From positions 1-64,000 of the forward strand of contig NW_007360625.1 of assembly GCF_000192795.1 (NCBI RefSeq): DNA of 64,000 nucleotides, written 5' to 3'. Below are positions 1 through 64,000 of the stretch, one piece after another. Every line of letters begins with the position of its first letter. Position 1 is the stretch's first letter. Source of the stretch: Vavraia culicis subsp. floridensis. Lineage: Eukaryota; Microsporidia; Pleistophoridae. Below the pieces are notes generated by a model. The model saw only the letters and a program-made list of their open reading frames with translations. It did no database searches and was not told the DNA's origin. The position numbers were made by a program, and so were the translations under genes.

Positions 1-1862
1 TACTATGATTTCGTAATCTTCGCGCAGCTGAATAGTTGCCATGTTGTTTTCAGACCCACACACAGAAATGATATAGCCGAGTAATGAGCTGTAGAAACAA
101 ACAAGATTCATGGATTCGCAGAATATTGTTCTTTTATATTTCTCTCGTTTCTCTTAAAGGAAGTTACCTAAATTTCGATTTTGATCAGAACTTGAGCCTA
201 TTGTTTACAATTTCACTAATCGAGTACACAATGTTTAAGAGAATATAATAAGTGTAAATATCATTTTTTCCTAATGATTATTCCTGAACAACATAATATG
301 GTATAAAAATGGATGTGGCGGCGGGTTTAAGTTCTTCCTTTTTGAGATTGTAAACTAATGTTTGTTTTAGATGAAAATTTTTCTAGAAACATTCAATATT
401 ATACTACTAGAGTCGAACAATGAGTTACCTATAGTATTTATAAATTCTAAGAATCAAAAATCTCGCCGTGTGTATTTAATACATGCTTCGTTACATGAAG
501 TTCGAATAAAAACGAACTAATTTTATTTATTTGGTAGCTGACAGTTAAAAAATTTAGAAAAAAATCTCCAAATTGATGATAACATGTGATTCTAGAATAT
601 ATTTTTGTCCATGAATGAATGCTTTTCGCAATAAGGTACGGTATCACGTTTTGATAGCGACACTGAGAGCCGGAATATGATGATAAGACTTGTCGTATAT
701 CAGTTTAGAAAATGTTCGTGGCATATAAGTTTTTATGTGCGCACAAGCTTGGTTTTATTTGTTCGTTATTTATGTTGACACTTCGATTGTCGATGCCGCG
801 AATAGTAATGTGATCCTGTGCATTTTTCACCTATGTATTCATTTTCTGTGATAACGTTTTCTTTTATTTCATCACCTAATTTATCCATTCCTGAGCACTC
901 ATCAATTTCTGAACTCAATTTTGGTGTTACCGAAACGTATTAATACCGTGTACTTCTTATTCTAAGAAAATAATACCATAAAAATCTAATTATCAATCGA
1001 AATCGGTGAAAGCACTTTAAATGCTTCTATAACATAGCTATATTGAGGAGATAAATAAACCATTCTTAGTAGAAAAAACATAGGGAAGTAATCTACAAAT
1101 CGATTGTGTTTTTATTATGATTGGCGGTAACCCACCAGAAATGTATTCAATATCCGTGGATATCTAATCTACGAACGTACACCTAACAATTCATTTGAAT
1201 AATTTAAGCATTTCACATCTGCTATCCTACACACAGTACGTTTTTCATATTCTCATTCTATGAGCGTATTTTCTATAGTCTTCATTAATTTATATCGCTT
1301 ATATTAATTCATTGGCCGTTCCTCGATTATTTTTTTCGATTTATTCCATCCCTTTGGTGAAAAGATTATTCTTATGAATATCGATGCCGTGCTGAAGCAC
1401 GATACTGCCACAGTACCTCCTAGCAAGAAATTTGACACAACAATAATTGTTTGCCTAAATATCAATGTAAATATTTGTGTTTGAGTACGTGTAAATCGTT
1501 GTAATTCCAATATCTGGTACCATTCAGCGTTGTTCTAGCCAAAATTCCTTGAAAAATCGAATTACACAAATTTACCAGGAAGCATAACCATATAATTGCC
1601 TTGTTCTCATTCTGCTATCATCTACGATCACCGTGTGTATGAGTTGTAAATACTTATTTAACCAGAATATGAAAAAGGTCATATCTCACATTCTCAATGC
1701 CATACAACCAAGCCCTTACTTTGATGAGCAAAGCTGCGTTGATTTCCTTGTATTTTTTCCGAATATAGTTGGTTTGCATGGATGACTCTTCCATATTCAA
1801 GGTATATTTAGTAAAACTAAGAATTAAACCTTGACAAACTTGGTAATCACACCAATATTTAT
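1..1862. other. Gene-free AT-rich stretch
   Basis: No convincing gene is seen. The open frames here are under 75 codons, mostly begin at TTG or GTG, and lack a C-run before the start. No tRNA-like or tandem-repeat structure stands out. Confidence 0.6.
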
Positions 1863-2099
1863 TCAATTTTTCAAGAAAAAGTCAAAGAATGCCTGGGCAT
1901 CTTCCCAATCCTCTCTAATATCCATTTCAACATCCTCACTTTCCTCCAAATTCAATAATTTCTCTATTCGTTCTTTACAGCTCTGCAACTCATCCAATAA
2001 AAAGGTTAAATCAATGTCTTCCTTGCCTTGTAAAAGACCGATAACATTGAAATAGATGTAAAGCAGGTTGTTGATCTCTTGCTGGAGGTTACTGAGCAT
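1863..2099 (-). CDS. Small helical protein, possible Mediator subunit Med21
   Basis: This predicts a 78-residue, leucine-rich, acidic, all-helical protein. The ATG at 2099 is chosen because a C-run (2107-2110 on this strand) lies just upstream, as at most genes here; the longer frame has only a TTG start. The N-terminus (LSNLQQEINNLLYIYF, then IGLLQ) resembles the first helix of Med21/Srb7, and a second helical segment (TFLLDELQSCKERIEKLL) resembles the second Med21 helix. Med21 would sit in the middle module of Mediator. It is shorter than yeast or human Med21 (about 140 residues), so the match is suggestive only; another small coiled-coil subunit is equally possible. It lies divergently from the methyltransferase gene at 2553. 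Confidence 0.5.
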   Translation of the reverse strand: MLSNLQQEINNLLYIYFNVIGLLQGKEDIDLTFLLDELQSCKERIEKLLNLEESEDVEMDIREDWEDAQAFFDFFLKN

Positions 2100-2552
2100 T
2101 TGCTGAGGGGTAGAACAACCAAGCAGAAGAGAAGTGAGCAGAATTAATTCGACTAGTTCGAAGTAACTGCCAATATAACGTGCATCCAGCAAAGCTTGCA
2201 GATAACAGGTTTGTTGAGTGTTTCCCTTTGTGTACCCATGCGTAAATGATTTCTTTCATGATGTGCGACCGGTGTAATGCTGGGGCCAACTCATGAAAGA
2301 TCTTACCGGCTTGGCATCTTGTGCATACGTGTGAATGACATAATGAAAGAAGTTTACCCGACGATGTGAAGAACTAAAAACGATGATCCAGCACACCATC
2401 ACAAGCTGCTTGAACACGAAGTTTTGCAGGCGAATCATAGGAGACTCTACTCAACCCCTCGTAGCCGTTCATGTCTGTTGCACACTTTAAATGCCGGTTT
2501 GGATGGTAAAATCAGCACGGATATTTCACGTGACTTCGGAGATACCCCGAAC

Positions 2553-3764
2553 ATGTACGAGAACATTTCTACAAAGTTGAAAAAAATTTTGGATAATACG
2601 CACAAACTCTCTTTTTACAGAAAGGACGAACATTTCAAGCTCTTACGGGGAACGGTAGCGAATAGAAAGAATATCGAAACTATAATAGCACTGAGCGGTT
2701 ATAAACCACGTAATAGATATGCATCCATGTTGATGGTGCAGGATGTAGTGTACAACGGCAAAGGAGAGTGTGTGAATCGCGACTTTGTGAATAATCTGGT
2801 CGTGCCCTGCCAGCATATACGGATCAACACGCTAGCGAATGGATGCGTATTTGATGAACACTCTGCCAATAATAGGAGTGAAACAGACACGGCTACAGCA
2901 GAAAATGATAGTTTCTCGGGCAATAACACGTCGTTCACAGATGATAATAGAGAAAATGCTGGCCATAAAAATAACGATCTGGAAGCAGACAGGCGATTGC
3001 ATGTCCATGGATACATCTTGAATAAGGACCAAGCAAATTTGATTAAATCACGTCAATTACGGCCAACAGCGATACCCTTTGTCTATGAGGTCCCGCTCTC
3101 TACACACTTACGACTCTCCCCAGCCAGACACTACATCATACAAAGCTTGCCGACTACGCTTCCGCCGTGTATCTTAAATCCACCCTTTCATAGCACTGTC
3201 ATTGATACATGTGCATCTCCCGGTAACAAAACCTCACATTTATCGGCAATTATGAACAATACAGGGTTGATATACGCCGTTGAAAAGGATACCAACAGGT
3301 ACAAAACACTACAACGAAACTTGCAGCTGTGCAATGCCAAAAACGTAACCGCGTTGAACAGCGACTTTCTTGAGTTAAAACTGAGCGCAGAGTACCTTTT
3401 GGTTGATCCTTCGTGTTCAGGCAGCGGTATCCATAACGATTACGTAAAGAACCCTGGCCGGGTCAAATTACTATCTTCGTTTCAAAAGAAAATACTTCTA
3501 CACGCTTTGAGCACCGAGAATGCAGAGCGAATCGTCTACTCAACCTGTTCTTCTCATGAAGAGGAAAACGAGATGGTAGTGGATTACGTTTTTAAAGACG
3601 AGAGAATCGCTAAGATGTGGCGAATAGAGGAAATATGCTGTCCGTATGGCAGCAAAGGAATTGAGGGGTATTCATGCAGCGAAAGCGTGCTAAGATTTGA
3701 AAGAGGACAATACATAGGATTTTTTATTGCACTGTTCGTCCGTAGGAATGAAAAAATGAAATAA
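2553..3764 (+). CDS. RCM1: 25S/28S rRNA cytosine-C5 methyltransferase, NSUN5/Rcm1 family
   Basis: A 403-residue SAM-dependent RNA m5C methyltransferase. The catalytic core shows motif I (VIDTCASPGNKTSHL) for SAM binding, motif IV (LLVDPSCSGSG) with one active-site cysteine, and motif VI (RIVYSTCSSHEEENE) with the second. The DPSCSGSG form and the region before motif I (HYIIQS, then PPF before the motif) fit the NSUN5/Rcm1 branch, which methylates a conserved cytosine of the large-subunit rRNA in the nucleolus, rather than NOP2. A hydrophilic insert rich in N, D and S (about residues 105-150) is not in the family core. The ATG at 2553 follows CCCC at 2545-2548; longer frames begin only at TTG. 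Confidence 0.88.
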   Translation: MYENISTKLKKILDNTHKLSFYRKDEHFKLLRGTVANRKNIETIIALSGYKPRNRYASMLMVQDVVYNGKGECVNRDFVNNLVVPCQHIRINTLANGCVFDEHSANNRSETDTATAENDSFSGNNTSFTDDNRENAGHKNNDLEADRRLHVHGYILNKDQANLIKSRQLRPTAIPFVYEVPLSTHLRLSPARHYIIQSLPTTLPPCILNPPFHSTVIDTCASPGNKTSHLSAIMNNTGLIYAVEKDTNRYKTLQRNLQLCNAKNVTALNSDFLELKLSAEYLLVDPSCSGSGIHNDYVKNPGRVKLLSSFQKKILLHALSTENAERIVYSTCSSHEEENEMVVDYVFKDERIAKMWRIEEICCPYGSKGIEGYSCSESVLRFERGQYIGFFIALFVRRNEKMK

Positions 3765-4300
3765 TCTGGAATAAAAACCTATTACATGCTATAAACAACC
3801 AATAAAGCACTTTTCTTGATAAACACAGTTTTCTCATCGTGATAGGTTTAATGCCACACTGTAGGCTACCAATATGATAAATTTACTTCACAAGCAAGTT
3901 TCTTTCCATGTCACCACACGCCCATTCTTGATCTCAACTGATTATCAGATCAACCAATTTGATCGGAGAATTTGTGTTTCATATTCAAAATTTGGTCGCT
4001 CAATTTCTTTAAAATAAAACAACTTCACCTAAAAGCTATCAATTCACTTTCCTCTTCACGTTTACATTCCTCATTTCATCTTCTGTGCCGCTTCAATGTT
4101 TGGCTGATCAACACATCATCACGGTGGTTCTTGGTGTAAAACAATGCCCACGCACTTCTTCCGTTATTATTGGTAGTAAACAACGAATTCATCCTTTTCA
4201 ATTGTTGCACGGGTGTCACACGCCCATAAATACGCTATTTGTGTTCATCCGCTTTGATCCACCCGTTTTATCGTGCAAATCTTTTAACCCCCAGAGTTCT

Positions 4301-5356
4301 ATGACCGATCTGAGAAAGCAGTTAGAGTTTTACTTCAGCAATCAGAATTACCACAAAGACACGTATCTCAGAACAACGTGTGAAGAAAATGAGGGAATTC
4401 CCATAGAAAAAATTCTTAAGTTCAAAAAATTGCAGCCCTGTAATTACAGCGAGGATGATATCAAGGAAGCACTGAAGGACAGCAAAATTGTCAAGGTGAA
4501 CGGTGAAAAACTGATAAAGGTCCATGATACAAGCTATGATGAATATGTGACTAGAAAGCACACTGATTACACCGTTGTTATAGGGGGCATCGATAAAGAC
4601 TTATCATTAGAAGAGATAGAATCTGGGCTATGCAAGTACTTTGTGCCTAAGCTGATCAGGATGATGAAAAACGGCAAGAGAAAGTTTCTTGGCATCGTAA
4701 AAGTTGAGTTGGAAAGTGTTGAGGAAGTGGAAAGAGTGCTGAAGATGGATATTCCCGCGTTCGGTAAGAAAGATATTGAAGAAAAGACGGGTGAAGGATC
4801 GAAGGATGATCTTGACGTAGTGGAAAAGGATGATGTGCCCAAAAACAAAAAAATAGAAACTGAGGATACAGAAAATGTTGCTGATGACCACGAATCGGGA
4901 GAAGACAAGAAAAAAAACACGGAAAGCAAAGAAGAACCAGCGCAGGCCGAATCAGGAGCCACAAAAAAGAAGAAAGATGATGAAAGTGTTAAGAAGATCA
5001 AAAGGAACCTGTTGAAGATTTATACCGAGGAAGATTACCAAAAAATGAAAGGCTCCAATGGCAGTAGCACCGAAAAACGAGATGAATTCCTCGTCAAAAA
5101 CAAGGATAAATTGTACAAATTTATTAGCGATAAGGAATGGACGATAAAGGACATGAAAGATGCCGTTAAAAATGTTGTTTTTGTTGATTTGGATAAAAAA
5201 GTTTTGCGGTTTAAGGATGCTCCTGAAGAAGAGAGTACCAAGATTAATGATGAGCTAGAGATATTGCGGATGAGAGATGAGGAGTGCAAGGAATATGCTG
5301 ACGGCATAAAATTTGGAGACCAAAAAAAAAGTAGGAAAAGAAAGATGAGGTCATGA
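4301..5356 (+). CDS. LHP1: La protein (La-motif RNA chaperone)
   Basis: A 351-residue protein with an N-terminal La motif (residues about 1-75; EFYFSNQNYHKDTYLR, then IPIEKILKFKKL), a middle region compatible with a degenerate RRM (TVVIGGIDKDLSLEEIE), a long lysine/glutamate-rich acidic linker, a second folded segment (about residues 245-325) and a basic nuclear-localisation-like tail (KKSRKRKMRS). La binds the UUU-3'-OH end of RNA polymerase III transcripts and protects tRNA, 5S and RNase P precursors. The ATG at 4301 is preceded by CCCCC (4288-4292). The upstream in-frame extension starts at GTG and has no La homology. Confidence 0.9.
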   Translation: MTDLRKQLEFYFSNQNYHKDTYLRTTCEENEGIPIEKILKFKKLQPCNYSEDDIKEALKDSKIVKVNGEKLIKVHDTSYDEYVTRKHTDYTVVIGGIDKDLSLEEIESGLCKYFVPKLIRMMKNGKRKFLGIVKVELESVEEVERVLKMDIPAFGKKDIEEKTGEGSKDDLDVVEKDDVPKNKKIETEDTENVADDHESGEDKKKNTESKEEPAQAESGATKKKKDDESVKKIKRNLLKIYTEEDYQKMKGSNGSSTEKRDEFLVKNKDKLYKFISDKEWTIKDMKDAVKNVVFVDLDKKVLRFKDAPEEESTKINDELEILRMRDEECKEYADGIKFGDQKKSRKRKMRS

Positions 5357-5880
5357 ATTAATAAATTCTACTTGTTTTACCATCTTTTTATGGAAGATAC
5401 CATTCATATTCGCGTAAACCATAAAACAACGTGAAGTATGTGCAGTAACCTCGTATTGTTAATTTGATAGCAATTGCTTGCTTTTTCAGGTAATGCGTGC
5501 AACTACGACATAGTTCTACGCTTATTCGACCTGTAAGTCTATGCGATGGCTTGAGCGAGCATTTTATGGTATGTTAGGAGATTAAATCACGTTTTGCCAC
5601 CTTCTGGTTCATTAAGTGCTAATTTTCGTAAGCTGGTGGTAGTTATTTGTTCTTGTCGTGTGAAGAGTACTTTGAGTGGTCCCAAGATCTATCACTGCTG
5701 TTATCGCAGGTATACACGTGGTACATCAAAAGCGATCGTATGCAAATCAACCTCTCTCTTTAACGTGTCTTACTTTCAGCAAACCGTGGTACGTATCATT
5801 ACACTGTGTTGAAGTGTCTACAATTTGTGGAAAGTTGCGAGTTTATCAAATTTACGCGTTTCAACGCTGACAAAAATACG

Positions 5881-5945
5881 ATTTTCTCTGCCCATGGACA
5901 TAAAATTAATATTTGTGTGCATTTTCTCTGCCCATGGACATAAAA
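5881..5945 (+). repeat. 25-bp direct repeat spanning the start codon of the TAP42 gene
   Basis: The same 25 bases occur at 5881-5905 and 5921-5945, 40 bases apart. Each copy carries the CCCATGGAC start context. Only the downstream ATG (5934) is in frame with the long coding region; the upstream ATG (5894) is displaced by a non-multiple of three. Confidence 0.9.
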
Positions 5946-6623
5946 ACAGCAATTACGCAAATTATCAGAAAAGAATTTAAACCGTGCACTCATGTCATCT
6001 TTCCGGAGATACCGCTCACGACAGAGCCGTCTATTTTGCTTGCTATTCCGTACATACGAGGCGTACAAATGCGCAGAAAAGAGCATTTCCAAAATTATAT
6101 CGATGAGATAAAATATTACGGATTGACAAATGATTGCAGATTTGAGACAAGGGACGACAAGATAAGAACGCGAGAGCTGAAACAGTTATTCTTGACGAGG
6201 GAGGTAGACTTCGACGATGAAGAGTGGGTCATAGAGATGCTCAAGTATTTTTATATTTTGGCGGTTGAAGAGGTGAAGTATCTTGAAGCGGAGGAACAGC
6301 TGATTGCATACAGGGAAGTGCATAGCGATGGCAAAGAAACAGCGTTTGACACCCTCTCTGCAAACAATGCACAGCCCCTTCGGTGTATACAAATCGATGG
6401 TAGTGAAAGGAAGGAACTGTTAGTGGGCAGAATAAAACCTACACTTACACTTGAGGAGTATTCTGAACGTGTTTTGGAGCGCATGCGACAAAGCATGCCA
6501 AAGGAGTACGAGAAAGAGGTTGTGAGCGAGCTCGAAGCATACGACAAGGAAATCGAAGAGCTCGTAAAAATGGATGAGTTTAAGGACGAGATGGTGCAAG
6601 GAAACACGTACAGACGAGCATAA
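5934..6623 (+). CDS. TAP42: TAP42/IGBP1-like PP2A regulatory protein
   Basis: A 229-residue, mostly helical protein. The C-terminal block (KPTLTLEEYSERVLERM ... MDEFKDEMVQGNTYRRA) matches the conserved end of TAP42/alpha-4 (a T-x-E-x-Y/F helix and a D/E-W/F-KD...GN-x-x-R tail). The first 150 residues are compatible with the TPR-like helical repeat that binds PP2A-type catalytic subunits in TOR signalling. It is shorter than yeast Tap42 (about 366 residues), with the acidic linker largely lost. The start is placed at the second of two duplicated CCCATGG contexts; the first is out of frame. The sequence similarity is modest and concentrated at the C-terminus. Confidence 0.72.
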   Translation: MDIKTAITQIIRKEFKPCTHVIFPEIPLTTEPSILLAIPYIRGVQMRRKEHFQNYIDEIKYYGLTNDCRFETRDDKIRTRELKQLFLTREVDFDDEEWVIEMLKYFYILAVEEVKYLEAEEQLIAYREVHSDGKETAFDTLSANNAQPLRCIQIDGSERKELLVGRIKPTLTLEEYSERVLERMRQSMPKEYEKEVVSELEAYDKEIEELVKMDEFKDEMVQGNTYRRA

Positions 6624-6838
6624 AACAGTAAAAGGAACGTACGATACAAAAATGACTCTGACGGTACAAAACGGACGAAGCAACAAAAACAGGTAGCAGA
6701 CACGTTCTGTGGCTTGAAAGCGGTTAAGCATAACTACAGGGCCATAGACCGGCTTGTGCTGATTAAAAAGTTTATTTGTAGATCTAAAGGCTAAGCATTC
6801 CTCGTGCACGCCATACCATTTTTATACAACGTAGAACA

Positions 6839-8062
6839 TCATCCCTTATCAACAACGTTCTGGATGTACCCCGCTATGCTGTCCAGGTAGCTTTTTGTAT
6901 TTTCATTTTCGTATTTACGCTTGAAATCAGGAAATAGACTGTTGCTAGGCTGGAAGTACTCGGTATACGGGCCCTCTGGTATATCACCGGCTATCTCCAC
7001 GCCAGCTAGCACACTTGTCTCGTACGTCCATGCTCTGACAACATTATTTAAGGTGTATCCACCACCACCAACCACAAGCATTTTCTTGTTGAACGATTTC
7101 AGGTATTCAACGCAAGCACCGTGCCCCTGTACACTCAGATTGAAACAGCCAAGCCTATCCTCGCCCAGGCTATCGGCACCGCACTGCACGACTATCACGC
7201 TCGGATCAAATTTCCTTATAATTGAGGACGTGACGGGCTCAAACACATATTTGTAGGACCAGTCATCAATTCCTGTACGTAGCGGAACATTTATCACGTT
7301 TTTTATTTTTTTTTCTTTTTGGAACGGTTTGTACATCGTGAGGCCGCGGTCAGGGCTCGAATCATTTAAATTGGCACCGCTGTCGAAAACATGCGCATCA
7401 TCAACGATGCGACTGCCAGGTGCATTTTTCGACCACACATTTTTTGCAAGACCAGCGCTTGTTCTGCACTGCGTGTGTGATGGGGTCGCCTTCTCGCGCA
7501 AAAAATGGTTGCTAAGTAAATTACCGGTGCCAGGGAAGTACCCGTCACCATATTTGTGGAATGAGCACGTAAGGACCCTCTCATTCAGCCCAAAAGCCTC
7601 TTCCACACCATCTCCGTGGTGTATGTCAATATCAATGTACATCACCCGCTCAAACGAGTTAAGCAGCCGCTGTATGGCCATCACGATATCGTTCATATAG
7701 CAGAAACCACTTGGTGAGTTTTTGCGTGCATGGTGCATGCCGCCCGCCCAGTTGATCGCCACATCGTATGTAAGCAGTGCGTTGGCTGCACACATTGAGT
7801 TAGACGTGTACTCTGCACAGAATGCCTTGCGGCCATAAAACAGCGGGCAGTCATCGGTTGTCTTCATGTCGTCAAATGGATATCCATCGGGATGATAGCC
7901 GGATGCATCGCGTTCGGTCGGCGCAAGCACGTCCATATGGTTGTTAAGCCTGTAGAGGTGTATTAAATTGTTCACGATGGCAGATCGATGCGGCTTCATT
8001 GGGTGGTGTTTTCCGTAGTGGTAATTACCAACATCTTTGTTGAACGTGTACGCGACTTTCAT
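6839..8062 (-). CDS. Class I histone deacetylase (RPD3/HOS2-type)
   Basis: A zinc-dependent deacetylase of about 407 residues. It has GNYHYGKHHPMKPHR near the N-terminus, the active-site segment GGMHHARKNSPSGFCYMNDIV, the metal/charge-relay segment YIDIDIHHGDGVEEAF, SFHKYGDGYFPGTG, the second metal aspartate region (VVQCGADSLGEDRLGCFNLS) and GGGGYTLNNVVRAWTYET. All catalytic and zinc-binding residues I can align are present. It should act on histone tails in co-repressor complexes. An extra block of about 60-70 residues lies between GTGN and NVPLRTGIDDW (7303-7519). The ATG at 8062 follows a C-run (8075-8077); an ATG at 8092 would add ten residues. Confidence 0.93.
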   Translation of the reverse strand: MKVAYTFNKDVGNYHYGKHHPMKPHRSAIVNNLIHLYRLNNHMDVLAPTERDASGYHPDGYPFDDMKTTDDCPLFYGRKAFCAEYTSNSMCAANALLTYDVAINWAGGMHHARKNSPSGFCYMNDIVMAIQRLLNSFERVMYIDIDIHHGDGVEEAFGLNERVLTCSFHKYGDGYFPGTGNLLSNHFLREKATPSHTQCRTSAGLAKNVWSKNAPGSRIVDDAHVFDSGANLNDSSPDRGLTMYKPFQKEKKIKNVINVPLRTGIDDWSYKYVFEPVTSSIIRKFDPSVIVVQCGADSLGEDRLGCFNLSVQGHGACVEYLKSFNKKMLVVGGGGYTLNNVVRAWTYETSVLAGVEIAGDIPEGPYTEYFQPSNSLFPDFKRKYENENTKSYLDSIAGYIQNVVDKG

Positions 8063-8367
8063 ATTTGCTCTGAAGGGTAAAAAATCGGGCATGTTCAAAT
8101 CCTGCAACAGCACGAGCAAATTGATGAAAAGCAAGCAGCGTGCTGATGCGAGCAAAATTACGTGAAAAAAACGCATGGCACTGCCAAACACGGACACATA
8201 CGACCAAATATTCAGACACAAGGGACAAGCAAACAAAAAATACTGCCAACACTTGGCACAAGATATTTACTGAGCAAGAATTGAACGATTTTCAAGGACA
8301 TACTCAAATACTGACGAGACTAAACGAAAAGTGCCCGGTAAATTCTCTCTATACATCTTTTTATTTT

Positions 8368-8820
8368 TCATTCAGCACCGGGATTGAATTGGTTGCCCAT
8401 CCCGATGAAAGATGCCGCAAGAGGTGTCCTTAGAACACTCTCGTGTATTTCCATGATATACTTGGGCAGATTCTTCTCAAGCAAGAAGAAAACCACATCA
8501 TCCGAGAAATGATTGCAGTTGTTGAGCAGCACGTTGTACGTCTTAAAATTGAACTTCTTTTTGAGCTTGGACAGCTCCTCCTCCAGCTCAACTATTGTCT
8601 TATTGGAGGCACCGAGATTGTGCACGTGCACGGGCAGTCCATATTTCGTCATTCCAGGCACACACTTCATTATCTGCGTACTGAAGAAGTACTCACTGCC
8701 AAACACCTCGATAGATGTGTGCCATATGCCATCCAGCTGTACACCAAGAAGTTTCTTACTGATCGCTTTGGCTTGACCGTTGCTCAAGTCATAAACACGC
8801 AGTACTACCTCGTTATGCAT
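8368..8820 (-). CDS. PPPDE-family thiol peptidase, DeSI-like desumoylating enzyme
   Basis: A protein of about 150 residues with the PPPDE papain-like fold. The catalytic histidine lies in DGIWHTSIEVFG and the catalytic cysteine in LLNNCNHFSDDVVFFL; the spacing between them matches DeSI-1/DeSI-2. DeSI enzymes remove SUMO from substrates, though some relatives act on ubiquitin or acyl groups. The ATG at 8820 is directly preceded by CCC; an in-frame ATG three codons upstream (8829) is the alternative. It is divergent from a weak small frame at 8905. A SUMO ligase (NSE2-like) is encoded at 32556, so a SUMO cycle is plausible. Confidence 0.87.
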   Translation of the reverse strand: MHNEVVLRVYDLSNGQAKAISKKLLGVQLDGIWHTSIEVFGSEYFFSTQIMKCVPGMTKYGLPVHVHNLGASNKTIVELEEELSKLKKKFNFKTYNVLLNNCNHFSDDVVFFLLEKNLPKYIMEIHESVLRTPLAASFIGMGNQFNPGAE

Positions 8821-8904
8821 GGGTTGCATTTTTCTATTTTTTTTGTTTCGTGCTTTTAAAGAAAAAAATGATCAATCAAAGCTATTCGTACGTTTTCGTG
8901 AAAT

Positions 8905-9156
8905 ATGACACATGTGATTGCGATGAGAGGCGTGATACGTACGAGATTTTCGTTTTTGACAGCATTTGCACAGCAAATTGAATCTGACGGTGTTAGTAAA
9001 AAATTGTTGGTTCCAACGAGGGAAACATCAGCGTTCCTACACCGTTTGAACATCAACGTAAAGAAATTTCTGCTTTGGGCAGAAGGAGTTCTAATAATCA
9101 TCACGTATGGAGGCTCTGCAGTATTTACGTGTTTTGTTCTTCCAACAAATAATTAA
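8905..9156 (+). CDS. Possible small membrane protein, unrecognised
   Basis: An 83-codon frame with an ATG start, one hydrophobic segment near the C-terminus (about residues 57-78) and an AATAAA directly after the stop. It lacks the C-run seen before most starts here and resembles no family I know. A 129-codon frame overlaps on the other strand (9091-9480), also without supporting signals. Either or both may be chance. Confidence 0.3.
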   Translation: MTHVIAMRGVIRTRFSFLTAFAQQIESDGVSKKLLVPTRETSAFLHRLNINVKKFLLWAEGVLIIITYGGSAVFTCFVLPTNN

Positions 9157-9557
9157 ATAAAGCACTTTGTTTCTTGCCACCTCGCCAATCTTCCAATTCC
9201 AAATATGGTGTAAAGACTTGATAAGGATTTGCAGCGAGCCACTACCTATCCAAAAATTTTTATCGATGAAAAGTGCATAGAACAAAACATACAAACCCGT
9301 AATTCGATTGGTCTTGGCAATAATCAGCATGTCAAATCTCTTGTCCTGGTATGACAGGCAAAAGCACTTCTCGAACAAGGCATTATAAGCGTTGGTCGAT
9401 CTCAAAATAAATACATTTAAAGCACAGATAGATAGAGGAGGCCTGGCTGTGTGCAAAATAAACCGCAAAACTGAGGTCATAAAATTTCTATCGGAGTACT
9501 AGCAATGGCAAAGCTGCACTCCCAGCCAAATCGTTAAATACTCAATTTATTTAACGA

Positions 9558-10202
9558 TCACTCCTTCACATCAAGCACCCTGATCTTGTCAACCATTTCG
9601 CGTCTGGGTCCTCTTATGCCCTCGGGGTCGTGCGGCAGCATTATTTTCACAATGATGCCAATCACTCCTTGTTTCAGATGCACAGTTGATTTACCTTCTC
9701 TCATGTACTCCTCCTTTGGGCTACCCGAGTAAATGTTGGTCTGCCACATCATCTTCTGCGATCGGGCCCGCTGCCCCTTCAACTTACCCGACACGATAAT
9801 GATGCAGCCCTGTGCACCCGCCTCCTTAATGGTCCTCAACGCACCATTCACGGCTCTTCTATATGTAAGACCCTCTGACATTTTCTTTCGTATGTACTCC
9901 GCCTGCACGTTCGGACACAGTCCCTTGTCCTTAACCATCTCGACCAAAATCGTTACGTCCTTGTTAAGACGCTTTTTCACAAGAGACGTGATCTGCTTGA
10001 GCCGATAACGGTTCTCATTGATGAGGTCATCGGCCTTGAGGACACGTATGATTATTTTTAAGGGCACTTCGTGTGCAAGGAACTTCATCGATGAGTAACC
10101 ACTTTCCATCAGTTCCTTGGCAAAAAACTCGTTTAATTCTGCGTAAGCGATGCCTGTGGCAATAGATTGCGAACGTATCTGCTCCGTTTCTTGATTCAAC
10201 AT
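9558..10202 (-). CDS. RPS3: Small ribosomal subunit protein uS3
   Basis: A 214-residue uS3. It has the N-terminal helix with ELNEFFAKEL, a type II KH domain (PLKIIIRVLKADDLI ... RLKQITSLVKKRL), the family block (YRRAVNGALRTIKEAGAQGCIIIVSGKLKGQRARSQK) and the C-terminal GVIGIIVKIMLPHDPEG. It forms part of the mRNA entry site on the 40S head. It is slightly shorter than yeast uS3 (240 residues), having lost the extended tail. CCCC lies at 10209-10212 before the ATG, with AT-rich DNA including AAATTT (10234-10239) further upstream. AATAAA follows the stop. Confidence 0.97.
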   Translation of the reverse strand: MLNQETEQIRSQSIATGIAYAELNEFFAKELMESGYSSMKFLAHEVPLKIIIRVLKADDLINENRYRLKQITSLVKKRLNKDVTILVEMVKDKGLCPNVQAEYIRKKMSEGLTYRRAVNGALRTIKEAGAQGCIIIVSGKLKGQRARSQKMMWQTNIYSGSPKEEYMREGKSTVHLKQGVIGIIVKIMLPHDPEGIRGPRREMVDKIRVLDVKE

Positions 10203-10916
10203 TGAACAGGGGATCGGAAATAATTTTTTTGATAAATTTTAATTAAAACGGAACAAAACGAAAAAGCTGGGCAAGAACGGACAGCATGCTCATGTTTTTG
10301 TTTTCTATCGTAAGCTGTGCATTTTTTATGGTAGAGTGTTTTGAGTTGTGTGATGTGCGTTTTACCTTTTTTATACGGCATGTGTGTCAATTATGGTATT
10401 ATAGCGACGTACTTAAAATTCAGGCATTGTTCACGCACCTCAGTTCCAATAATAAGGTACGTGCTGTATGACACATATGACGTGCCCTGCATGAGAATTA
10501 CATTTGAAGTCAAAACATGTTTTTTTTGAGCCGAGGAAAACGAATAATACGGCCCATAATGCTGTTGAAAGCTGCAAGACCGCCAATAAACACAACAAAT
10601 GTGCTGATCAATACGTGGTGATCTTGATACCCGACTGATAAATACGCTTACATGCTACAGACCATGTAAAGTACAGGCAATGACCGAGTAAATCTGTCTC
10701 TTACCAACGTATAGGCAGGAAAAATCAAGCATTTCATTTTAATGCTAGGAAAAGCGCTAGTCACGGGAATTATGCCTGTTATTCTCAGTTATACCGCATA
10801 TATCGACGAATGAGGGCGTTGACCAGCCATTCATGATTGAAAACGCTATTTTGTGCAGTTTTTATTGCCATGGCACATTCCGCTTTACTTAATAAAGATT
10901 AACTAAATGCTAAGAT
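10203..10916. other. Intergenic, nothing assigned
   Basis: Beyond the uS3 promoter at its left end I see only short frames without start signals. Confidence 0.5.
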
Positions 10917-11366
10917 TTATTCGATCACATCCTCCGTCCCACAGTTCAACTTGCAGTATCCCGGCTCATTGAAGCTGTTATCGTCGCACTCCTCTTCTTT
11001 TTCATATATCTCCGAATGATCTGGCGTATCGATGGTAAATACTAAAAGGAAGAACGGAAACATGCGTGCTTGAACGCATGTTTTTTTAATAAAGGTTAGT
11101 TTCAGGGCGTGTTTCACATTTGCAACATGCATTCGTTCGTGGGTGATACACGGAAACGAATGCATTTTCTGTTTTGTTACAAAAATATTTCTGAATTCTT
11201 TACTGGTCATCTTAGGCAACAGTACAGATGGATGATGATGCGATAAAAATGCTTTTACTGGATGTAACAACACGGCAGTTGATCCTGTCACCGTTTTTCT
11301 ACCCGTTGCGAGCCACTTTGTACCTTTTTCGATTTTCTGTTTCAATAAAATATTTTTTCTGTCCAT
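10917..11366 (-). CDS. Possible hypothetical protein, back-to-back with RIO2
   Basis: A 149-codon frame starting at ATG 11366, immediately next to the RIO2 start on the other strand (the two starts form CATATG). The C-terminal 38 residues are acidic and cysteine-containing (EKEEECDDNSFNEPGYCKL) and look coding; the stop overlaps an AATAAA. The N-terminal part is basic and less convincing and has no C-run upstream, so the real gene may be only the C-terminal portion or may have another start. No family recognised. Confidence 0.3.
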   Translation of the reverse strand: MDRKNILLKQKIEKGTKWLATGRKTVTGSTAVLLHPVKAFLSHHHPSVLLPKMTSKEFRNIFVTKQKMHSFPCITHERMHVANVKHALKLTFIKKTCVQARMFPFFLLVFTIDTPDHSEIYEKEEECDDNSFNEPGYCKLNCGTEDVIE

Positions 11367-12137
11367 ATGAAGTGCTTCAAAGATCTGAACGAAAAACACG
11401 TTAAAATCCTAAAAGAGGTGGAAAAGAACGCCAGAAACGTAAAACAGGATGTTTATTTGCGCGATTTGCTGAAGGAAAGAATGATAATATACGACAAGAA
11501 GTATGTTCTAACATACAAGGGATACGATCACTTGGCACTAGCACATTTCAAGAAAAAAGGACTGTCCCGGATTGTTGACCAGATCGACATCGGAAAAGAA
11601 AGCGACATCTATCTGGGCGAGATGAATGGTTCGCTTGTGGCTGTCAAAATGTATCGAATCGGTCGGACATCGTACCGGAAAACAGAAAACCGGGACAATA
11701 TAAAGATGGACATGTACAAGCGTAGTATGATGTACTGCCAGAGAGAGTACAAGATATTAAGATCGTTGACAAGCGAGAACATCGCTGTACCTGTGGGCTG
11801 CAATAGACACGTTTTGATCACACGGTACTATGACTGCAAGCCGTTGGTGAAAACTCGATTGGATGACCTTGATTATTTTTACAACAAGCTAATGGACTTG
11901 GTAGTTGAACTATATTCAATGGGATATGTGCACGGTGATTTTAATGAGTACAATGTGCTGATAAAAGAGAAGCAAATAATTATGGTGGATTTTCCTCAGT
12001 GTATACCCGTTACTGATCCACGAGCTGGCGAATACCTGCGAAGGGATGTTCAGTGCGTAAAGGAGTATTTTGAACGAAAGTACAGGTACGTGAACGAGCG
12101 AGATGCGGTGAATGAAATTGCTGCCGGCCGTGACTGA
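11367..12137 (+). CDS. RIO2: RIO2 atypical protein kinase/ATPase
   Basis: A 256-residue RIO2. The N-terminal winged helix (residues about 10-75, ending LTYKGYDHLALAHFKKKGL) marks RIO2 rather than RIO1. The kinase core has the P-loop GKESDIYLG, VAVKM with the catalytic lysine, the flexible loop LGRTSFR-like IGRTSYRKTENR, the catalytic loop HGDFNEYNVLI and the metal motif MVDFPQ (the RIO2 equivalent of DFG). It acts in cytoplasmic maturation of pre-40S particles, alongside uS3, which is encoded just upstream. It lacks the long C-terminal extension of yeast Rio2 (425 residues). The ATG has no clear C-run. Confidence 0.95.
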   Translation: MKCFKDLNEKHVKILKEVEKNARNVKQDVYLRDLLKERMIIYDKKYVLTYKGYDHLALAHFKKKGLSRIVDQIDIGKESDIYLGEMNGSLVAVKMYRIGRTSYRKTENRDNIKMDMYKRSMMYCQREYKILRSLTSENIAVPVGCNRHVLITRYYDCKPLVKTRLDDLDYFYNKLMDLVVELYSMGYVHGDFNEYNVLIKEKQIIMVDFPQCIPVTDPRAGEYLRRDVQCVKEYFERKYRYVNERDAVNEIAAGRD

Positions 12138-12249
12138 TAGAGGAGGGTATTTCACAGATAGAAACATCCAATGCAAACAAAACCGTGCGTTTGAAACGAG
12201 GAACTCCCGTGGTATTAAAAACTTTTTAAACAGTTTTATTTTTATCGGT

Positions 12250-12381
12250 TTATCTTGTGACAATATTGTTGAACTCTCTAATGTTTTCTACTGCCTCGTT
12301 GATGTTGTCTTTGTACTCCTTCACGATTTCTTTGTATGATTTGATTAGCGCAGTGAATTCTTCCCTGGTAGACCCTCCCAT
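12250..12381 (-). CDS. Possible 43-residue coiled-coil protein
   Basis: The frame predicts a short, highly charged amphipathic helix (EEFTALIKSYKEIVKEYKDNI...), which looks coding rather than random, and AAATAAAA follows the stop. It is too small to identify; small kinetochore (DASH) or Mediator subunits can look like this. The frame continues upstream to an ATG at 12567, but that extension is not protein-like. No C-run precedes the ATG at 12381. Confidence 0.35.
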   Translation of the reverse strand: MGGSTREEFTALIKSYKEIVKEYKDNINEAVENIREFNNIVTR

Positions 12382-12589
12382 TCGGACAAAAAAATTCAAA
12401 ACTTTATAAAAATGAACGAATAAAGTGCCGGAGGTCCATGCTGTTACCATATACAGCGATAGTATCGCACAATTTCCATGATTTGAATGTTGATGGTCAT
12501 TATCTGCCCTAGCAAACCAGAAGGTGTGATATTCGGATAGCATGGTATAAGAGAGGTGAATAAACATACTTTTTATGAATAGTTTTTAA

Positions 12590-12890
12590 CACAATCACAT
12601 ACATATCTGTTCAATATGTGTCTTGAGGAGCTGTCCGCCTATAGTTTTTGGCACCAGTCGCCTTTATACAACTCTGTGCTGAGATTATGAGGTAACCTAC
12701 GGGACCTTCCTAAGAGAGTACCGGTAGTTACCGTTGATCTTTGTTCAGAACTTGCTTTCAACGGATTTAAGGATCGTTCCTCTGGTACATGTCACCGTTC
12801 ACCGCTCGTTACAACGAGTTAGGGTTTCTCGATCTTTGAGTGATCGCTTGGATCCTGTACAGAACTGGCGGACTGTACAATTTCCACTAA
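12590..12890 (+). ncRNA. Candidate structured RNA, possibly RNase P/MRP RNA
   Basis: A roughly 300-base segment with clearly higher GC than its surroundings and no reading frame. Successive hairpins can be read: CACATA/TATGTG at about 12596-12620; GGTAAC/GTTACC at about 12693-12732; CCGTTG/CAACGG at about 12731-12765; CTCGT/ACGAG near 12807-12822. A 7-bp helix GTCCGCC (12633-12639) with GGCGGAC (12867-12873) would close the domain. The flanks GAGGAG before the first strand and ACAGAACT before the second recall the CR-I and CR-V regions that form P4 in RNase P/MRP RNA. Identity is tentative; a 7-bp match over this distance can arise by chance. Confidence 0.38.
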
Positions 12891-13450
12891 GTTTGCGGCA
12901 AGTGAATTAATCTACTAGCACGTACACAAATCTGCTTATTTGTATTAGATAGGCACAAAATACCGCGGAGTAAAATATTGTTTACCTTCTTCCGCACAAC
13001 AAATATATTCTGGAAAGATTTACACGTGACCACCGAAAAAAATAACAGCTCAACGATCAGGAATCTTTCAGTGCTGGAGATGCTACCACGTGTCAAATTT
13101 TGTTACTTATTTCGTAAATAAATTCGCAGTTTTTACGGTAATAGTTAAAATAAGCAGATACTTCACTTTATCATCACAGCGGACAAAAACCCTTGCACCG
13201 TACCATTACGGGTATGCAATGGCACAATCACTCAGATCAGGTGTTGTTTGCAACGGATCGCATTCAAATAGTGACGTGAAAGAGTGAATTTGCACAATGA
13301 AAGCTTCTACTGAAGGCTCTGTTCGCATTCGGTATGACACGAACGGCTTATAAAAATATGAAAAACATAACGGAACAAATTGTTTAACGCAAAGTATTAC
13401 GGTTCAAGTGTCAAAGAGGGTAAAAATTTTTCGTCGTATATACATCAAAC
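12891..13450. other. Intergenic, nothing assigned
   Basis: Only short frames without start signals are visible on either strand. Confidence 0.5.
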
Positions 13451-13855
13451 TCAGATGGCAGGATCATTTTGTAGGCCCAACTCCTTTCTCTTATCGAAAT
13501 ACCTTATTAACAAATACTTAAGCTTTTCGTATCTTGAATAGTTTTTTAACGTAGGATACTTCAGCTTCATTTTCAGCTCAAATTGGTTCAAAATTTTCTC
13601 TACACTTCTATTCCAAGTCATTTTACTGAATCCGATGCTCGATGCCAGGTAAATGTATGGATGCGGGTGCATCTTGCCTATAATAGCGTTAATTTTACTT
13701 TCAAAGTCTTCGTTTGTTGGTATTGCTACGAGAAACTCGCCAAAATGAGTATGTAGTATCCTTTTTCGATGCTCTAGAGTCGATGGAAGGGATTCAAGAA
13801 ATCTTTTGTACGAGGAAAGGAGTTTCTGCTTCTTCTTTAGGGACAGCTGTGACAT
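13451..13855 (-). CDS. Basic helical protein, unrecognised
   Basis: A 134-residue, lysine-rich, largely helical protein (MSQLSLKKKQKLLSSYKRF...; ...NYSRYEKLKYLLIRYFDKRKELGL). CCCC at 13863-13866 lies just before the ATG, matching the start context of known genes here. There is no signal peptide or membrane segment. The basic character would suit a nucleic-acid or ribosome-associated protein, but I recognise no family. Confidence 0.65.
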   Translation of the reverse strand: MSQLSLKKKQKLLSSYKRFLESLPSTLEHRKRILHTHFGEFLVAIPTNEDFESKINAIIGKMHPHPYIYLASSIGFSKMTWNRSVEKILNQFELKMKLKYPTLKNYSRYEKLKYLLIRYFDKRKELGLQNDPAI

Positions 13856-14427
13856 TGGCAGAGGGGTTCCGTAATAACCGGATGTAAATTAGTTATCCTA
13901 TCACGGACCAGCCACTGCAACTGCTATCAGACAGTATAACTCCCTGCCACTGATTTTCCATTGCTGTCAGGATTCTACCACACAAGGCCCAGAGCGGCAA
14001 TCAGCCCTTCAACTTGTGATATTTAGAGCAAAGACCAAATGTTCATTCAAACCGTTTTTGCCGTAGTATGAGTTGGTAAATAAACCAATTTTAGTAGAAA
14101 AGAGCTGAACTGTTTAAAATAGGTGTTATAGCTAAGTTGCCGTTTATTAGCTATGAAATTGTTCGATGTACCTAGGATTGCTTAACCGTGACCTATCAAA
14201 TATACGATTCGCTTCAATACCTAGTGCACGAGTACAAACCCTTTGATTACCGGTACACTAGCACATGTCAAGCTGCCTCATCATCAAAGGCATTCTATAG
14301 CGATCGAATTGCTCAGACATGAACATAAATTATCACGTTGCTTTTACCATTCATAGCATCAGCCCAATCGTTTGTTCTTTGACAACCGAAACATTTATTT
14401 ATCAGTGCGTGTAGGTGATTCAAATCA
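13856..14427. other. Intergenic with a possible hairpin
   Basis: No reading frame of note. CACAAG (13981-13986) and CTTGTG (14013-14018) bracket a GC-rich 26-base interior, a possible hairpin. Confidence 0.4.
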
Positions 14428-15417
14428 TCATAAACCCTCGATAATCTTTTCAATCCTTACCTTACATGGCTTGTTATCTCCCTTAGCGAAGTATTCTTCC
14501 CTTATATAGTTGGTGATGCCTCGGAATCTTTTTCCAAAAATTGCAGACATATCCTTTCCAAGTACCAGCAAGTATGCTTCGACCACGTGAAAGGAGTTGG
14601 GTGTGGGCATCTCGTTTAGCATGCCTGCAAAAAAGTTATATGCCTCATGCCACATGCGCCGTAATCTCAAAAGTTCAAAATATATGCTGTACATACTTTT
14701 TAGGAACTTGCCCTCCTCTTTTTTGCACACCAGACCTACCAAGAAGAGTGAGTGCAAATTTGGTGTGTACAAGTTGTTGAGGAGCCAGCCATACGATTTG
14801 TAAGTTTCAAAACAATTGGAAACTTGCAATTTTGCTTGCTCAATGATTTTTATGGAGAGAAGTTCGTAGAAAATACAACTATCGTACTGTTTGAGGAATC
14901 CTGTGATTAGATTGATATGATCTAAATCGGTGGTTACCTGTCCTATTCGTTTATTTACAATTAATTTTAGCTGTCTATAAGACTGGTTCGTTATTTTATT
15001 CTTTTGCAGGTTCAATATTCTTTCAGTTTGAATGTAATTGTCTGTTACAATATATTTTCTGATAAAATAGTCTGAAATAGGCATATTTACTGGGATATTA
15101 AGCGGTTCAACGCCATCAATTTCATCACTTTGCACGATCTCAACACCAGGGTGTGTAACTGGCAGTTTCTCATCAGTACGCACCGTTTCATTGTCCATCG
15201 GTAATTCCCTGCTTATATCTTCCATTAGGGAAGTGTTTCTGCTGTATGCGTTCCCAGTTTCTTGCACAGTGTACGTATCCCTCATGAGCTCTTGCAGCTC
15301 CTGCTGCATCGTCTCATTGAGTATCTTTCGCTTGTTTATAAGTTCTTGTATGCTTCTTTCAACCACCAGTTTTCTTTTCCGTTCTATTTCCAAAAATTGC
15401 TGTAGGTCATCCTCCAT
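14428..15417 (-). CDS. GLE1: GLE1-like mRNA export factor
   Basis: A 329-residue protein. The N-terminal 70 residues form a charged coiled coil (LEIERKRKLVVERSIQELINKRK). From about residue 135 to the end it follows the GLE1 helical-repeat domain: VNKRIGQVTTDLDHI, a stretch of paired helices, WHEAYNFFAGMLNEMPTP, then LLVLGKDMSAIFGKRFRGITNYIREEYF and a final basic helix. GLE1 with IP6 activates the DEAD-box ATPase Dbp5 at the cytoplasmic face of the nuclear pore. Yeast Gle1 is 538 residues, so this is a short form. A C-run lies 18 bases before the ATG at 15417; an ATG 12 codons upstream (15453) has none. The identification rests on pattern similarity. Confidence 0.72.
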   Translation of the reverse strand: MEDDLQQFLEIERKRKLVVERSIQELINKRKILNETMQQELQELMRDTYTVQETGNAYSRNTSLMEDISRELPMDNETVRTDEKLPVTHPGVEIVQSDEIDGVEPLNIPVNMPISDYFIRKYIVTDNYIQTERILNLQKNKITNQSYRQLKLIVNKRIGQVTTDLDHINLITGFLKQYDSCIFYELLSIKIIEQAKLQVSNCFETYKSYGWLLNNLYTPNLHSLFLVGLVCKKEEGKFLKSMYSIYFELLRLRRMWHEAYNFFAGMLNEMPTPNSFHVVEAYLLVLGKDMSAIFGKRFRGITNYIREEYFAKGDNKPCKVRIEKIIEGL

Positions 15418-15933
15418 AGAACGCTCAGAGTCAAGGGGTTCGGGTTGCCGCATGAGTTTAAGCCGCAGACAAAGTTAACGAAGCGCAGCTGCGACAAATT
15501 ATTACAGCAATAGCGCTGCATTTGGTGATGTCATGCGCACATCCCTGTTTGCCAAGATACGAAAAATCTAATGTGCCAAGATTAGGTGAAAAGGGAGTTT
15601 GCAAGTCATTCGCCATGATTTTGTTGGGAGTAAAATTGAACAAATTTGAACGAAAAGAATGGTATTAGCAATATATTGAGATACAGATCAAAAAACTGAA
15701 CAGTACTATTCGGTGGTTTGGAGTATTCTGCTTATCATGAAGTAACACAAAAAACGTACTTTGTATACAATGCACTTTTGTAACAGCAATCAGTGTGGGA
15801 TGTAAGGAGGACAGCGTGCATTCGCGATTGCGATATTGCAGAGGATATCACCCATGTTCCCGTGTTTGATACTGCTACTAACTCAGAATTTGATCAGCAG
15901 CCTAAAATGCTTAATAAAATTGCCCTTCGCAAA

Positions 15934-16857
15934 ATGGACCTGCGAACGATAATTGCGAATGCTCAGATCAAGAGATTGTCTATTCCAGAATTTAAACCTA
16001 CCTATACATCAACAACACCGCCGGAAATTCCTCTTGACACCATAGATGACCTCACAAAAATATGCTCGTATTTCGATCTGCCACAGCCAACAAAGCAAAT
16101 GTTTGAGGATGAGACACAGCTGGATCAGTTAGTTCTGTTTTTGAAAAATCTAAGGCTTGGCTTGTTGGGCTTTGGTGTGCAAATCGAAGAAATAAAAATA
16201 GATGAAACGACGATCAGGAAGGCGAAAGGCGTAGAAAATGATATAGACAGAATGGAAATAGCCATTGCAAATATGGAGGATCAGTACAATTTATTGCGCG
16301 AATTTAGACGTGAAGTATTCAAGTATAACGCAAAAAGCGCGACACTTAACCTTGATGAAGCCAATTCCACGAGCGATGTCAAAAAAAAGGATTATACGAA
16401 CATATTTGTGGACAGAAATGCACAAATTGACGGAAATATTGGTGATAATGACAAAGAAGCAGTGAACGTAGATGTAAATATGATCAACGAGTATGTTGAC
16501 ATGCTTAATAACGTGAGAAAAGATTTGTCGGACTCTCCATTCATCAAGTACAAAGACATAGTCAAGAATTTTAATAAAGACTATCTGTTCAAGCACCGGT
16601 CCTATCTTTTGTATAAAAACATGAAGAAAAGACAAATTTTGCTGGATAGGCTTTACAGCTCAGACAATACCGTGTTAAAGCACCTTTTTATAGAATTGAT
16701 TCGGAATGAGGTGGTATATCTGGCCGAAATGGAAGCAAAATATGGGTTGGAAAGGGTGAGCATGTTTAAGATTGTGTATAATTTGATTAGCAGAGGAATG
16801 ATAGACTTTGACAAGAACAACGAATGCATACGCCTCGGTCTGAATAGGAATAAGTAA
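15934..16857 (+). CDS. Coiled-coil protein with C-terminal winged-helix-like domain, unrecognised
   Basis: A 307-residue protein. Residues about 35-95 are helical (LTKICSYFDLPQPTKQMF ... LVLFLKNLRLGLLGFG), followed by a coiled coil (IDRMEIAIANMEDQYNLLREFRREV), a polar asparagine/aspartate-rich linker, a second helical segment, and a C-terminal domain (LFIELIRNEVVYLAEMEAKY ... IVYNLISRGMIDFDKNNECIRL) that reads like a winged helix. This layout occurs in kinetochore, COP9/eIF3-like and replication proteins, but I cannot name it. CCC at 15923-15925 supports the ATG at 15934; earlier in-frame starts are an ATG at 15907 and a GTG at 15793. Confidence 0.7.
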   Translation: MDLRTIIANAQIKRLSIPEFKPTYTSTTPPEIPLDTIDDLTKICSYFDLPQPTKQMFEDETQLDQLVLFLKNLRLGLLGFGVQIEEIKIDETTIRKAKGVENDIDRMEIAIANMEDQYNLLREFRREVFKYNAKSATLNLDEANSTSDVKKKDYTNIFVDRNAQIDGNIGDNDKEAVNVDVNMINEYVDMLNNVRKDLSDSPFIKYKDIVKNFNKDYLFKHRSYLLYKNMKKRQILLDRLYSSDNTVLKHLFIELIRNEVVYLAEMEAKYGLERVSMFKIVYNLISRGMIDFDKNNECIRLGLNRNK

Positions 16858-17811
16858 AATGCTCCGCTTTTGATTGGCATAATTCTCTATAATTAAATTT
16901 AATGGTCTTTCGTACAATTGAACGTACTCAGGATAGCTTTTCTATTTTCTGGAGTGCCAATACGTTCTTGATCACCTGTTCTATACGAAATATCGCCCTT
17001 GCACTCGGAGTGCTATCATTTTTTTCTGTCGAAGAGAGAATGGACAAATTTGCGGTGTGATGCTTTCTGCGAAACGAAAGTAATTGATGACTATGTAAAT
17101 CAGAATACCTCAAGTAAGTTACTTTTACGGTAGTTGCGCTGAATAGAACGATTGTTACCAATTAGCATGCTGTGCTGGTCTTTTCATACAAGTATGGCAA
17201 TAATGCCCACTGTTGAAGAATGTTAGACCGTAATTCTTGCTAAATTTATCTTCATTGTGATTGTAGCCTCTTCCCAGTAACAAGCTACCTGCCTTACTTT
17301 CAAAAAGAGATTTTTGTGAATGTGCGGTGCTAACATAATTTTACTGAATATACCTATGTGGATCATAATTTGCTCATTACTTCATGGTGGTGCCGCAAAA
17401 GCAGAATAGGTGACTGATCGGTAAAATCTCTTGTCAGCAAATTTTTTATTATTCTAGGTCCATAAGGCAATATTTATCTAGGATTTGCCAAACATGCATT
17501 CCAGTACCTCATTAATACCTTTTACCTCCCAAAGCTTAAATTCCATTCTGCTGATGAGTTATTGCGACAATGATATTTGGAATGCACCGTTTAAATCATT
17601 TTCAATGCCCTGCTCGTACTGGTATAAAAGTGATTTGCCGTTCATTCAGTAAATATATCATTTACATTTAGAGGCTCGGAGCCACACCATTTCGTCTTTC
17701 TCTGCTGTACAAAGACAAGTATAGGCATTGTATTACCACATAACTTTTTAGTACTGCCGTTCTGCTGCATTTCCACCATCAAATTTATCTTTTCTTTTTG
17801 AGCTGCGAATT
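16858..17811. other. Intergenic, nothing assigned
   Basis: About 950 bases upstream of the IRE1-like gene. Only short frames on either strand, the longest of them (16928-17161, minus) starting at TTG. Confidence 0.5.
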
Positions 17812-20385
17812 ATGTGCACCCCGTTCTTCGCTATGTTTTTCCTCCTCCTCATGAAATACGTTCGCGGTATTTACGTGTTTGAAACATTCAATAATAACCT
17901 AATATTTGTGGATGAAACCGTTAATGAGCAATGGTCATTCTCAATAAGCAGTATGGTTGATGAGTATGATAACAGAGGCGTAGGAATGGGTGTCCTTGGG
18001 AGTAATTCTGAACTAGCGTATCTGATGAAAAATGAAATTGATCACAATATTACCGATCACGCCAGTGATTCGTCTATTAGCGCTAAGAAGGAGGAAAATT
18101 ACGGCAATGTAGGAGATGCTGGCATGTTAACTGGGAATAAAGGTGAATTAAATACTCTTGTAAGAAAGACGGAGATTATAAATGCTAACGATGAAATGAA
18201 GGATATTGCCGATCAAAATAACGAGGATGATACCGATGTTAGGTCAAATACACCAAGTATTTTGATGAAGGCGACGAATACGCTCAGTAAAATTGAGGAT
18301 TACACGGATGGTAAGGTGTGTGCCAAAATCAAAGAGAAAATCGACAGCTTTGGGTTCACAGAGACAGGAAAGATATATTGCATCGAAAACAAGTGCATTA
18401 TGTACCTCGCCCCACGACTGAGCGACATTATCAATCAGCCGTTTTTATACAAGAACGTACTTATTACGGCCTCAAAACGCAATATCAGCTATGATATAAG
18501 GACGAGTGGCACTACTCTCTACGTAATAATAGGTGTTTTATACGTCCGGCTTATGGATGTGAACAGCAGGTACACGCGCATTCTTAAGTTCTACAACATA
18601 TGTGCGCCGTTTTTCAGCGTTGAAAAAGGTGTAAAAGTTTTGTATGACGTCTTTGAGGATGGGCCGAATCGATTTACGGTGTACGAACCGATAAAGAATG
18701 TTTATAAATTGGAAAATTTTAAAAAGGCGTATTTCTTCCGTAAGATACTGAGAGAAGCACCAGACATGAACGACAGGGTGTGTACAGATTTGAAAATTTT
18801 GGCAATTTTGATGACAACGGTTTTTATAGTGGTGTTGTTTCTACGCAGGGAGAACCATGTAAAGGTAAAAAGAGTGCTACGCGTAGATAAGGGAGTAAAA
18901 TATGCTAGTGGCGTGTTCAACAGACGAAATGTGCTGGTAAAAATACATAACAAGAAGGACATAAGGTACTGTAATGAGCTGCACATCATGAAGATGCTTG
19001 ACATGCCGTGTTTCATTAAATACACGTATAGAGAGGAGAGAAAGCACGAATTCTTGCTGGTTGTAGAGGATTGTGGCAAAAGCTTGCAAGAGAGAATCGA
19101 TGAGGAAGCAAAAGTACTGCCCAACAGCACGAACCACTCTATTACTCACGATAATACGTTCACAATCTCTGAAACCGTGAGCAATGAGGCTAATACGCGT
19201 AACGACGATGCCGAACTCGGTGATGACGCATTATATGAACAGGATGCGTCAAACACGTATGCTTCCGTACACAGCCCAGGTGTGAGCGAGTTTGAGAGCA
19301 CGGTTCGACACACCAAGGCAGACACGTGTAAATTTAGTGAAAATGTCAAGGATTGGCTCAGTTTATTTTTGAAACTTGTACGAGTAGTGCACGAATTGCA
19401 TGCCAAAAATATCGCACATTGTAATTTAACATTTGTGAATATTTTCGTAAAAAATGATGAAGTATTCATCGGTAACTTTGAGGAATGTTTTTTTGATCAG
19501 GAACATGTTCAGACAAGCCGAACGAATGATGAGTCACATGTTGCGAATATTGTAAATACGAATGATAATTTGGTTGATAACGAGCACACAGACAATACCG
19601 AGAACGTTAGCAATGGCTACAAGAAAAGAATTGAAGGATATGTTGATGTACTACGATACCCGAATGAGCACAAATTAGAGTTCGGCCTAGGAACTGAAAA
19701 TTTCAGAGCTCCTGAAATAATTAGGTATAACAGCTTTGATGAACCATTGGACATGGAAAAGTGCAAAAAAGCAGACGTGTTTTCACTTGCAGTAATGTTA
19801 CACACCACAGTTTTTGGTCACCATCCGTTCAACAAGGATAATTACGCAATAGAGGACAACGTGGTACACGATAACTATTCACTGAATAGCAACGTGAAGG
19901 GACCTTTGCTGGATCTGATGCATCACATGCTGAAGAACGATTATAAGGAGCGGCTTGGTATTGGCAGTGTGGAGAGACATCCTGCGTTCTGGGACAATGA
20001 GAAAACGTACAATTTCTACGCTACGCTTAGCGATATTCTGGAGAATAAAAGTGATACATCGTACAAAATATTCTGCAGGTTAGAACGTAACAAGAGCAAA
20101 GTGTTTGCAGGGAACTGGGCGAATATGTTGGACAAGGTTATAAGAGATGAGCTCATTATGCACCGAATATACAACTTTAATGGCCTGAAGGGTCTTCTGA
20201 GGGTGATAAGAAACAAAGGCAGACACTACCAAGAGCTAGCAAGTGAGATACGGCACATATATAAATCATTTCCCGATGGTTTTGTGGAGTATTTCAAGGT
20301 GCGGTTCCCCAACTTACTAATGGTTTGTTACTACTCCGGAAAGGTGGCAGCAACAGAGGAACTCCTCAGAAATTTCTATCGATGA
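17812..20385 (+). CDS. IRE1: IRE1-like ER stress sensor: luminal domain, pseudokinase and KEN RNase
   Basis: An 857-residue type I membrane protein. It has a signal peptide (residues 1-20), a luminal region to about 325, one membrane span (about 327-345), a kinase-like domain (about 365-720) and a C-terminal KEN RNase domain (about 723-857). RNase residues equivalent to human Tyr892, Arg905, Asn906 and His910 are present (Tyr787, Arg800, Asn801, His805 in RNKGRHYQEL). The kinase keeps the beta-3 lysine (VLVKI, Lys377) and GTENFRAPE, but HRD is HCN (536-538), DFG is NFE (555-557) and no glycine-rich loop is visible, so phosphotransfer is unlikely. A low-complexity insert splits the kinase lobes. 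A C-run precedes Met8 (17833), a possible true start. Confidence 0.9.
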   Translation: MCTPFFAMFFLLLMKYVRGIYVFETFNNNLIFVDETVNEQWSFSISSMVDEYDNRGVGMGVLGSNSELAYLMKNEIDHNITDHASDSSISAKKEENYGNVGDAGMLTGNKGELNTLVRKTEIINANDEMKDIADQNNEDDTDVRSNTPSILMKATNTLSKIEDYTDGKVCAKIKEKIDSFGFTETGKIYCIENKCIMYLAPRLSDIINQPFLYKNVLITASKRNISYDIRTSGTTLYVIIGVLYVRLMDVNSRYTRILKFYNICAPFFSVEKGVKVLYDVFEDGPNRFTVYEPIKNVYKLENFKKAYFFRKILREAPDMNDRVCTDLKILAILMTTVFIVVLFLRRENHVKVKRVLRVDKGVKYASGVFNRRNVLVKIHNKKDIRYCNELHIMKMLDMPCFIKYTYREERKHEFLLVVEDCGKSLQERIDEEAKVLPNSTNHSITHDNTFTISETVSNEANTRNDDAELGDDALYEQDASNTYASVHSPGVSEFESTVRHTKADTCKFSENVKDWLSLFLKLVRVVHELHAKNIAHCNLTFVNIFVKNDEVFIGNFEECFFDQEHVQTSRTNDESHVANIVNTNDNLVDNEHTDNTENVSNGYKKRIEGYVDVLRYPNEHKLEFGLGTENFRAPEIIRYNSFDEPLDMEKCKKADVFSLAVMLHTTVFGHHPFNKDNYAIEDNVVHDNYSLNSNVKGPLLDLMHHMLKNDYKERLGIGSVERHPAFWDNEKTYNFYATLSDILENKSDTSYKIFCRLERNKSKVFAGNWANMLDKVIRDELIMHRIYNFNGLKGLLRVIRNKGRHYQELASEIRHIYKSFPDGFVEYFKVRFPNLLMVCYYSGKVAATEELLRNFYR

Positions 20386-20831
20386 ATATTTTTAACATGA
20401 TGCAGGCAGTGCAGTCTTTAAATTATACCGGTGTATATTCCTGGCAGCACGTTAATTTACATGCGAGTGGTGCTTTAATGAAATTATTACCTTCTTACGC
20501 TAATACTAAATAAAGTATTTTCATCGGACAGAACGTTTTACTCCACGCAAATACGAAGGTGCTACAATTTTGACGGAGCACCGCGTGTAAAGTGAAATCT
20601 AAAACAATCATTTCGATGCTGCTACCATTTGGTCGTATAAAATACACCAAGTGAGCATATTATGCAACACGCTAACTCTACTGTTCAAACTGTCCATTTA
20701 CCTCCTGCACACCATCAACATCCAAATAAACACGGTACTATACGCCAACACATTCATTTATTCGCTGCCTTTGCGCTTGTCCGTATGTACGAAATATTTG
20801 GACCGAGCCCAAAATTATAATTTTTGTCATT
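20386..20831. other. Intergenic, POP5 promoter region
   Basis: No gene is seen; AT-rich DNA (AAAATTATAATTTTTG) lies directly before the CCCC start signal of POP5. Confidence 0.5.
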
Positions 20832-20835
20832 CCCC

Positions 20836-21204
20836 ATGGCCACAAAAAAAGTACGCTACGTAATTTTCAAAATCGAGAGTGGCAATAACACGCTGCTGAA
20901 GATGAGTGATGCATCGCTGCTGAATATTTTTAGGGACCAGATGTACGAAATGTACGGTTCCTTTGGTATGATGCACTTTCACAACGTATGCCTGACATTA
21001 TTTCTGCTGCACAACCAAATAATCGTTCTCAAGGTTCCGCGAGCAATAAAGAATGAGATTTGTAGCGCTATGCAGCAGTGTAAGAGTATCGCTGGTAGGA
21101 ATGTGACGTTTAATGCCATCATGGCCAAGAGTTCGATTAAACGGGTCAGAGCGTATTTAAAAGAAAAATTTGAGAAAGAGGAAAGGCTGAGGGGGCAAAG
21201 ATAG
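20836..21204 (+). CDS. POP5: RNase P/MRP protein subunit POP5
   Basis: A 122-residue protein of the POP5/Rpp14 family. It has an N-terminal beta strand (KVRYVIFKIESG), the helix with the family signature LLNIFRDQMYEMYGSFGMM, a strand pair (NQIIVLKVPRAI) and the C-terminal helices (SSIKRVRAYLKEKF). POP5 binds the catalytic RNA of RNase P and MRP, in tRNA 5' processing and rRNA processing. The length is a little under human POP5 (163). The start at 20836 is directly preceded by CCCC. The gene converges on the zinc-finger gene downstream. A candidate RNase P/MRP RNA lies about 8 kb upstream (12590). Confidence 0.85.
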   Translation: MATKKVRYVIFKIESGNNTLLKMSDASLLNIFRDQMYEMYGSFGMMHFHNVCLTLFLLHNQIIVLKVPRAIKNEICSAMQQCKSIAGRNVTFNAIMAKSSIKRVRAYLKEKFEKEERLRGQR

Positions 21205-21357
21205 CACAGCATGTAGAACTATGGTTCATTACTATCATACTGAGAGTGCTGGCAATGTCTACGGAATTGCACGTCTAGAAAGGACAATTATGTGTGGCTG
21301 ATCCGATAACAAAGCGATCGTTGCACAAATAACGCTTTCATAGACTAAACATCATTT

Positions 21358-21846
21358 TTATTGCAGATATTCATCCCAACCTTTGTTTGTGTGGTGAATT
21401 ACGCCATTTATTTCATTTTTGGCACGTATTAATATTTTGTCAGCAATTAATTTTCTTATGAACTGATTGCTCATTACAAGCGCGTTATTTTTCATTCTTT
21501 CTTCCGTGATCATTACCTTAAATCTATCTATGATGCCGTTAAGTTCGTTTATATGGTAGATTAGCTCTTTGTTGTATGAATCTGCTTTTTCGTGTCTTTT
21601 AATATGCTTATTAAGTGCATCGGAGCGCGTGTAGGTCTTGTCGCATTCGTTACACTTGAACGGTCTGTCACCGGTATGTTTTCTCAGATGGGCCTGCAGC
21701 GTGTACTTGGTGCTGTGCGGATCACGCTTCTTGCAGCCTTCCCAGAGACATGTCAGAGACTCATTGGTGTGGTTGTTCGTGTGTTTGACCAGATCATCGT
21801 GATTATCCGTCGTGTATTCGCACTCCCTCCATTTGCATTCGAGCAT
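21358..21846 (-). CDS. C2H2 zinc-finger protein, Iec1-like
   Basis: A 162-residue protein with three consecutive C2H2 fingers: CKWRECEYTTDNHDDLVKHTNNH, with GLI/ZIC-like two-residue-extended spacing; CLWEGCKKRDPH...HLRKH; and, after the canonical linker TGDRPFK, CNECDKTYTRSDALNKHIKRH. A helical C-terminal tail follows (NELNGIIDRFKVMITEERMKNNAL). The third finger with TRSDALNKH and the tail recall fungal Iec1, a subunit of the INO80 chromatin remodeller, but other fungal DNA-binding C2H2 proteins share this finger. A C-run (21856-21858) precedes the ATG. Confidence 0.85.
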   Translation of the reverse strand: MLECKWRECEYTTDNHDDLVKHTNNHTNESLTCLWEGCKKRDPHSTKYTLQAHLRKHTGDRPFKCNECDKTYTRSDALNKHIKRHEKADSYNKELIYHINELNGIIDRFKVMITEERMKNNALVMSNQFIRKLIADKILIRAKNEINGVIHHTNKGWDEYLQ

Positions 21847-22370
21847 CCGCGTGATGGGTGCGAAAAAGTTTTGAGATTTGGGTGATTTTTCGTGGAACGG
21901 GTACCCGAATAAAAGTTAGGTCCGAGGAGTGTAAATGAATGTAAGGATAGTATAAATGTAAGTAGACACACCTTTGAAGAGCATACAGGGCCACTAAAAC
22001 ACAATATTAGGCAAATTGTAGTTGCATATCAGGAGTGGTAGTGGTATAGCTGATCATTTATTCAGGTCAATACAAATTGGTCTACTTGTTCTGGAAATGG
22101 ATATAAAATGAGTATTGATAAAGCAGTAGTTTCATTTTTATGGTTATGGCTACTATTTTCTGAGTTGAACATCTTTATATGATTAATCATCTCCTAACCT
22201 AGGATCGGAAACACCCGTAAGAATGTACCGATGCAACTGCTTCAGCACCGTTTTATCTCCTATCCATATGTTAGTGCGATATCTTGCAAAATCTGCTTTC
22301 AGCAACAAGAAATTGAAGGTGTTATAACACCACCAACAGGATGTGTGATATGATGGAAACAGTTCAAATC
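21847..22370. other. Intergenic, nothing assigned
   Basis: Upstream DNA of the zinc-finger gene; no frames or structures of note. Confidence 0.5.
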
Positions 22371-22456
22371 ATTGTTATATCCATTTGTAGAAACATGTCC
22401 GTTCGTTAACTCGTATTTCTATTCTTTCTGTGCGATTATTGTTATATCCATTTGTA
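22371..22456. repeat. 19-bp direct repeat upstream of the membrane-protein gene
   Basis: ATTGTTATATCCATTTGTA occurs at 22371-22389 and again at 22438-22456, 67 bases apart. The second copy ends three bases before the C-run and 20 bases before the ATG at 22476. Confidence 0.85.
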
Positions 22457-22475
22457 TTCCCCAACAATATCAAAA

Positions 22476-22847
22476 ATGACATCCCGCACATCGCTTGATA
22501 ATTCCGTACCACACTCATTTTTCGATACGATAATGGCCAGAGCGGTACTGATAACTAACCTCTTGAAAAGAACAGAATCTCTTTTTTCAAGGAAATCTGC
22601 CGTAATTCTGTTTATATTAGTGCTAATTTTTACCACGCAATTGTTTATGAAGTGGAATATTCTATTCGAATTCGGAATGTTAATTATTGTAGCTCTTCTT
22701 GATGACATTGTGTTGAAAATATCCCTGTGCATAGCTATAATCGGTTTTTACAGTTCAATTAATTATTTGCAAATCATAAAATATTATCGTAATGATGGTT
22801 TGGAGGAGGCTTTGAAGACTTTTGGTAACTACGGAACGACTAGCTGA
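22476..22847 (+). CDS. Small integral membrane protein, unrecognised
   Basis: A 123-residue protein with two close hydrophobic stretches (residues about 40-58 and 63-93) that could form two hairpins, and hydrophilic ends. CCCC at 22459-22462 before the ATG and AATAAA directly after the stop support this strand over the overlapping 96-codon frame on the minus strand. The layout (short N-terminus, hydrophobic hairpins, short tail) resembles PRA1/reticulon-type ER-shaping proteins, but there is no clear signature. Confidence 0.55.
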   Translation: MTSRTSLDNSVPHSFFDTIMARAVLITNLLKRTESLFSRKSAVILFILVLIFTTQLFMKWNILFEFGMLIIVALLDDIVLKISLCIAIIGFYSSINYLQIIKYYRNDGLEEALKTFGNYGTTS

Positions 22848-23810
22848 AAATAAAAGTTAATCCAATTATCTTTGAACCGCACGTTCGAGGAGCGTAAAGT
22901 GTTAATTTAGGCATTATAAACTGTCATTTAAGTATTTTGTGTGTGTTTAATTCGTTTAATATTTTTTAGATAGCAATCGGTCTGTCTTGGTTAATAGAAA
23001 ATTTATTTATAGCACGGAGTCTACCACCAAGTGCTAATATTACTCGATCCACTGGGCATCGTGTGTTAGAGAATGAGTTTTGCAGCTGCTTACGTGGTAG
23101 GCAGTATATTGGTCATACCGATTGCATCTCAAGCGAGAAACGTAGTAGAATGTTCATTGCAAATAAACTTGCGAAATAGGTCCTATAAGCCAACAAACGT
23201 TGGTAGTGGTAGCAATTCATGAAACTAATGTTAACGGACACGGAAGTGCTGTTGTGCACAATGCTACTTGTCGTTATTCGAAAATAGGACGAAAGCCATT
23301 ATTTTTTGCTTGAATCACTAGTTACAGCTATTCAGATGTGATGTATTAGCAAAGAATTACGGAACAAAACTTTGAAGCCAATATATTTGCCTAGTAGCGC
23401 AACTATTTGTTCAAATCAAACCAAAATTGCATATTCTTTCTGTTTTTCCTCGCAACGAGCATTGATTTTCGACAACAAAGTACTTCTTTCAATATTGCCG
23501 AAGTGAAAGAAGATAAAATGTTCAAACGCTGCAAAATGCGGTGCTCTTCCTGGATTGTATCGAAATAAGAATGACAACTAGCAAAATACGTGGTAAAGAA
23601 TAAGATATTCGCTCATTTGTGCAACCAAACATTTTGTTTTGATGATAACAACATTGACCTGGTTATCGCGCACGATCAAAGTCAAGATCAATTCGAATAC
23701 TCGAAGATTACAAAAATACAAGAGCAAATATTTTCAGCTCAAAGCGGGCCGGTACCTGGACGAGGTGTTATTAACAATTGGTGGTTCAACAACAAAATTT
23801 TTATTGCTAA
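22848..23810. other. Intergenic, nothing assigned
   Basis: About 960 bases. The open frame upstream of eS28 in the same phase is non-homologous and starts at TTG. Confidence 0.5.
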
Positions 23811-23823
23811 AAATTTTTACCCC
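23811..23823 (+). promoter_or_regulatory. AAATTT plus CCCC start-proximal element of eS28
   Basis: AAATTT at 23811-23816 is followed by CCCC at 23820-23823, eight bases before the start codon. AAATTT-like and CCC-like elements have been described upstream of microsporidian, especially ribosomal-protein, genes. Confidence 0.55.
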
Positions 23824-23830
23824 AGGAATC

Positions 23831-24028
23831 ATGACTGAGAAGGTTTACATAGGGAAGGTGATCAAGCGTATTGAACGAAGCGGACCAGGTGGACCGATCA
23901 CGCTTTGTCAATTGGAGTTGCTGGAGGAGAAACGGACCTTGCAACGGGCTGTAATGGGGCCGGTACGAGAAGGAGATTTGATTATGCTTTTGGATTGCGA
24001 GAGAGAACATAGAAGAGGAAAGTTTTAA
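23831..24028 (+). CDS. RPS28: Small ribosomal subunit protein eS28
   Basis: A 65-residue eS28: an OB-fold strand region (KVYIGKVIKRIERSGPGGPITLCQLELLEE), then the signature GPVREGDLIMLLDCEREHRRGKF, which matches the conserved GPVREGD-L-LLESEREARRLR ending. It sits near the mRNA exit channel of the 40S. The length equals that of the family. The next gene starts only 34 bases after the stop. Confidence 0.96.
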   Translation: MTEKVYIGKVIKRIERSGPGGPITLCQLELLEEKRTLQRAVMGPVREGDLIMLLDCEREHRRGKF

Positions 24029-24062
24029 AATAAAAATTTTTATTGGCGCCCTTTGCATTTTC

Positions 24063-24575
24063 ATGAGCAGGAATTCACGTGGCGATGGAATAGATGGACT
24101 GTCAGATTTTGTACGTGTCTTCCATAAAAACATCAACAAAAATAAGAAGCTTGAACCCAAGTATTTTAAAAAGCTGTGTAGAATTGTGAGAGAGAACATG
24201 GTATGTCAATTTCTGGAGTTGCTGACCACGTTTACGAACAATGAGTGTATCGTTATAGGCAGGGCCATTATGAAGAATAGAATGGATGATGTTGATGAGC
24301 TGGTCGATTTTCTTGTGTCCAAGAAGTGCAAGTATCACATCATTATCCTAACCTGTACGCTGTGTAAGGGCAGGAAACTAAAAAATGTAGACTCTGTTAA
24401 GAATTATATCAAGTCGTTCTTCGGAGATGAGACCGGCATCAATTTTTATAGACTCATAATGATGATGGGCAGGAAGTACAGAAACGCTCTTGATGATGAT
24501 ATCATGGCGTTTTGTAGGAATAATGATCATCCTATTCTTAAAGAGGTGATAAAAGAACATGAAGATCGATTTTAA
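24063..24575 (+). CDS. Helical protein, unrecognised
   Basis: A 170-residue, mainly helical protein with several cysteines (CKYHIIILTCTLCKGRKL). CCC at 24049-24051 precedes the ATG. It follows eS28 by 34 bases on the same strand and may share its upstream region. The sequence suggests HEAT-like or other helical repeats (LVDFLVSKKCKYHIIIL; NALDDDIMAFCRNND), but I recognise no family. Confidence 0.68.
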   Translation: MSRNSRGDGIDGLSDFVRVFHKNINKNKKLEPKYFKKLCRIVRENMVCQFLELLTTFTNNECIVIGRAIMKNRMDDVDELVDFLVSKKCKYHIIILTCTLCKGRKLKNVDSVKNYIKSFFGDETGINFYRLIMMMGRKYRNALDDDIMAFCRNNDHPILKEVIKEHEDRF

Positions 24576-25060
24576 ACAGTTCTTATGATAGGTAAAATAA
24601 TACTAAGGTACTTTTAATGGATTGTTTTCTGAATGGTGGCTGATACAACCTTTTTCACAGGCTCAATATTTTTTGTTTGATACCGGCGTTGAGCCAAAAG
24701 TGTTGCACACACGCAAAATATTTTACAGGCACGAGAGGCCATGTACCATTTCATTGAAAATGTCTAACTAAATTTCTTGTTGCCATGAGATCGTGCCATA
24801 TTTGTTTGGATGCTGTTGATGTGTGAGAAGATAAATAATGAGCGTATTTCAGTAAAAAAACTACGAGGTTGGTGCAACAGTTTTGACGATCAAGAGTGCC
24901 ACTATTACGAGAAACGTAATGCATCATGAAAAGGTATCGCAAATGGGTCGGTGCAATCATAAAAGCATGTTATCTGCTCATATACAACAAAACATGTATT
25001 TGCTCGTTGTTATACGCATTATGAATTTTCGGTTTTGATCTAAATCGGTGATACTTCCAG
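24576..25060. other. Intergenic, nothing assigned
   Basis: A 58-codon minus-strand frame (24751-24927) has a weak C-run but does not look like a protein. Confidence 0.45.
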
Positions 25061-25075
25061 CGGGCCAATGGCCCG
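25061..25075. repeat. GC-rich perfect palindrome
   Basis: CGGGCCA-A-TGGCCCG is a perfect 7+1+7 inverted repeat in an AT-rich intergenic stretch about 80 bases beyond the UTP11 stop codon. It could be a protein-binding site or a hairpin in a transcript end. Confidence 0.6.
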
Positions 25076-25152
25076 GCAACACATGTACGAACAAAATATT
25101 GTACGCTGAACATGATGTGTCGAACCAGCCAATTGCTATTCGAGGCGTTCTC

Positions 25153-25656
25153 TCATCGCTGACCCCTTTGCTTTTTTGTGTTTTCTATCATTTTTTCTAT
25201 CTGTTGTTTCGTCTTATACAGCTTGGCAAGATAATCTCTGTATGTTGCCAATCTTTCTTTATCAGGTTTTAGTTCTTGTCTGCATTCTACTTTTACACCT
25301 TGTGGACAATCTTCAAAAACAATTTTAGCTGGTTTAAGTACAGGCATAGTCTTTCTTAGCTTCTTTTCCATCCTTATTATTTCAAAATTCAGACTTATAA
25401 CCCGGCGCTTACTCTCGGCCATGTCAAACTTGCTAATTCTTACGAGCTTATCGTTCTCCTGTCTTAATGAGTTCATTTTGAAGAAGTACTCGTTCCCAGT
25501 CTTAAAATGGATTTCTTCTTTAAGCTCTTTGATTTTACTAGTGCGCTCCTTCTTAAGTTTGAGGCGCTTTATTGCGTCGTGCTTGCTCTCCAGATTCTCT
25601 GGCTGCACACGTTTCTCCGCTGAATCGAACTTCCTGGCTGTTTTAAGCGATTTCAT
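25153..25656 (-). CDS. UTP11: UTP11-like U3 snoRNP / small-subunit processome protein
   Basis: A 167-residue, highly basic, helical protein. The N-terminal pattern of UTP11 is recognisable (a basic start, RVQPENLESKHDAIKRLKLKKERT, then KELKEEIHFKTGNEYFFKMNSL, equivalent to the family's NPDEFYYKM block), followed by DMAESKRRVISLNFEIIRMEKKL and KIVFEDCP. UTP11 acts in early 18S rRNA processing in the nucleolus. Human UTP11 is 253 residues, so this form has lost the C-terminal third. A C-run (25660-25662) precedes the ATG. Confidence 0.8.
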   Translation of the reverse strand: MKSLKTARKFDSAEKRVQPENLESKHDAIKRLKLKKERTSKIKELKEEIHFKTGNEYFFKMNSLRQENDKLVRISKFDMAESKRRVISLNFEIIRMEKKLRKTMPVLKPAKIVFEDCPQGVKVECRQELKPDKERLATYRDYLAKLYKTKQQIEKMIENTKKQRGQR

Positions 25657-27633
25657 CGTGGGTTGGAAAAAGCAAAAAATTTTATACGGACCATTTGTTC
25701 AGTAAAAACTGCTGTGGTCATTTAAATGACAAAAAATACACCATAATCACATTGTTTGTGGTATAAAACGCGGTTATACAAGAATAATGAGATGGCAATC
25801 ACTCATACGCCGTTCTGAGATCAGACCGTTTATTACCTGTGGTTAAAAAGGATATTTGATATTAAACACGTTGTAACACGTAGAATATCGCACTACAGAC
25901 GAGTATCTATTTTTTGGATATCACGCACGAGTGCTTGTATTTTTCAGCCATCTGAGAAGAAAATTGAAGAAAAAGATTTATGTTTATTTGACAAAATTAA
26001 AAAGAAACTTAGGTATTTTAAAGCAATATAAGTACGTGTACTAGTCAAACAAGAGACAGCGTCTCTCTGGCAAGAAGTTTTGAATGAGTAACTCGTGTCA
26101 CAGTCTATCTGTTAAAACGAGAGATTTGGCTCGATGTAATCAATTCAATTATTTACTGAATCATGGATGTGAGCGTATTAATATACGTAAAAATTCACCC
26201 AAGTTCATTACAATACTATATTGGCCCGAAATGATTCGGCCACATCAAGTTTAACAAATTGCTGCTCGTTTTGAAGAAAATTGGAGATACAAAGTGCATC
26301 TTTACCTATTGATCACTTCTATAACGTACAGGAATCATTTTTGCAGATCAAACCAATTTTTAAGTCGACCCTATCACTTGAACATGACAAATAAATGTTC
26401 TCTACGCTACTTAGCTAGTGCCAATATTGAGTTTGCGAGTAATGGCATTTATACAATTTTGTTTGAGTGGTTATTGGATCGAGTTTTCACCTCGTTGAAC
26501 CCTTATCTAATGTAACTTTGTTCATGCCGCAGTTGTCTGGTATTTTAAACACTTTTTCATCAAAAGTGCGTTTATTTATCATTTAATATCACGGGTAGTT
26601 CGAACCTGCCGATCAAATGGCAGAGTATTATCGATTTGGTAAATGTTTCGTTGAGCGAGTGTTTAACTGGAGGTAGGAATGAAAGCTATTATTACGCGGT
26701 TCAAAAACAACGTATGTGTGAGAATGTTATGTTGTTATCCGATTGCTTAGTGTCTTCATTGCATATTTCCTTTCCAAGTCTTCGTATGATGAAAGCAAAT
26801 TATTTAATACATTAAATGTTCATTTCGGAGGGAATTAAAGGCAACGGCAGTATCTTAGAAACGACGTGATTGTTCCATTAATGAAAATTATTGTGCGTTC
26901 TTTGTGGTCACTTGTGACACTAGACCTGAGATTAAGTCTTACATACCGATTCGTTGATCAATCCAAACGTATGTTGCAACGTTTTAATTGGCAATGTGAG
27001 TTATGAATAAATAGCGTTATTCTTCGATACTAACCGTTTGTTGGCCCAAACCGTGGTTTTAAACCTGAATAACAATCAAAACAGCCCGCATGTACCCTGA
27101 TTCCGCAAGAAATTTGGTATTATACTGTGTATTTACTTTTCCTGTAGACCAGTTTACTGAGGGGCACCTCGCATTTGATTAGTAACCTGCTTAACGCTAT
27201 TTCATATAAATAAAAAGACAACTCGAAAGCTGATTGATCAGTTCTGGAAAGTAAATTATTTGACCCTTAGAGAAAAATAGAAAATGCTTGTATCATGATA
27301 ATAATGACCCATAAAAGCATCATAATATCCGAGATAAGTTCCTTAGTTCCACAATATCATCATTCAACTCTTTTTAACACGTATGGGCCCGAGATGTGAT
27401 GTATTTGAGTAATCGATGATGTTAAGGAATGCTGCACTAAAGCTCGTTCAAATAAGAAATAACGTAGTGTCAGCGCATATTTGCCGTAATGGCAGCTATC
27501 ATACGAAACTTATGAGGTAGTGATCCTCTTACTTTAAAACATACGTATCATATATTCCAAATTCATTATCATACAGATTTGTTTTACAAGAAAACATAAA
27601 GTTTTGAGGACCGTGCAACTAATTCTTTAAGTA
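25657..27633. other. Two-kilobase gene-free AT-rich stretch
   Basis: No coding frame with start signals is seen. A TTCGAAC motif within a short inverted repeat near 26594-26611 looks like a tRNA T-arm but has no matching acceptor stem. Confidence 0.55.
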
Positions 27634-29397
27634 ATGCTGATTCTGCAACTTATAAGCCGAATTCGTTCATTGTGTTTACCGGGAAGTTCAGAATGTGATG
27701 GAGATACCATGAAAATGTGTGATCTGAACGGCGAATGGGTTGTGATAAATTGCCCTACCAATAGTAACTGTGTGCTTGATAACAATAAGATTACATGTTC
27801 ACCTGCCAAAGGAGAGGAAAGCGTGCCTGCTGACCTATCAGTAATGAAGAAAGTCTCGAGTCAGCAGGAAAGCGTTGATAAAAAGGAAGAAAAAAAGCAA
27901 GAAAGCCAAAACAGCGCAGAGAACAAACCTAGTGATCAGAACAAAGCAGAAAACCAATCAAATATACCTAATAGCAATTCGTCTGCAGCCGAGAATAAAT
28001 CTGATCAGTCGGAAGGAGCTCAAATGCCAAGTGAAAAGCAGCAACAACCGGATGATAGTAAGAATACGGAGAGTAAGGCGGAGACAGACAATCAGGATGA
28101 ACAAAAATCACAGGAGCAGCCAAAGCCATCGGAGCCTCCAAAAGAGTCAGTTAAACCGCCTGAAGATAAACAGGAGAAAACTGTTACTGTATATAAGACA
28201 GTTACTGAGAAGATAATGATAGAGACACGGGATGAGCCATCAACGATACAGGAAATAGTTAAAACCGTTAAAAGACCGGATTTGCCTTGTTGTGATGAAA
28301 ACCTGCAGGATTCATGCCGTATATGTCGTGATACAAAGCCTATAAGAGCAATTGTAATTGATCGTGAGAGCCTGTTAGGAGCGGGTAGCGAAGGCCAGCA
28401 GGGATCAACAGCCGGTAACGGTTCGAGTCAGCCACCCACCGGTGGTTCTGATACAGGCGGTGGAAGCGCGTCACCGACAGCACAAGGCGAAAGTAGCGAT
28501 AACACTGCTCAACCGGGTGGAGGTTCAGGGGCATCACAGCCCGGACAAGCCGGCGGGGCTGACAGTTCTGCACAGCAGAGCAGTGGTCCCCCAAAAGCAC
28601 CACTTGGCCATGGTAAAACACCATTGCCAGCTAGTAGTCTAACATCAACAGGTCCAGGTGCAAAAGCTTCTACTCCACCTAGTCCGGCAAAAAAGTCCCC
28701 ACTCGCCAGTGCAGGCAAAAACAACATAAACTCGAGTCTTAAGGGCAAAGAGGGTCAAAAACTTGCTGGTGACACAGGAAGCACGCCATCGGGCGGTGGC
28801 GGTAATGCCAAAATAACAGAGAGCCAAATTAAACAAATTACGAGTGAGCTTGGATATAAAGCACCAGATGCGAACGTAAAGGCAGTCGCAGATCAGATTG
28901 GCAAATTTAAAACTACCAATGATGCAGCGATGTTCCTGGCACAAATCATGCACGAGTCTGGTGGCTTGTCGCAACTCGTAGAGAAAGGATGCAATGAAGA
29001 TCCTGCTAAGTGTGGTAAAAATTATGACGATGGCAAGGGAAAGCCAGGTAAATATTATTTTGGACGTGGATTCATCCAACTGTCGTGGGCGGCCAATTAC
29101 AAAGCAGCGAGTGAAGGCATTGGCATGGGCACTAAACTACTCGATAATCCTGATATGGTCGGTAAAGATCCAAAGGTAGCCATGCAGACATCGGTGTGGT
29201 ACTGGCAAACAAGAGTTGCCACTGCACCGGGAGTCAAAGAAAATAAATTTGGAGCCACCACAAAGGCAATTAATGGTGCTTTGGAGTGCAAGGGACAAAA
29301 TGTGGAGAAAAGTAAGAAGAGATATGATATTTACAAGAAAATTGTCAAAATCCTAAAGATAAGTAATCCTTCGAGTGAAGCTGGCTGCTATAATTAG
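27634..29397 (+). CDS. Secreted GH19 chitinase with N-terminal chitin-binding-like domain
   Basis: A 587-residue protein. Residues about 20-56 form a cysteine-rich module (SSECDGDTMKMCDLNGEWVV, then CPTNSNCVLDNNKITCSP) like CBM19. A long low-complexity linker rich in Q, S, E, P and G (about 60-390) contains a separate cysteine cluster (CCDENLQDSCRICRD). The C-terminal 190 residues are a family 19 glycosidase: FLAQIMHESGG with the catalytic glutamate, YYFGRGFIQLSWAANY, and the substrate-cleft helix with WYWQTRV. It should hydrolyse chitin, probably of the spore wall or during germination. Only a weak signal peptide is seen. No C-run precedes the ATG, so an upstream start or small intron is possible. 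Confidence 0.9.
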   Translation: MLILQLISRIRSLCLPGSSECDGDTMKMCDLNGEWVVINCPTNSNCVLDNNKITCSPAKGEESVPADLSVMKKVSSQQESVDKKEEKKQESQNSAENKPSDQNKAENQSNIPNSNSSAAENKSDQSEGAQMPSEKQQQPDDSKNTESKAETDNQDEQKSQEQPKPSEPPKESVKPPEDKQEKTVTVYKTVTEKIMIETRDEPSTIQEIVKTVKRPDLPCCDENLQDSCRICRDTKPIRAIVIDRESLLGAGSEGQQGSTAGNGSSQPPTGGSDTGGGSASPTAQGESSDNTAQPGGGSGASQPGQAGGADSSAQQSSGPPKAPLGHGKTPLPASSLTSTGPGAKASTPPSPAKKSPLASAGKNNINSSLKGKEGQKLAGDTGSTPSGGGGNAKITESQIKQITSELGYKAPDANVKAVADQIGKFKTTNDAAMFLAQIMHESGGLSQLVEKGCNEDPAKCGKNYDDGKGKPGKYYFGRGFIQLSWAANYKAASEGIGMGTKLLDNPDMVGKDPKVAMQTSVWYWQTRVATAPGVKENKFGATTKAINGALECKGQNVEKSKKRYDIYKKIVKILKISNPSSEAGCYN

Positions 29398-30284
29398 TAT
29401 GGCAGGTTTAAATAAATTAGACCATAATTAATTAAAAGAGCGAAAATTATTAATAAACAGTTCTCCATCCTTTCAGTTACTCTTTATGTGGTGCATTCGA
29501 CATGCTACATGTTTTTGTAAGTTGATTGTGCGATCTTCTCATTAGATCATAGCTCGAACATGATGTGAGCAGGATATGTTCTAATTCATTTACCATGGCA
29601 TACATGTACCTATAGACATGGTAGTTAATAGAAATAGATGCCATAAACTACGTTTCTTGCCACTTATAATGGAATATTAAGATGGCATCGTTTTGACAAC
29701 TTTCCCATAACACCAAGCAGCATTGTAAACAACCTGAGATATTACCTACCACGTTGCTGCGGCAACTCCAATACGAAATGGATGAGCTAACAGATAATGA
29801 ATAATGGTGGTGTGTGAGTAAATTTACTTATCTAAATGGATTAATCGCAGTTTACCTAATTCACAGGCACACCGAAGTTACTGCGGTGTTTATAAATCAC
29901 GAACAAAATTTTATTTCATAGCTACGTAATGTTGGTAGGTAGGGTGAATGCTCCATACAACACACCGCTAATAATAATTTTGGTAAAAATGCCGGAATAG
30001 AACACCAATTACCAATTGAATGCATGCACACCAGAGTTAACAGTGCAGACACCAAATTAGGTACAGCAGGGTTCTTATACCTTTGCATTTGCCCGAATAA
30101 AACTGCGTTCTGAGTCCTAAGAATTAGCTATATTATCTCAGTTCATGTATTGTGGCCGAAGACTTAGACAGTCTGCATCGTACCGCATATAAATACCATT
30201 TTAAATAAATTTTATTGAAGCGTCCATTGAACAGCATCCGCTGCTCATCGGGTATAAAGCGGCTCTTTATTAACTGGCTAATCT
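29398..30284. other. Intergenic, nothing assigned
   Basis: Convergent spacer between the chitinase and MYST genes; only short frames. Confidence 0.5.
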
Positions 30285-31784
30285 CTATTCATTAAAAACC
30301 CGTATATTACCGGTTATAATACCAGCAGGATCACATGTCTTCAATTCGACAAAGATCCTTTCTGAAACTTCAATGCGATACTTGCCATCAGCTTTTTTCA
30401 AAAATTCGAGTAATTCTAGGGCGTATACAACATCCGAATGAGTCATGGCCAACTCTTCTGAAATAACTTCAACGGATACACACCCTTTAATCCTCGATAT
30501 ATAATTATAAACTTTGTATTTCCAGTATTTCTTGTAAACTGCGAGTCCTTGATCAGACAGAGGTTTTTCTGGTGTCCCTTTTTTGTTAGTAATTTTGCAC
30601 AGACAGTAACTGAAATCAATTAAAAAGTAGCCAAAACCTTTTCCTTGATAGCAGGGCAGAACGACAATACACGATAAATTGAACTTTGTTGAGAACTTTT
30701 CCCTGGAGAAATACCCTATAAAGTTGCCATTGTCATCATACAGAGTGTAAAATAAAAAAGGCTCCACATCATAGTAGAGTGTCTTGTGATCGAGGAAGCA
30801 CTTTGCCACCAAACAGAGATTCCTGCAGAATATTGTGTCTATCTCACCATCCACCTCATATAATTTCAGTTTTCCGCGGGAGTACACCAGATTACCGCGT
30901 AGACACATATCGCACTTCAACTTGTGTCTTTCTAACGAAATAGACTCCTTGAAGTAGGAAAAGCACTTCTCGCAGACATACATAGAGTATGACACATTGA
31001 TAAAAGGCGAAAGATACTGCGGTGAAAGCTTTTTGCTCCCTATGTACAACTTGGAAACAACTATCTCCTTGCCCATATATCGTTGTCCTCGCTCGTCTTT
31101 CATAAATCCTTTGCTTCTCACAAAGCTGTTGAACATGTTCATCTCAAATCTGGCCATTACTTCTAGCTGCGTAGCGCCCAGGTATAACTTCTCTCGACAT
31201 GGTCTGCAGAACTGGGCGGTGGTACACGTTTTGTGGAATATTTGTGGACAAACCAAGCAGCGCATCGTGTCGTCATCATTATTCAATCCACATTCTGTGC
31301 ACGCGTTACAATCGTTACATATGAAGATAACCTCGTAATTTTCGACTATCCGACTCCCTTTCTTTGAACAGCTGTTATGAAATTTCCTTCCACATTTGAG
31401 ACATTTTACAAAAATTTTTCTCAAAATTTTCCCACAAAAACAGCATTTTTTATCGGAGTCTTCCAAAATTATGGTGTCTTTATCTCCAAAATCATGTGTC
31501 ATGGCACAATTTTTCTCTATTTTATCGGTGCTACCGTTTTGATGTTCCAAGTTGATTCTTTTTAGTCTCGGTGCCTTGCTCATATTCCTTTCATTCTTAG
31601 ACTCGGTATTTTCATTGATTACATCGTCCAATTCGTTGCTTTTCTCATGAGCTGCCGCCCTGTTTCCTTCCATTGCAGTAAGATCAGTTCCTATATCGCC
31701 TCTTTTGTTAATTAAAGGACGAACAATGCTGTCCCCATCCTCACACAAACTATTCTTAACTCTTGTTCGGCCAATCGTGCGCAT
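30285..31784 (-). CDS. MYST histone acetyltransferase with double PHD finger (MOZ/MORF-like)
   Basis: A 499-residue protein. Residues about 114-196 hold two back-to-back PHD fingers in the DPF arrangement, with the joint motif FICNDCNACTEC. The MYST domain follows: a C2HC zinc finger (YVCEKCFSYFKESISLERHKLKC), CRNLCLVAKCFLDHKTLYYDVEPFLFY, the acetyl-CoA loop NLSCIVVLPCYQGKGFGYFLI with the reactive cysteine (about residue 372), and GTPEKPLSDQG with the catalytic glutamate (about 406). A C-terminal winged-helix-like region completes the fold. It should acetylate histone H3 or H4 tails, targeted by the PHD fingers. The first 110 residues are low-complexity. The ATG at 31784 has a C-run 17 bases upstream. 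Confidence 0.92.
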   Translation of the reverse strand: MRTIGRTRVKNSLCEDGDSIVRPLINKRGDIGTDLTAMEGNRAAAHEKSNELDDVINENTESKNERNMSKAPRLKRINLEHQNGSTDKIEKNCAMTHDFGDKDTIILEDSDKKCCFCGKILRKIFVKCLKCGRKFHNSCSKKGSRIVENYEVIFICNDCNACTECGLNNDDDTMRCLVCPQIFHKTCTTAQFCRPCREKLYLGATQLEVMARFEMNMFNSFVRSKGFMKDERGQRYMGKEIVVSKLYIGSKKLSPQYLSPFINVSYSMYVCEKCFSYFKESISLERHKLKCDMCLRGNLVYSRGKLKLYEVDGEIDTIFCRNLCLVAKCFLDHKTLYYDVEPFLFYTLYDDNGNFIGYFSREKFSTKFNLSCIVVLPCYQGKGFGYFLIDFSYCLCKITNKKGTPEKPLSDQGLAVYKKYWKYKVYNYISRIKGCVSVEVISEELAMTHSDVVYALELLEFLKKADGKYRIEVSERIFVELKTCDPAGIITGNIRVFNE

Positions 31785-32555
31785 TTGAATTTTATACAAT
31801 GGGTCTTTTGTTACTTAAATGTTTTACATTCAAAAACGCAAAACTCATTATCATCGAAGCAAATATCACCGTTTGAGAGAGTATTTGTGACAGACGGTCT
31901 TCGTATTTTTGGTATTCCACAGCAAACATAGGAGATAGCGAAACTATGGCTTTTAAGATAAAAATTTTTCTTTATTCTACAAACATCTTTTTCTTGGAGT
32001 GGACAGGTAGAACAGTCTTGTTAATTTTTATGAACAGAGAAAAACATAATATGAGTCATCATCGTGCAACAAGCACCCGTCTAAATCACATTGTTGTCCA
32101 GTCATGGATAAAACGTCATAATTAATTCTAATTTTATTAACTTGTTGATAAATTGAGCAATTTTTCTTCGCTCTTAAAGCCGAAATAAAACGAATATCGA
32201 ATATTTTAGAAGTTCAATGTGCGTTACTATGAACATATACACCGGTAGCAGTCCTTAGTTCATAAACGGCTTGTTTACTATAAAAAGCGTGTTCATTAAT
32301 TCATACCATATTTGATACATCCAGAACGTGCTCGACAGAGAATGGCTAGCTAGCACTGTGGCACGGCTGCGCACGAATTGCCAGAATGTAAATATGTGAC
32401 ACCGCAGGTCTGTAAATATTCTATTTTGACAGAAGGTTGAATATCAATATATCTTAACTGTCACATTTTCTTAGATTGTTCAAGTATATACGGCTTGATT
32501 GTATGAGAGGAGTTATCAATTTTTCTCGCTATTTTTATCCTAAAATATCGCTTTA
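31785..32555. other. Divergent intergenic region, nothing assigned
   Basis: AT-rich spacer between the MYST and NSE2 genes, holding both promoters; no frame of note. Confidence 0.5.
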
Positions 32556-33026
32556 ATGAATATTTTTCTCCTATATCGGATGCCGCAACTGTATCTTGTT
32601 TTAACCCAGACATACCCTTGGATGAATGATTTATTGGAAGAGAGAGGAAAAACAATCAACAAAATATTGAAATATATGACAGAAAATAATTATCTGGACG
32701 AAGAACTGTATCTTTCGCTCAAGGTGCAAGAACTGGCAAAGAATGTATCGTGCGATCGAGAGTTTGATCTGGAACAACTCAAGAAAGGGGTGAAGCAGTC
32801 GAAAGAGTACGAAGATCTATTTGAAAACGATAACATTGTCGTGCAAAACGTTAAAACAGGTGATATGTGCTGTTTGACACAGATGAAAATCCGTGAGCGA
32901 TGGGAGAGTGTCTGCGGACATGCTATGGAACGAAATGCAGTTTTAGGTTACATGAAGAAGGACAAGAATGCCAGGTGTCCTGTAATAGGATGCAATATGG
33001 TATTAAGGGAAAGACGTGGTAAATAG
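32556..33026 (+). CDS. NSE2: NSE2/MMS21-like SP-RING SUMO ligase
   Basis: A 156-residue protein. The N-terminal half is helical (the segment that binds SMC5 in the family). The C-terminal 55 residues form an SP-RING: CCLTQMKIRERWESVCGHAMERNAVLGYM, then CPVIGCNMVL, with the cysteine/histidine spacing of MMS21 (C-L-T, CGH-x-x-ER-x-A, CPV-x-GC). In other eukaryotes it is part of the SMC5/6 complex and attaches SUMO during DNA repair. Yeast Mms21 is 267 residues. An in-frame ATG at 32580 (MPQLYLVLTQ) is an equally good start; neither has a C-run. Confidence 0.82.
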   Translation: MNIFLLYRMPQLYLVLTQTYPWMNDLLEERGKTINKILKYMTENNYLDEELYLSLKVQELAKNVSCDREFDLEQLKKGVKQSKEYEDLFENDNIVVQNVKTGDMCCLTQMKIRERWESVCGHAMERNAVLGYMKKDKNARCPVIGCNMVLRERRGK

Positions 33027-33785
33027 CAGGTATAGTACAACTTTATAAGTGCTGGTCATCGTTGTTTGGAGGGAATTTGTTTGTTATTGATAAATGTCAT
33101 TTTTTTTGAACTGAGTTTGCAATTTAGACTTAACTCTGTGTTTGTAAGAAATGATACTTGATGCAAGGCACTGAGAATGTTGCAGTGGTTAATAACTTTT
33201 CTTGTTAAAGATTGGAGTAAATCAGAAAAAGAATCAAAGTTTTTTCCACTCAAAATAAGTAAATACTACTCATTCTTTTCTCTTCTTATGGAGTTTTACC
33301 AATTTTTATATCGAAATTGGTTGATAATGGGGTGTAGAGAGATGGTCCTACAGAATTGTTTATTAACACCTCTTTGTGAACTAATATTAAATTTAACATA
33401 TTCTGTAACTTTTTGATGTCCTTAATTACCGAAGTAGCGCCCATTTTTTCCCTTCATTGTTAGTTTTGCGAAGTGTTCTGTTTGGTTCTTTGCGCACACA
33501 TAATACATCATGTTATAAGTTTTGTTTTCAGTCACGGAAGAACATTGCTCTAAATTGCATGTCCGTTTGAAAATCAAACAACTTAACAGGACATTAATAA
33601 GAGAAAATTCGTTGCAGATAAATGTCGTTGTTCCGTGCACAAGTGCCCTCGGATATGTTTGTACCAACCATTAATATTGTATTGGTTGGTGTTAGCTGGT
33701 ATTGCAACGTAATTGTGCAGCACATCCCAATCTCGACAAAATTTTTGATTTGCTCAATTTTTTGTGTTTAACGATGAATTATGGG
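33027..33785. other. Intergenic, nothing assigned
   Basis: About 760 bases. A 79-codon frame on the plus strand (33177) and one on the minus strand (33667, TTG start) lack supporting signals. Confidence 0.5.
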
Positions 33786-33793
33786 CCCCTAAC

Positions 33794-34705
33794 ATGCTCG
33801 AAAACCTGTTAACAGAAAAGTACAGACCCAAAGAGATTGATAACGTAGTCGGAAACCAAGAGACGATAAAATCCATACAAAGCATCTTGAATGCCAATTC
33901 TATGCCACATTTACTATTTAACGGGCCATCTGGCACCGGTAAAACTACAGTGGCCAAAATAATTGGCGAAAAAATCGTAAGCGATAAAAAGCATGTTTTA
34001 GAGTTGAATGCAAGTGATGAAAGAGGGATAGACACCGTAAGAACAACCATAAAAAACTTTTCGATGCGACTGAGCACGGGTCTTAAGGTCATCATCTTAG
34101 ATGAGTGTGATTCTATGACGGTTGCTGCGCAACAGGCGATGAGAAGAACCATGGAAATGTGTACCGGGGATTGCAGGTTTATTCTTGTGTGTAATAATAT
34201 CCAAAAGATATCAGAGCCTATTCAAAGTCGATGTGCCATATTCACGTTCAACAAAATAAAAAACGAAGATATGAAAACCAGATTGAACGAGATTGTAGCC
34301 AACGAAAACTTGAATTTATCGGAAGAAGCGCTAAATACCATCTTGTTTCTATCAGACAGTGATATGCGGCAGGCGATAAACATTCTGCAATCCGCTCTCT
34401 ACTCAAAACAAGTGGATGAGAATGCAATTTTAAAGATAACTGGACAGCCTTCGCCTAAGCTAATAGAAAACATCATAATTTTACTCCTTAAGAATAAAAT
34501 GGCAGAGGCGTTGAGTAAATTTGACTGCATTTGGGAGGATGGTTATGATCCCCAAGATTTGTTGGTGTCCTTTTTTCGGGTAGCCAAGAATATGGACAAT
34601 TACGAGATTTTGAAGTGTATTTCAAAATATCAGCTGAGATTATTCGAAGGCGTAGGGTCAAAATTGCAGTTCTACTCGCTCCTGCGTGATATTTCTTTCG
34701 TTTGA
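33794..34705 (+). CDS. RFC4: Replication factor C small subunit (RFC2/RFC4-type clamp loader)
   Basis: A 303-residue AAA+ ATPase. It shows RFC box II (EKYRPKEIDNVVGNQETI), Walker A (NGPSGTGKTTVAK), LELNASDERGIDTVR, Walker B (KVIILDECDSM), the AQQAMRRTMEMC helix, RFILVCNN and the arginine-finger motif IQSRCAIFTF. The C-terminal helical collar is present. The RRTME/CNN/SRC combination and length fit the subunits called Rfc4 in yeast and RFC2 in humans; assignment among small subunits is provisional. It loads PCNA on primer ends. CCCC at 33786-33789 supports ATG 33794 over the GTG at 33764. Confidence 0.93.
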   Translation: MLENLLTEKYRPKEIDNVVGNQETIKSIQSILNANSMPHLLFNGPSGTGKTTVAKIIGEKIVSDKKHVLELNASDERGIDTVRTTIKNFSMRLSTGLKVIILDECDSMTVAAQQAMRRTMEMCTGDCRFILVCNNIQKISEPIQSRCAIFTFNKIKNEDMKTRLNEIVANENLNLSEEALNTILFLSDSDMRQAINILQSALYSKQVDENAILKITGQPSPKLIENIIILLLKNKMAEALSKFDCIWEDGYDPQDLLVSFFRVAKNMDNYEILKCISKYQLRLFEGVGSKLQFYSLLRDISFV

Positions 34706-35710
34706 TTAAACCAATGCTGCCATTTAATGTATCATTCATGTTTTTGGATTATTACGTATCTTTGGCCAGGATTACGCGTATATCGGTATAATTTAGCCGA
34801 TAAAATCCACAATAAATACTTGTCGTCAGGTTGATTTTTCAGTTTTTGTAATTATCCCGTTAGAATGTGCAAATAAATTACCATTTACTGTCATCGTCAT
34901 AGCCAAAAAAAGGAATCGATAAAAATATGCAGAAAGATAGTACTCTTATAGCAAGGCATCGATTTTAAAATTCAAATAAGTAACTCGGACAATTGTATTT
35001 GATCTCGAGGTATTACGAGATTAACGGTGATAAGTTGTTTATTATTTCAATTACATCTTAAGGGTACTGCAACATTACACCAAAAAGACAAATATTGGTC
35101 TTTTTAGAGATTCAATTACGACAGTAAAGCTTCAATATAAATAGTGCTATCCAAAAAGAAAGGAGCATTTGTGATAGGACATATAACTTTTCTGTGATTG
35201 GGTGGTTAATTTGAAACTTGGTGGATTACTGGTATAAATCTGGTAAGATTAAACTGTGCTAACCTAAAGTCGTATAAACAGGGCAAAAGGCATAAATCGA
35301 AGTGAGTATTTGATTTATTGGGTAGAAATACGCTTTGGAACATGAAGGTTATGAGAGAGCCCTTTGTCCGCATTTCAAGAAACGGACCAAGAAGTATTTG
35401 TACCAAAAAGGGTGAAGAATACACTCGATAAGTAAGCTTTTAAAGCATAAACACGCTTTTAAAAAGCTTTTATTTCATTCGGAAATTGATTGGATATGTT
35501 TAGCTATCTCGATTTTTAGACCGAATAAAACAGCTCAAAAACTAACTGGAAAATAGGAAGTATATTTTTTGCTATATTTGCTAAAAGCACGTTCTTCACG
35601 GTGTTCTCGATAGACAAACGACTTTTTTATAGCGATTTCTGTAATATGTGCGTTCTGAAATCTTTACTGTGCATTCGGATTATCATTCCAATGTATTTTA
35701 AAAATAAAAA
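34706..35710. other. Intergenic, nothing assigned
   Basis: About 1 kb of AT-rich DNA with only short frames. Confidence 0.5.
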
Positions 35711-35721
35711 AAATTTACCCC
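35711..35721 (+). promoter_or_regulatory. AAATTT plus CCCC start-proximal element of eIF5A
   Basis: AAATTT at 35711-35716 runs into ACCCC (35717-35721), only three bases before the start codon; it is the clearest example of this element in the window. Confidence 0.6.
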
Positions 35722-35724
35722 TCG

Positions 35725-36234
35725 ATGGCGATAAGTGAGGAGGAGTTCGATTCATCTGTCAACGCAAACACGCTCAAAGAAAAGACAGTCATTGTTGCTG
35801 ATGCAGACAGGAAGGATTACGTTAGGATCACAAGTGTGACCAAGGTAAAAACAGGGAAGCATGGAGCGGCCAAGGTGATGATATCCGGAAAGAACATAAG
35901 AACAAACCTGAAAGCCGAAATGAGTTTCTCGGGCGGATCAAAAGTATACGTTGTTATACCAGTGAAAAAGACTTACGTGCTCGTCGATTTTGACGAGGAG
36001 GAGGACTGCATCTATGCCGATCCGTTGATATCGACCGGCTATACCGAGATGGAGACTCTACATTGCAATGAAATCGAAAAAGATAGAGTTAAATTGTTGT
36101 TGGAGACTATTAAAAGTGCGGGTGAGGATGCTGTCATACAGTTTGCGACGGTCAGCTGTCCAGGAATGGTTTTGCTTGAGGAGATTGCTGTTGTTGGGTC
36201 GAAAAGGAGTGTCCCAAAGAGAGCGAGAGGGTGA
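35725..36234 (+). CDS. TIF51A: Translation factor eIF5A
   Basis: A 169-residue eIF5A. The N-terminal SH3-like domain carries the hypusine loop KTGKHGAAKV; the lysine modified to hypusine (the K of GKHG) is kept, while the residue after HG, usually histidine, is alanine. The C-terminal OB-fold domain is present but divergent (KKTYVLVDFDEEEDCIYAD ... CPGMVLLEEIAVVG), with a basic tail. eIF5A relieves ribosome stalling and aids peptide release. The upstream context has AAATTT and CCCC. Confidence 0.93.
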   Translation: MAISEEEFDSSVNANTLKEKTVIVADADRKDYVRITSVTKVKTGKHGAAKVMISGKNIRTNLKAEMSFSGGSKVYVVIPVKKTYVLVDFDEEEDCIYADPLISTGYTEMETLHCNEIEKDRVKLLLETIKSAGEDAVIQFATVSCPGMVLLEEIAVVGSKRSVPKRARG

Positions 36235-37732
36235 ATTATCCGTTTTTTAATAAAACTTTTGTTAGCGCGATTATACGGTATTCCTGAGTAACTGTCATAT
36301 ACAGTTAAACTTGTAAATTTTTTATTAACGATGTGTTTATTTTTGGTCTGTAAAATATTGTTTGTGCTGAATTGTAGCAGATTGCTGGCCACAGAGCTGG
36401 GCCAGTTCTTTTATTATTTGTTGGTTAAATTAGAGCTATCCAAACATCAATCATTTGTGTAATGCATTTTAGCGACAAAGTCAGCAGATGTTCCATCAGA
36501 AACAGGTGTATTTCCCTGACTTCTTGCGTACATTAATATTTAAAGAGAAGCAGCGCCGCTATCGTTGAAAGATATTTCGTTTAATATTTACATTGAGAGA
36601 TCGAGTTCAACAAATATTTACTGTTCTAACACAGATATGTCCAATTATGTCTTAGTGGATATCTTTAATTTTTGTACTTGTTCGTTTCAGTACATCTTGC
36701 AGTATAATTATTTATTAAAGCTTTTCAACGCAGAGCTTTATTCTACTCATTAATTAAGATCGTAATGAGATGCTCATCTCCAAGCGATGCACTAGAAGAA
36801 CTTTTTTGCCATGATACAATCAAATGGCAAACAAACACTTTACTGAAAAAAGTACGAATGTTTGTATTGAAAAAGCGGAGGGCTGCAATCAATAGGAATG
36901 TGTCCTCAACGAAAAGCTGTGCGTGGGCAAAGATAACATAAACATTTCAAATTCATGTGTGATTGTGTATTCTATCAAACATAAACACTGACGCACTGGT
37001 TTGCACAGCTAACTTTTCGCACTTGGCGGCACAAACTGTACGTTTATTTACTTTTAAACCGAGCAGGAGTAGTTTGGTTCTTTCCGCTTACCTTTAAAGG
37101 GTGGTCAGGTAGTAATGCGGAATGTTTCCCAGGAATGTTGTATCTCGCTGGGCCATTCCAAATTATGTGTTCATTAATTTAATTCGCAATTAAACCATTC
37201 TACGCCTATGAACCTGTGTAAATTATCATGGCACTATTTAATATTATTTACTAGTACTATTTATTTTAAAATAGCCCTATATGATACAAAATTGCATATC
37301 AAAGATATAAAATTGTTTAAAGACATCTCTCTTTGCCAACGCTGATAAAACTGCTTTCCTGCGTTAAGTAAATTATTTGTGAAACTACATTTATTGAACA
37401 CAATTTCATGAACAGTAAAACCGTCACCTACTCATCTTGAGCGTAAATTAAACATTAAAATAATACGAATTGAGTATTTTTCACAAACCTAGTTTAGTTT
37501 ATGTGGTATGATAAATAAACTACTCTCAATATAAGAATCCAGCTTGTCAAAGTAGATGCATTCTACACCGTGATCTTCCCTAGAAACAGCAAAACCGAAT
37601 ATTTAAAGATGTTTTGTACCAGATATCCTGTTATGTACAAAAGATGATGTAATATTGCTTAGAACGGCATAAACGACTAATAGATATTTACTACTCCATT
37701 TCCAATTTCAAGAAAGACTTTTATTTAATAAT
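36235..37732. other. Gene-free AT-rich stretch
   Basis: About 1.5 kb; no frame with start signals, no repeats noticed. Confidence 0.5.
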
Positions 37733-38131
37733 TTACGATTTCCTTCGCTTTAGAACAAATCCTACAATTGCCAGCACTATTATGACAACGAAGAATATCA
37801 CAATACACCAAATTATGGTCTTCTTATGTCGTTGCCAGAATGACTTATCTTTATCGGCCGGTTCCGATTCTGGGCCACCCAACAGTCCAAACATTGAACC
37901 CGATTCACCACTACTATCAGCTGATTCCTGTCCCGCAGTCGGTGACTCTTCCCCCTCTTTTTTCTCCTCATCTGTTTTAGCAACCTCGCCCTCTTTCTTA
38001 GGATCTTCTCCAGTAGCCTTGGCTGGTGGCTCAGCTTTGGTTGCTGGAGGAGCTTCTGCCCTTACACAAACCAAGAACAGGTCTAATAGAACAGCTAGCA
38101 TGAAAATAAAAGATGAATGATTAATCCTCAT
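37733..38131 (-). CDS. Small secretory-pathway membrane protein, acidic and low-complexity
   Basis: A 132-residue type I membrane protein: signal peptide (residues 1-25, ending VCVRA), a short low-complexity extracellular part rich in E, K, P, A and S, then GSMFGLLGG, the motif KSFWQRHKKTII, one membrane span (about 106-128) and a basic tail (KRRKS). It shares this order and the juxtamembrane S-F-aromatic-x-basic motif with the protein at 41030, on the same strand 3 kb away, so the two are probably paralogues. A surface or spore-wall/ER role is possible, but nothing in the sequence shows it. No C-run precedes the ATG. Confidence 0.75.
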   Translation of the reverse strand: MRINHSSFIFMLAVLLDLFLVCVRAEAPPATKAEPPAKATGEDPKKEGEVAKTDEEKKEGEESPTAGQESADSSGESGSMFGLLGGPESEPADKDKSFWQRHKKTIIWCIVIFFVVIIVLAIVGFVLKRRKS

Positions 38132-41029
38132 GAGATGCTGAATTCTTCTTTCTTATATACGTTTGGAAACAATTTGATCACTGATTTCTTAATTAGTGGG
38201 CTAATCATTTGAATCGAGGAAAAGAAACTAATTGATTATTTGCTCTCGTGATACGAACCGTACATTTATTATTCATTAAATTCTGATTGAGTAGAAGCTG
38301 CGATTAATCAAATTTAGCAACTTAATGTGATTAAAAATATTCAGTTTTGTGCACAAATATGTTATATAGTTTCAATTTGCGAATCTATGTTGTTGTCGAC
38401 AAGCCTGAAGTACAGATCCTAATAATTTGTTACATTTTGGGAAAAAGGAGTTTTCTGTACAAAAATGGTTATTGGTTAATGACACGTACCTGCAATTGAG
38501 AGCTGTTAGGTGTAAATGACACTTGAAAAGCTGTCTTAAGAAATATAACAAAGTATATTTATGTGAGGTATGTATAACTTATGATGTAAAATTTTACTAG
38601 AACGAAAACGTGTGTTTGATCTAATGTGATGATTGCTTGACAATATATGAGATGGTGTGATGTCGAGCAAATATTTTTAATTAATTATATTAACAGTGTC
38701 ATATGCTGGAAGTGTAGTACGTTTAATTATCTTGACTGTTGTAGGGCCATTATATGAGCTCAAACCATGAATATATTACATATGAGAATCAAACAGAATT
38801 TACCCACTGTACTTCCATACCAAGTAGTATTTTGAGCATTAAAACTATCATTGTGACATGGTTACATATTTGCAGTCATGTACAAGACGAATCAGCTATT
38901 GAACCGCACACCGTGCCCCTTTTCCTGCTTGTTGCCAGGCTAAACAATTAGTAACCCTTAATTCACAATAAATTTCCCATTTAGGCGTGTAATTATGGTG
39001 CAATTTACGGGGATGACTCCGTGGTGTTAGGCTTTACAATAAAAATATGATCGAAAATTCGCAGATGACCAACATGAATGTTTACTTCGTCCGTAATGCA
39101 ACAATCAAAAAAATGTTATACACCGGCAATCACCTCAGACCACAGACATTGTAATAGACAGAGTTGATTTACGGAAATATTTCTGAAAAAAATTCAGCAT
39201 TAGCTTGATTTAATTACCATGTAATCTATAAGCGTTCCTTCTGTACTGATGAGAAGATTAGTTTTTGACCTATTAAAATTACGTCATTTTATTGGCGGGT
39301 GATAAGTGAAACAACGACTCTTCGATATTTTTGTATTGCTAAAAACACAACGAAACTTGTAATAGCTTACAGTGTGTATTGAACAAAACATGAGCATATA
39401 ATGTTGCAACGCTACAAATTACCATGTTACAAACAAAAATGGTTGCTATCTCGTACAAAACGTGGTTTCTTCATAAACATTGTTTTTTTGTTAATTAAAA
39501 AGCTATGCAACGATATTCGTTGCCTCTGTGGTTATATTTGGAAATAAGGACAATTTTCTATTAAAACTGCCATATATGGTGAATAAATCAGTTATGCCCA
39601 CAAAGATAGTGGAATATTCAATTCTTTGCGTTGTTTTCATTTTTCGCAGATTGTAGAATAGTTAAAATGAGTTATTCAATTTAATAATAAGAGCTTGTAA
39701 AATTAACATGTGTAGTACCATTCTACCGTTGGATGATTGCACATTGGAACTTCGTAAGACTGAATCAGAAGCGGCTCCTTTATAACAGAAGAACTTATAA
39801 TTGGTTGATACTTGCGATCAAGCACTCAATGAATGATTTTGCCGTAGTAATTATATGAGAAATCTCATAAATAATTGCAAAAACATACAGTTATATAGTT
39901 TCTGAGTTGTTTTGGCGCTATTAATTATTATTATAATTGTGGCCATAACCACGGTACTTATTTAGGCATTTGGTGTTTATCATGTTAGCAAACAATAAGA
40001 TGGATCATATACCGCAATCTTTAGGGCTGTTAGCTTCAACAGCAATAGTTCCGTAATTAAACTGTAACCGCTCAGTATACATCTAAAGGATAAGAATAAA
40101 TTCAAATTTTAGATTAGTACTAGACTGTTAATTTGAAAATAGTTGGTTGGACATGTCCGAATCCTTGTAAACTGTACTTGTAGAGTAAATTAGAAAGATT
40201 TCTAAATGCACCAACGAGCAACATATCGCAAAGCAAGTTATGTTAAGAAATATGGATGTGCGCTTTGAATTTGAGAGCCATAATGGTTAGATATACAAGA
40301 ATAGGAATGTGCATTTGTTGACAATTGGTGATAATGTTGCTATATGAGGAAATATTATAAATATGGTTTTATAAACAATCCTGGAAGAGTTCAGTGACAA
40401 ACGGAGCGCTCCGCATCCTGCAAAACTTTGTCAATGTTTTCGAATAAATGAAAATTTAGAATACAACTAACAAATAATTGGTCAGCAAATTTTAACTACT
40501 AATTATTTGATAAATGGATTGGTGACCATGAAATCACTCGTATAGGATGTTTATTGGTATTTATCCCGGCATCAGCAGTTATCCAATGCTTCATATAATG
40601 TTGAAAACATGCTGAGATTATGTTATAGCAATAACAAAATTTTATGCGCTTCAAGTAAAATATTTTTCTTGGCAAGTGAAGCAGAATTTTGCAATTAATA
40701 TCAGATTCGTTTATTGTATACTCTGAATAACTCAAATTAAACCTGTGAGCCGTATCGAAAAGTACATCCTAAACATAAAAGAGAGAGATGTAATAGTGTA
40801 TGTTTCTTTAACAGAATGCAAAAATTGGCATATGTAGCTGTACAAATCAAATAAGGAATGATTCTGTTGTCTGGGAGGTAGCATGCAGTTTCAACTGATA
40901 AGAGGTACGCGATAAAGATTGCGTATGAACACCGCGGAATGGTTATTATAAAAATAAATATAACGGAGAATCGGTTTGATGCTATCCGGAGATTAAACTA
41001 CAAAACGCTCATAATCAGTATGATAAACT
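38132..41029. other. Largest gene-free stretch in the window
   Basis: About 2.9 kb of AT-rich DNA with no coding frame longer than 80 codons; those present start at TTG or lack signals. Confidence 0.55.
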
Positions 41030-41371
41030 TTATTTCTTGAAAAGAGCAAAGACCACACCAGCTATAACCGCGATTACGATGACAACCAAAAAAATTATGA
41101 TGTACGTTCTATATTTCGTGAAGAACGACTCCTTTCCTTTCTTTGAACCTTTATTCTTACTTTTACCGAACCAGTTACCTACACCACCGCCCTCACTTTT
41201 CTCCTCGCTAGCCAATGGTGCTCCTTGCCCCTCCTCTGCAGCCGGAGAGACATCACCATCCTCATTCTGATGCTTTTTCCCGATTGTTGACTGACACTTT
41301 GCCCTATACACATTAGATAGCATAACTAGCACAATTAAAATAAAAGCGTACTGATAAAACTTCCTGTCCAT
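41030..41371 (-). CDS. Small secretory-pathway membrane protein, paralogue of the 37733 gene
   Basis: A 113-residue type I membrane protein: signal peptide (residues 1-26), a polar acidic middle (EDGDVSPAAEEGQGAPLASEE), a glycine-rich GGGVGNWFGKSK, then ESFFTKYRTYII, one membrane span (about 88-110) and two terminal lysines. The K/R-rich juxtamembrane motif and WFG/MFG-glycine segment correspond to the protein at 37733. The terminal FALFKK could resemble a dilysine-type ER signal, but the spacing is not typical. Confidence 0.72.
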   Translation of the reverse strand: MDRKFYQYAFILIVLVMLSNVYRAKCQSTIGKKHQNEDGDVSPAAEEGQGAPLASEEKSEGGGVGNWFGKSKNKGSKKGKESFFTKYRTYIIIFLVVIVIAVIAGVVFALFKK

Positions 41372-41657
41372 TCTTTTACTTAGATGGTTTCTTTAAATAC
41401 TTTTCGTCTTAAGTTTATAACCAATCGCAAATATTGGGCGGCACCTTCCACTCAGTACGCCGCCTGCTATTTACCGTTCCCGCAATGTTTTGTTATTTTT
41501 TTTCAAACAATCTATAACAATAAGTTTTATTTCCCCTTTTTGCGTATACAAATTAAACATTCTATGACGGTATCCAACCACACTATTCATGTTAAAAACT
41601 GTAAAATCATTATATTGCAGGAATATTACTCCAATTGTTTATGATTTTTCACAAAAT

Positions 41658-41927
41658 TTAGCATCTTTTGAACCTCTTCCTAATAACATCCATCTTTGTT
41701 ATCGGCTCAGTTTCCTCACTACTAATCTCATTCATGTTTTTGTTCTTATCTTGAGCCTTCAATCTTTTTATTTTTAAGTCACGTTTTACCAATTTCTCGC
41801 TATACTTTGAATATGAAAATTTGTACCCGATACCAACTCTTTTTTCCAAAAAATTGAGCTCAACATCATGATCGTTGGTAAATTTTGTGTTTTCTAAAAC
41901 TTCTTCGATGTTGTACTTGTTTACCAT
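41658..41927 (-). CDS. Basic small protein, unrecognised
   Basis: An 89-residue basic protein (VELNFLEKRVGIGYKFSYSKY; KRDLKIKRLKAQDKNKN; ending VIRKRFKRC) with no membrane segment. GGGG at 41929-41932 (CCCC on the coding strand) lies one base before the ATG, the same context as known genes, which is the main support. The composition suggests RNA binding or a nucleolar role; no family recognised. Confidence 0.65.
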   Translation of the reverse strand: MVNKYNIEEVLENTKFTNDHDVELNFLEKRVGIGYKFSYSKYSEKLVKRDLKIKRLKAQDKNKNMNEISSEETEPITKMDVIRKRFKRC

Positions 41928-43869
41928 CGGGGATAAAAATCTTGATTTTGTTATTCCAAATTACTAGTAGTGACTTGAGGGAAGAATTGAGACAACAAAT
42001 AAATTTAGTTCTGTTTAGCATTTAAGCGGTTTTATTCGAATGAATTATTTATAATATTGTACTGCCATAGCGGTAAAAGGACCGCATCTATTATAATAGG
42101 CCTAATTGCACCGAAGTTAAAATATAAGTGGCTTAGTCTTCGTGCTGTGCCTGTTGTAAGAGATAGTTCGTTTAATGTTGATGTGGAGGAACCATTTATA
42201 ACAGGCTTAGGCCGATAAACCATCTCAATACGTTGCCATTACATGCTAAGCATTCGTAAACATTGATTTACCATAACGCTGTAATCTTTAAACGTATTTT
42301 CGTATTGTTTGCATTTTTAATCACAGTGATGAAATTGACGGAGCAGAACGTCCTTTTTGTAAAAATTACGTCTATTTATAGCCCGAACTTTTTTAAATAT
42401 CTTTCCTTCAAACTACAAGAATGACACTAAATCTTACACACGGAATTATTCCGAAACTCGTATTCAAGTGAACCACACAGAACGTAAACTTTTAGTGGTT
42501 GGTGCTTTGTCGCGGTATTAGAACCGCACACGTTAACAATCATCGCAGATAAACACCTATTGGTACGGGAGCGATCGCTGTTTAAAAACCCAAATGCGTA
42601 TTTCTCCAGTACAAATTTTCGATGATATAACAAATCGTTTTGATAACAAATAAGGATTAATCAAATAATCAATATCAGTGGTTCAATGTGAAATGGAACC
42701 ATAACCGTGGTATTTATTGCCTATTACTCGATGTACGGCTATGAGATGCAAGAATTTTTGCTAAATATTTGAATGGTAGCTCAGCAGTTTATACCTGTAC
42801 CTTGCACAAACAAATATTGAAATTGATTAATGACCGTAACGCACGGTTGCAGATAAATTTCTATATCAGGTAAAATTGAACAGAGCAAAAGCTAATGATT
42901 CTATTCGTATGTTTTAAAGAAATGCAAAAGTGCTAATTTGTTGCTACACGGCTTATAGTGCAAAGCGTTATCACCAAATTATGAGCATTTGATACTGGTG
43001 TGGAACAAAATGAACAGTTCAACAAGTACTTTGGATCTGGAATTGTGGCACGTGCTGATTGTCGAATATTTTTGGTGTAAATTTTTTAATTTGGATGTAA
43101 TTTTATTTATATGATGTGTTCAACATGTTACCGCCAATAATGCCATGTATTGGTGTCAAAATTGTTACCATTTCATGTCAACAATAAATAAATCATCTTC
43201 CTATCACAATTACGTACATGTATAGAGCATTTACTTACCTGTGATTATTGTGTTAGGGGTGCAACTCATAACATGCACGATGGCTCGGCCGCGTTACTCA
43301 CCGTAAACAGTTTCTAAAAGTGTCCTAAAGTTAAAAAACTTATTTTTGTGGTGCAGAAAACGTTCAGCGATTAAAATAGACATCAAAAGCATGTTTTGGC
43401 TGTTGTTAGGGTGTGCAGCGACAACACCGGTCACCACGCGCAACACATGTTTAATTATTCTAGTAAAGTAATTTTTGCCTAACAATGTCTCAATTTACGC
43501 CAGTCCTCATTTCTAATTTGTTAACGAACGAATATCAAGACAATTCCGGTGCACACTTTGCAAACATACACACGGCAAAATAACCACGCTTCTGAATCAT
43601 TTCTTCATCAACAACCTGCAATAATTTCGGAATTGATGATTTCAAGCGGATGCCATGACACGAATCATTTTAGACCATTTTTAGCAATTTTCGATGAACC
43701 TGTCGCAGCAATGCGTGATGAGAGGAAGTTCTCCTTATTAACAGGGATACAACAAGGGAAAATACCTCCTTTACCGCCAACTCCTTTACTCCTTTAACTC
43801 CTTTTACCAAAGATAGGCTCTAATTGGCTGTTTTCGCTTTAAATTCTAGCAGCACTGGGCGAGACACAC
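41928..43869. other. Gene-free AT-rich stretch
   Basis: About 1.9 kb; only short frames with TTG/GTG starts. Confidence 0.5.
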
Positions 43870-44658
43870 ATGTTTAATAGAAGCGATGAGTTCTTATTAC
43901 TTGATGATAACAACGAAATGTTACCTAGAAGAAATATTTTCTTGACTGTGCTTCTGTGCCTGGTGTTCTACTACATTATTCTGTACGACATATATGCCCT
44001 GGAGAAATGTACACTTATCAAGCTTAGTCAGCTTGCACTGATGACAATAAACATGATTTCGCTGTTTATCATCCTGCGGATCGATTCAGGCCAGGCCCAT
44101 TCAGAGAACGATAACAGACCAAGCAGTATAAATTTCGTGAGAGACAATGTCCTGTACACCAGAAAGATACCCGTACAGCGGGGCACCACTTTCAGCAGCT
44201 CGTTCTACAACGACGATTACTGCGAGAAATGCCTCGTACTACAGAGAGATTTCATAACACACTGCAGATTCTGTGATATGTGCCTGGTAAACAGGGACCA
44301 CCACTGTGCATGGTTCAACAAGTGTATTGCAGAAAACAATTTCAACATTTTTCTCGGTTTTATTTTGTCTATGACGTTTTCTGCATTCTTGATAGTGAGC
44401 GACACCTTTAAAATATTTTCTGCAAAGATTCTCATCAAGCTAAACACTTTCAAGATCGTAGTAGTAATTGTTGTTATGCTTGCAAGCATGTCCTTATTCG
44501 TTTTATCGGCTATTCTGTCCCTCCAGTACCTGTTGTCGCTCGTTCTGGGAATCAGTACCAAGAAGCTGTTAAACGGTGAGTGGGAATGGACATCAATACG
44601 ATTTTTTAGGGGCATCAGGCGTAAAAAAATGCTTGAGGTCGTTGATATTGACGAATAA
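43870..44658 (+). CDS. DHHC palmitoyltransferase
   Basis: A 262-residue, four-span membrane protein (spans about 22-41, 52-70, 155-175 and 195-222). Between spans 2 and 3 is the cysteine-rich domain DYCEKCLVLQRDFITHCRFCDMCLVNRDHHCAWFNKCI, with the active DHHC at residues 143-146. It should S-acylate proteins at Golgi or ER membranes. The usual P-W after DHHC is A-W, a small departure. GGG about 9 bases upstream of the ATG may be the start-proximal element. It is shorter than most yeast DHHC proteins, with minimal tails. Confidence 0.92.
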   Translation: MFNRSDEFLLLDDNNEMLPRRNIFLTVLLCLVFYYIILYDIYALEKCTLIKLSQLALMTINMISLFIILRIDSGQAHSENDNRPSSINFVRDNVLYTRKIPVQRGTTFSSSFYNDDYCEKCLVLQRDFITHCRFCDMCLVNRDHHCAWFNKCIAENNFNIFLGFILSMTFSAFLIVSDTFKIFSAKILIKLNTFKIVVVIVVMLASMSLFVLSAILSLQYLLSLVLGISTKKLLNGEWEWTSIRFFRGIRRKKMLEVVDIDE

Positions 44659-46133
44659 ATAAGGCATATACAGAAAAAGTATGTTGGTGTTGGCTGTACA
44701 AGTTTTATAAACATTTTTTATACATGCGAAGCAGGGAAGCGTACAGCTGATCCTTCGTTGGTGTTTGTACCTTATTGCTGTGTTAGATGAGCTGATCAAT
44801 TTTGTTACACTGTAAGGCGTTACATTCAATGCTGATTATTCTTGCACTGGGGTGTTTTATTACAGACTGGGACTTGACTCCTGAACCAAAAGCTGAGGAA
44901 GCCACGGTAAATGCCGTTGACGCATCGAGAAAATGGTATTAAGTGGAGGTAGGAGAACTGTATGGTATCAATAATTAAATACATTTTTAGGAAAAGATGC
45001 ATTCAGCGTTAAAATGAAAGATTATGTTTTAACCGATTGAGTTGAATACCTGTGTGGCACACCCACATACAAGTAAAGCTTTTAATTGGACCGTAACAGT
45101 CCTAAAAAGAATTGTACAGTCTTTACAAGATGGGCCTGGAGACCAAAATATTTTAGGAAGGCACAGGTTGCACATGAGGTAACTGTACAAAAATACTTGA
45201 TTTCGGCACAGGGGATGCGAGGGTGCAACAACCCGCAGAGAATGCTAAAGTTTTGTGGAGTACTAACACGAGCATTTTATAGATCATTTTTACTTACCAA
45301 TACATCACAAGCGTTGTTCGCATCACAAATATACTGCAATAATTTATAAAAATGTTATCTGCTGTTTTTAATACAACAAAGGCATCTCTCGCATCAACTG
45401 CGATACGAACTTTTATTTGATAGTTGTTCGCATCTCGTTTGCTGGTTAAACTTAACGAAGGAACAATTAAGTACCATTTAGTGGATTCTTATCAATAATG
45501 AACTTTTACTATCTCAGAGGCTACTCAAATACTAACAATAGTTCAATCATCACCATGTTCATACCTTAAGTTCTATGACTGGTACTCGCAAACCTACTAC
45601 CCCGAGCGAGGAGGTACAACACTATATTCTCATATTTGTTCATCACAGGAGGACAGTGAACCACTGCATTCCACTAATTCGTTCACTTTCACGTTCTATT
45701 CTTTGGTTACACTGAACCATAAACTACCATATGATGATAACATTACGCACATATTTTTACTTTACTCCAAGGTTATACACACAGCACCTTTATCATTGTA
45801 AAGGTACAATTGTATGAGGATGTACCACACATATAATTACCGTACAAATAGTTTTGAATATGAGATGTAAAGCTTGAATGCTAGAGAGCTTTCAATAATT
45901 TCACATAAATTGGCGGTCTACCTAATTTTTTTCTCTAAAAGTCGTTTATTTGTATCCTCACACATCAACAGCCAAAGCAACACACTTCCTAACACGCACT
46001 TCACCTTCACCGTAATTCTACTTTTATCGATACGTGTTCCCTATGAAAGTCCATCAACATAAACCATCTCTTGAGAATTATCCAATGGTTCTGCCGGAGA
46101 GAAACTCTGCCAATCCGCTTAGATCTTATAAAA
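44659..46133. other. Gene-free stretch
   Basis: About 1.5 kb. GTTGTTCGCATC occurs twice near 45315 and 45424. A 35-codon frame after a C-run at about 45231 is too short to credit. Confidence 0.45.
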
Positions 46134-47033
46134 TTATTGAAGGTTATCTAGTACCATAAGCGCATCCTTTCCAAATTCATTGTTATTGCTGTTGTTAGGC
46201 ACTGTCCAATCAAATGCTATTTTTTGGTATATCAGAATCTTCCAGAACAACATTTGCAAATATCCATCCCATTTCTTGGATTGAAGAAGAGTGATGTGGT
46301 AAAATTCCCTATTTATAAAGGGTTTACCGCTCTCTATAATGGCAAAGTATCTCTTTATATTCAATTTTTTTATATCATCTAGAACGTTTTTCACTTCTTT
46401 CAAATCCACGCTATATTCCTCAAGGTTATAACGCCTTAGCACTGCGCCGTAGAGCATTATCAGGTTATCATTTATGTCCAGGCCAACCAAGTAATTTAAA
46501 GCGTTCCTGGCGATTTTTTTGTTCATTATTTCCTTCTCAAAAAGTAGATCGATGTAAAAATTATGGTTATTGTTCGCTAACAGGAAGAATCCTATGTAGC
46601 TCTCCAGCTGTGGTGATATTTTTATGAAATATTCGCAGTGAACGTTGTTATTGGTGTCATCATCGATTACATAGCTGTAAAACGACGGGAAGGACGTTTG
46701 CTGGAAATAATCACCGTACTTGACCCTGATCTTGCGCATCCATTCGCCAACAAAAGGCTGACTATCGCAGTATCGTAACAGATTAATTAGGAGGATAGTT
46801 GTCGTTGAATTATAGAGCAGCATCTTTTCGATTAGTACTAGCAGATTTTTTGGTTCTGCTAATTTCGTAAATTTAGTTTTTATGAGCTTCTTTAAAACTG
46901 CTACGCAAGAATATGTTAATATTTCTGGCAGCAGATTGCTGTCAGGTGATTTTAAAAATTGGCATAGCGCCGGATACTTCTGACTAATGGTATCTGATAC
47001 CTCGTCATTATCCAGGTCATATTTGTAGACCAT
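46134..47033 (-). CDS. Helical-repeat-like protein, unrecognised
   Basis: A 299-residue, mostly helical protein without signal peptide or clear membrane spans. CCCCC at 47035-47039 directly precedes the ATG, strong evidence for this start; the earlier in-frame ATG at 47069 has no such signal. The text reads like tandem alpha-helical repeats (LPEILTYSCVAVLKKLIKTKF; LLVLIEKMLLYNSTTTILLINLL; ARNALNYLVGLDINDNLIMLYGAVLRRY), as in HEAT/ARM scaffold proteins or Gcd/exportin fragments, but I cannot name it. Confidence 0.72.
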   Translation of the reverse strand: MVYKYDLDNDEVSDTISQKYPALCQFLKSPDSNLLPEILTYSCVAVLKKLIKTKFTKLAEPKNLLVLIEKMLLYNSTTTILLINLLRYCDSQPFVGEWMRKIRVKYGDYFQQTSFPSFYSYVIDDDTNNNVHCEYFIKISPQLESYIGFFLLANNNHNFYIDLLFEKEIMNKKIARNALNYLVGLDINDNLIMLYGAVLRRYNLEEYSVDLKEVKNVLDDIKKLNIKRYFAIIESGKPFINREFYHITLLQSKKWDGYLQMLFWKILIYQKIAFDWTVPNNSNNNEFGKDALMVLDNLQ

Positions 47034-48065
47034 AGGGGGTAAGCAACTTAAAAAAATTTGAACAATCACAGAAATGTTGTGCTATAAGCAGATATTGCCA
47101 ACAGAGAATGCGGTAATGCAGTACAAGAAGTTTTGAAATTCTTGTAATGGGAAAAGAACCTCTAACAACCACGTATGTAGGGTGCTGTGGGCTTTTACAG
47201 CTATTTTTAGACACATGAGGTTAATTACTGTGTTGTGAGTAGCAAAATTTTACCTGTATAACACGAATAAGAATACGGGAATGACCATCTGCACTCTGTA
47301 AATGAAATCAATCACATACGTTGAACCATCATTTTTTCACCAACAGTACAATTATTTTTCTTCTTACATAACAATGGCTAGACCAGCAAATATTTGCACT
47401 CATTGCTTGTTCACATGGTAGGTAGTTCTGCCACTCATATCGAGGTAGAAATAAACACATAAAGAAACGGCTGAGCTCGCAATAGCTATTCGTATCAAAC
47501 CAACACTCTGGTAATAAACTGTGAGGATGAAATGGCATGGAAATATGAATAAGATATACAACTGGTCGTTACATCGTAGCCAAGTTCAACCACAGTTCTT
47601 ACACATTTACATAGATTTATTTTAGATTGAGAACAAGGTGATAAAAATAATGGAATTATACAATATTGAAGGTTAGTCTTGGTACTATCAGTAGTTTAAT
47701 TAAAAGTGCGCGATTGTGTAAAGCATTTTGTAAAATTGTGCCAATTTTATTCTGATCCGTTCAAGAAAGACCATGCAACTGAAATATAAATAAACCGAGG
47801 ACAATAACGTAAGTTAGAATAAATGAATTGATTTAGTCCAAAAAACGATTTATAAGTAAAAACATATCGTTTTGAGCAATACATACGCAATAAATATGAT
47901 CTACAGAGAGAGCAAGCAAAAATAAATCACGATAATTTAGGCCTGATTCAGACATTATTTACAGCACGAAACAACGTGTTTACGATGCAATGCTCGATTG
48001 TTTACTGATCTAAATTTGATAAAACTTTGTGATGACACATATTCTGAACTCAAAAATAAATAAAC
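47034..48065. other. Divergent intergenic region, nothing assigned
   Basis: About 1 kb; no frame with start signals. Confidence 0.5.
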
Positions 48066-49004
48066 ATGACAGAAGAATCTATAAACGAGGCAGAACTGCT
48101 TATTTTTACACGGAACACTGCTCGTCTCATAAAAAAACTAATGGATATGCATTTCAAAGGAAAGATCAACAAGGAACAGCTCAGGGATAAGTTGAAACTA
48201 CTAAAAGAGAGTTTAAAGAAGAAATTCGCAATACTGGAGCGTGATGATGGTTTAAAACCGCTTGACAACTTGGACTATGCCATTCAAGAGTATCTTGAGC
48301 AAAACAACATCCACATTTATGAACAAAAAATACCGTATTTTGAGAAACTGAGGCAGAAAGAGGAGGACATAAGGAAAAACAACTTGGAAGAACTACGAAC
48401 CTTTTGTGAGGCCAATAAAATACTTCTAAAAGAATTGAAAAGTGATTTAATGGAGAATCTGAACATCAGAACTTTCATCATGCACTGCTGCAACAAGGAA
48501 TACAATGAAGCTATACAATTCATCAGAACTAAGCAAATACCTGTGGGGAGTATAAGAGAATGGTTGTTTCTTCTGGTACGGGACGCTAACTCGCACATGG
48601 AAAAAATAAATGTTCATCTCAATGATCTGATTAACGAGTACAAAAGGATCCTGTGCCACATTAAAGGGTTGCCACCACAGACGCGATTGACAAATCGAAT
48701 AGTTGCTGGCATAATAACGCTTAATGGCATCGACTGCTTGAACAAGAAGAGAGCCGATGAATGTCCGACTTGTCTGCCGTGGATACAAAGTCTAGCTGCC
48801 AAATTACCGTATTCAAGGCGAACAAACACCTTCCTTAGATGCAAAGGATGTGGTGATGAAATAAATGAAAGTAATAGGCCGCTGGTGTATGAGACCAGGC
48901 ATATATACTCAGAAAAATATTTGAAAACATGCGGATATGTGGTTTATTGCGCTGCCACCAAGAAATATTGCGATAAGAAGCCTGAAATTTGTTTCTTCCT
49001 ATAA
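48066..49004 (+). CDS. GID9: GID/CTLH ubiquitin ligase subunit, MAEA/Gid9(Fyv10)-like
   Basis: A 312-residue protein. The N-terminal half is helical and charged; the middle (NLNIRTFIMHCCNKEYNEAIQFIR) resembles the CTLH/CRA helices. The C-terminus has the atypical RING of MAEA/Gid9: ECPTCLPWIQSLAAKLPYSR, then LRCKGCGDEINESNRPLVYETRHIYSEKYL, ending VVYCAATKKYC ... ICFFL, the order of the family's CPVC, CKISGDVMNENNPPM, NGYVYGYNSL and VVCP blocks. In yeast and animals it pairs with Gid2/RMND5 to form the E3 active centre that degrades metabolic enzymes. The ATG follows AAATAAATAAAC with no C-run. Confidence 0.8.
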   Translation: MTEESINEAELLIFTRNTARLIKKLMDMHFKGKINKEQLRDKLKLLKESLKKKFAILERDDGLKPLDNLDYAIQEYLEQNNIHIYEQKIPYFEKLRQKEEDIRKNNLEELRTFCEANKILLKELKSDLMENLNIRTFIMHCCNKEYNEAIQFIRTKQIPVGSIREWLFLLVRDANSHMEKINVHLNDLINEYKRILCHIKGLPPQTRLTNRIVAGIITLNGIDCLNKKRADECPTCLPWIQSLAAKLPYSRRTNTFLRCKGCGDEINESNRPLVYETRHIYSEKYLKTCGYVVYCAATKKYCDKKPEICFFL

Positions 49005-50831
49005 TTAAAGTTAATAAATGTTAGAACTCCGACGTAAGTATGGCATGAACATTGCTTAGAAAGATCATTTACTTGTATTTATTCAATATTGTATATGTCT
49101 ACCCATTTAGCGTAGTAAATCCTTGGTTACGAAAAACATTTTATCCACGAGGTTATTTTTGCCTGATGGAAATACGTATGTAATAAAATATGGCCTTACA
49201 ACCAACAAGAAACCAGCCAATTTAGAAATTTACAATCGAGCTGATTGCTTTTTATAAACAGTACGTTTGTTTATAATTCATATTACGCTGAATCGATTGT
49301 TATGTTTTATTGAGTGAATGAATATAGCTATGGCCTTTAAGATAGTTTAAATCGGCTATCTCTTCATTCATAGAACAGAAACATGATTTTTTTTTGGTAA
49401 AAACATCAGCGATACGAAATATGATCAAAAGGTTTACTCACTGCAACACACACTCAACATGTTCTGATTCGATCGAACCTCTTACGGGCTATTGTCTTCG
49501 TTGCTTCTGCAGTTCTTTGCTTATTGAATTGAACCATCTGCTGGCATAAACTATTGTCAACGTATTAATACGGAGTTATAAAGTACATGTCAACGCAATC
49601 AAAGATCAGCGGCTATGCGGCAGGGATGTGTCCTAGAAAAACAAATTTTAAAAAAGGCTTTGTGTGCTTGAGAATGGTATAAAAATAGATTTTGTAAAAT
49701 TATTGCTTTCATACGTCAATACCGAACAGAGTATTTTTCTTAGCCAGAAAATTTATTTGTGGCAAAGGAACATACATCATCTCGTCACTGCCTCCCAAGA
49801 TTTGCGAAATGTAATCTTCGGCCTTTCTAGCTTACGCATCTTAGCATCCTTTCTTAGTTCTTGATCGATTTATAAAACGAACTAGTACAAGAAACCAATG
49901 GTTTCGCTAATATATGCAAGAAAACAAGTATGTATGCACTAAAGAAGAATAAGTGCAGCTTTTCTCGTGCATCCAATCGAACAATTCACTTGTAGTTAAT
50001 CGTGGTGAAGGTTAATGAACTAATTTGCATTTGTTAATCGTGTATTTTAATATTGTTTATTAATAACAGCTGAGAGTATTTTTGAGACAATGAATTCTAT
50101 AACAACATTTGTTTTTTTTCGTGAAAGTGTGAAATGAAAGTTTTAGATTTTTTTGTGAACTAATTAACAGACACCCAGTTGTTTGGTTATTTATATTGAT
50201 GACTTTTTAAGTTTCAAGTCTCTTAACTCACAGAATATATGCAGATCTACGGTAAAATATTCAAATCGTATTTCCGATTATGTTTTGCTTGAATAGGTTA
50301 ATGATGTTTTAACAAGACGCTCTTCGTTTGATACTTCAGAACAGGAAAAAAAATTAAAATTTATAGAAATACGAATAATAATTAATTTATTATGACGGTT
50401 TGTGATTATAAAACAAACAGGATTCGATGTATAGTTCTAATCTTATAGATATGAATGTATGGCATATGTCCTTAAATGGATGATCGCCAATTTGCCTTTT
50501 ATAATGAGTAGAAATTCCGATATGTTGCCAATTATGCTTAGATAATACTTTTGATGCACATTTGATATTTTATACATGCAATTACACGTGCTGCAATCGA
50601 AATATTTTTACCGTATTTATTCGCATTATAAAGTGCTCTACCCTCCAACAACAGCGTTTAATTATTGATTGCATGCTTTTATTCATTGCATTATCATATG
50701 GTTGAGTTTATCATTCCTATTTAACCATTTGTTTTGCTTTGGGTTGCAAATATTTCCGATATATTTTTTCAACCGATTACCAAAAGGGTAAATTGCGGTT
50801 ATTTAATAGATTAAACTCGTACGAGCTAAAA
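49005..50831. other. Gene-free AT-rich stretch
   Basis: About 1.8 kb; nothing coding recognised. Confidence 0.5.
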
Positions 50832-51146
50832 ATGTTAGAGGAACAAAATACTATAACTTATGAACAACAGCAAATAACAGAGAATTTTCAGCCATCAGAC
50901 ATGTCTTACATGCCGACACAAAGCGTTATAACACCTGATAACGATTTGTTTGATATCATTACCATTGTGTGTATTCTCTGTTTATTGCTTTTGATTGGTT
51001 TATACTTGTACTTTATCGGACGGAGAAATGTGAGCGCAGAGAAATGTGATAAAAGAAGATCTGTTGACACGAGAGAACTGAATAACAGCTTGTTGGACGG
51101 ATGCTCAAGGGTGACGGAGTCTTTTAGTGTGTTGGTGTTTTCGTAG
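50832..51146 (+). CDS. Small single-span membrane protein, unrecognised
   Basis: A 104-residue protein: polar glutamine/threonine-rich N-terminus without signal peptide (residues 1-40), one strong membrane span (about 44-65, IITIVCILCLLLLIGLYLYF), then a basic/cysteine-containing cytosolic tail (GRRNVSAEKCDKRRS). It would be a signal-anchor protein. No known family. The longer frame to 50739 starts at TTG. Confidence 0.5.
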   Translation: MLEEQNTITYEQQQITENFQPSDMSYMPTQSVITPDNDLFDIITIVCILCLLLLIGLYLYFIGRRNVSAEKCDKRRSVDTRELNNSLLDGCSRVTESFSVLVFS

Positions 51147-52338
51147 ATAGCTAATTATGTGGTGCTCGCGTGTTGTATGATTTACGCTACCACTTCATAT
51201 TGTGCTATTAAAAAACATCTTTAACGCGAGAACGTGCCTTTCTTGAGGGAATTACTTGATATATGTTAATAACCACTATCCTAAAATAAAAAACAAAATC
51301 TGGATTACCAGATTAATTATGGACGAGGTTTTTGCAGTAACATCAAACACGATGGGCACCGAAACGTATTTTTGTGTTTCATAGCACAACATTACCAACG
51401 TATTAATTAATTATTGTCTTGTCATATTGCCTAGATATGACTCAGAACAAGGCAATGGATGTTATTTTAGTTCATCAAAAGGTGTTGTTTAATTTAATTG
51501 TTTATAATGTAATATATTGTCTACTACGTACCACAATTAATTATAAACGCCCTAATTCATTATGTTTGGTTGAATTAAAGCGCTGGTTAGCAATTATTTC
51601 ATTTTCTTGCCAGAATAATCTGTTCGTGCCTTTGTATCTACGATTTTATACGATATATTATTTGTTGTGATGCTCTCAAAGATATTAATATTACAGGTCA
51701 CTCTTGTTATGAAGTGAACATCAGTGTAGATCGCTACATCTCGGATCGATCTTGCAGCTGTTCCCATATTTTGTTTTTAATCATTTAAATAGCTGATATC
51801 GTCGCAATACCAAATTTACTTTTATATTTCACCTATGAAAGGCTGTTTACTCCGATATACCACAATATCTACTAAAACAAATTTTTTACATTCTTGCTGT
51901 ATTAAAATACGAACTAGAAGTACTCTTTCATTTTTTTAGTACATCTTCACGATAAGATATAGCACACTGAAATAAAAAAATATGAATCGTATTGTACAAA
52001 TGATTTATATCATACAAAAATACTGTATTTGTCGTTAAATCATCATTAAACCAAATTATTCCTGTTTAAGTATTATTTCACCGTTTTGAGCACCATCCAT
52101 TCGGCTATCGATCAAATGAACGTTTTCAAACATGAAAGATGCTAAAAGATTTGTTAACTCTTTATCCGTTTGCAAGCGAACATATGACATATTTTATACG
52201 GCTGGAATGTGATAATTACGTTCTGAAACTTTTGCTATAGCAAATTTAAAGGCTAATTCGTGCTCCCTCTTGCGTACAAACGCCCCTAGTTATTCTTCAG
52301 ACTGCACCACGTTTATTTTTTGCAAATTTTGAACCATG
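51147..52338. other. Gene-free AT-rich stretch
   Basis: About 1.2 kb; no coding frame with signals. The right end is the NAA20 promoter. Confidence 0.5.
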
Positions 52339-52343
52339 CCCCC

Positions 52344-52892
52344 ATGTATAAGACCGTGCCTTTCCTCCCAGAAGACATTTTTTCGCTCGATCTCGTCAAT
52401 TTAGACTCCACAACAGACAATTACTCTCTAAGCTATTACCTGTACTATCATCTCAACTTTTCAGACAATATGTGCCTTGTAAAGACGCAGGATCTTTGTT
52501 CACCCTATTTCTTGTACACTTCCCGGGTTGTGGGCTATATCATCGGAAAACAGGAAAAAAAGGGTGTTTTATCCATGCATGTGTCTTCTTTGAGTATAGC
52601 GCCAACGCATCGAAAATGTGGATTGGCCACGTCTTTAATGCACATCCTTGAGGCACAAGGAAATGAACGAAATGCGTACTTTGTCGATCTTTTTGTGCGA
52701 TGTAGTAATTTTAAGGCGATCGCATTCTACGAAAGAAATGGTTACGTCAAGTACAGGAGAGTGTTAGGATACTACACCAGTCCTGAAGAGGATGCGTACG
52801 ATATGAGGATATCGCTGGAAAGAGATGGAGATAAACGATACATGGTGCCTTTAAAGAAGCCTGTACGTGCAGAGTATTTGAAGTATGAATGA
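52344..52892 (+). CDS. NAT3: NatB catalytic subunit, N-terminal acetyltransferase NAA20/Nat3
   Basis: A 182-residue GNAT enzyme. It has the NAA20 start (VPFLPEDIFSLDLVNLDSTTDNYSLSYYLYYHL), the strand VVGYIIGKQE, HVSSLSIAPTHRKCGLATSLM with the acetyl-CoA R-x-x-G-x-A motif, FVDLFVRCSNFKAIAFYERNGY, and the family end GYYTSPEEDAYDMRISL followed by VPLKKPVR. NatB acetylates N-termini beginning Met-Asp/Glu/Asn. The length equals human NAA20 (178). CCCCC at 52339-52343 directly precedes the ATG; the longer TTG frame is not needed. Confidence 0.95.
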   Translation: MYKTVPFLPEDIFSLDLVNLDSTTDNYSLSYYLYYHLNFSDNMCLVKTQDLCSPYFLYTSRVVGYIIGKQEKKGVLSMHVSSLSIAPTHRKCGLATSLMHILEAQGNERNAYFVDLFVRCSNFKAIAFYERNGYVKYRRVLGYYTSPEEDAYDMRISLERDGDKRYMVPLKKPVRAEYLKYE

Positions 52893-54016
52893 AATGGTTT
52901 ACTGTGTTGCGTGTTAGTGGGAATTTATCCTTAGCCATGTGTTAATTAAAAGTTTGTACTTTCAATTGAGGTGAATGCTTTGAATGTGAAAGATAATTAG
53001 AAGCGAGCTCATAGATCATAGTGAATTATTCTCTTTCACAGGGTATTTCCGGTGATCTGGCGCGGTGGAACAAGAATGACTGTCAGAGGAATGTACAACA
53101 AAAGATTAATTTAATTTAGTATTTATGGTGCAGGAAATAGATGTGGAGCATAGACCGCGTTTCATAATCCGTACTACGCCAATTTATTACGTTCAGCTCA
53201 AGTTGCAGGGATATACAGTCATGTTTACCATGATCTGTGCGGTTCATACCAAAGAATATGGTCCGCTCAATATGCACGGGCATTATGATTTTTTCAACTC
53301 CTTAAATCAATAGAAGGCAACTTTTTTGATAAGAATCATGGATGAAGAAAATGTTACATGCCCAGATTGTAGAAGTATTTTTTGACTCTTGGTACCAGAA
53401 TCGCTATTGGTGGTTATGTACGATAAGAAGCCGCATAAATTGTTTTCACGATCATTTGATGGTTGAAATACGTGTACCACGTGATACGTACGAATTGTAC
53501 TGAGTTGTGATTTCTTTACAGAACGAATTAATGCTCAGTACCAAGTAACTATATCTGAGGCTTGTAAAAATGAAGCGGTGATGTGTTATCTGTAGTTACG
53601 ACCGCTTTTTCTCCATTCCAGATTTGGCGTAATTTTTGTTGAAGTCCTGTTCGCGGCCATGTTGAACCATAAGTACAACAGATTATGCGTTTTACTTTAT
53701 AATACGGAGCAAATGCCTTTTCTCATCCGGTGTAAAAAGCTATTTGTCACGAATATAGGTTTCATCCGTAAAAAATCCTGTTCTGGTCAATTCCTGGTCT
53801 TGTGCACAGAATCAATGCCAAATTGTACACCGTACGTAAATGTTATTGAACTGAATTTATCACACATACTTCCGTACACTGGGACACAGAAGATTTTCAT
53901 AGGATCGTATGGATGCTGTGGTATAAGGAGATAAATAAAAGTACTTTGAACAGAAAGGGTACTCATTGGGCTCACATGCCCATTGGTGTGTGCTGAATTA
54001 TTCTATCAATTACTAC
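52893..54016. other. Intergenic, doubtful small frames
   Basis: A 91-codon plus-strand frame (53659-53934) whose stop is followed by AATAAA and a 59-codon minus-strand frame (53787-53966) with a C-run overlap each other; neither looks like a known protein. Confidence 0.4.
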
Positions 54017-55258
54017 ATGTCTACATTAATTGAACAAATTCTGAAACAAATCGGTGTTACCATTTATAAGCGATGTTTCATAACACAAATACCATTGCTC
54101 ATGAAAGAATACATCTCTGGCTACGTGAATATCCTGAAGACCATAATAGGGAGCGGCATACTTTACATACCTATGCTTTTTAAGTCGTATGGCGCCATTA
54201 GTACGTTTTTTTTGATGTGCATCTCGGCTGTTCTGTCCATGGTGGGACAGACAATCTTCCTGTACTGCAACGCGTTCCTCGATGACCGCTCGACAAACAT
54301 AACATCGTTGGCAAGGGAGAGTGTGCCACGTACACGGTTTATTGTGGACTTCTTCGTGTTCTTTAAGTGTTTTGGCGTGGCTACCTCGTACCTCATCATT
54401 ATAAGGGAGCTACTTCCGAACTTGGTCCGGTTTGTGTTCGACGAGTCGGTGCTCTCGAAGCCAAAGGTAGCGCTGCTCGTATTTCTGTGTTGTATCTCGC
54501 CGATCACATATTTTAGGCAGCTCAAAAATTTAAAGTACACATCATCGATTGGCCTGATTGCCATTTCGTTCATTTTGTTCTTCTCCATGTATAACTTTGT
54601 TAAACATGGCACTCTTGAACACGTGACTCTGTACGAACCGATATCAATAGAGTGGTTAAAGGGCCTGGGAACGTTTGTGTTTGCATTCACGTGCCATCAG
54701 AACCTGATATCGGTGCAAAATGAGGTTGTTGACAACTCGCCACACAAAATGAAGAAGGTTGTGTATGCCACCACGATCACGAGCTTCGTCATTTACATGG
54801 TGTTCGGCTTTACGAACTACGCATTGTACGCCACAAACATGCGCGACAACGTTCTGAAGAGTTATCCAGATGATAACATTACGCTGTTCTTGCACTTTTT
54901 GTATGTGTGTGTGATGGGATTTTCATATCCACTCCAGATAAACCCTGCACGCGTATACGTATACAACCTGCTAGGATTCAACGCAAAAAAGCGAAGAAAC
55001 AATCTTGTTCACGCTGTGATCACGACTCTGCTCCTCATAAGCACGTATGTGCTGACCATCACAGGCCTTAATCTCGGCGAAATGTATGCATTTGTGGGTG
55101 CCACCGCGTCCACAATGATATGCTTGATTTTCCCGCTTCTATTTTACTATAATATGGGAGTGGAGAGAAAGAAATGGCTGGTGTGGCTAGGTAGTGTAGG
55201 ATTTGTGGTTGGATGCTGTGTCTTTGGACTTTCGTTTTTTAAACTGCTCACGCACTAG
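54017..55258 (+). CDS. Amino-acid transporter, AAAP family (AVT-like)
   Basis: A 413-residue polytopic membrane protein with about 11 spans. The first span region (YVNILKTIIGSGILYIPMLFKSYG) is the AAAP/AVT signature (N-x-x-K-x-x-x-G-x-G-I-L-x-x-P). Later blocks (LGTFVFAFTCHQNLISVQNEV, then FGFTNYALYA; FSYPLQINPARVYV) match vacuolar/plasma-membrane proton-coupled amino-acid transporters. Such carriers would import host amino acids. The start is uncertain: ATG at 54017 or, close before the first span, at 54101; the TTG frame from 53966 is not needed. Confidence 0.9.
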   Translation: MSTLIEQILKQIGVTIYKRCFITQIPLLMKEYISGYVNILKTIIGSGILYIPMLFKSYGAISTFFLMCISAVLSMVGQTIFLYCNAFLDDRSTNITSLARESVPRTRFIVDFFVFFKCFGVATSYLIIIRELLPNLVRFVFDESVLSKPKVALLVFLCCISPITYFRQLKNLKYTSSIGLIAISFILFFSMYNFVKHGTLEHVTLYEPISIEWLKGLGTFVFAFTCHQNLISVQNEVVDNSPHKMKKVVYATTITSFVIYMVFGFTNYALYATNMRDNVLKSYPDDNITLFLHFLYVCVMGFSYPLQINPARVYVYNLLGFNAKKRRNNLVHAVITTLLLISTYVLTITGLNLGEMYAFVGATASTMICLIFPLLFYYNMGVERKKWLVWLGSVGFVVGCCVFGLSFFKLLTH

Positions 55259-57436
55259 AGACTAGATGAATTTGCAGATTCGGCAAGTTCTATCTACAGC
55301 GAGTTAAGGAGGAGATGGAATGCTTAACATTAATTAAAGAGCGTACACTCTTCATCTTTGGAAGCAAACGGGCGTGATATTTACGAGTTATGCACAACAT
55401 ATCTCGGCGGTATAACCAGCTGATCTGTTCCAATAAAATACGGTGCAAATCACTTGAACCTCAGAAGATATATCTGATACATTTTTATACGTGATTGAAC
55501 AGTTTAACGTCACAAATGAGGAGCGCTTTCGTAGCCATAGTAGGTGTTACTGTACAAATGCCCGTTTTAAATACTAAGCAGCAGGAACAAATGGAAAAGT
55601 AAACTGCAATCACCCTTTTTCTAGCAGAAGAGTAGACACCAGGTAATACGTAATTCATAATAAATTTGTACCAATCCTGACAATACTTATATAGCAGATC
55701 GAACAGCAACCGTTTGGTCTATTTTTGTCTTTCTAACAGGTGCCAAGAATGATCGTGTAATTGAGTGTTAACTATATCACACATGTGACAAGTGCTGCGA
55801 CCACTAATAAATCACGAACAAGCAAATAAAAGCATACAATGATATATCTACGTGCTTGCACACCTGATTCGTTCATTATAGCGTATTTTTTACCTTTCAA
55901 TCACAAGAAGAACGTGATACATGGCTTGGTAGTGTTTAAACAGGCAAGATGCGTGTAATATTATAATTTTGAGGAACGTTTCACTGATTTTAAGAGAAGG
56001 AACGAACACCAATCAATTCCGCCCAATGAGTCGTACGAGTACGAATACAACACAATAATACACTTCTACACATGGTATGCCCATAAAATATGGTCGTATC
56101 ATGTTATTACTAACGTTGTAAACGTTAATTTATTTACAACTGGTAATCAAATACGGTAAAATAATCCACAATTATGTATTAAAGCTGTTCTTCGATGCTA
56201 ATTAGCTTTGTTGGTAGGATAGAAGCATCGTTTTGCAGCAACAGTTCATAGCCTAGCAAAACATGCATCATATAATTAATATCAGCCCTTTAAAATGATG
56301 GTCCTATCCTGTGCGCCCTCTCCCATAAAGGATCTCTATCGCTTGATACTATTAAATCGCCTAGTAAGATTGCTATTATAGTTAAACCGATTGCAAGAAC
56401 AAGCATCGTAAATTTATCTTTTTGTCTTTTTTATACTTTCTCGGTAAATATGAAACAGTACGTAACAAATCCTATAAGAAAACAAGAATAATTGATGAAC
56501 GTGAACATATCAGCTAACAGTAGTACCACATATTCCACAAAATTTATGTTAATTTGTTTTTTTGTAATTGGTCATGTACTACGCAGATATTTCCTGTTGC
56601 TCAATTATTTTGGATGTTCTGCTAGGTACCGCCTGATTACACAACACGATATTTCCTGTTACTCAATTATTTTGGATGTTCTGCTAGGTATCGCCTGATT
56701 ACACAACACGATATTTCCTGTTGCTCAATTATTTTGGATGTTCTGCTAGGTACCGCCTGATCACACAACACGATATTGTGCTATTGCCAGAATATATTTC
56801 AAGAAATGGTGATCCTTTGCTGCATATCGATGTTAACTAAAATTATTACTCTCCATGTCAACTTTAAATGAACCGTTTTCCTTAACAATGGTGCGAACTA
56901 AAGACTTCCCTTCCGGTGCCACACAGGGATGGATAGAAATTCATATCCGCCGTTTGAACAAAAAACTCTGCTAAATATTGGCATGAGAAGAAAGATGTAC
57001 GCTATAGGCACTGGTATTAGATTGGAGCAACGAATGAAGCACAGGTACTGTTGAACAAAAACGGTTGGTGTTTCAGCTTGTGATAAAACGAAGAGATGAA
57101 TCAAATACAGCCTAACAAAATGTATAAAATTATGTATGAATCGAATGTTGTTACGTGTTAACTTGTAGGGTGAATACACAGAAGGTATACATTGTACATA
57201 CCAAGCATACTTGCTGTATAATGTGATCCACTTGGATCACAGATACATTTACCAGATTTATCAGTAATCACTAATACGATTTATTACACTCTTCTATTTT
57301 CAACTACCGCGCAGCAAACCATCAACAAATGCACCTATTACTTCGTTTACACCACATAACAAACCATAATTAGTACGATTTATCACCCATTCTCGTTTTC
57401 AATATTATACCACATTTTATTTTCAAATCATCTCTT
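55259..57436. other. Gene-free stretch containing a 62-bp tandem repeat
   Basis: About 2.2 kb, AT-rich, with no supported coding frame. It holds the 3 x 62-bp repeat listed separately and a short inverted repeat GTGATCCA/TGGATCAC at 57223-57240. Confidence 0.5.
56587..56772. repeat. Three tandem copies of a 62-bp unit
   Basis: Units begin at 56587, 56649 and 56711 (ATATTTCCTGTTGCTCAATT...), with two or three substitutions between copies (for example GTTGCTC versus GTTACTC, GGTACC versus GGTATC) and the start of a fourth copy (ATATTG). 62 is not a multiple of three, and the repeat is in no credible gene. Confidence 0.95.
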
Positions 57437-57442
57437 CCCCCA

Positions 57443-57697
57443 ATGGAACACATATTTGCCCTTGGCAACAGGCTAAAACCAAAAGCAAAGACCATAAATC
57501 TAGAACAAGCTAAAGAACAGCTGAAATCAAACAAGATCGATACATTATACATTGATATACACAAGCTAGAATGTATTACCGAGTTTCTGTACAGGGTGAA
57601 CGGTGATATGCTCGTTTCTACCATTTTTATGGATGGTGGTATAAAGGGAAAGAAAGCTGTGAGATTGGAATATTGCTATGAGGATATTTACTATTAG
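57443..57697 (+). CDS. Small protein, unrecognised
   Basis: An 84-residue soluble protein (MEHIFALGNRLKPKAKTINL...; ...IDTLYIDIHKLECITEFLY; ...GGIKGKKAVRLEYCYEDIYY) with a mixed alpha/beta look. CCCCC at 57437-57441 lies one base before the ATG, which makes it a good gene candidate despite its size and isolation. I recognise no family. Confidence 0.65.
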   Translation: MEHIFALGNRLKPKAKTINLEQAKEQLKSNKIDTLYIDIHKLECITEFLYRVNGDMLVSTIFMDGGIKGKKAVRLEYCYEDIYY

Positions 57698-58989
57698 TAC
57701 GGGTTGTTGGACATTCATCTCCTTACGCACGATTCATATTACGGAGTACCTGTCCGTCAATCATTGTTCTTCCATATTTCACCTCATTCCATGCATAAAT
57801 AATTCATTTTTTAACAATGAATGGAATGATCTACAAAAACCATGAGGGATGTTTGATTAAACTGTTTCACAACAATGCATAATCAAAGAACACGATTAGG
57901 TGTAAGTCGGTAATTCAGTTGAACGCAAAAAACTAAATCTATTCTACCTCAACTCTTCACCTCGTTACAAGCAGTAATTCGATTTAGTACTCAGTTCATC
58001 TCCAGCACCATTTATGCTAAATTAAAAGGCTTTAAATGTCAACATCAAATAATAATGCTCTTTACAGCACTGCCTAAAGATAAATAAATCGTTCTGTACA
58101 CATCATTTGAGTAGAAGACAGAATTAATGCATAATTCACACAGGTATTCGTTTTTGTTGTAGTTACGGGCCCTGAATATAAATAAAGCGCCCTCCTGTAT
58201 TATCACCTGCAGAATAAAGCAAATATGCTGCAAAGCGTATTCGTTGGTGTACATCGATTTGGCGTAGCTTCTTTTCAAATCGTAAATGTTCTTTTCTCCT
58301 ACAGGTACGGTAACACGAATTGTTCACCCGTGTTGCAAGGATAACACGGTCTTGCACTTAAATCCTATTTTCATAGTACGGATGGTTATGCTTCGCATAT
58401 TCTGCATAATTAATACATCCTTTTATGAAAATAAAATTTTTTTATGCACATATTGTCATGTGCAGTGTAACAATCAGTGCATTGAACTGTTTACGAATGA
58501 AAAATAATTTTTAACGCATTTACGTACGGTTATGTACGGATTAATTGTAATTTATAATTTGGGAATAATAAAATGGATAAAAAGTAATGCTGCACGTAAT
58601 GATACTGTAAATTAGTAAATGAAAATCAGCATTAAAAAGATGAACGAGAAGAGGTGAATAAACGTATTCGTAGTAGAACGAGGAGATTGATGGTTTAAAA
58701 TATTATTTTTATGTTTTATGCATTTTTTATATTTTATACCGCAAAATGCCATGATCACATGCAACAATAAATATGAAATAATAAATATTTGCTGTAAAGA
58801 GCAATTTCTAGTATTTTAGATCGTTTGGTACGTGGTACTGGGATGAAAAAGTGCATGAATTTAATTTGCAATCACCGTTATTTAATAAACATACGTACAA
58901 TTGTGCATAAATAAAATAGTAAGAATTGTAAACATTAATTTAAAGATTAACCTTCCATGCATAAATACATGATTATAGGAATAAGATAG
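57698..58989. other. Gene-free AT-rich stretch
   Basis: About 1.3 kb; only short frames without signals. Confidence 0.5.
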
Positions 58990-59102
58990 AATAGAAAGGA
59001 TGGATAGTATGGAAAGGATGGATAGTATGGATAGGATGGAAAGGATGGATAGGATGGAAAGGATGGATAGTATGAATAGGATGGATAGTATGGATAGGAT
59101 GG
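58990..59102. repeat. GGAT-rich tandem array
   Basis: About 110 bases of variant units such as GGATGGATAGTAT, GGATGGAAA and GGATAGGATGG, strongly purine-biased on the plus strand. It directly abuts a second array of 23-bp units. The minus strand is open across both, giving an artefactual repetitive protein. Confidence 0.9.
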
Positions 59103-59109
59103 TAATAAA

Positions 59110-59247
59110 AATACAAATAATACGGTAATAACAATACAAATAATACGGTAATAACAATACAAATAATACGGTAATAACAATACAAATAATACGGTAATAA
59201 CAATACAAATAATACGGTAATAACAATACAAATAATACGGTAATAGA
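59110..59247. repeat. About six tandem copies of a 23-bp unit
   Basis: The unit AATACAAATAATACGGTAAT plus AAC repeats nearly perfectly from 59110 (59110, 59133, 59156, 59179, 59202, 59225), with one base change at each end. Confidence 0.95.
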
Positions 59248-59472
59248 ACAGGTCAAGACTCTAAAATTAATTAATTCAAAACGTGATAAATAATTTCTAC
59301 GTTTTAAGAACGCATTAAAACAAGCATACGCCATGCATACAAATGCATAAATATATAATAATGCATGATAACCGTGCTGTCACCCCCCTACTCCACACCA
59401 AAACCAACGATCACAAATATTTTAATTAAGATTTTCCCATTTTATATAAACACAACAATAAATCTCCTATCA

Positions 59473-59841
59473 ATGAGCACACGCTTCGTTCTCAGCTGTA
59501 GGCGGTGCAAGTGCAGGGTAAGTGAACACGCTGTACAAGCCATGCTGATATCAAATCCAAAGATTAAGTTATTTTCAAGTGCACGGTGCATGAACGTGCT
59601 GATTGATCCACGAACGTACATTACAAGGACGTGCAAGTGTTTTATTAGAGAGATACTCTGCATAAATTGTGTATCATGCGTGGGGTACCACGTGACACAG
59701 CCTTGCCTGTTCTGTCTGAGGAGGAACAGCAACGGCCATCTGTTCATGTTTAACTTTGGGAGTGTGAGGCACACGGAGCATAGGGAACAGGGGAGCATGG
59801 TAGTGGAGATAGAGAGGGAGGAGGAGATACGGTTGAGGTGA
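59473..59841 (+). CDS. FAM72-like zinc-binding protein
   Basis: A 122-residue protein with four CxxC-type pairs. The order FVLSCRRCKCRVSEHAVQAM, then ISNPKIKLFSS, TRTCKCFIREILCINCVSCVGYHV and PCLFCLRRNSNGHLFMFN parallels FAM72 (C-x-x-C-x-x-x-L-x-x-RGMKA; LYST; CxCxxxDIACLxCGNxVGYHV; PCxxCLxxxNNGHxWMF). Vertebrate FAM72A binds uracil-DNA glycosylase UNG2; the role in unicellular relatives is unknown. An acidic/basic C-terminal tail (EIEREEEIRLR) follows. The ATG at 59473 is close to the first cysteine pair; an ATG at 59365 would add a non-homologous 36-residue extension. Confidence 0.82.
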   Translation: MSTRFVLSCRRCKCRVSEHAVQAMLISNPKIKLFSSARCMNVLIDPRTYITRTCKCFIREILCINCVSCVGYHVTQPCLFCLRRNSNGHLFMFNFGSVRHTEHREQGSMVVEIEREEEIRLR

Positions 59842-60765
59842 AGGGGTGTTGCGGTGTGGTATCAGTATGAGTGAATGTACTAGTAAATCTTTCAGATCAG
59901 GAAATGTTCTTTCAAGTTTATATTTTGGAGCAGGGCACTTCAACTAAATCGTATTTTGAACGAACTGTCACCAGGTCTTCTCAAAGTATGTCTTAGCTTA
60001 TTTTCTAAAACACTGTGGATTAGAAACGGCTCCTTTACACCGTGTTACTCCTACCGCCAGTAAAACATGGCGTGTTGCAATGGGTGCATCAACAGCAATG
60101 CACAGCGATAATTCATGCGTTTTAAAACAATCTACCCGTTTCATTGCTTATCTTAGCCTATGTTCTAGCAATCTCTTACAAATAGTTTTACCTGCCAGTA
60201 CCACCACCACTCTTTCATTCCTGAACCGTACCAAATCACTTCCCTCATCAGAACGCTCTCCTAAGTAACACGCCAGTACGATGTTGCACAGTGAGCCATT
60301 ACAAACACATAAAATGCTTTTCAAGCTCTTCCATCAATTCAGCAGCACATCCGTAAAATATTTTATCCCGTCCCACAATATCTAATGCTTTTCATGCTGC
60401 GTCACCAATCACAGCACATCACCGTATCAACATGGCATGAAAAATCATTTAATACATTATGTGTGCATAAAAATGTTTTACAGGTGCTGAAACATCATTG
60501 ATGATTTGTTCACGTGGTGAGATTAACATTGTATCATAAAAGGATGTGCTAGTGATGGAAAGAAAGTATGATCACGGTGTATACATGCGCATTTATGTAT
60601 TGCATAAAACAGTGTAACTCCAGTCATTCTACCGATAATGCAATGCAATACATCGCATGAATACGTACCATCCCACAATCAACCCCACACGAATCATCAA
60701 CGCCCCTTCAATTCGTCCATTCTGTGATCCATCGAAGCACATAAACCGCACATAAAAGGAAGAAA
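59842..60765. other. Intergenic, nothing assigned
   Basis: About 900 bases; only short frames. Confidence 0.5.
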
Positions 60766-60933
60766 ATGCTTGCACATATTTTACTACACATAGTGCATTT
60801 ATGGGGAAAGGGAGAGGAAGAAAAAGATGATGAAAACGGGGGAATGACACCTGTGTACGTGCTAGGATTCTTTCTGTTCCTGTTTGTAGCATTTTTTGTA
60901 TTTCTTGTAATATTTTCGAAGAGGAACAGGTAA
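60766..60933 (+). CDS. Possible 55-residue secretory/membrane microprotein
   Basis: The frame predicts a hydrophobic N-terminus (residues 2-13), an acidic stretch (GKGEEEKDDENGG), one strong membrane span (about 30-50, rich in F, L and V) and a basic end (SKRNR). This order repeats that of the proteins at 37733 and 41030, at less than half the size. The opposite-strand frame has no such logic. There is no C-run at the start, as for the two larger proteins. Confidence 0.45.
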   Translation: MLAHILLHIVHLWGKGEEEKDDENGGMTPVYVLGFFLFLFVAFFVFLVIFSKRNR

Positions 60934-62463
60934 GGGCGGCACGGATGTGGGGTCGAGTTGTAAATATTGGCAGGTGTTCATTTTGTGTTTACGCACGCAT
61001 AAGTTACGAGCGCATTAAATTTATGCTTTAAATTGAGATAGAAAGGAATGGCGTGCTTACGTGTATTGCACAAGAAAATGTTCTTAATTTACAATAGTTT
61101 TAATTAAATGCATTTATAAATGCTGATTTTTTGGCACAACCCGCTTATTACAGGATGAGAGAGCTGTGATAAATGTTGAAGGTGAGAAAGTATTCGATAT
61201 GTGGTACTTTGATCATCCTTCATTGCCTAAATACGATATTTCATCCAATATTGGCGCAGTAGTACACATTCCATACCACTACGTGGTCACCCAAGGAGTA
61301 GAGGATAGAACTGAACTACTCTTCCGAGCACCTTTCTGAACAATTACCTGTTCTCATAAGAACATTCTTAATAGTCTGTCTGCCATATCGAAGATCATTC
61401 ATACGAGTTGATGATAAAGTATATTGCTTTCATCCATAATTCATACTATTTTTAACTACTCCTTACATTTTAATGTTCATATATGGCACTTAATTCCTAT
61501 CTTATTCTCTTTTTTTCATTCAAATACGTTCACTTATCATCTAAAACACTTTAAAACACATTTTTATGGTCCTTTGAGACCAACCGTATATATTTACTTC
61601 CAGTTCATGAAGAAACTTAGCGCATTATCTCGCACAACATCTTCATGCACATCTTTATTACAATAAAAAGATATTTTGCAATCACAATGCTGATCCTAAT
61701 GTAAGCCGTAACTTACGCGACACCATTTCTCAAGAGCACTCTGAGGAATTTTTATTCTCAGATTTGCAGATAAATGTGATCCGTGGCAATTTAACATCCA
61801 GTCAGGAAAGCGTATTCGATGCTCAACCTATTATTATTATTCCCAGAAGAGATGCCATATTGTTTCTCTCTCATACCTTTCACAGAACGACCATTTTCTC
61901 CTGTCAATATCTGTCAGGCAATAGACAAACATGAACGTGCCACACGTATTTAATTAATGCAGCTCATCAGTTGCCCGATTAACAGCAACAATTTTCTAAA
62001 ACAATGGAGGTGAATTGATGAAATTAACATATCTAAAATTGCTTGTCACACTTCTACCGATGCATGACAGCTAGACTATCTCACAACACAAATCGCTTTT
62101 TTGAATGACATGTCATTCGTAGTATGTTCGAATAGATCACAACATTATACCAACTCTTACTTTTGGTGAATACTTCATTACTGTTAACATGACAGAGCAG
62201 TGATCTCAACGCAAGCGGTTTTAAATCGCTTTACTCTTAACAAAGATCTTAATTGTTCATATCAACAAATTTTCTGTTGCAATGGCGTTGATCATATGCA
62301 GGAGACACAATACATTGTGTTTAGATCGATAACATCATTCATGCTGTTACATGTCATTAATATGTTATAGATTGCTTGAATACCATGAAAAATGAGACCT
62401 GAGATCATTACAATCATGAAAAAGAAATGATCAGCACCAGAATATCGAAAAATAACTTAACTT
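60934..62463. other. Gene-free AT-rich stretch
   Basis: About 1.5 kb leading to the LRR gene; nothing coding recognised. Confidence 0.5.
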
Positions 62464-63363
62464 TTACTTATAAAGCTCGAAAATGGTTTGTTCTTCATCG
62501 CACTCATCTGACCACTCGCATCGTTCCTTAAGAGATTTACATCTTGACGAAAAAAACTCACGGAGAATATGCGCCTCTTCTTCAGATATGTCAGAACTCT
62601 TATAACAGAACACAAGTACATCAAGCTGTTTGAACGTCTCAAAAACATTTTCGATCAAGTTATTTAGCAGTTCTGGCGAACTTTCAGACGACACCTGATT
62701 GTCTTTTGAAAGTATTGCTATTACATCTATCACCAGTTTCTTAATGTCAGCGAAAGCTTTAAAGTCTCCGTGTGATATAAGTTTGATTAGTTCTTCATAA
62801 GTTGAATCTACGCTAACATGAAGAGTGTGAAGTTTAAGATGCATTAAATTCTGTTCATTTGCGTCAACTTTTGCAGGTTGGCATTTATCATCATTTCGAT
62901 TGGCGAAGCTATCAAATGATGACTGAATGGATCTACCATCTATGCGAAATTCTTTTAGCGTTTTTAAAGGTTCTATCGACCTCACCAGTTCATAAATGGT
63001 CAACTCAGAACTAACAAGGAGTTTTTCTATTGGACCTTTCAAATTGCTTAGTTGTCTATGTAGAATTCTTGGACCAAAATACCAATTCGCAATACGAATT
63101 TCAAGATGTTTCAACATTTCGAACTTAATTATCATTTGCATGAGCTCTTCATCTACACACCAGCAATTTATTCTCAGTGTTTCTAACTTTTTCATTTGTA
63201 TTCCACTGGTTAGCAAAGCATCCAACCTCAAATTACCACCGCCAGCATCAATTTCTAAAACTTTAAGGGCGGCAAAGTCTAGGTTAAATAAATTAGAAGC
63301 ATCATTAACATAACAAATTAATACTAAATGCTTAAGTTCATTTCGGTTAATTTCCTTTAAAAC
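62464..63363 (-). pseudogene. LRR gene, 3' part displaced by a frameshift
   Basis: This frame is open from 63363 to the stop at 62464 and reads as leucine-rich repeats (LETLRINCWC, MLKHLEIRIANW, LKEFRIDGRSI, LKLHTLHVSVDS, IKKLVIDVIAIL, FKQLDVLVFCY) with an acidic C-terminus. It has no ATG near its 5' end and begins within the last codons of the upstream LRR frame on the same strand, overlapping by seven bases. It is most simply the 3' part of the same gene, put out of frame by one base at the TTTT run (63357-63360 region), by mutation or sequencing error. LRR families are expanded at microsporidian chromosome ends. Confidence 0.72.
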
Positions 63364-64000
63364 TTAATAGCGAGCTTTAGATCAAAAATGTCAATTGATA
63401 AATACTCTGGTATAATATCATAACACTGAAAAGACGAAAGCAGCAGTTCACGGTTCTTTTCGCCTAGTGATAAACACCTTAGACCCCTTACTATTTGGTC
63501 ACTGAGCATAACACTCGCATATTCACCCGTGTTTACCGTCAGATTGCGTAATTTTACGCACTTATTTAGATTGACTTTGATTATTATTGTTTGTTTATGT
63601 GCCAGAGGCGATAGAATAGGACGAAACCACCTGCACCTATTGAAACAGATATTCTCATATGATTCTCCAAAAGCTACCTCAATTTGTTTACATTGTTGCA
63701 CAGTTTGCACAGTATCCTTGGAAGTGAGAAAAGTACATCCAATAAACATCAGACTTTCCAGTTTCATGTTACTCACTTTCTCTAAGAATTCATCTGTTAC
63801 AAACATATGCTTCACCTTAAGTGTTCGCAATTTTGGAAATTTTTCGAAATTTAGAAAATTCTGTAACATGTTATAAGATTTACCGTTCACACTTGTATAT
63901 ATATGCGTCAAAAATAGAAGATACAGGTCGGTAATAAAATCAAATTTCTGCATTATATCACCGAGATTGACATCAGATAAATTTCTTGACCATTTATGAA
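63357..64000 (-). CDS. LRR protein, 5' part, cut by the window edge
   Basis: A frame that stays open to the window edge (the first internal ATG is at 63953, but codons upstream of it to 64000 remain open), so the gene starts outside. The protein is leucine-rich-repeat-like (FPKLRTLKVKHMFV, MKLESLMFIGCTF, CVKLRNLTVNTGEY, GLRCLSLGEKNREL). A hydrophobic segment near ATG 63953 (DLYLLFLTHIY) is not a convincing signal peptide. It stops at 63357, directly where the next LRR frame opens. No function can be assigned beyond LRR protein. Confidence 0.72.
   Translation of the reverse strand, partial: HKWSRNLSDVNLGDIMQKFDFITDLYLLFLTHIYTSVNGKSYNMLQNFLNFEKFPKLRTLKVKHMFVTDEFLEKVSNMKLESLMFIGCTFLTSKDTVQTVQQCKQIEVAFGESYENICFNRCRWFRPILSPLAHKQTIIIKVNLNKCVKLRNLTVNTGEYASVMLSDQIVRGLRCLSLGEKNRELLLSSFQCYDIIPEYLSIDIFDLKLAIKF

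What the first reader, a model, noticed from the sequence alone, without database searches (positions are those of the whole stretch)
19000..20385. IRE1 with a dead kinase but intact RNase active site
In the IRE1-like protein the catalytic HRD aspartate is asparagine (HCN, residues 536-538), the DFG aspartate is asparagine with the glycine also gone (NFE, 555-557) and the glycine-rich loop is not recognisable, while beta-3 lysine 377 remains. The KEN domain keeps the residues matching human Tyr892, Arg905, Asn906 and His910. In yeast and animals nucleotide binding and phosphorylation drive RNase activation, so this sensor would have to be switched on by luminal clustering alone. No IRE1 substrate gene (HAC1/XBP1-like) is seen in the window; RNA decay rather than splicing is a reasonable guess.
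Basis: partly seen in the sequence, partly recalled or inferred. Interest (0 to 1): 0.78.

Follow-up and report, generated by a model that had tools for sequence, protein, structure and literature searches.

The report
Microsporidian IRE1 with dead kinase
A parasite's stress-sensing protein has lost its protein-kinase chemistry but kept its RNA-cutting end, and the related copies examined show the same swap, so it looks like a natural version of a sensor that works without phosphorylation.

The parts
17812..20385 (+). IRE1-like gene, 857 aa, one exon
   Evidence: ORF; Pfam; only Ribonuc_2-5A match in own genome
17872..18780 (+). putative luminal part (residues 21-323), beta-rich in the model, pLDDT under 50 at 58-173
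   Evidence: AF2 model; profile comparison with outgroup IRE1 luminal parts inconclusive
18787..18843 (+). transmembrane helix (residues 326-344, most hydrophobic 19-mer)
   Evidence: hydropathy; helix 319-344
18847..19080 (+). pseudokinase N-lobe (residues 346-423), degenerate glycine loop
18934..18936 (+). Leu375 at the conserved C-spine Ala position of beta-3; never Ala, Gly or Ser in 26 rows
18940..18942 (+). beta-3 Lys377, invariant 26/26 (yeast K702, human K599)
18976..18978 (+). alpha-C Glu389, invariant 26/26 (yeast E715, human E612)
19081..19326 (+). lineage-specific insert 1 (residues 424-505), mostly low confidence in the model
19417..19440 (+). degenerate catalytic loop HCNLTFVN (residues 536-543): Asp to Asn538, Lys to Thr540, Asn543 kept
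19474..19482 (+). NFE (residues 555-557) in place of DFG
19492..19665 (+). insert 2 within the activation segment (residues 561-618)
19666..19992 (+). pseudokinase C-lobe (residues 619-727)
   Evidence: Pfam Pkinase 618-726; fold
20008..20379 (+). KEN RNase domain (residues 733-856), E 1.7e-32
   Evidence: 24 columns invariant in 26/26 over residues 728-857
20023..20025 (+). Thr738, equivalent of yeast K992 at the RNase dimer contact; N, T, S, H or A in 26/26
   Evidence: alignment
20170..20172 (+). KEN Tyr787 (human Tyr892)
20209..20226 (+). RNKGRH (800-805): catalytic Arg800, Asn801, His805; Gly803-Arg804 clade signature 26/26, equivalent of yeast Y1059-H1060

Best explanation
This is an IRE1-derived, membrane-anchored pseudokinase-RNase shared by the microsporidian-clade proteins examined here. 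SHOWN by sequence and model: phosphotransfer residues are lost in the whole clade; the kinase fold, the Lys377-Glu389 pair, a hydrophobic or aromatic R-spine and the KEN active-site residues are kept; the replacing residues are themselves slow-changing. INFERRED: the kinase fold no longer phosphorylates and works only as a conformational relay. When the luminal parts cluster, the pseudokinases pack back to back, alpha-C is held 'in' by Lys377-Glu389, and the paired KEN domains cut RNA. The altered adenine cap at residue 375 and the lost glycine loop make ATP/ADP control unlikely, so neither a phosphorylation timer nor ADP sensing would tune it. RNA decay is the somewhat likelier output, but that step is a guess.
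Against: Engineered kinase-dead alleles are not harmless everywhere: homozygous human D688N cells show no XBP1 splicing (PMC12080931); overexpressed D688N dimerises with little XBP1 splicing until a ligand is added (PMC7736581); C. glabrata kinase-dead Ire1 fails to complement (PMC3561209); yeast D797N/K799N needs higher concentration, and one paper finds that it still binds ADP with similar affinity (PMC3158555), so it is not a clean model of a nucleotide-free sensor. Lys377 and Asn543 are kept, which also fits residual nucleotide binding. Only Phe at the C-spine Ala is reported to block ATP (PMC12721161) and no row has Phe there. The RNase contact lacks both known salt-bridge patterns, and a yeast mutant lacking both did not dimerise (PMC8104961 section 9). 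Homology of the luminal part was not shown. P0010 keeps the DFG-type Asp (DFE). 17 of the 25 relatives come from sources that name no microsporidian; they are called microsporidian because the tree puts them with the named ones. No activity data exist here.
Confidence: 0.6

Rival explanations
1. RNase L-like: phosphotransfer is lost but the pocket still binds ATP or ADP, which helps to activate the RNase; the acidic residue at the DFG Gly position (Glu557) takes over metal binding from the lost Asp.
For: Lys377 26/26, Asn543 25/26, acidic residue at 557 in 24/26. RNase L, a KEN pseudokinase, binds ATP and carries Asp505 at the DFG Gly position, contacting one cation (PMC4718504 passages). Yeast D797N/K799N still binds ADP (PMC3158555 passages).
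Against: C-spine Ala replaced in 26/26, the aligned beta-2 Val position mostly polar, glycine loop gone. D828A in yeast loses the ADP-Mg response.
Confidence: 0.25
2. Decaying gene: the kinase half is drifting to nothing and the protein is on the way to loss, as in E. cuniculi, which is reported to lack Ire1.
For: E. cuniculi lacks Ire1 (PMC2078597 passages); long divergent inserts; glycine loop and HRDxK position drift.
Against: The window gene is an open frame and 25 relatives are held as proteins with KEN domains; against T. hominis KEN 84%, late C-lobe 83%, N-lobe 70% identity but 37% and 30% in the inserts; N538, N555 and E557 are held.
Confidence: 0.05
3. Residual unusual kinase: an atypical mechanism still transfers phosphate.
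For: Some predicted pseudokinases retain activity (general knowledge, recalled). Lys377 and Glu389 kept.
Against: Catalytic Asp, HRDxK Lys and intact DFG each missing in 26/26; activation segment of 4-10 residues in 7 rows.
Confidence: 0.05
4. Splicing UPR: the RNase still cuts a bZIP mRNA, sealed by RtcB, as in animals, and the decay reading is wrong. This rival concerns the output only and can hold together with the best explanation.
For: One bZIP gene (G000 C25, about 90 aa) with an overlapping open frame of about 50 codons behind the zipper, not tested against chance; RtcB present.
Against: No CNGNNGN loop with a stem of 4 or more pairs on either strand of its 3.2-kb locus; with stems of 3 or more on the coding strand only one such loop, about 1.2 kb upstream, and one lone looser site near the gene (TTGCAGA, AAAA/TTTT stem). 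RtcB has another job if the tRNA-splicing endonuclease is active. Not tested by RNA.
Confidence: 0.2

Closest known systems
IRE1/ERN1 (yeast Ire1, human IRE1alpha)
   Different: No catalytic Asp, no DFG, no full glycine loop, altered C-spine, RNase contact residues outside the two published patterns (175 and 33 of 230 orthologues, PMC8104961 section 9).
RNase L
   Different: RNase L has an ankyrin domain, is activated by 2-5A and binds nucleotide canonically; here there is a TM helix, no ankyrin match, and the DFG Asp is Asn.
Engineered kinase-dead Ire1 (yeast D797N/K799N, human D688N)
   Same: Same catalytic Asp to Asn change in 23 of 26 rows, and the same Lys position lost in 26 of 26.
   Different: Natural and clade-wide here, with DFG, glycine loop and C-spine changed as well.
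C-spine-filled kinases such as KSR1 A587F (PMC12721161 passages)
   Same: Change at the same beta-3 Ala; active-like fold proposed without ATP.
   Different: Here Leu, Thr, Ile, Met, Val, Glu or Lys, never Phe, so an ATP block is not proven.

Membership tests
IRE1 | kinase fold fused to a KEN (Ribonuc_2-5A) domain | tested here: met
   Pfam; single-sequence PDB match to IRE1 over 626-856, E 6.9e-27; profile E 1.9e-86 (profile includes two outgroup IRE1 rows); fold
IRE1 | KEN catalytic Tyr, Arg, Asn, His | tested here: met
   26/26
IRE1 | active kinase: HRD and DFG motifs | tested here: not met
   0/26 with catalytic Asp, 0/26 with intact DFG
IRE1 | ER luminal sensor domain and TM helix | tested here: inconclusive
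   TM and hydrophobic N-terminus seen; luminal homology not shown (probability 1.1, E 0.02; reversed control probability 0.1, E 0.47)
IRE1 | Lys-Glu salt-bridge residues of the allosteric switch | tested here: met
   26/26
IRE1 | stress-triggered RNase activity | not testable with these tools
   needs protein or cells
RNase L | KEN domain with inactive kinase fold | tested here: met
   inactivity by motif only
RNase L | N-terminal ankyrin repeats | tested here: not met
   no ankyrin family among the 5 Pfam matches up to E 10
RNase L | nucleotide binding | not testable with these tools
   sequence gives conflicting signs
S. pombe-like or S. cerevisiae-like RNase interface (PMC8104961) | charged residue at the yeast 992 position with its partner at 988 or 1059 | tested here: not met
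   992 position N, T, S, H or A in 26/26; 1059 position Gly in 26/26; 988 position N21 L2 E2 H1

The most novel reading that the evidence does not exclude
The microsporidian lineage converted IRE1 into a sensor that is independent of nucleotide and phosphate: an Asn-Asn-Phe-Glu pseudo-active site and a changed adenine cap hold the fold active-like, oligomerisation is the only switch, and a third class of KEN dimer contact (RNKGRH, no 992/1059 salt bridge) carries it. It would be a natural counterpart of the yeast kinase-bypass mutants, uncoupled from ADP/ATP ratio in parasites thought to take ATP from their host (host-ATP point recalled, not from a call).
Probability: 0.4. Interest if true: 0.8.

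Novelty: new variant of a known kind. Interest (0 to 1): 0.66.

Why it matters
Whether IRE1's kinase chemistry is needed, or only its fold, has been argued from engineered mutants with differing results in yeast, Candida and human cells. Here evolution appears to have made the mutant, kept it across the clade examined, and frozen the pair of kinase residues (Lys-Glu) that the oligomerisation model says should matter. That makes the model directly testable on natural proteins, and would give a second group of KEN pseudokinases beside RNase L.

Tried and rejected
The alignment search with A1 was swamped by other kinases: 40 rows, of which 3 were already known (P0001-P0003) and 37 (P0024-P0060) were not used. 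The KEN-region search added six relatives (P0061-P0066). P0001 was dropped as a copy of the window protein. No relative named as Mitosporidium or Rozella came up, so I cannot say when before the sampled radiation the kinase was lost. A Trl1-type ligase search rang in no control genome, so its blank is uninformative. Archease: none, with 6 of 14 control genomes ringing. HSP70: 4 matches in 3 genes, not used. HAC1/XBP1-like splicing was looked for around the single bZIP gene only; the genome gives no file, so no genome-wide twin-stem-loop scan was run. A second bZIP_2 match (C61) is below cut-off inside a 1131-codon frame. Luminal homology by hhalign was inconclusive; the luminal part was not folded alone. 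All 50 Foldseek rows shown are IRE1, and VIA-align says that parts outside 346-857 are barely tested. NCBIfam gave no match near its cut-off. RNase L as the identity: rejected, no ankyrin match and a TM helix. True HRD/DFG elsewhere in the protein: rejected. Sequencing error: rejected, same positions changed in 25 further sequences.

Full report
WHAT IS THERE. The + strand carries one uninterrupted ORF, 17812-20385, 857 aa. Pfam gives Ribonuc_2-5A over residues 733-856 (E 1.7e-32) and protein kinase with its best stretch over the C-lobe 618-726; PK_Tyr_Ser-Thr reaches 369-553 only below its cut-off. Phmmer against the PDB finds yeast and human IRE1 first, over 626-856. A profile of the family, which includes two outgroup IRE1 rows, covers the kinase-KEN unit of human IRE1 at E 1.9e-86. 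It is the only KEN-domain match found in the assembly of 5.63 Mb in 80 contigs. The nearest relative is Trachipleistophora hominis (P0002, 66% identity), a microsporidian of the Pleistophoridae. The window species itself is unnamed.

DEAD MOTIFS ARE CLADE-WIDE. I aligned the window protein with 25 relatives plus three outgroup IRE1-type proteins (P0021-P0023) as A2. From I used every homologue except P0001, which is the window protein itself; I used none of its 37 new rows. Of the 25 relatives, seven carry the name of a microsporidian (P0002, P0007, P0010, P0018, P0019, P0061, P0066; that these genera are microsporidian is recalled except for P0002), P0015 carries only a source code (Antlo1), which I read from recall as Antonospora locustae, and P0016 is filed as unverified contamination in a louse assembly. 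The others have no name and are placed by the tree. Counts over the 26 rows: catalytic Asp 0/26 (N 23, S 2, F 1); HRDxK Lys 0/26; Asn543 25/26; DFG Asp 1/26 (N 25; the D is Hamiltosporidium P0010, DFE); DFG Gly 0/26 (E 21, D 3, C 2); beta-3 Lys377 26/26; alpha-C Glu389 26/26; KEN Tyr787, Arg800, Asn801, His805 26/26 each. Three other MAFFT strategies give the same counts, except that one gaps the DFG-Gly position in 2 rows. The three outgroup rows keep the catalytic Asp and have DMG or DVG. In the same genome, 25 of 27 assessable kinase genes keep the catalytic Asp (28 genes read from 30 of 34 matches).

ANCESTRAL AND HELD. A maximum-likelihood tree of the cytosolic core puts the 26 rows together at 100/100 against the three outgroup rows; P0010 with its DFE lies inside a 14-row group (80/94), so its Asp is more simply a reversal than a relic. 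That is an inference from an open fork, and the tree program warns of long branches. On a 26-row tree (length 16.5 changes per column) I counted parsimony steps over 226 of 238 kinase columns (12 with more than two gaps dropped): median 9. K377 and E389 have 0; N543 and N555 1; N538 and F556 2; E557 3. In contrast the HRD Arg position has 7, and the HRDxK and third glycine-loop positions 10 each. In rank, 17 of 226 columns change at most as often as N555, 27 as N538 and 35 as E557. So the residues that replaced the catalytic ones are held, while nearby ones drift. Six of 235 kinase columns are invariant in all 26 rows: K377, E389, L702, H723, P724 and F726. Against T. hominis the KEN is 84%, late C-lobe 83%, N-lobe 70%, late luminal part 80% and early luminal part 48% identical, and the two inserts 37% and 30%.

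POCKET AND SPINES. R-spine positions, matched to the human residues named in PMC4536996 (passages), stay hydrophobic or aromatic: 536 Y20 H4 F1 V1; 556 F23 V2 Y1; 393 L20 M4 I2; 404 Y20 F4 L2. The C-spine Ala two before the beta-3 Lys is L8 T6 I5 M4 V1 E1 K1, never small, against Ala in 3/3 outgroup rows. In other kinases a Phe there blocks ATP but keeps the closed fold (PMC12721161, passages); the paper stresses Phe and reports that Val did not do so in KSR1, so for Leu, Met or Thr this is only suggestive. Seven rows have activation segments of 4-10 residues, leaving little to phosphorylate; the window protein has a long one of 69 residues.

MECHANISM. Yeast Ire1 D797N/K799N, the engineered form of what is natural here, is unphosphorylated yet promotes HAC1 splicing under stress control (PMC7904763, passages), with its activity shifted to higher concentration (PMC3158555, passages). 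The first paper describes it as working without ADP; the second finds that it still binds ADP. E715K, the alpha-C Glu, gives only trace RNase activity and oligomers, beyond what loss of phosphate explains; D828A removes the response to ADP-Mg; apo oligomers have alpha-C in. Window Glu389 aligns with E715 and Asn555 stands at the DFG Asp, D828 in yeast. What is kept here (Lys-Glu) and lost here (D797, K799, D828) is what a sensor run by oligomerisation alone would show. Against this, human D688N cells show no XBP1 splicing (PMC12080931, passages), overexpressed D688N splices little without a ligand (PMC7736581, passages), and a C. glabrata kinase-dead allele does not complement (PMC3561209, passages). 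If the RNase works, the clade must have compensated elsewhere.

RNASE CONTACT. PMC8104961 (sections 7 and 9 read) sorts 230 orthologues by yeast positions 988, 992 and 1059: 175 S. pombe-like, 33 S. cerevisiae-like. For its deep alignment the authors removed 'difficult to place microsporidian RNases' (passage). Here the 992 position is N13 T8 S2 H2 A1 and the 1059 position is Gly 26/26, followed by Arg 26/26: neither pattern. A yeast mutant that can form neither bridge did not dimerise and cut about 100-fold less of the HAC1 substrate, so this clade needs another contact; Arg804 is a candidate by position only.

OUTPUT. The genome has one clear bZIP gene (C25, about 90 aa). A second bZIP_2 match is below cut-off. 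No twin CNG stem-loops were found on the coding strand of its 3.2-kb locus. RtcB is present; a tRNA-splicing endonuclease match is present too, which would give RtcB a job without an mRNA. RtcB in microsporidia is already noted in a review (PMC13247085, passages). Splicing or decay therefore stays open, with decay slightly favoured.

NOVELTY. The open-access library was searched with terms for microsporidia, IRE1, pseudokinase and the unfolded protein response; of the papers found I saw listings of 20 of 25, 10 of 10, 20 of 69, 15 of 39 and 15 of 19. None of the listed titles or abstract starts is about a microsporidian IRE1 pseudokinase; subscription journals are mostly not held. A kinome paper on four microsporidia has no occurrence of IRE1 or of the whole word IRE in its main text (PMC4280135, word searches), and papers on the T. 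hominis transcriptome and the Spraguea genome have none of IRE1 (PMC4654818, PMC3749934, word searches). E. cuniculi is reported to lack Ire1 (PMC2078597, passages). I file it as a new variant of a known kind: IRE1 by architecture, not a kinase by motif.

Noticed in passing
G000 C25:55995-56171 (-), locus L032:1432-1704: The only clear bZIP gene found in the assembly, about 90 aa, with an overlapping open frame of about 50 codons behind the zipper; a candidate for a HAC1-like test although no twin stem-loops were found.
   Followed up: partly
G000 C74:2640-3998 (+), locus L033: RtcB-type RNA ligase, 514 aa ORF, in a genome where no archease match was found.
   Followed up: partly
loci L021 and L025: Two further kinase-fold genes of this genome lack the catalytic Asp (HKN with DFG kept; YRS with no DFG seen), possible pseudokinases.
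   Followed up: no
window 20824-21204 (+): Rpp14/Pop5 family protein (RNase P/MRP subunit), E 1.7e-15, just downstream of the IRE1-like gene.
   Followed up: no
window 21358-21846 (-): C2H2 zinc-finger protein with a match to Zap1 zinc finger 1.
   Followed up: no
G000 C31:3018-3449 (-), locus L029: Kinase C-lobe piece with one in-frame TGA; could be a pseudogene or an assembly error. Not mended.
   Followed up: no
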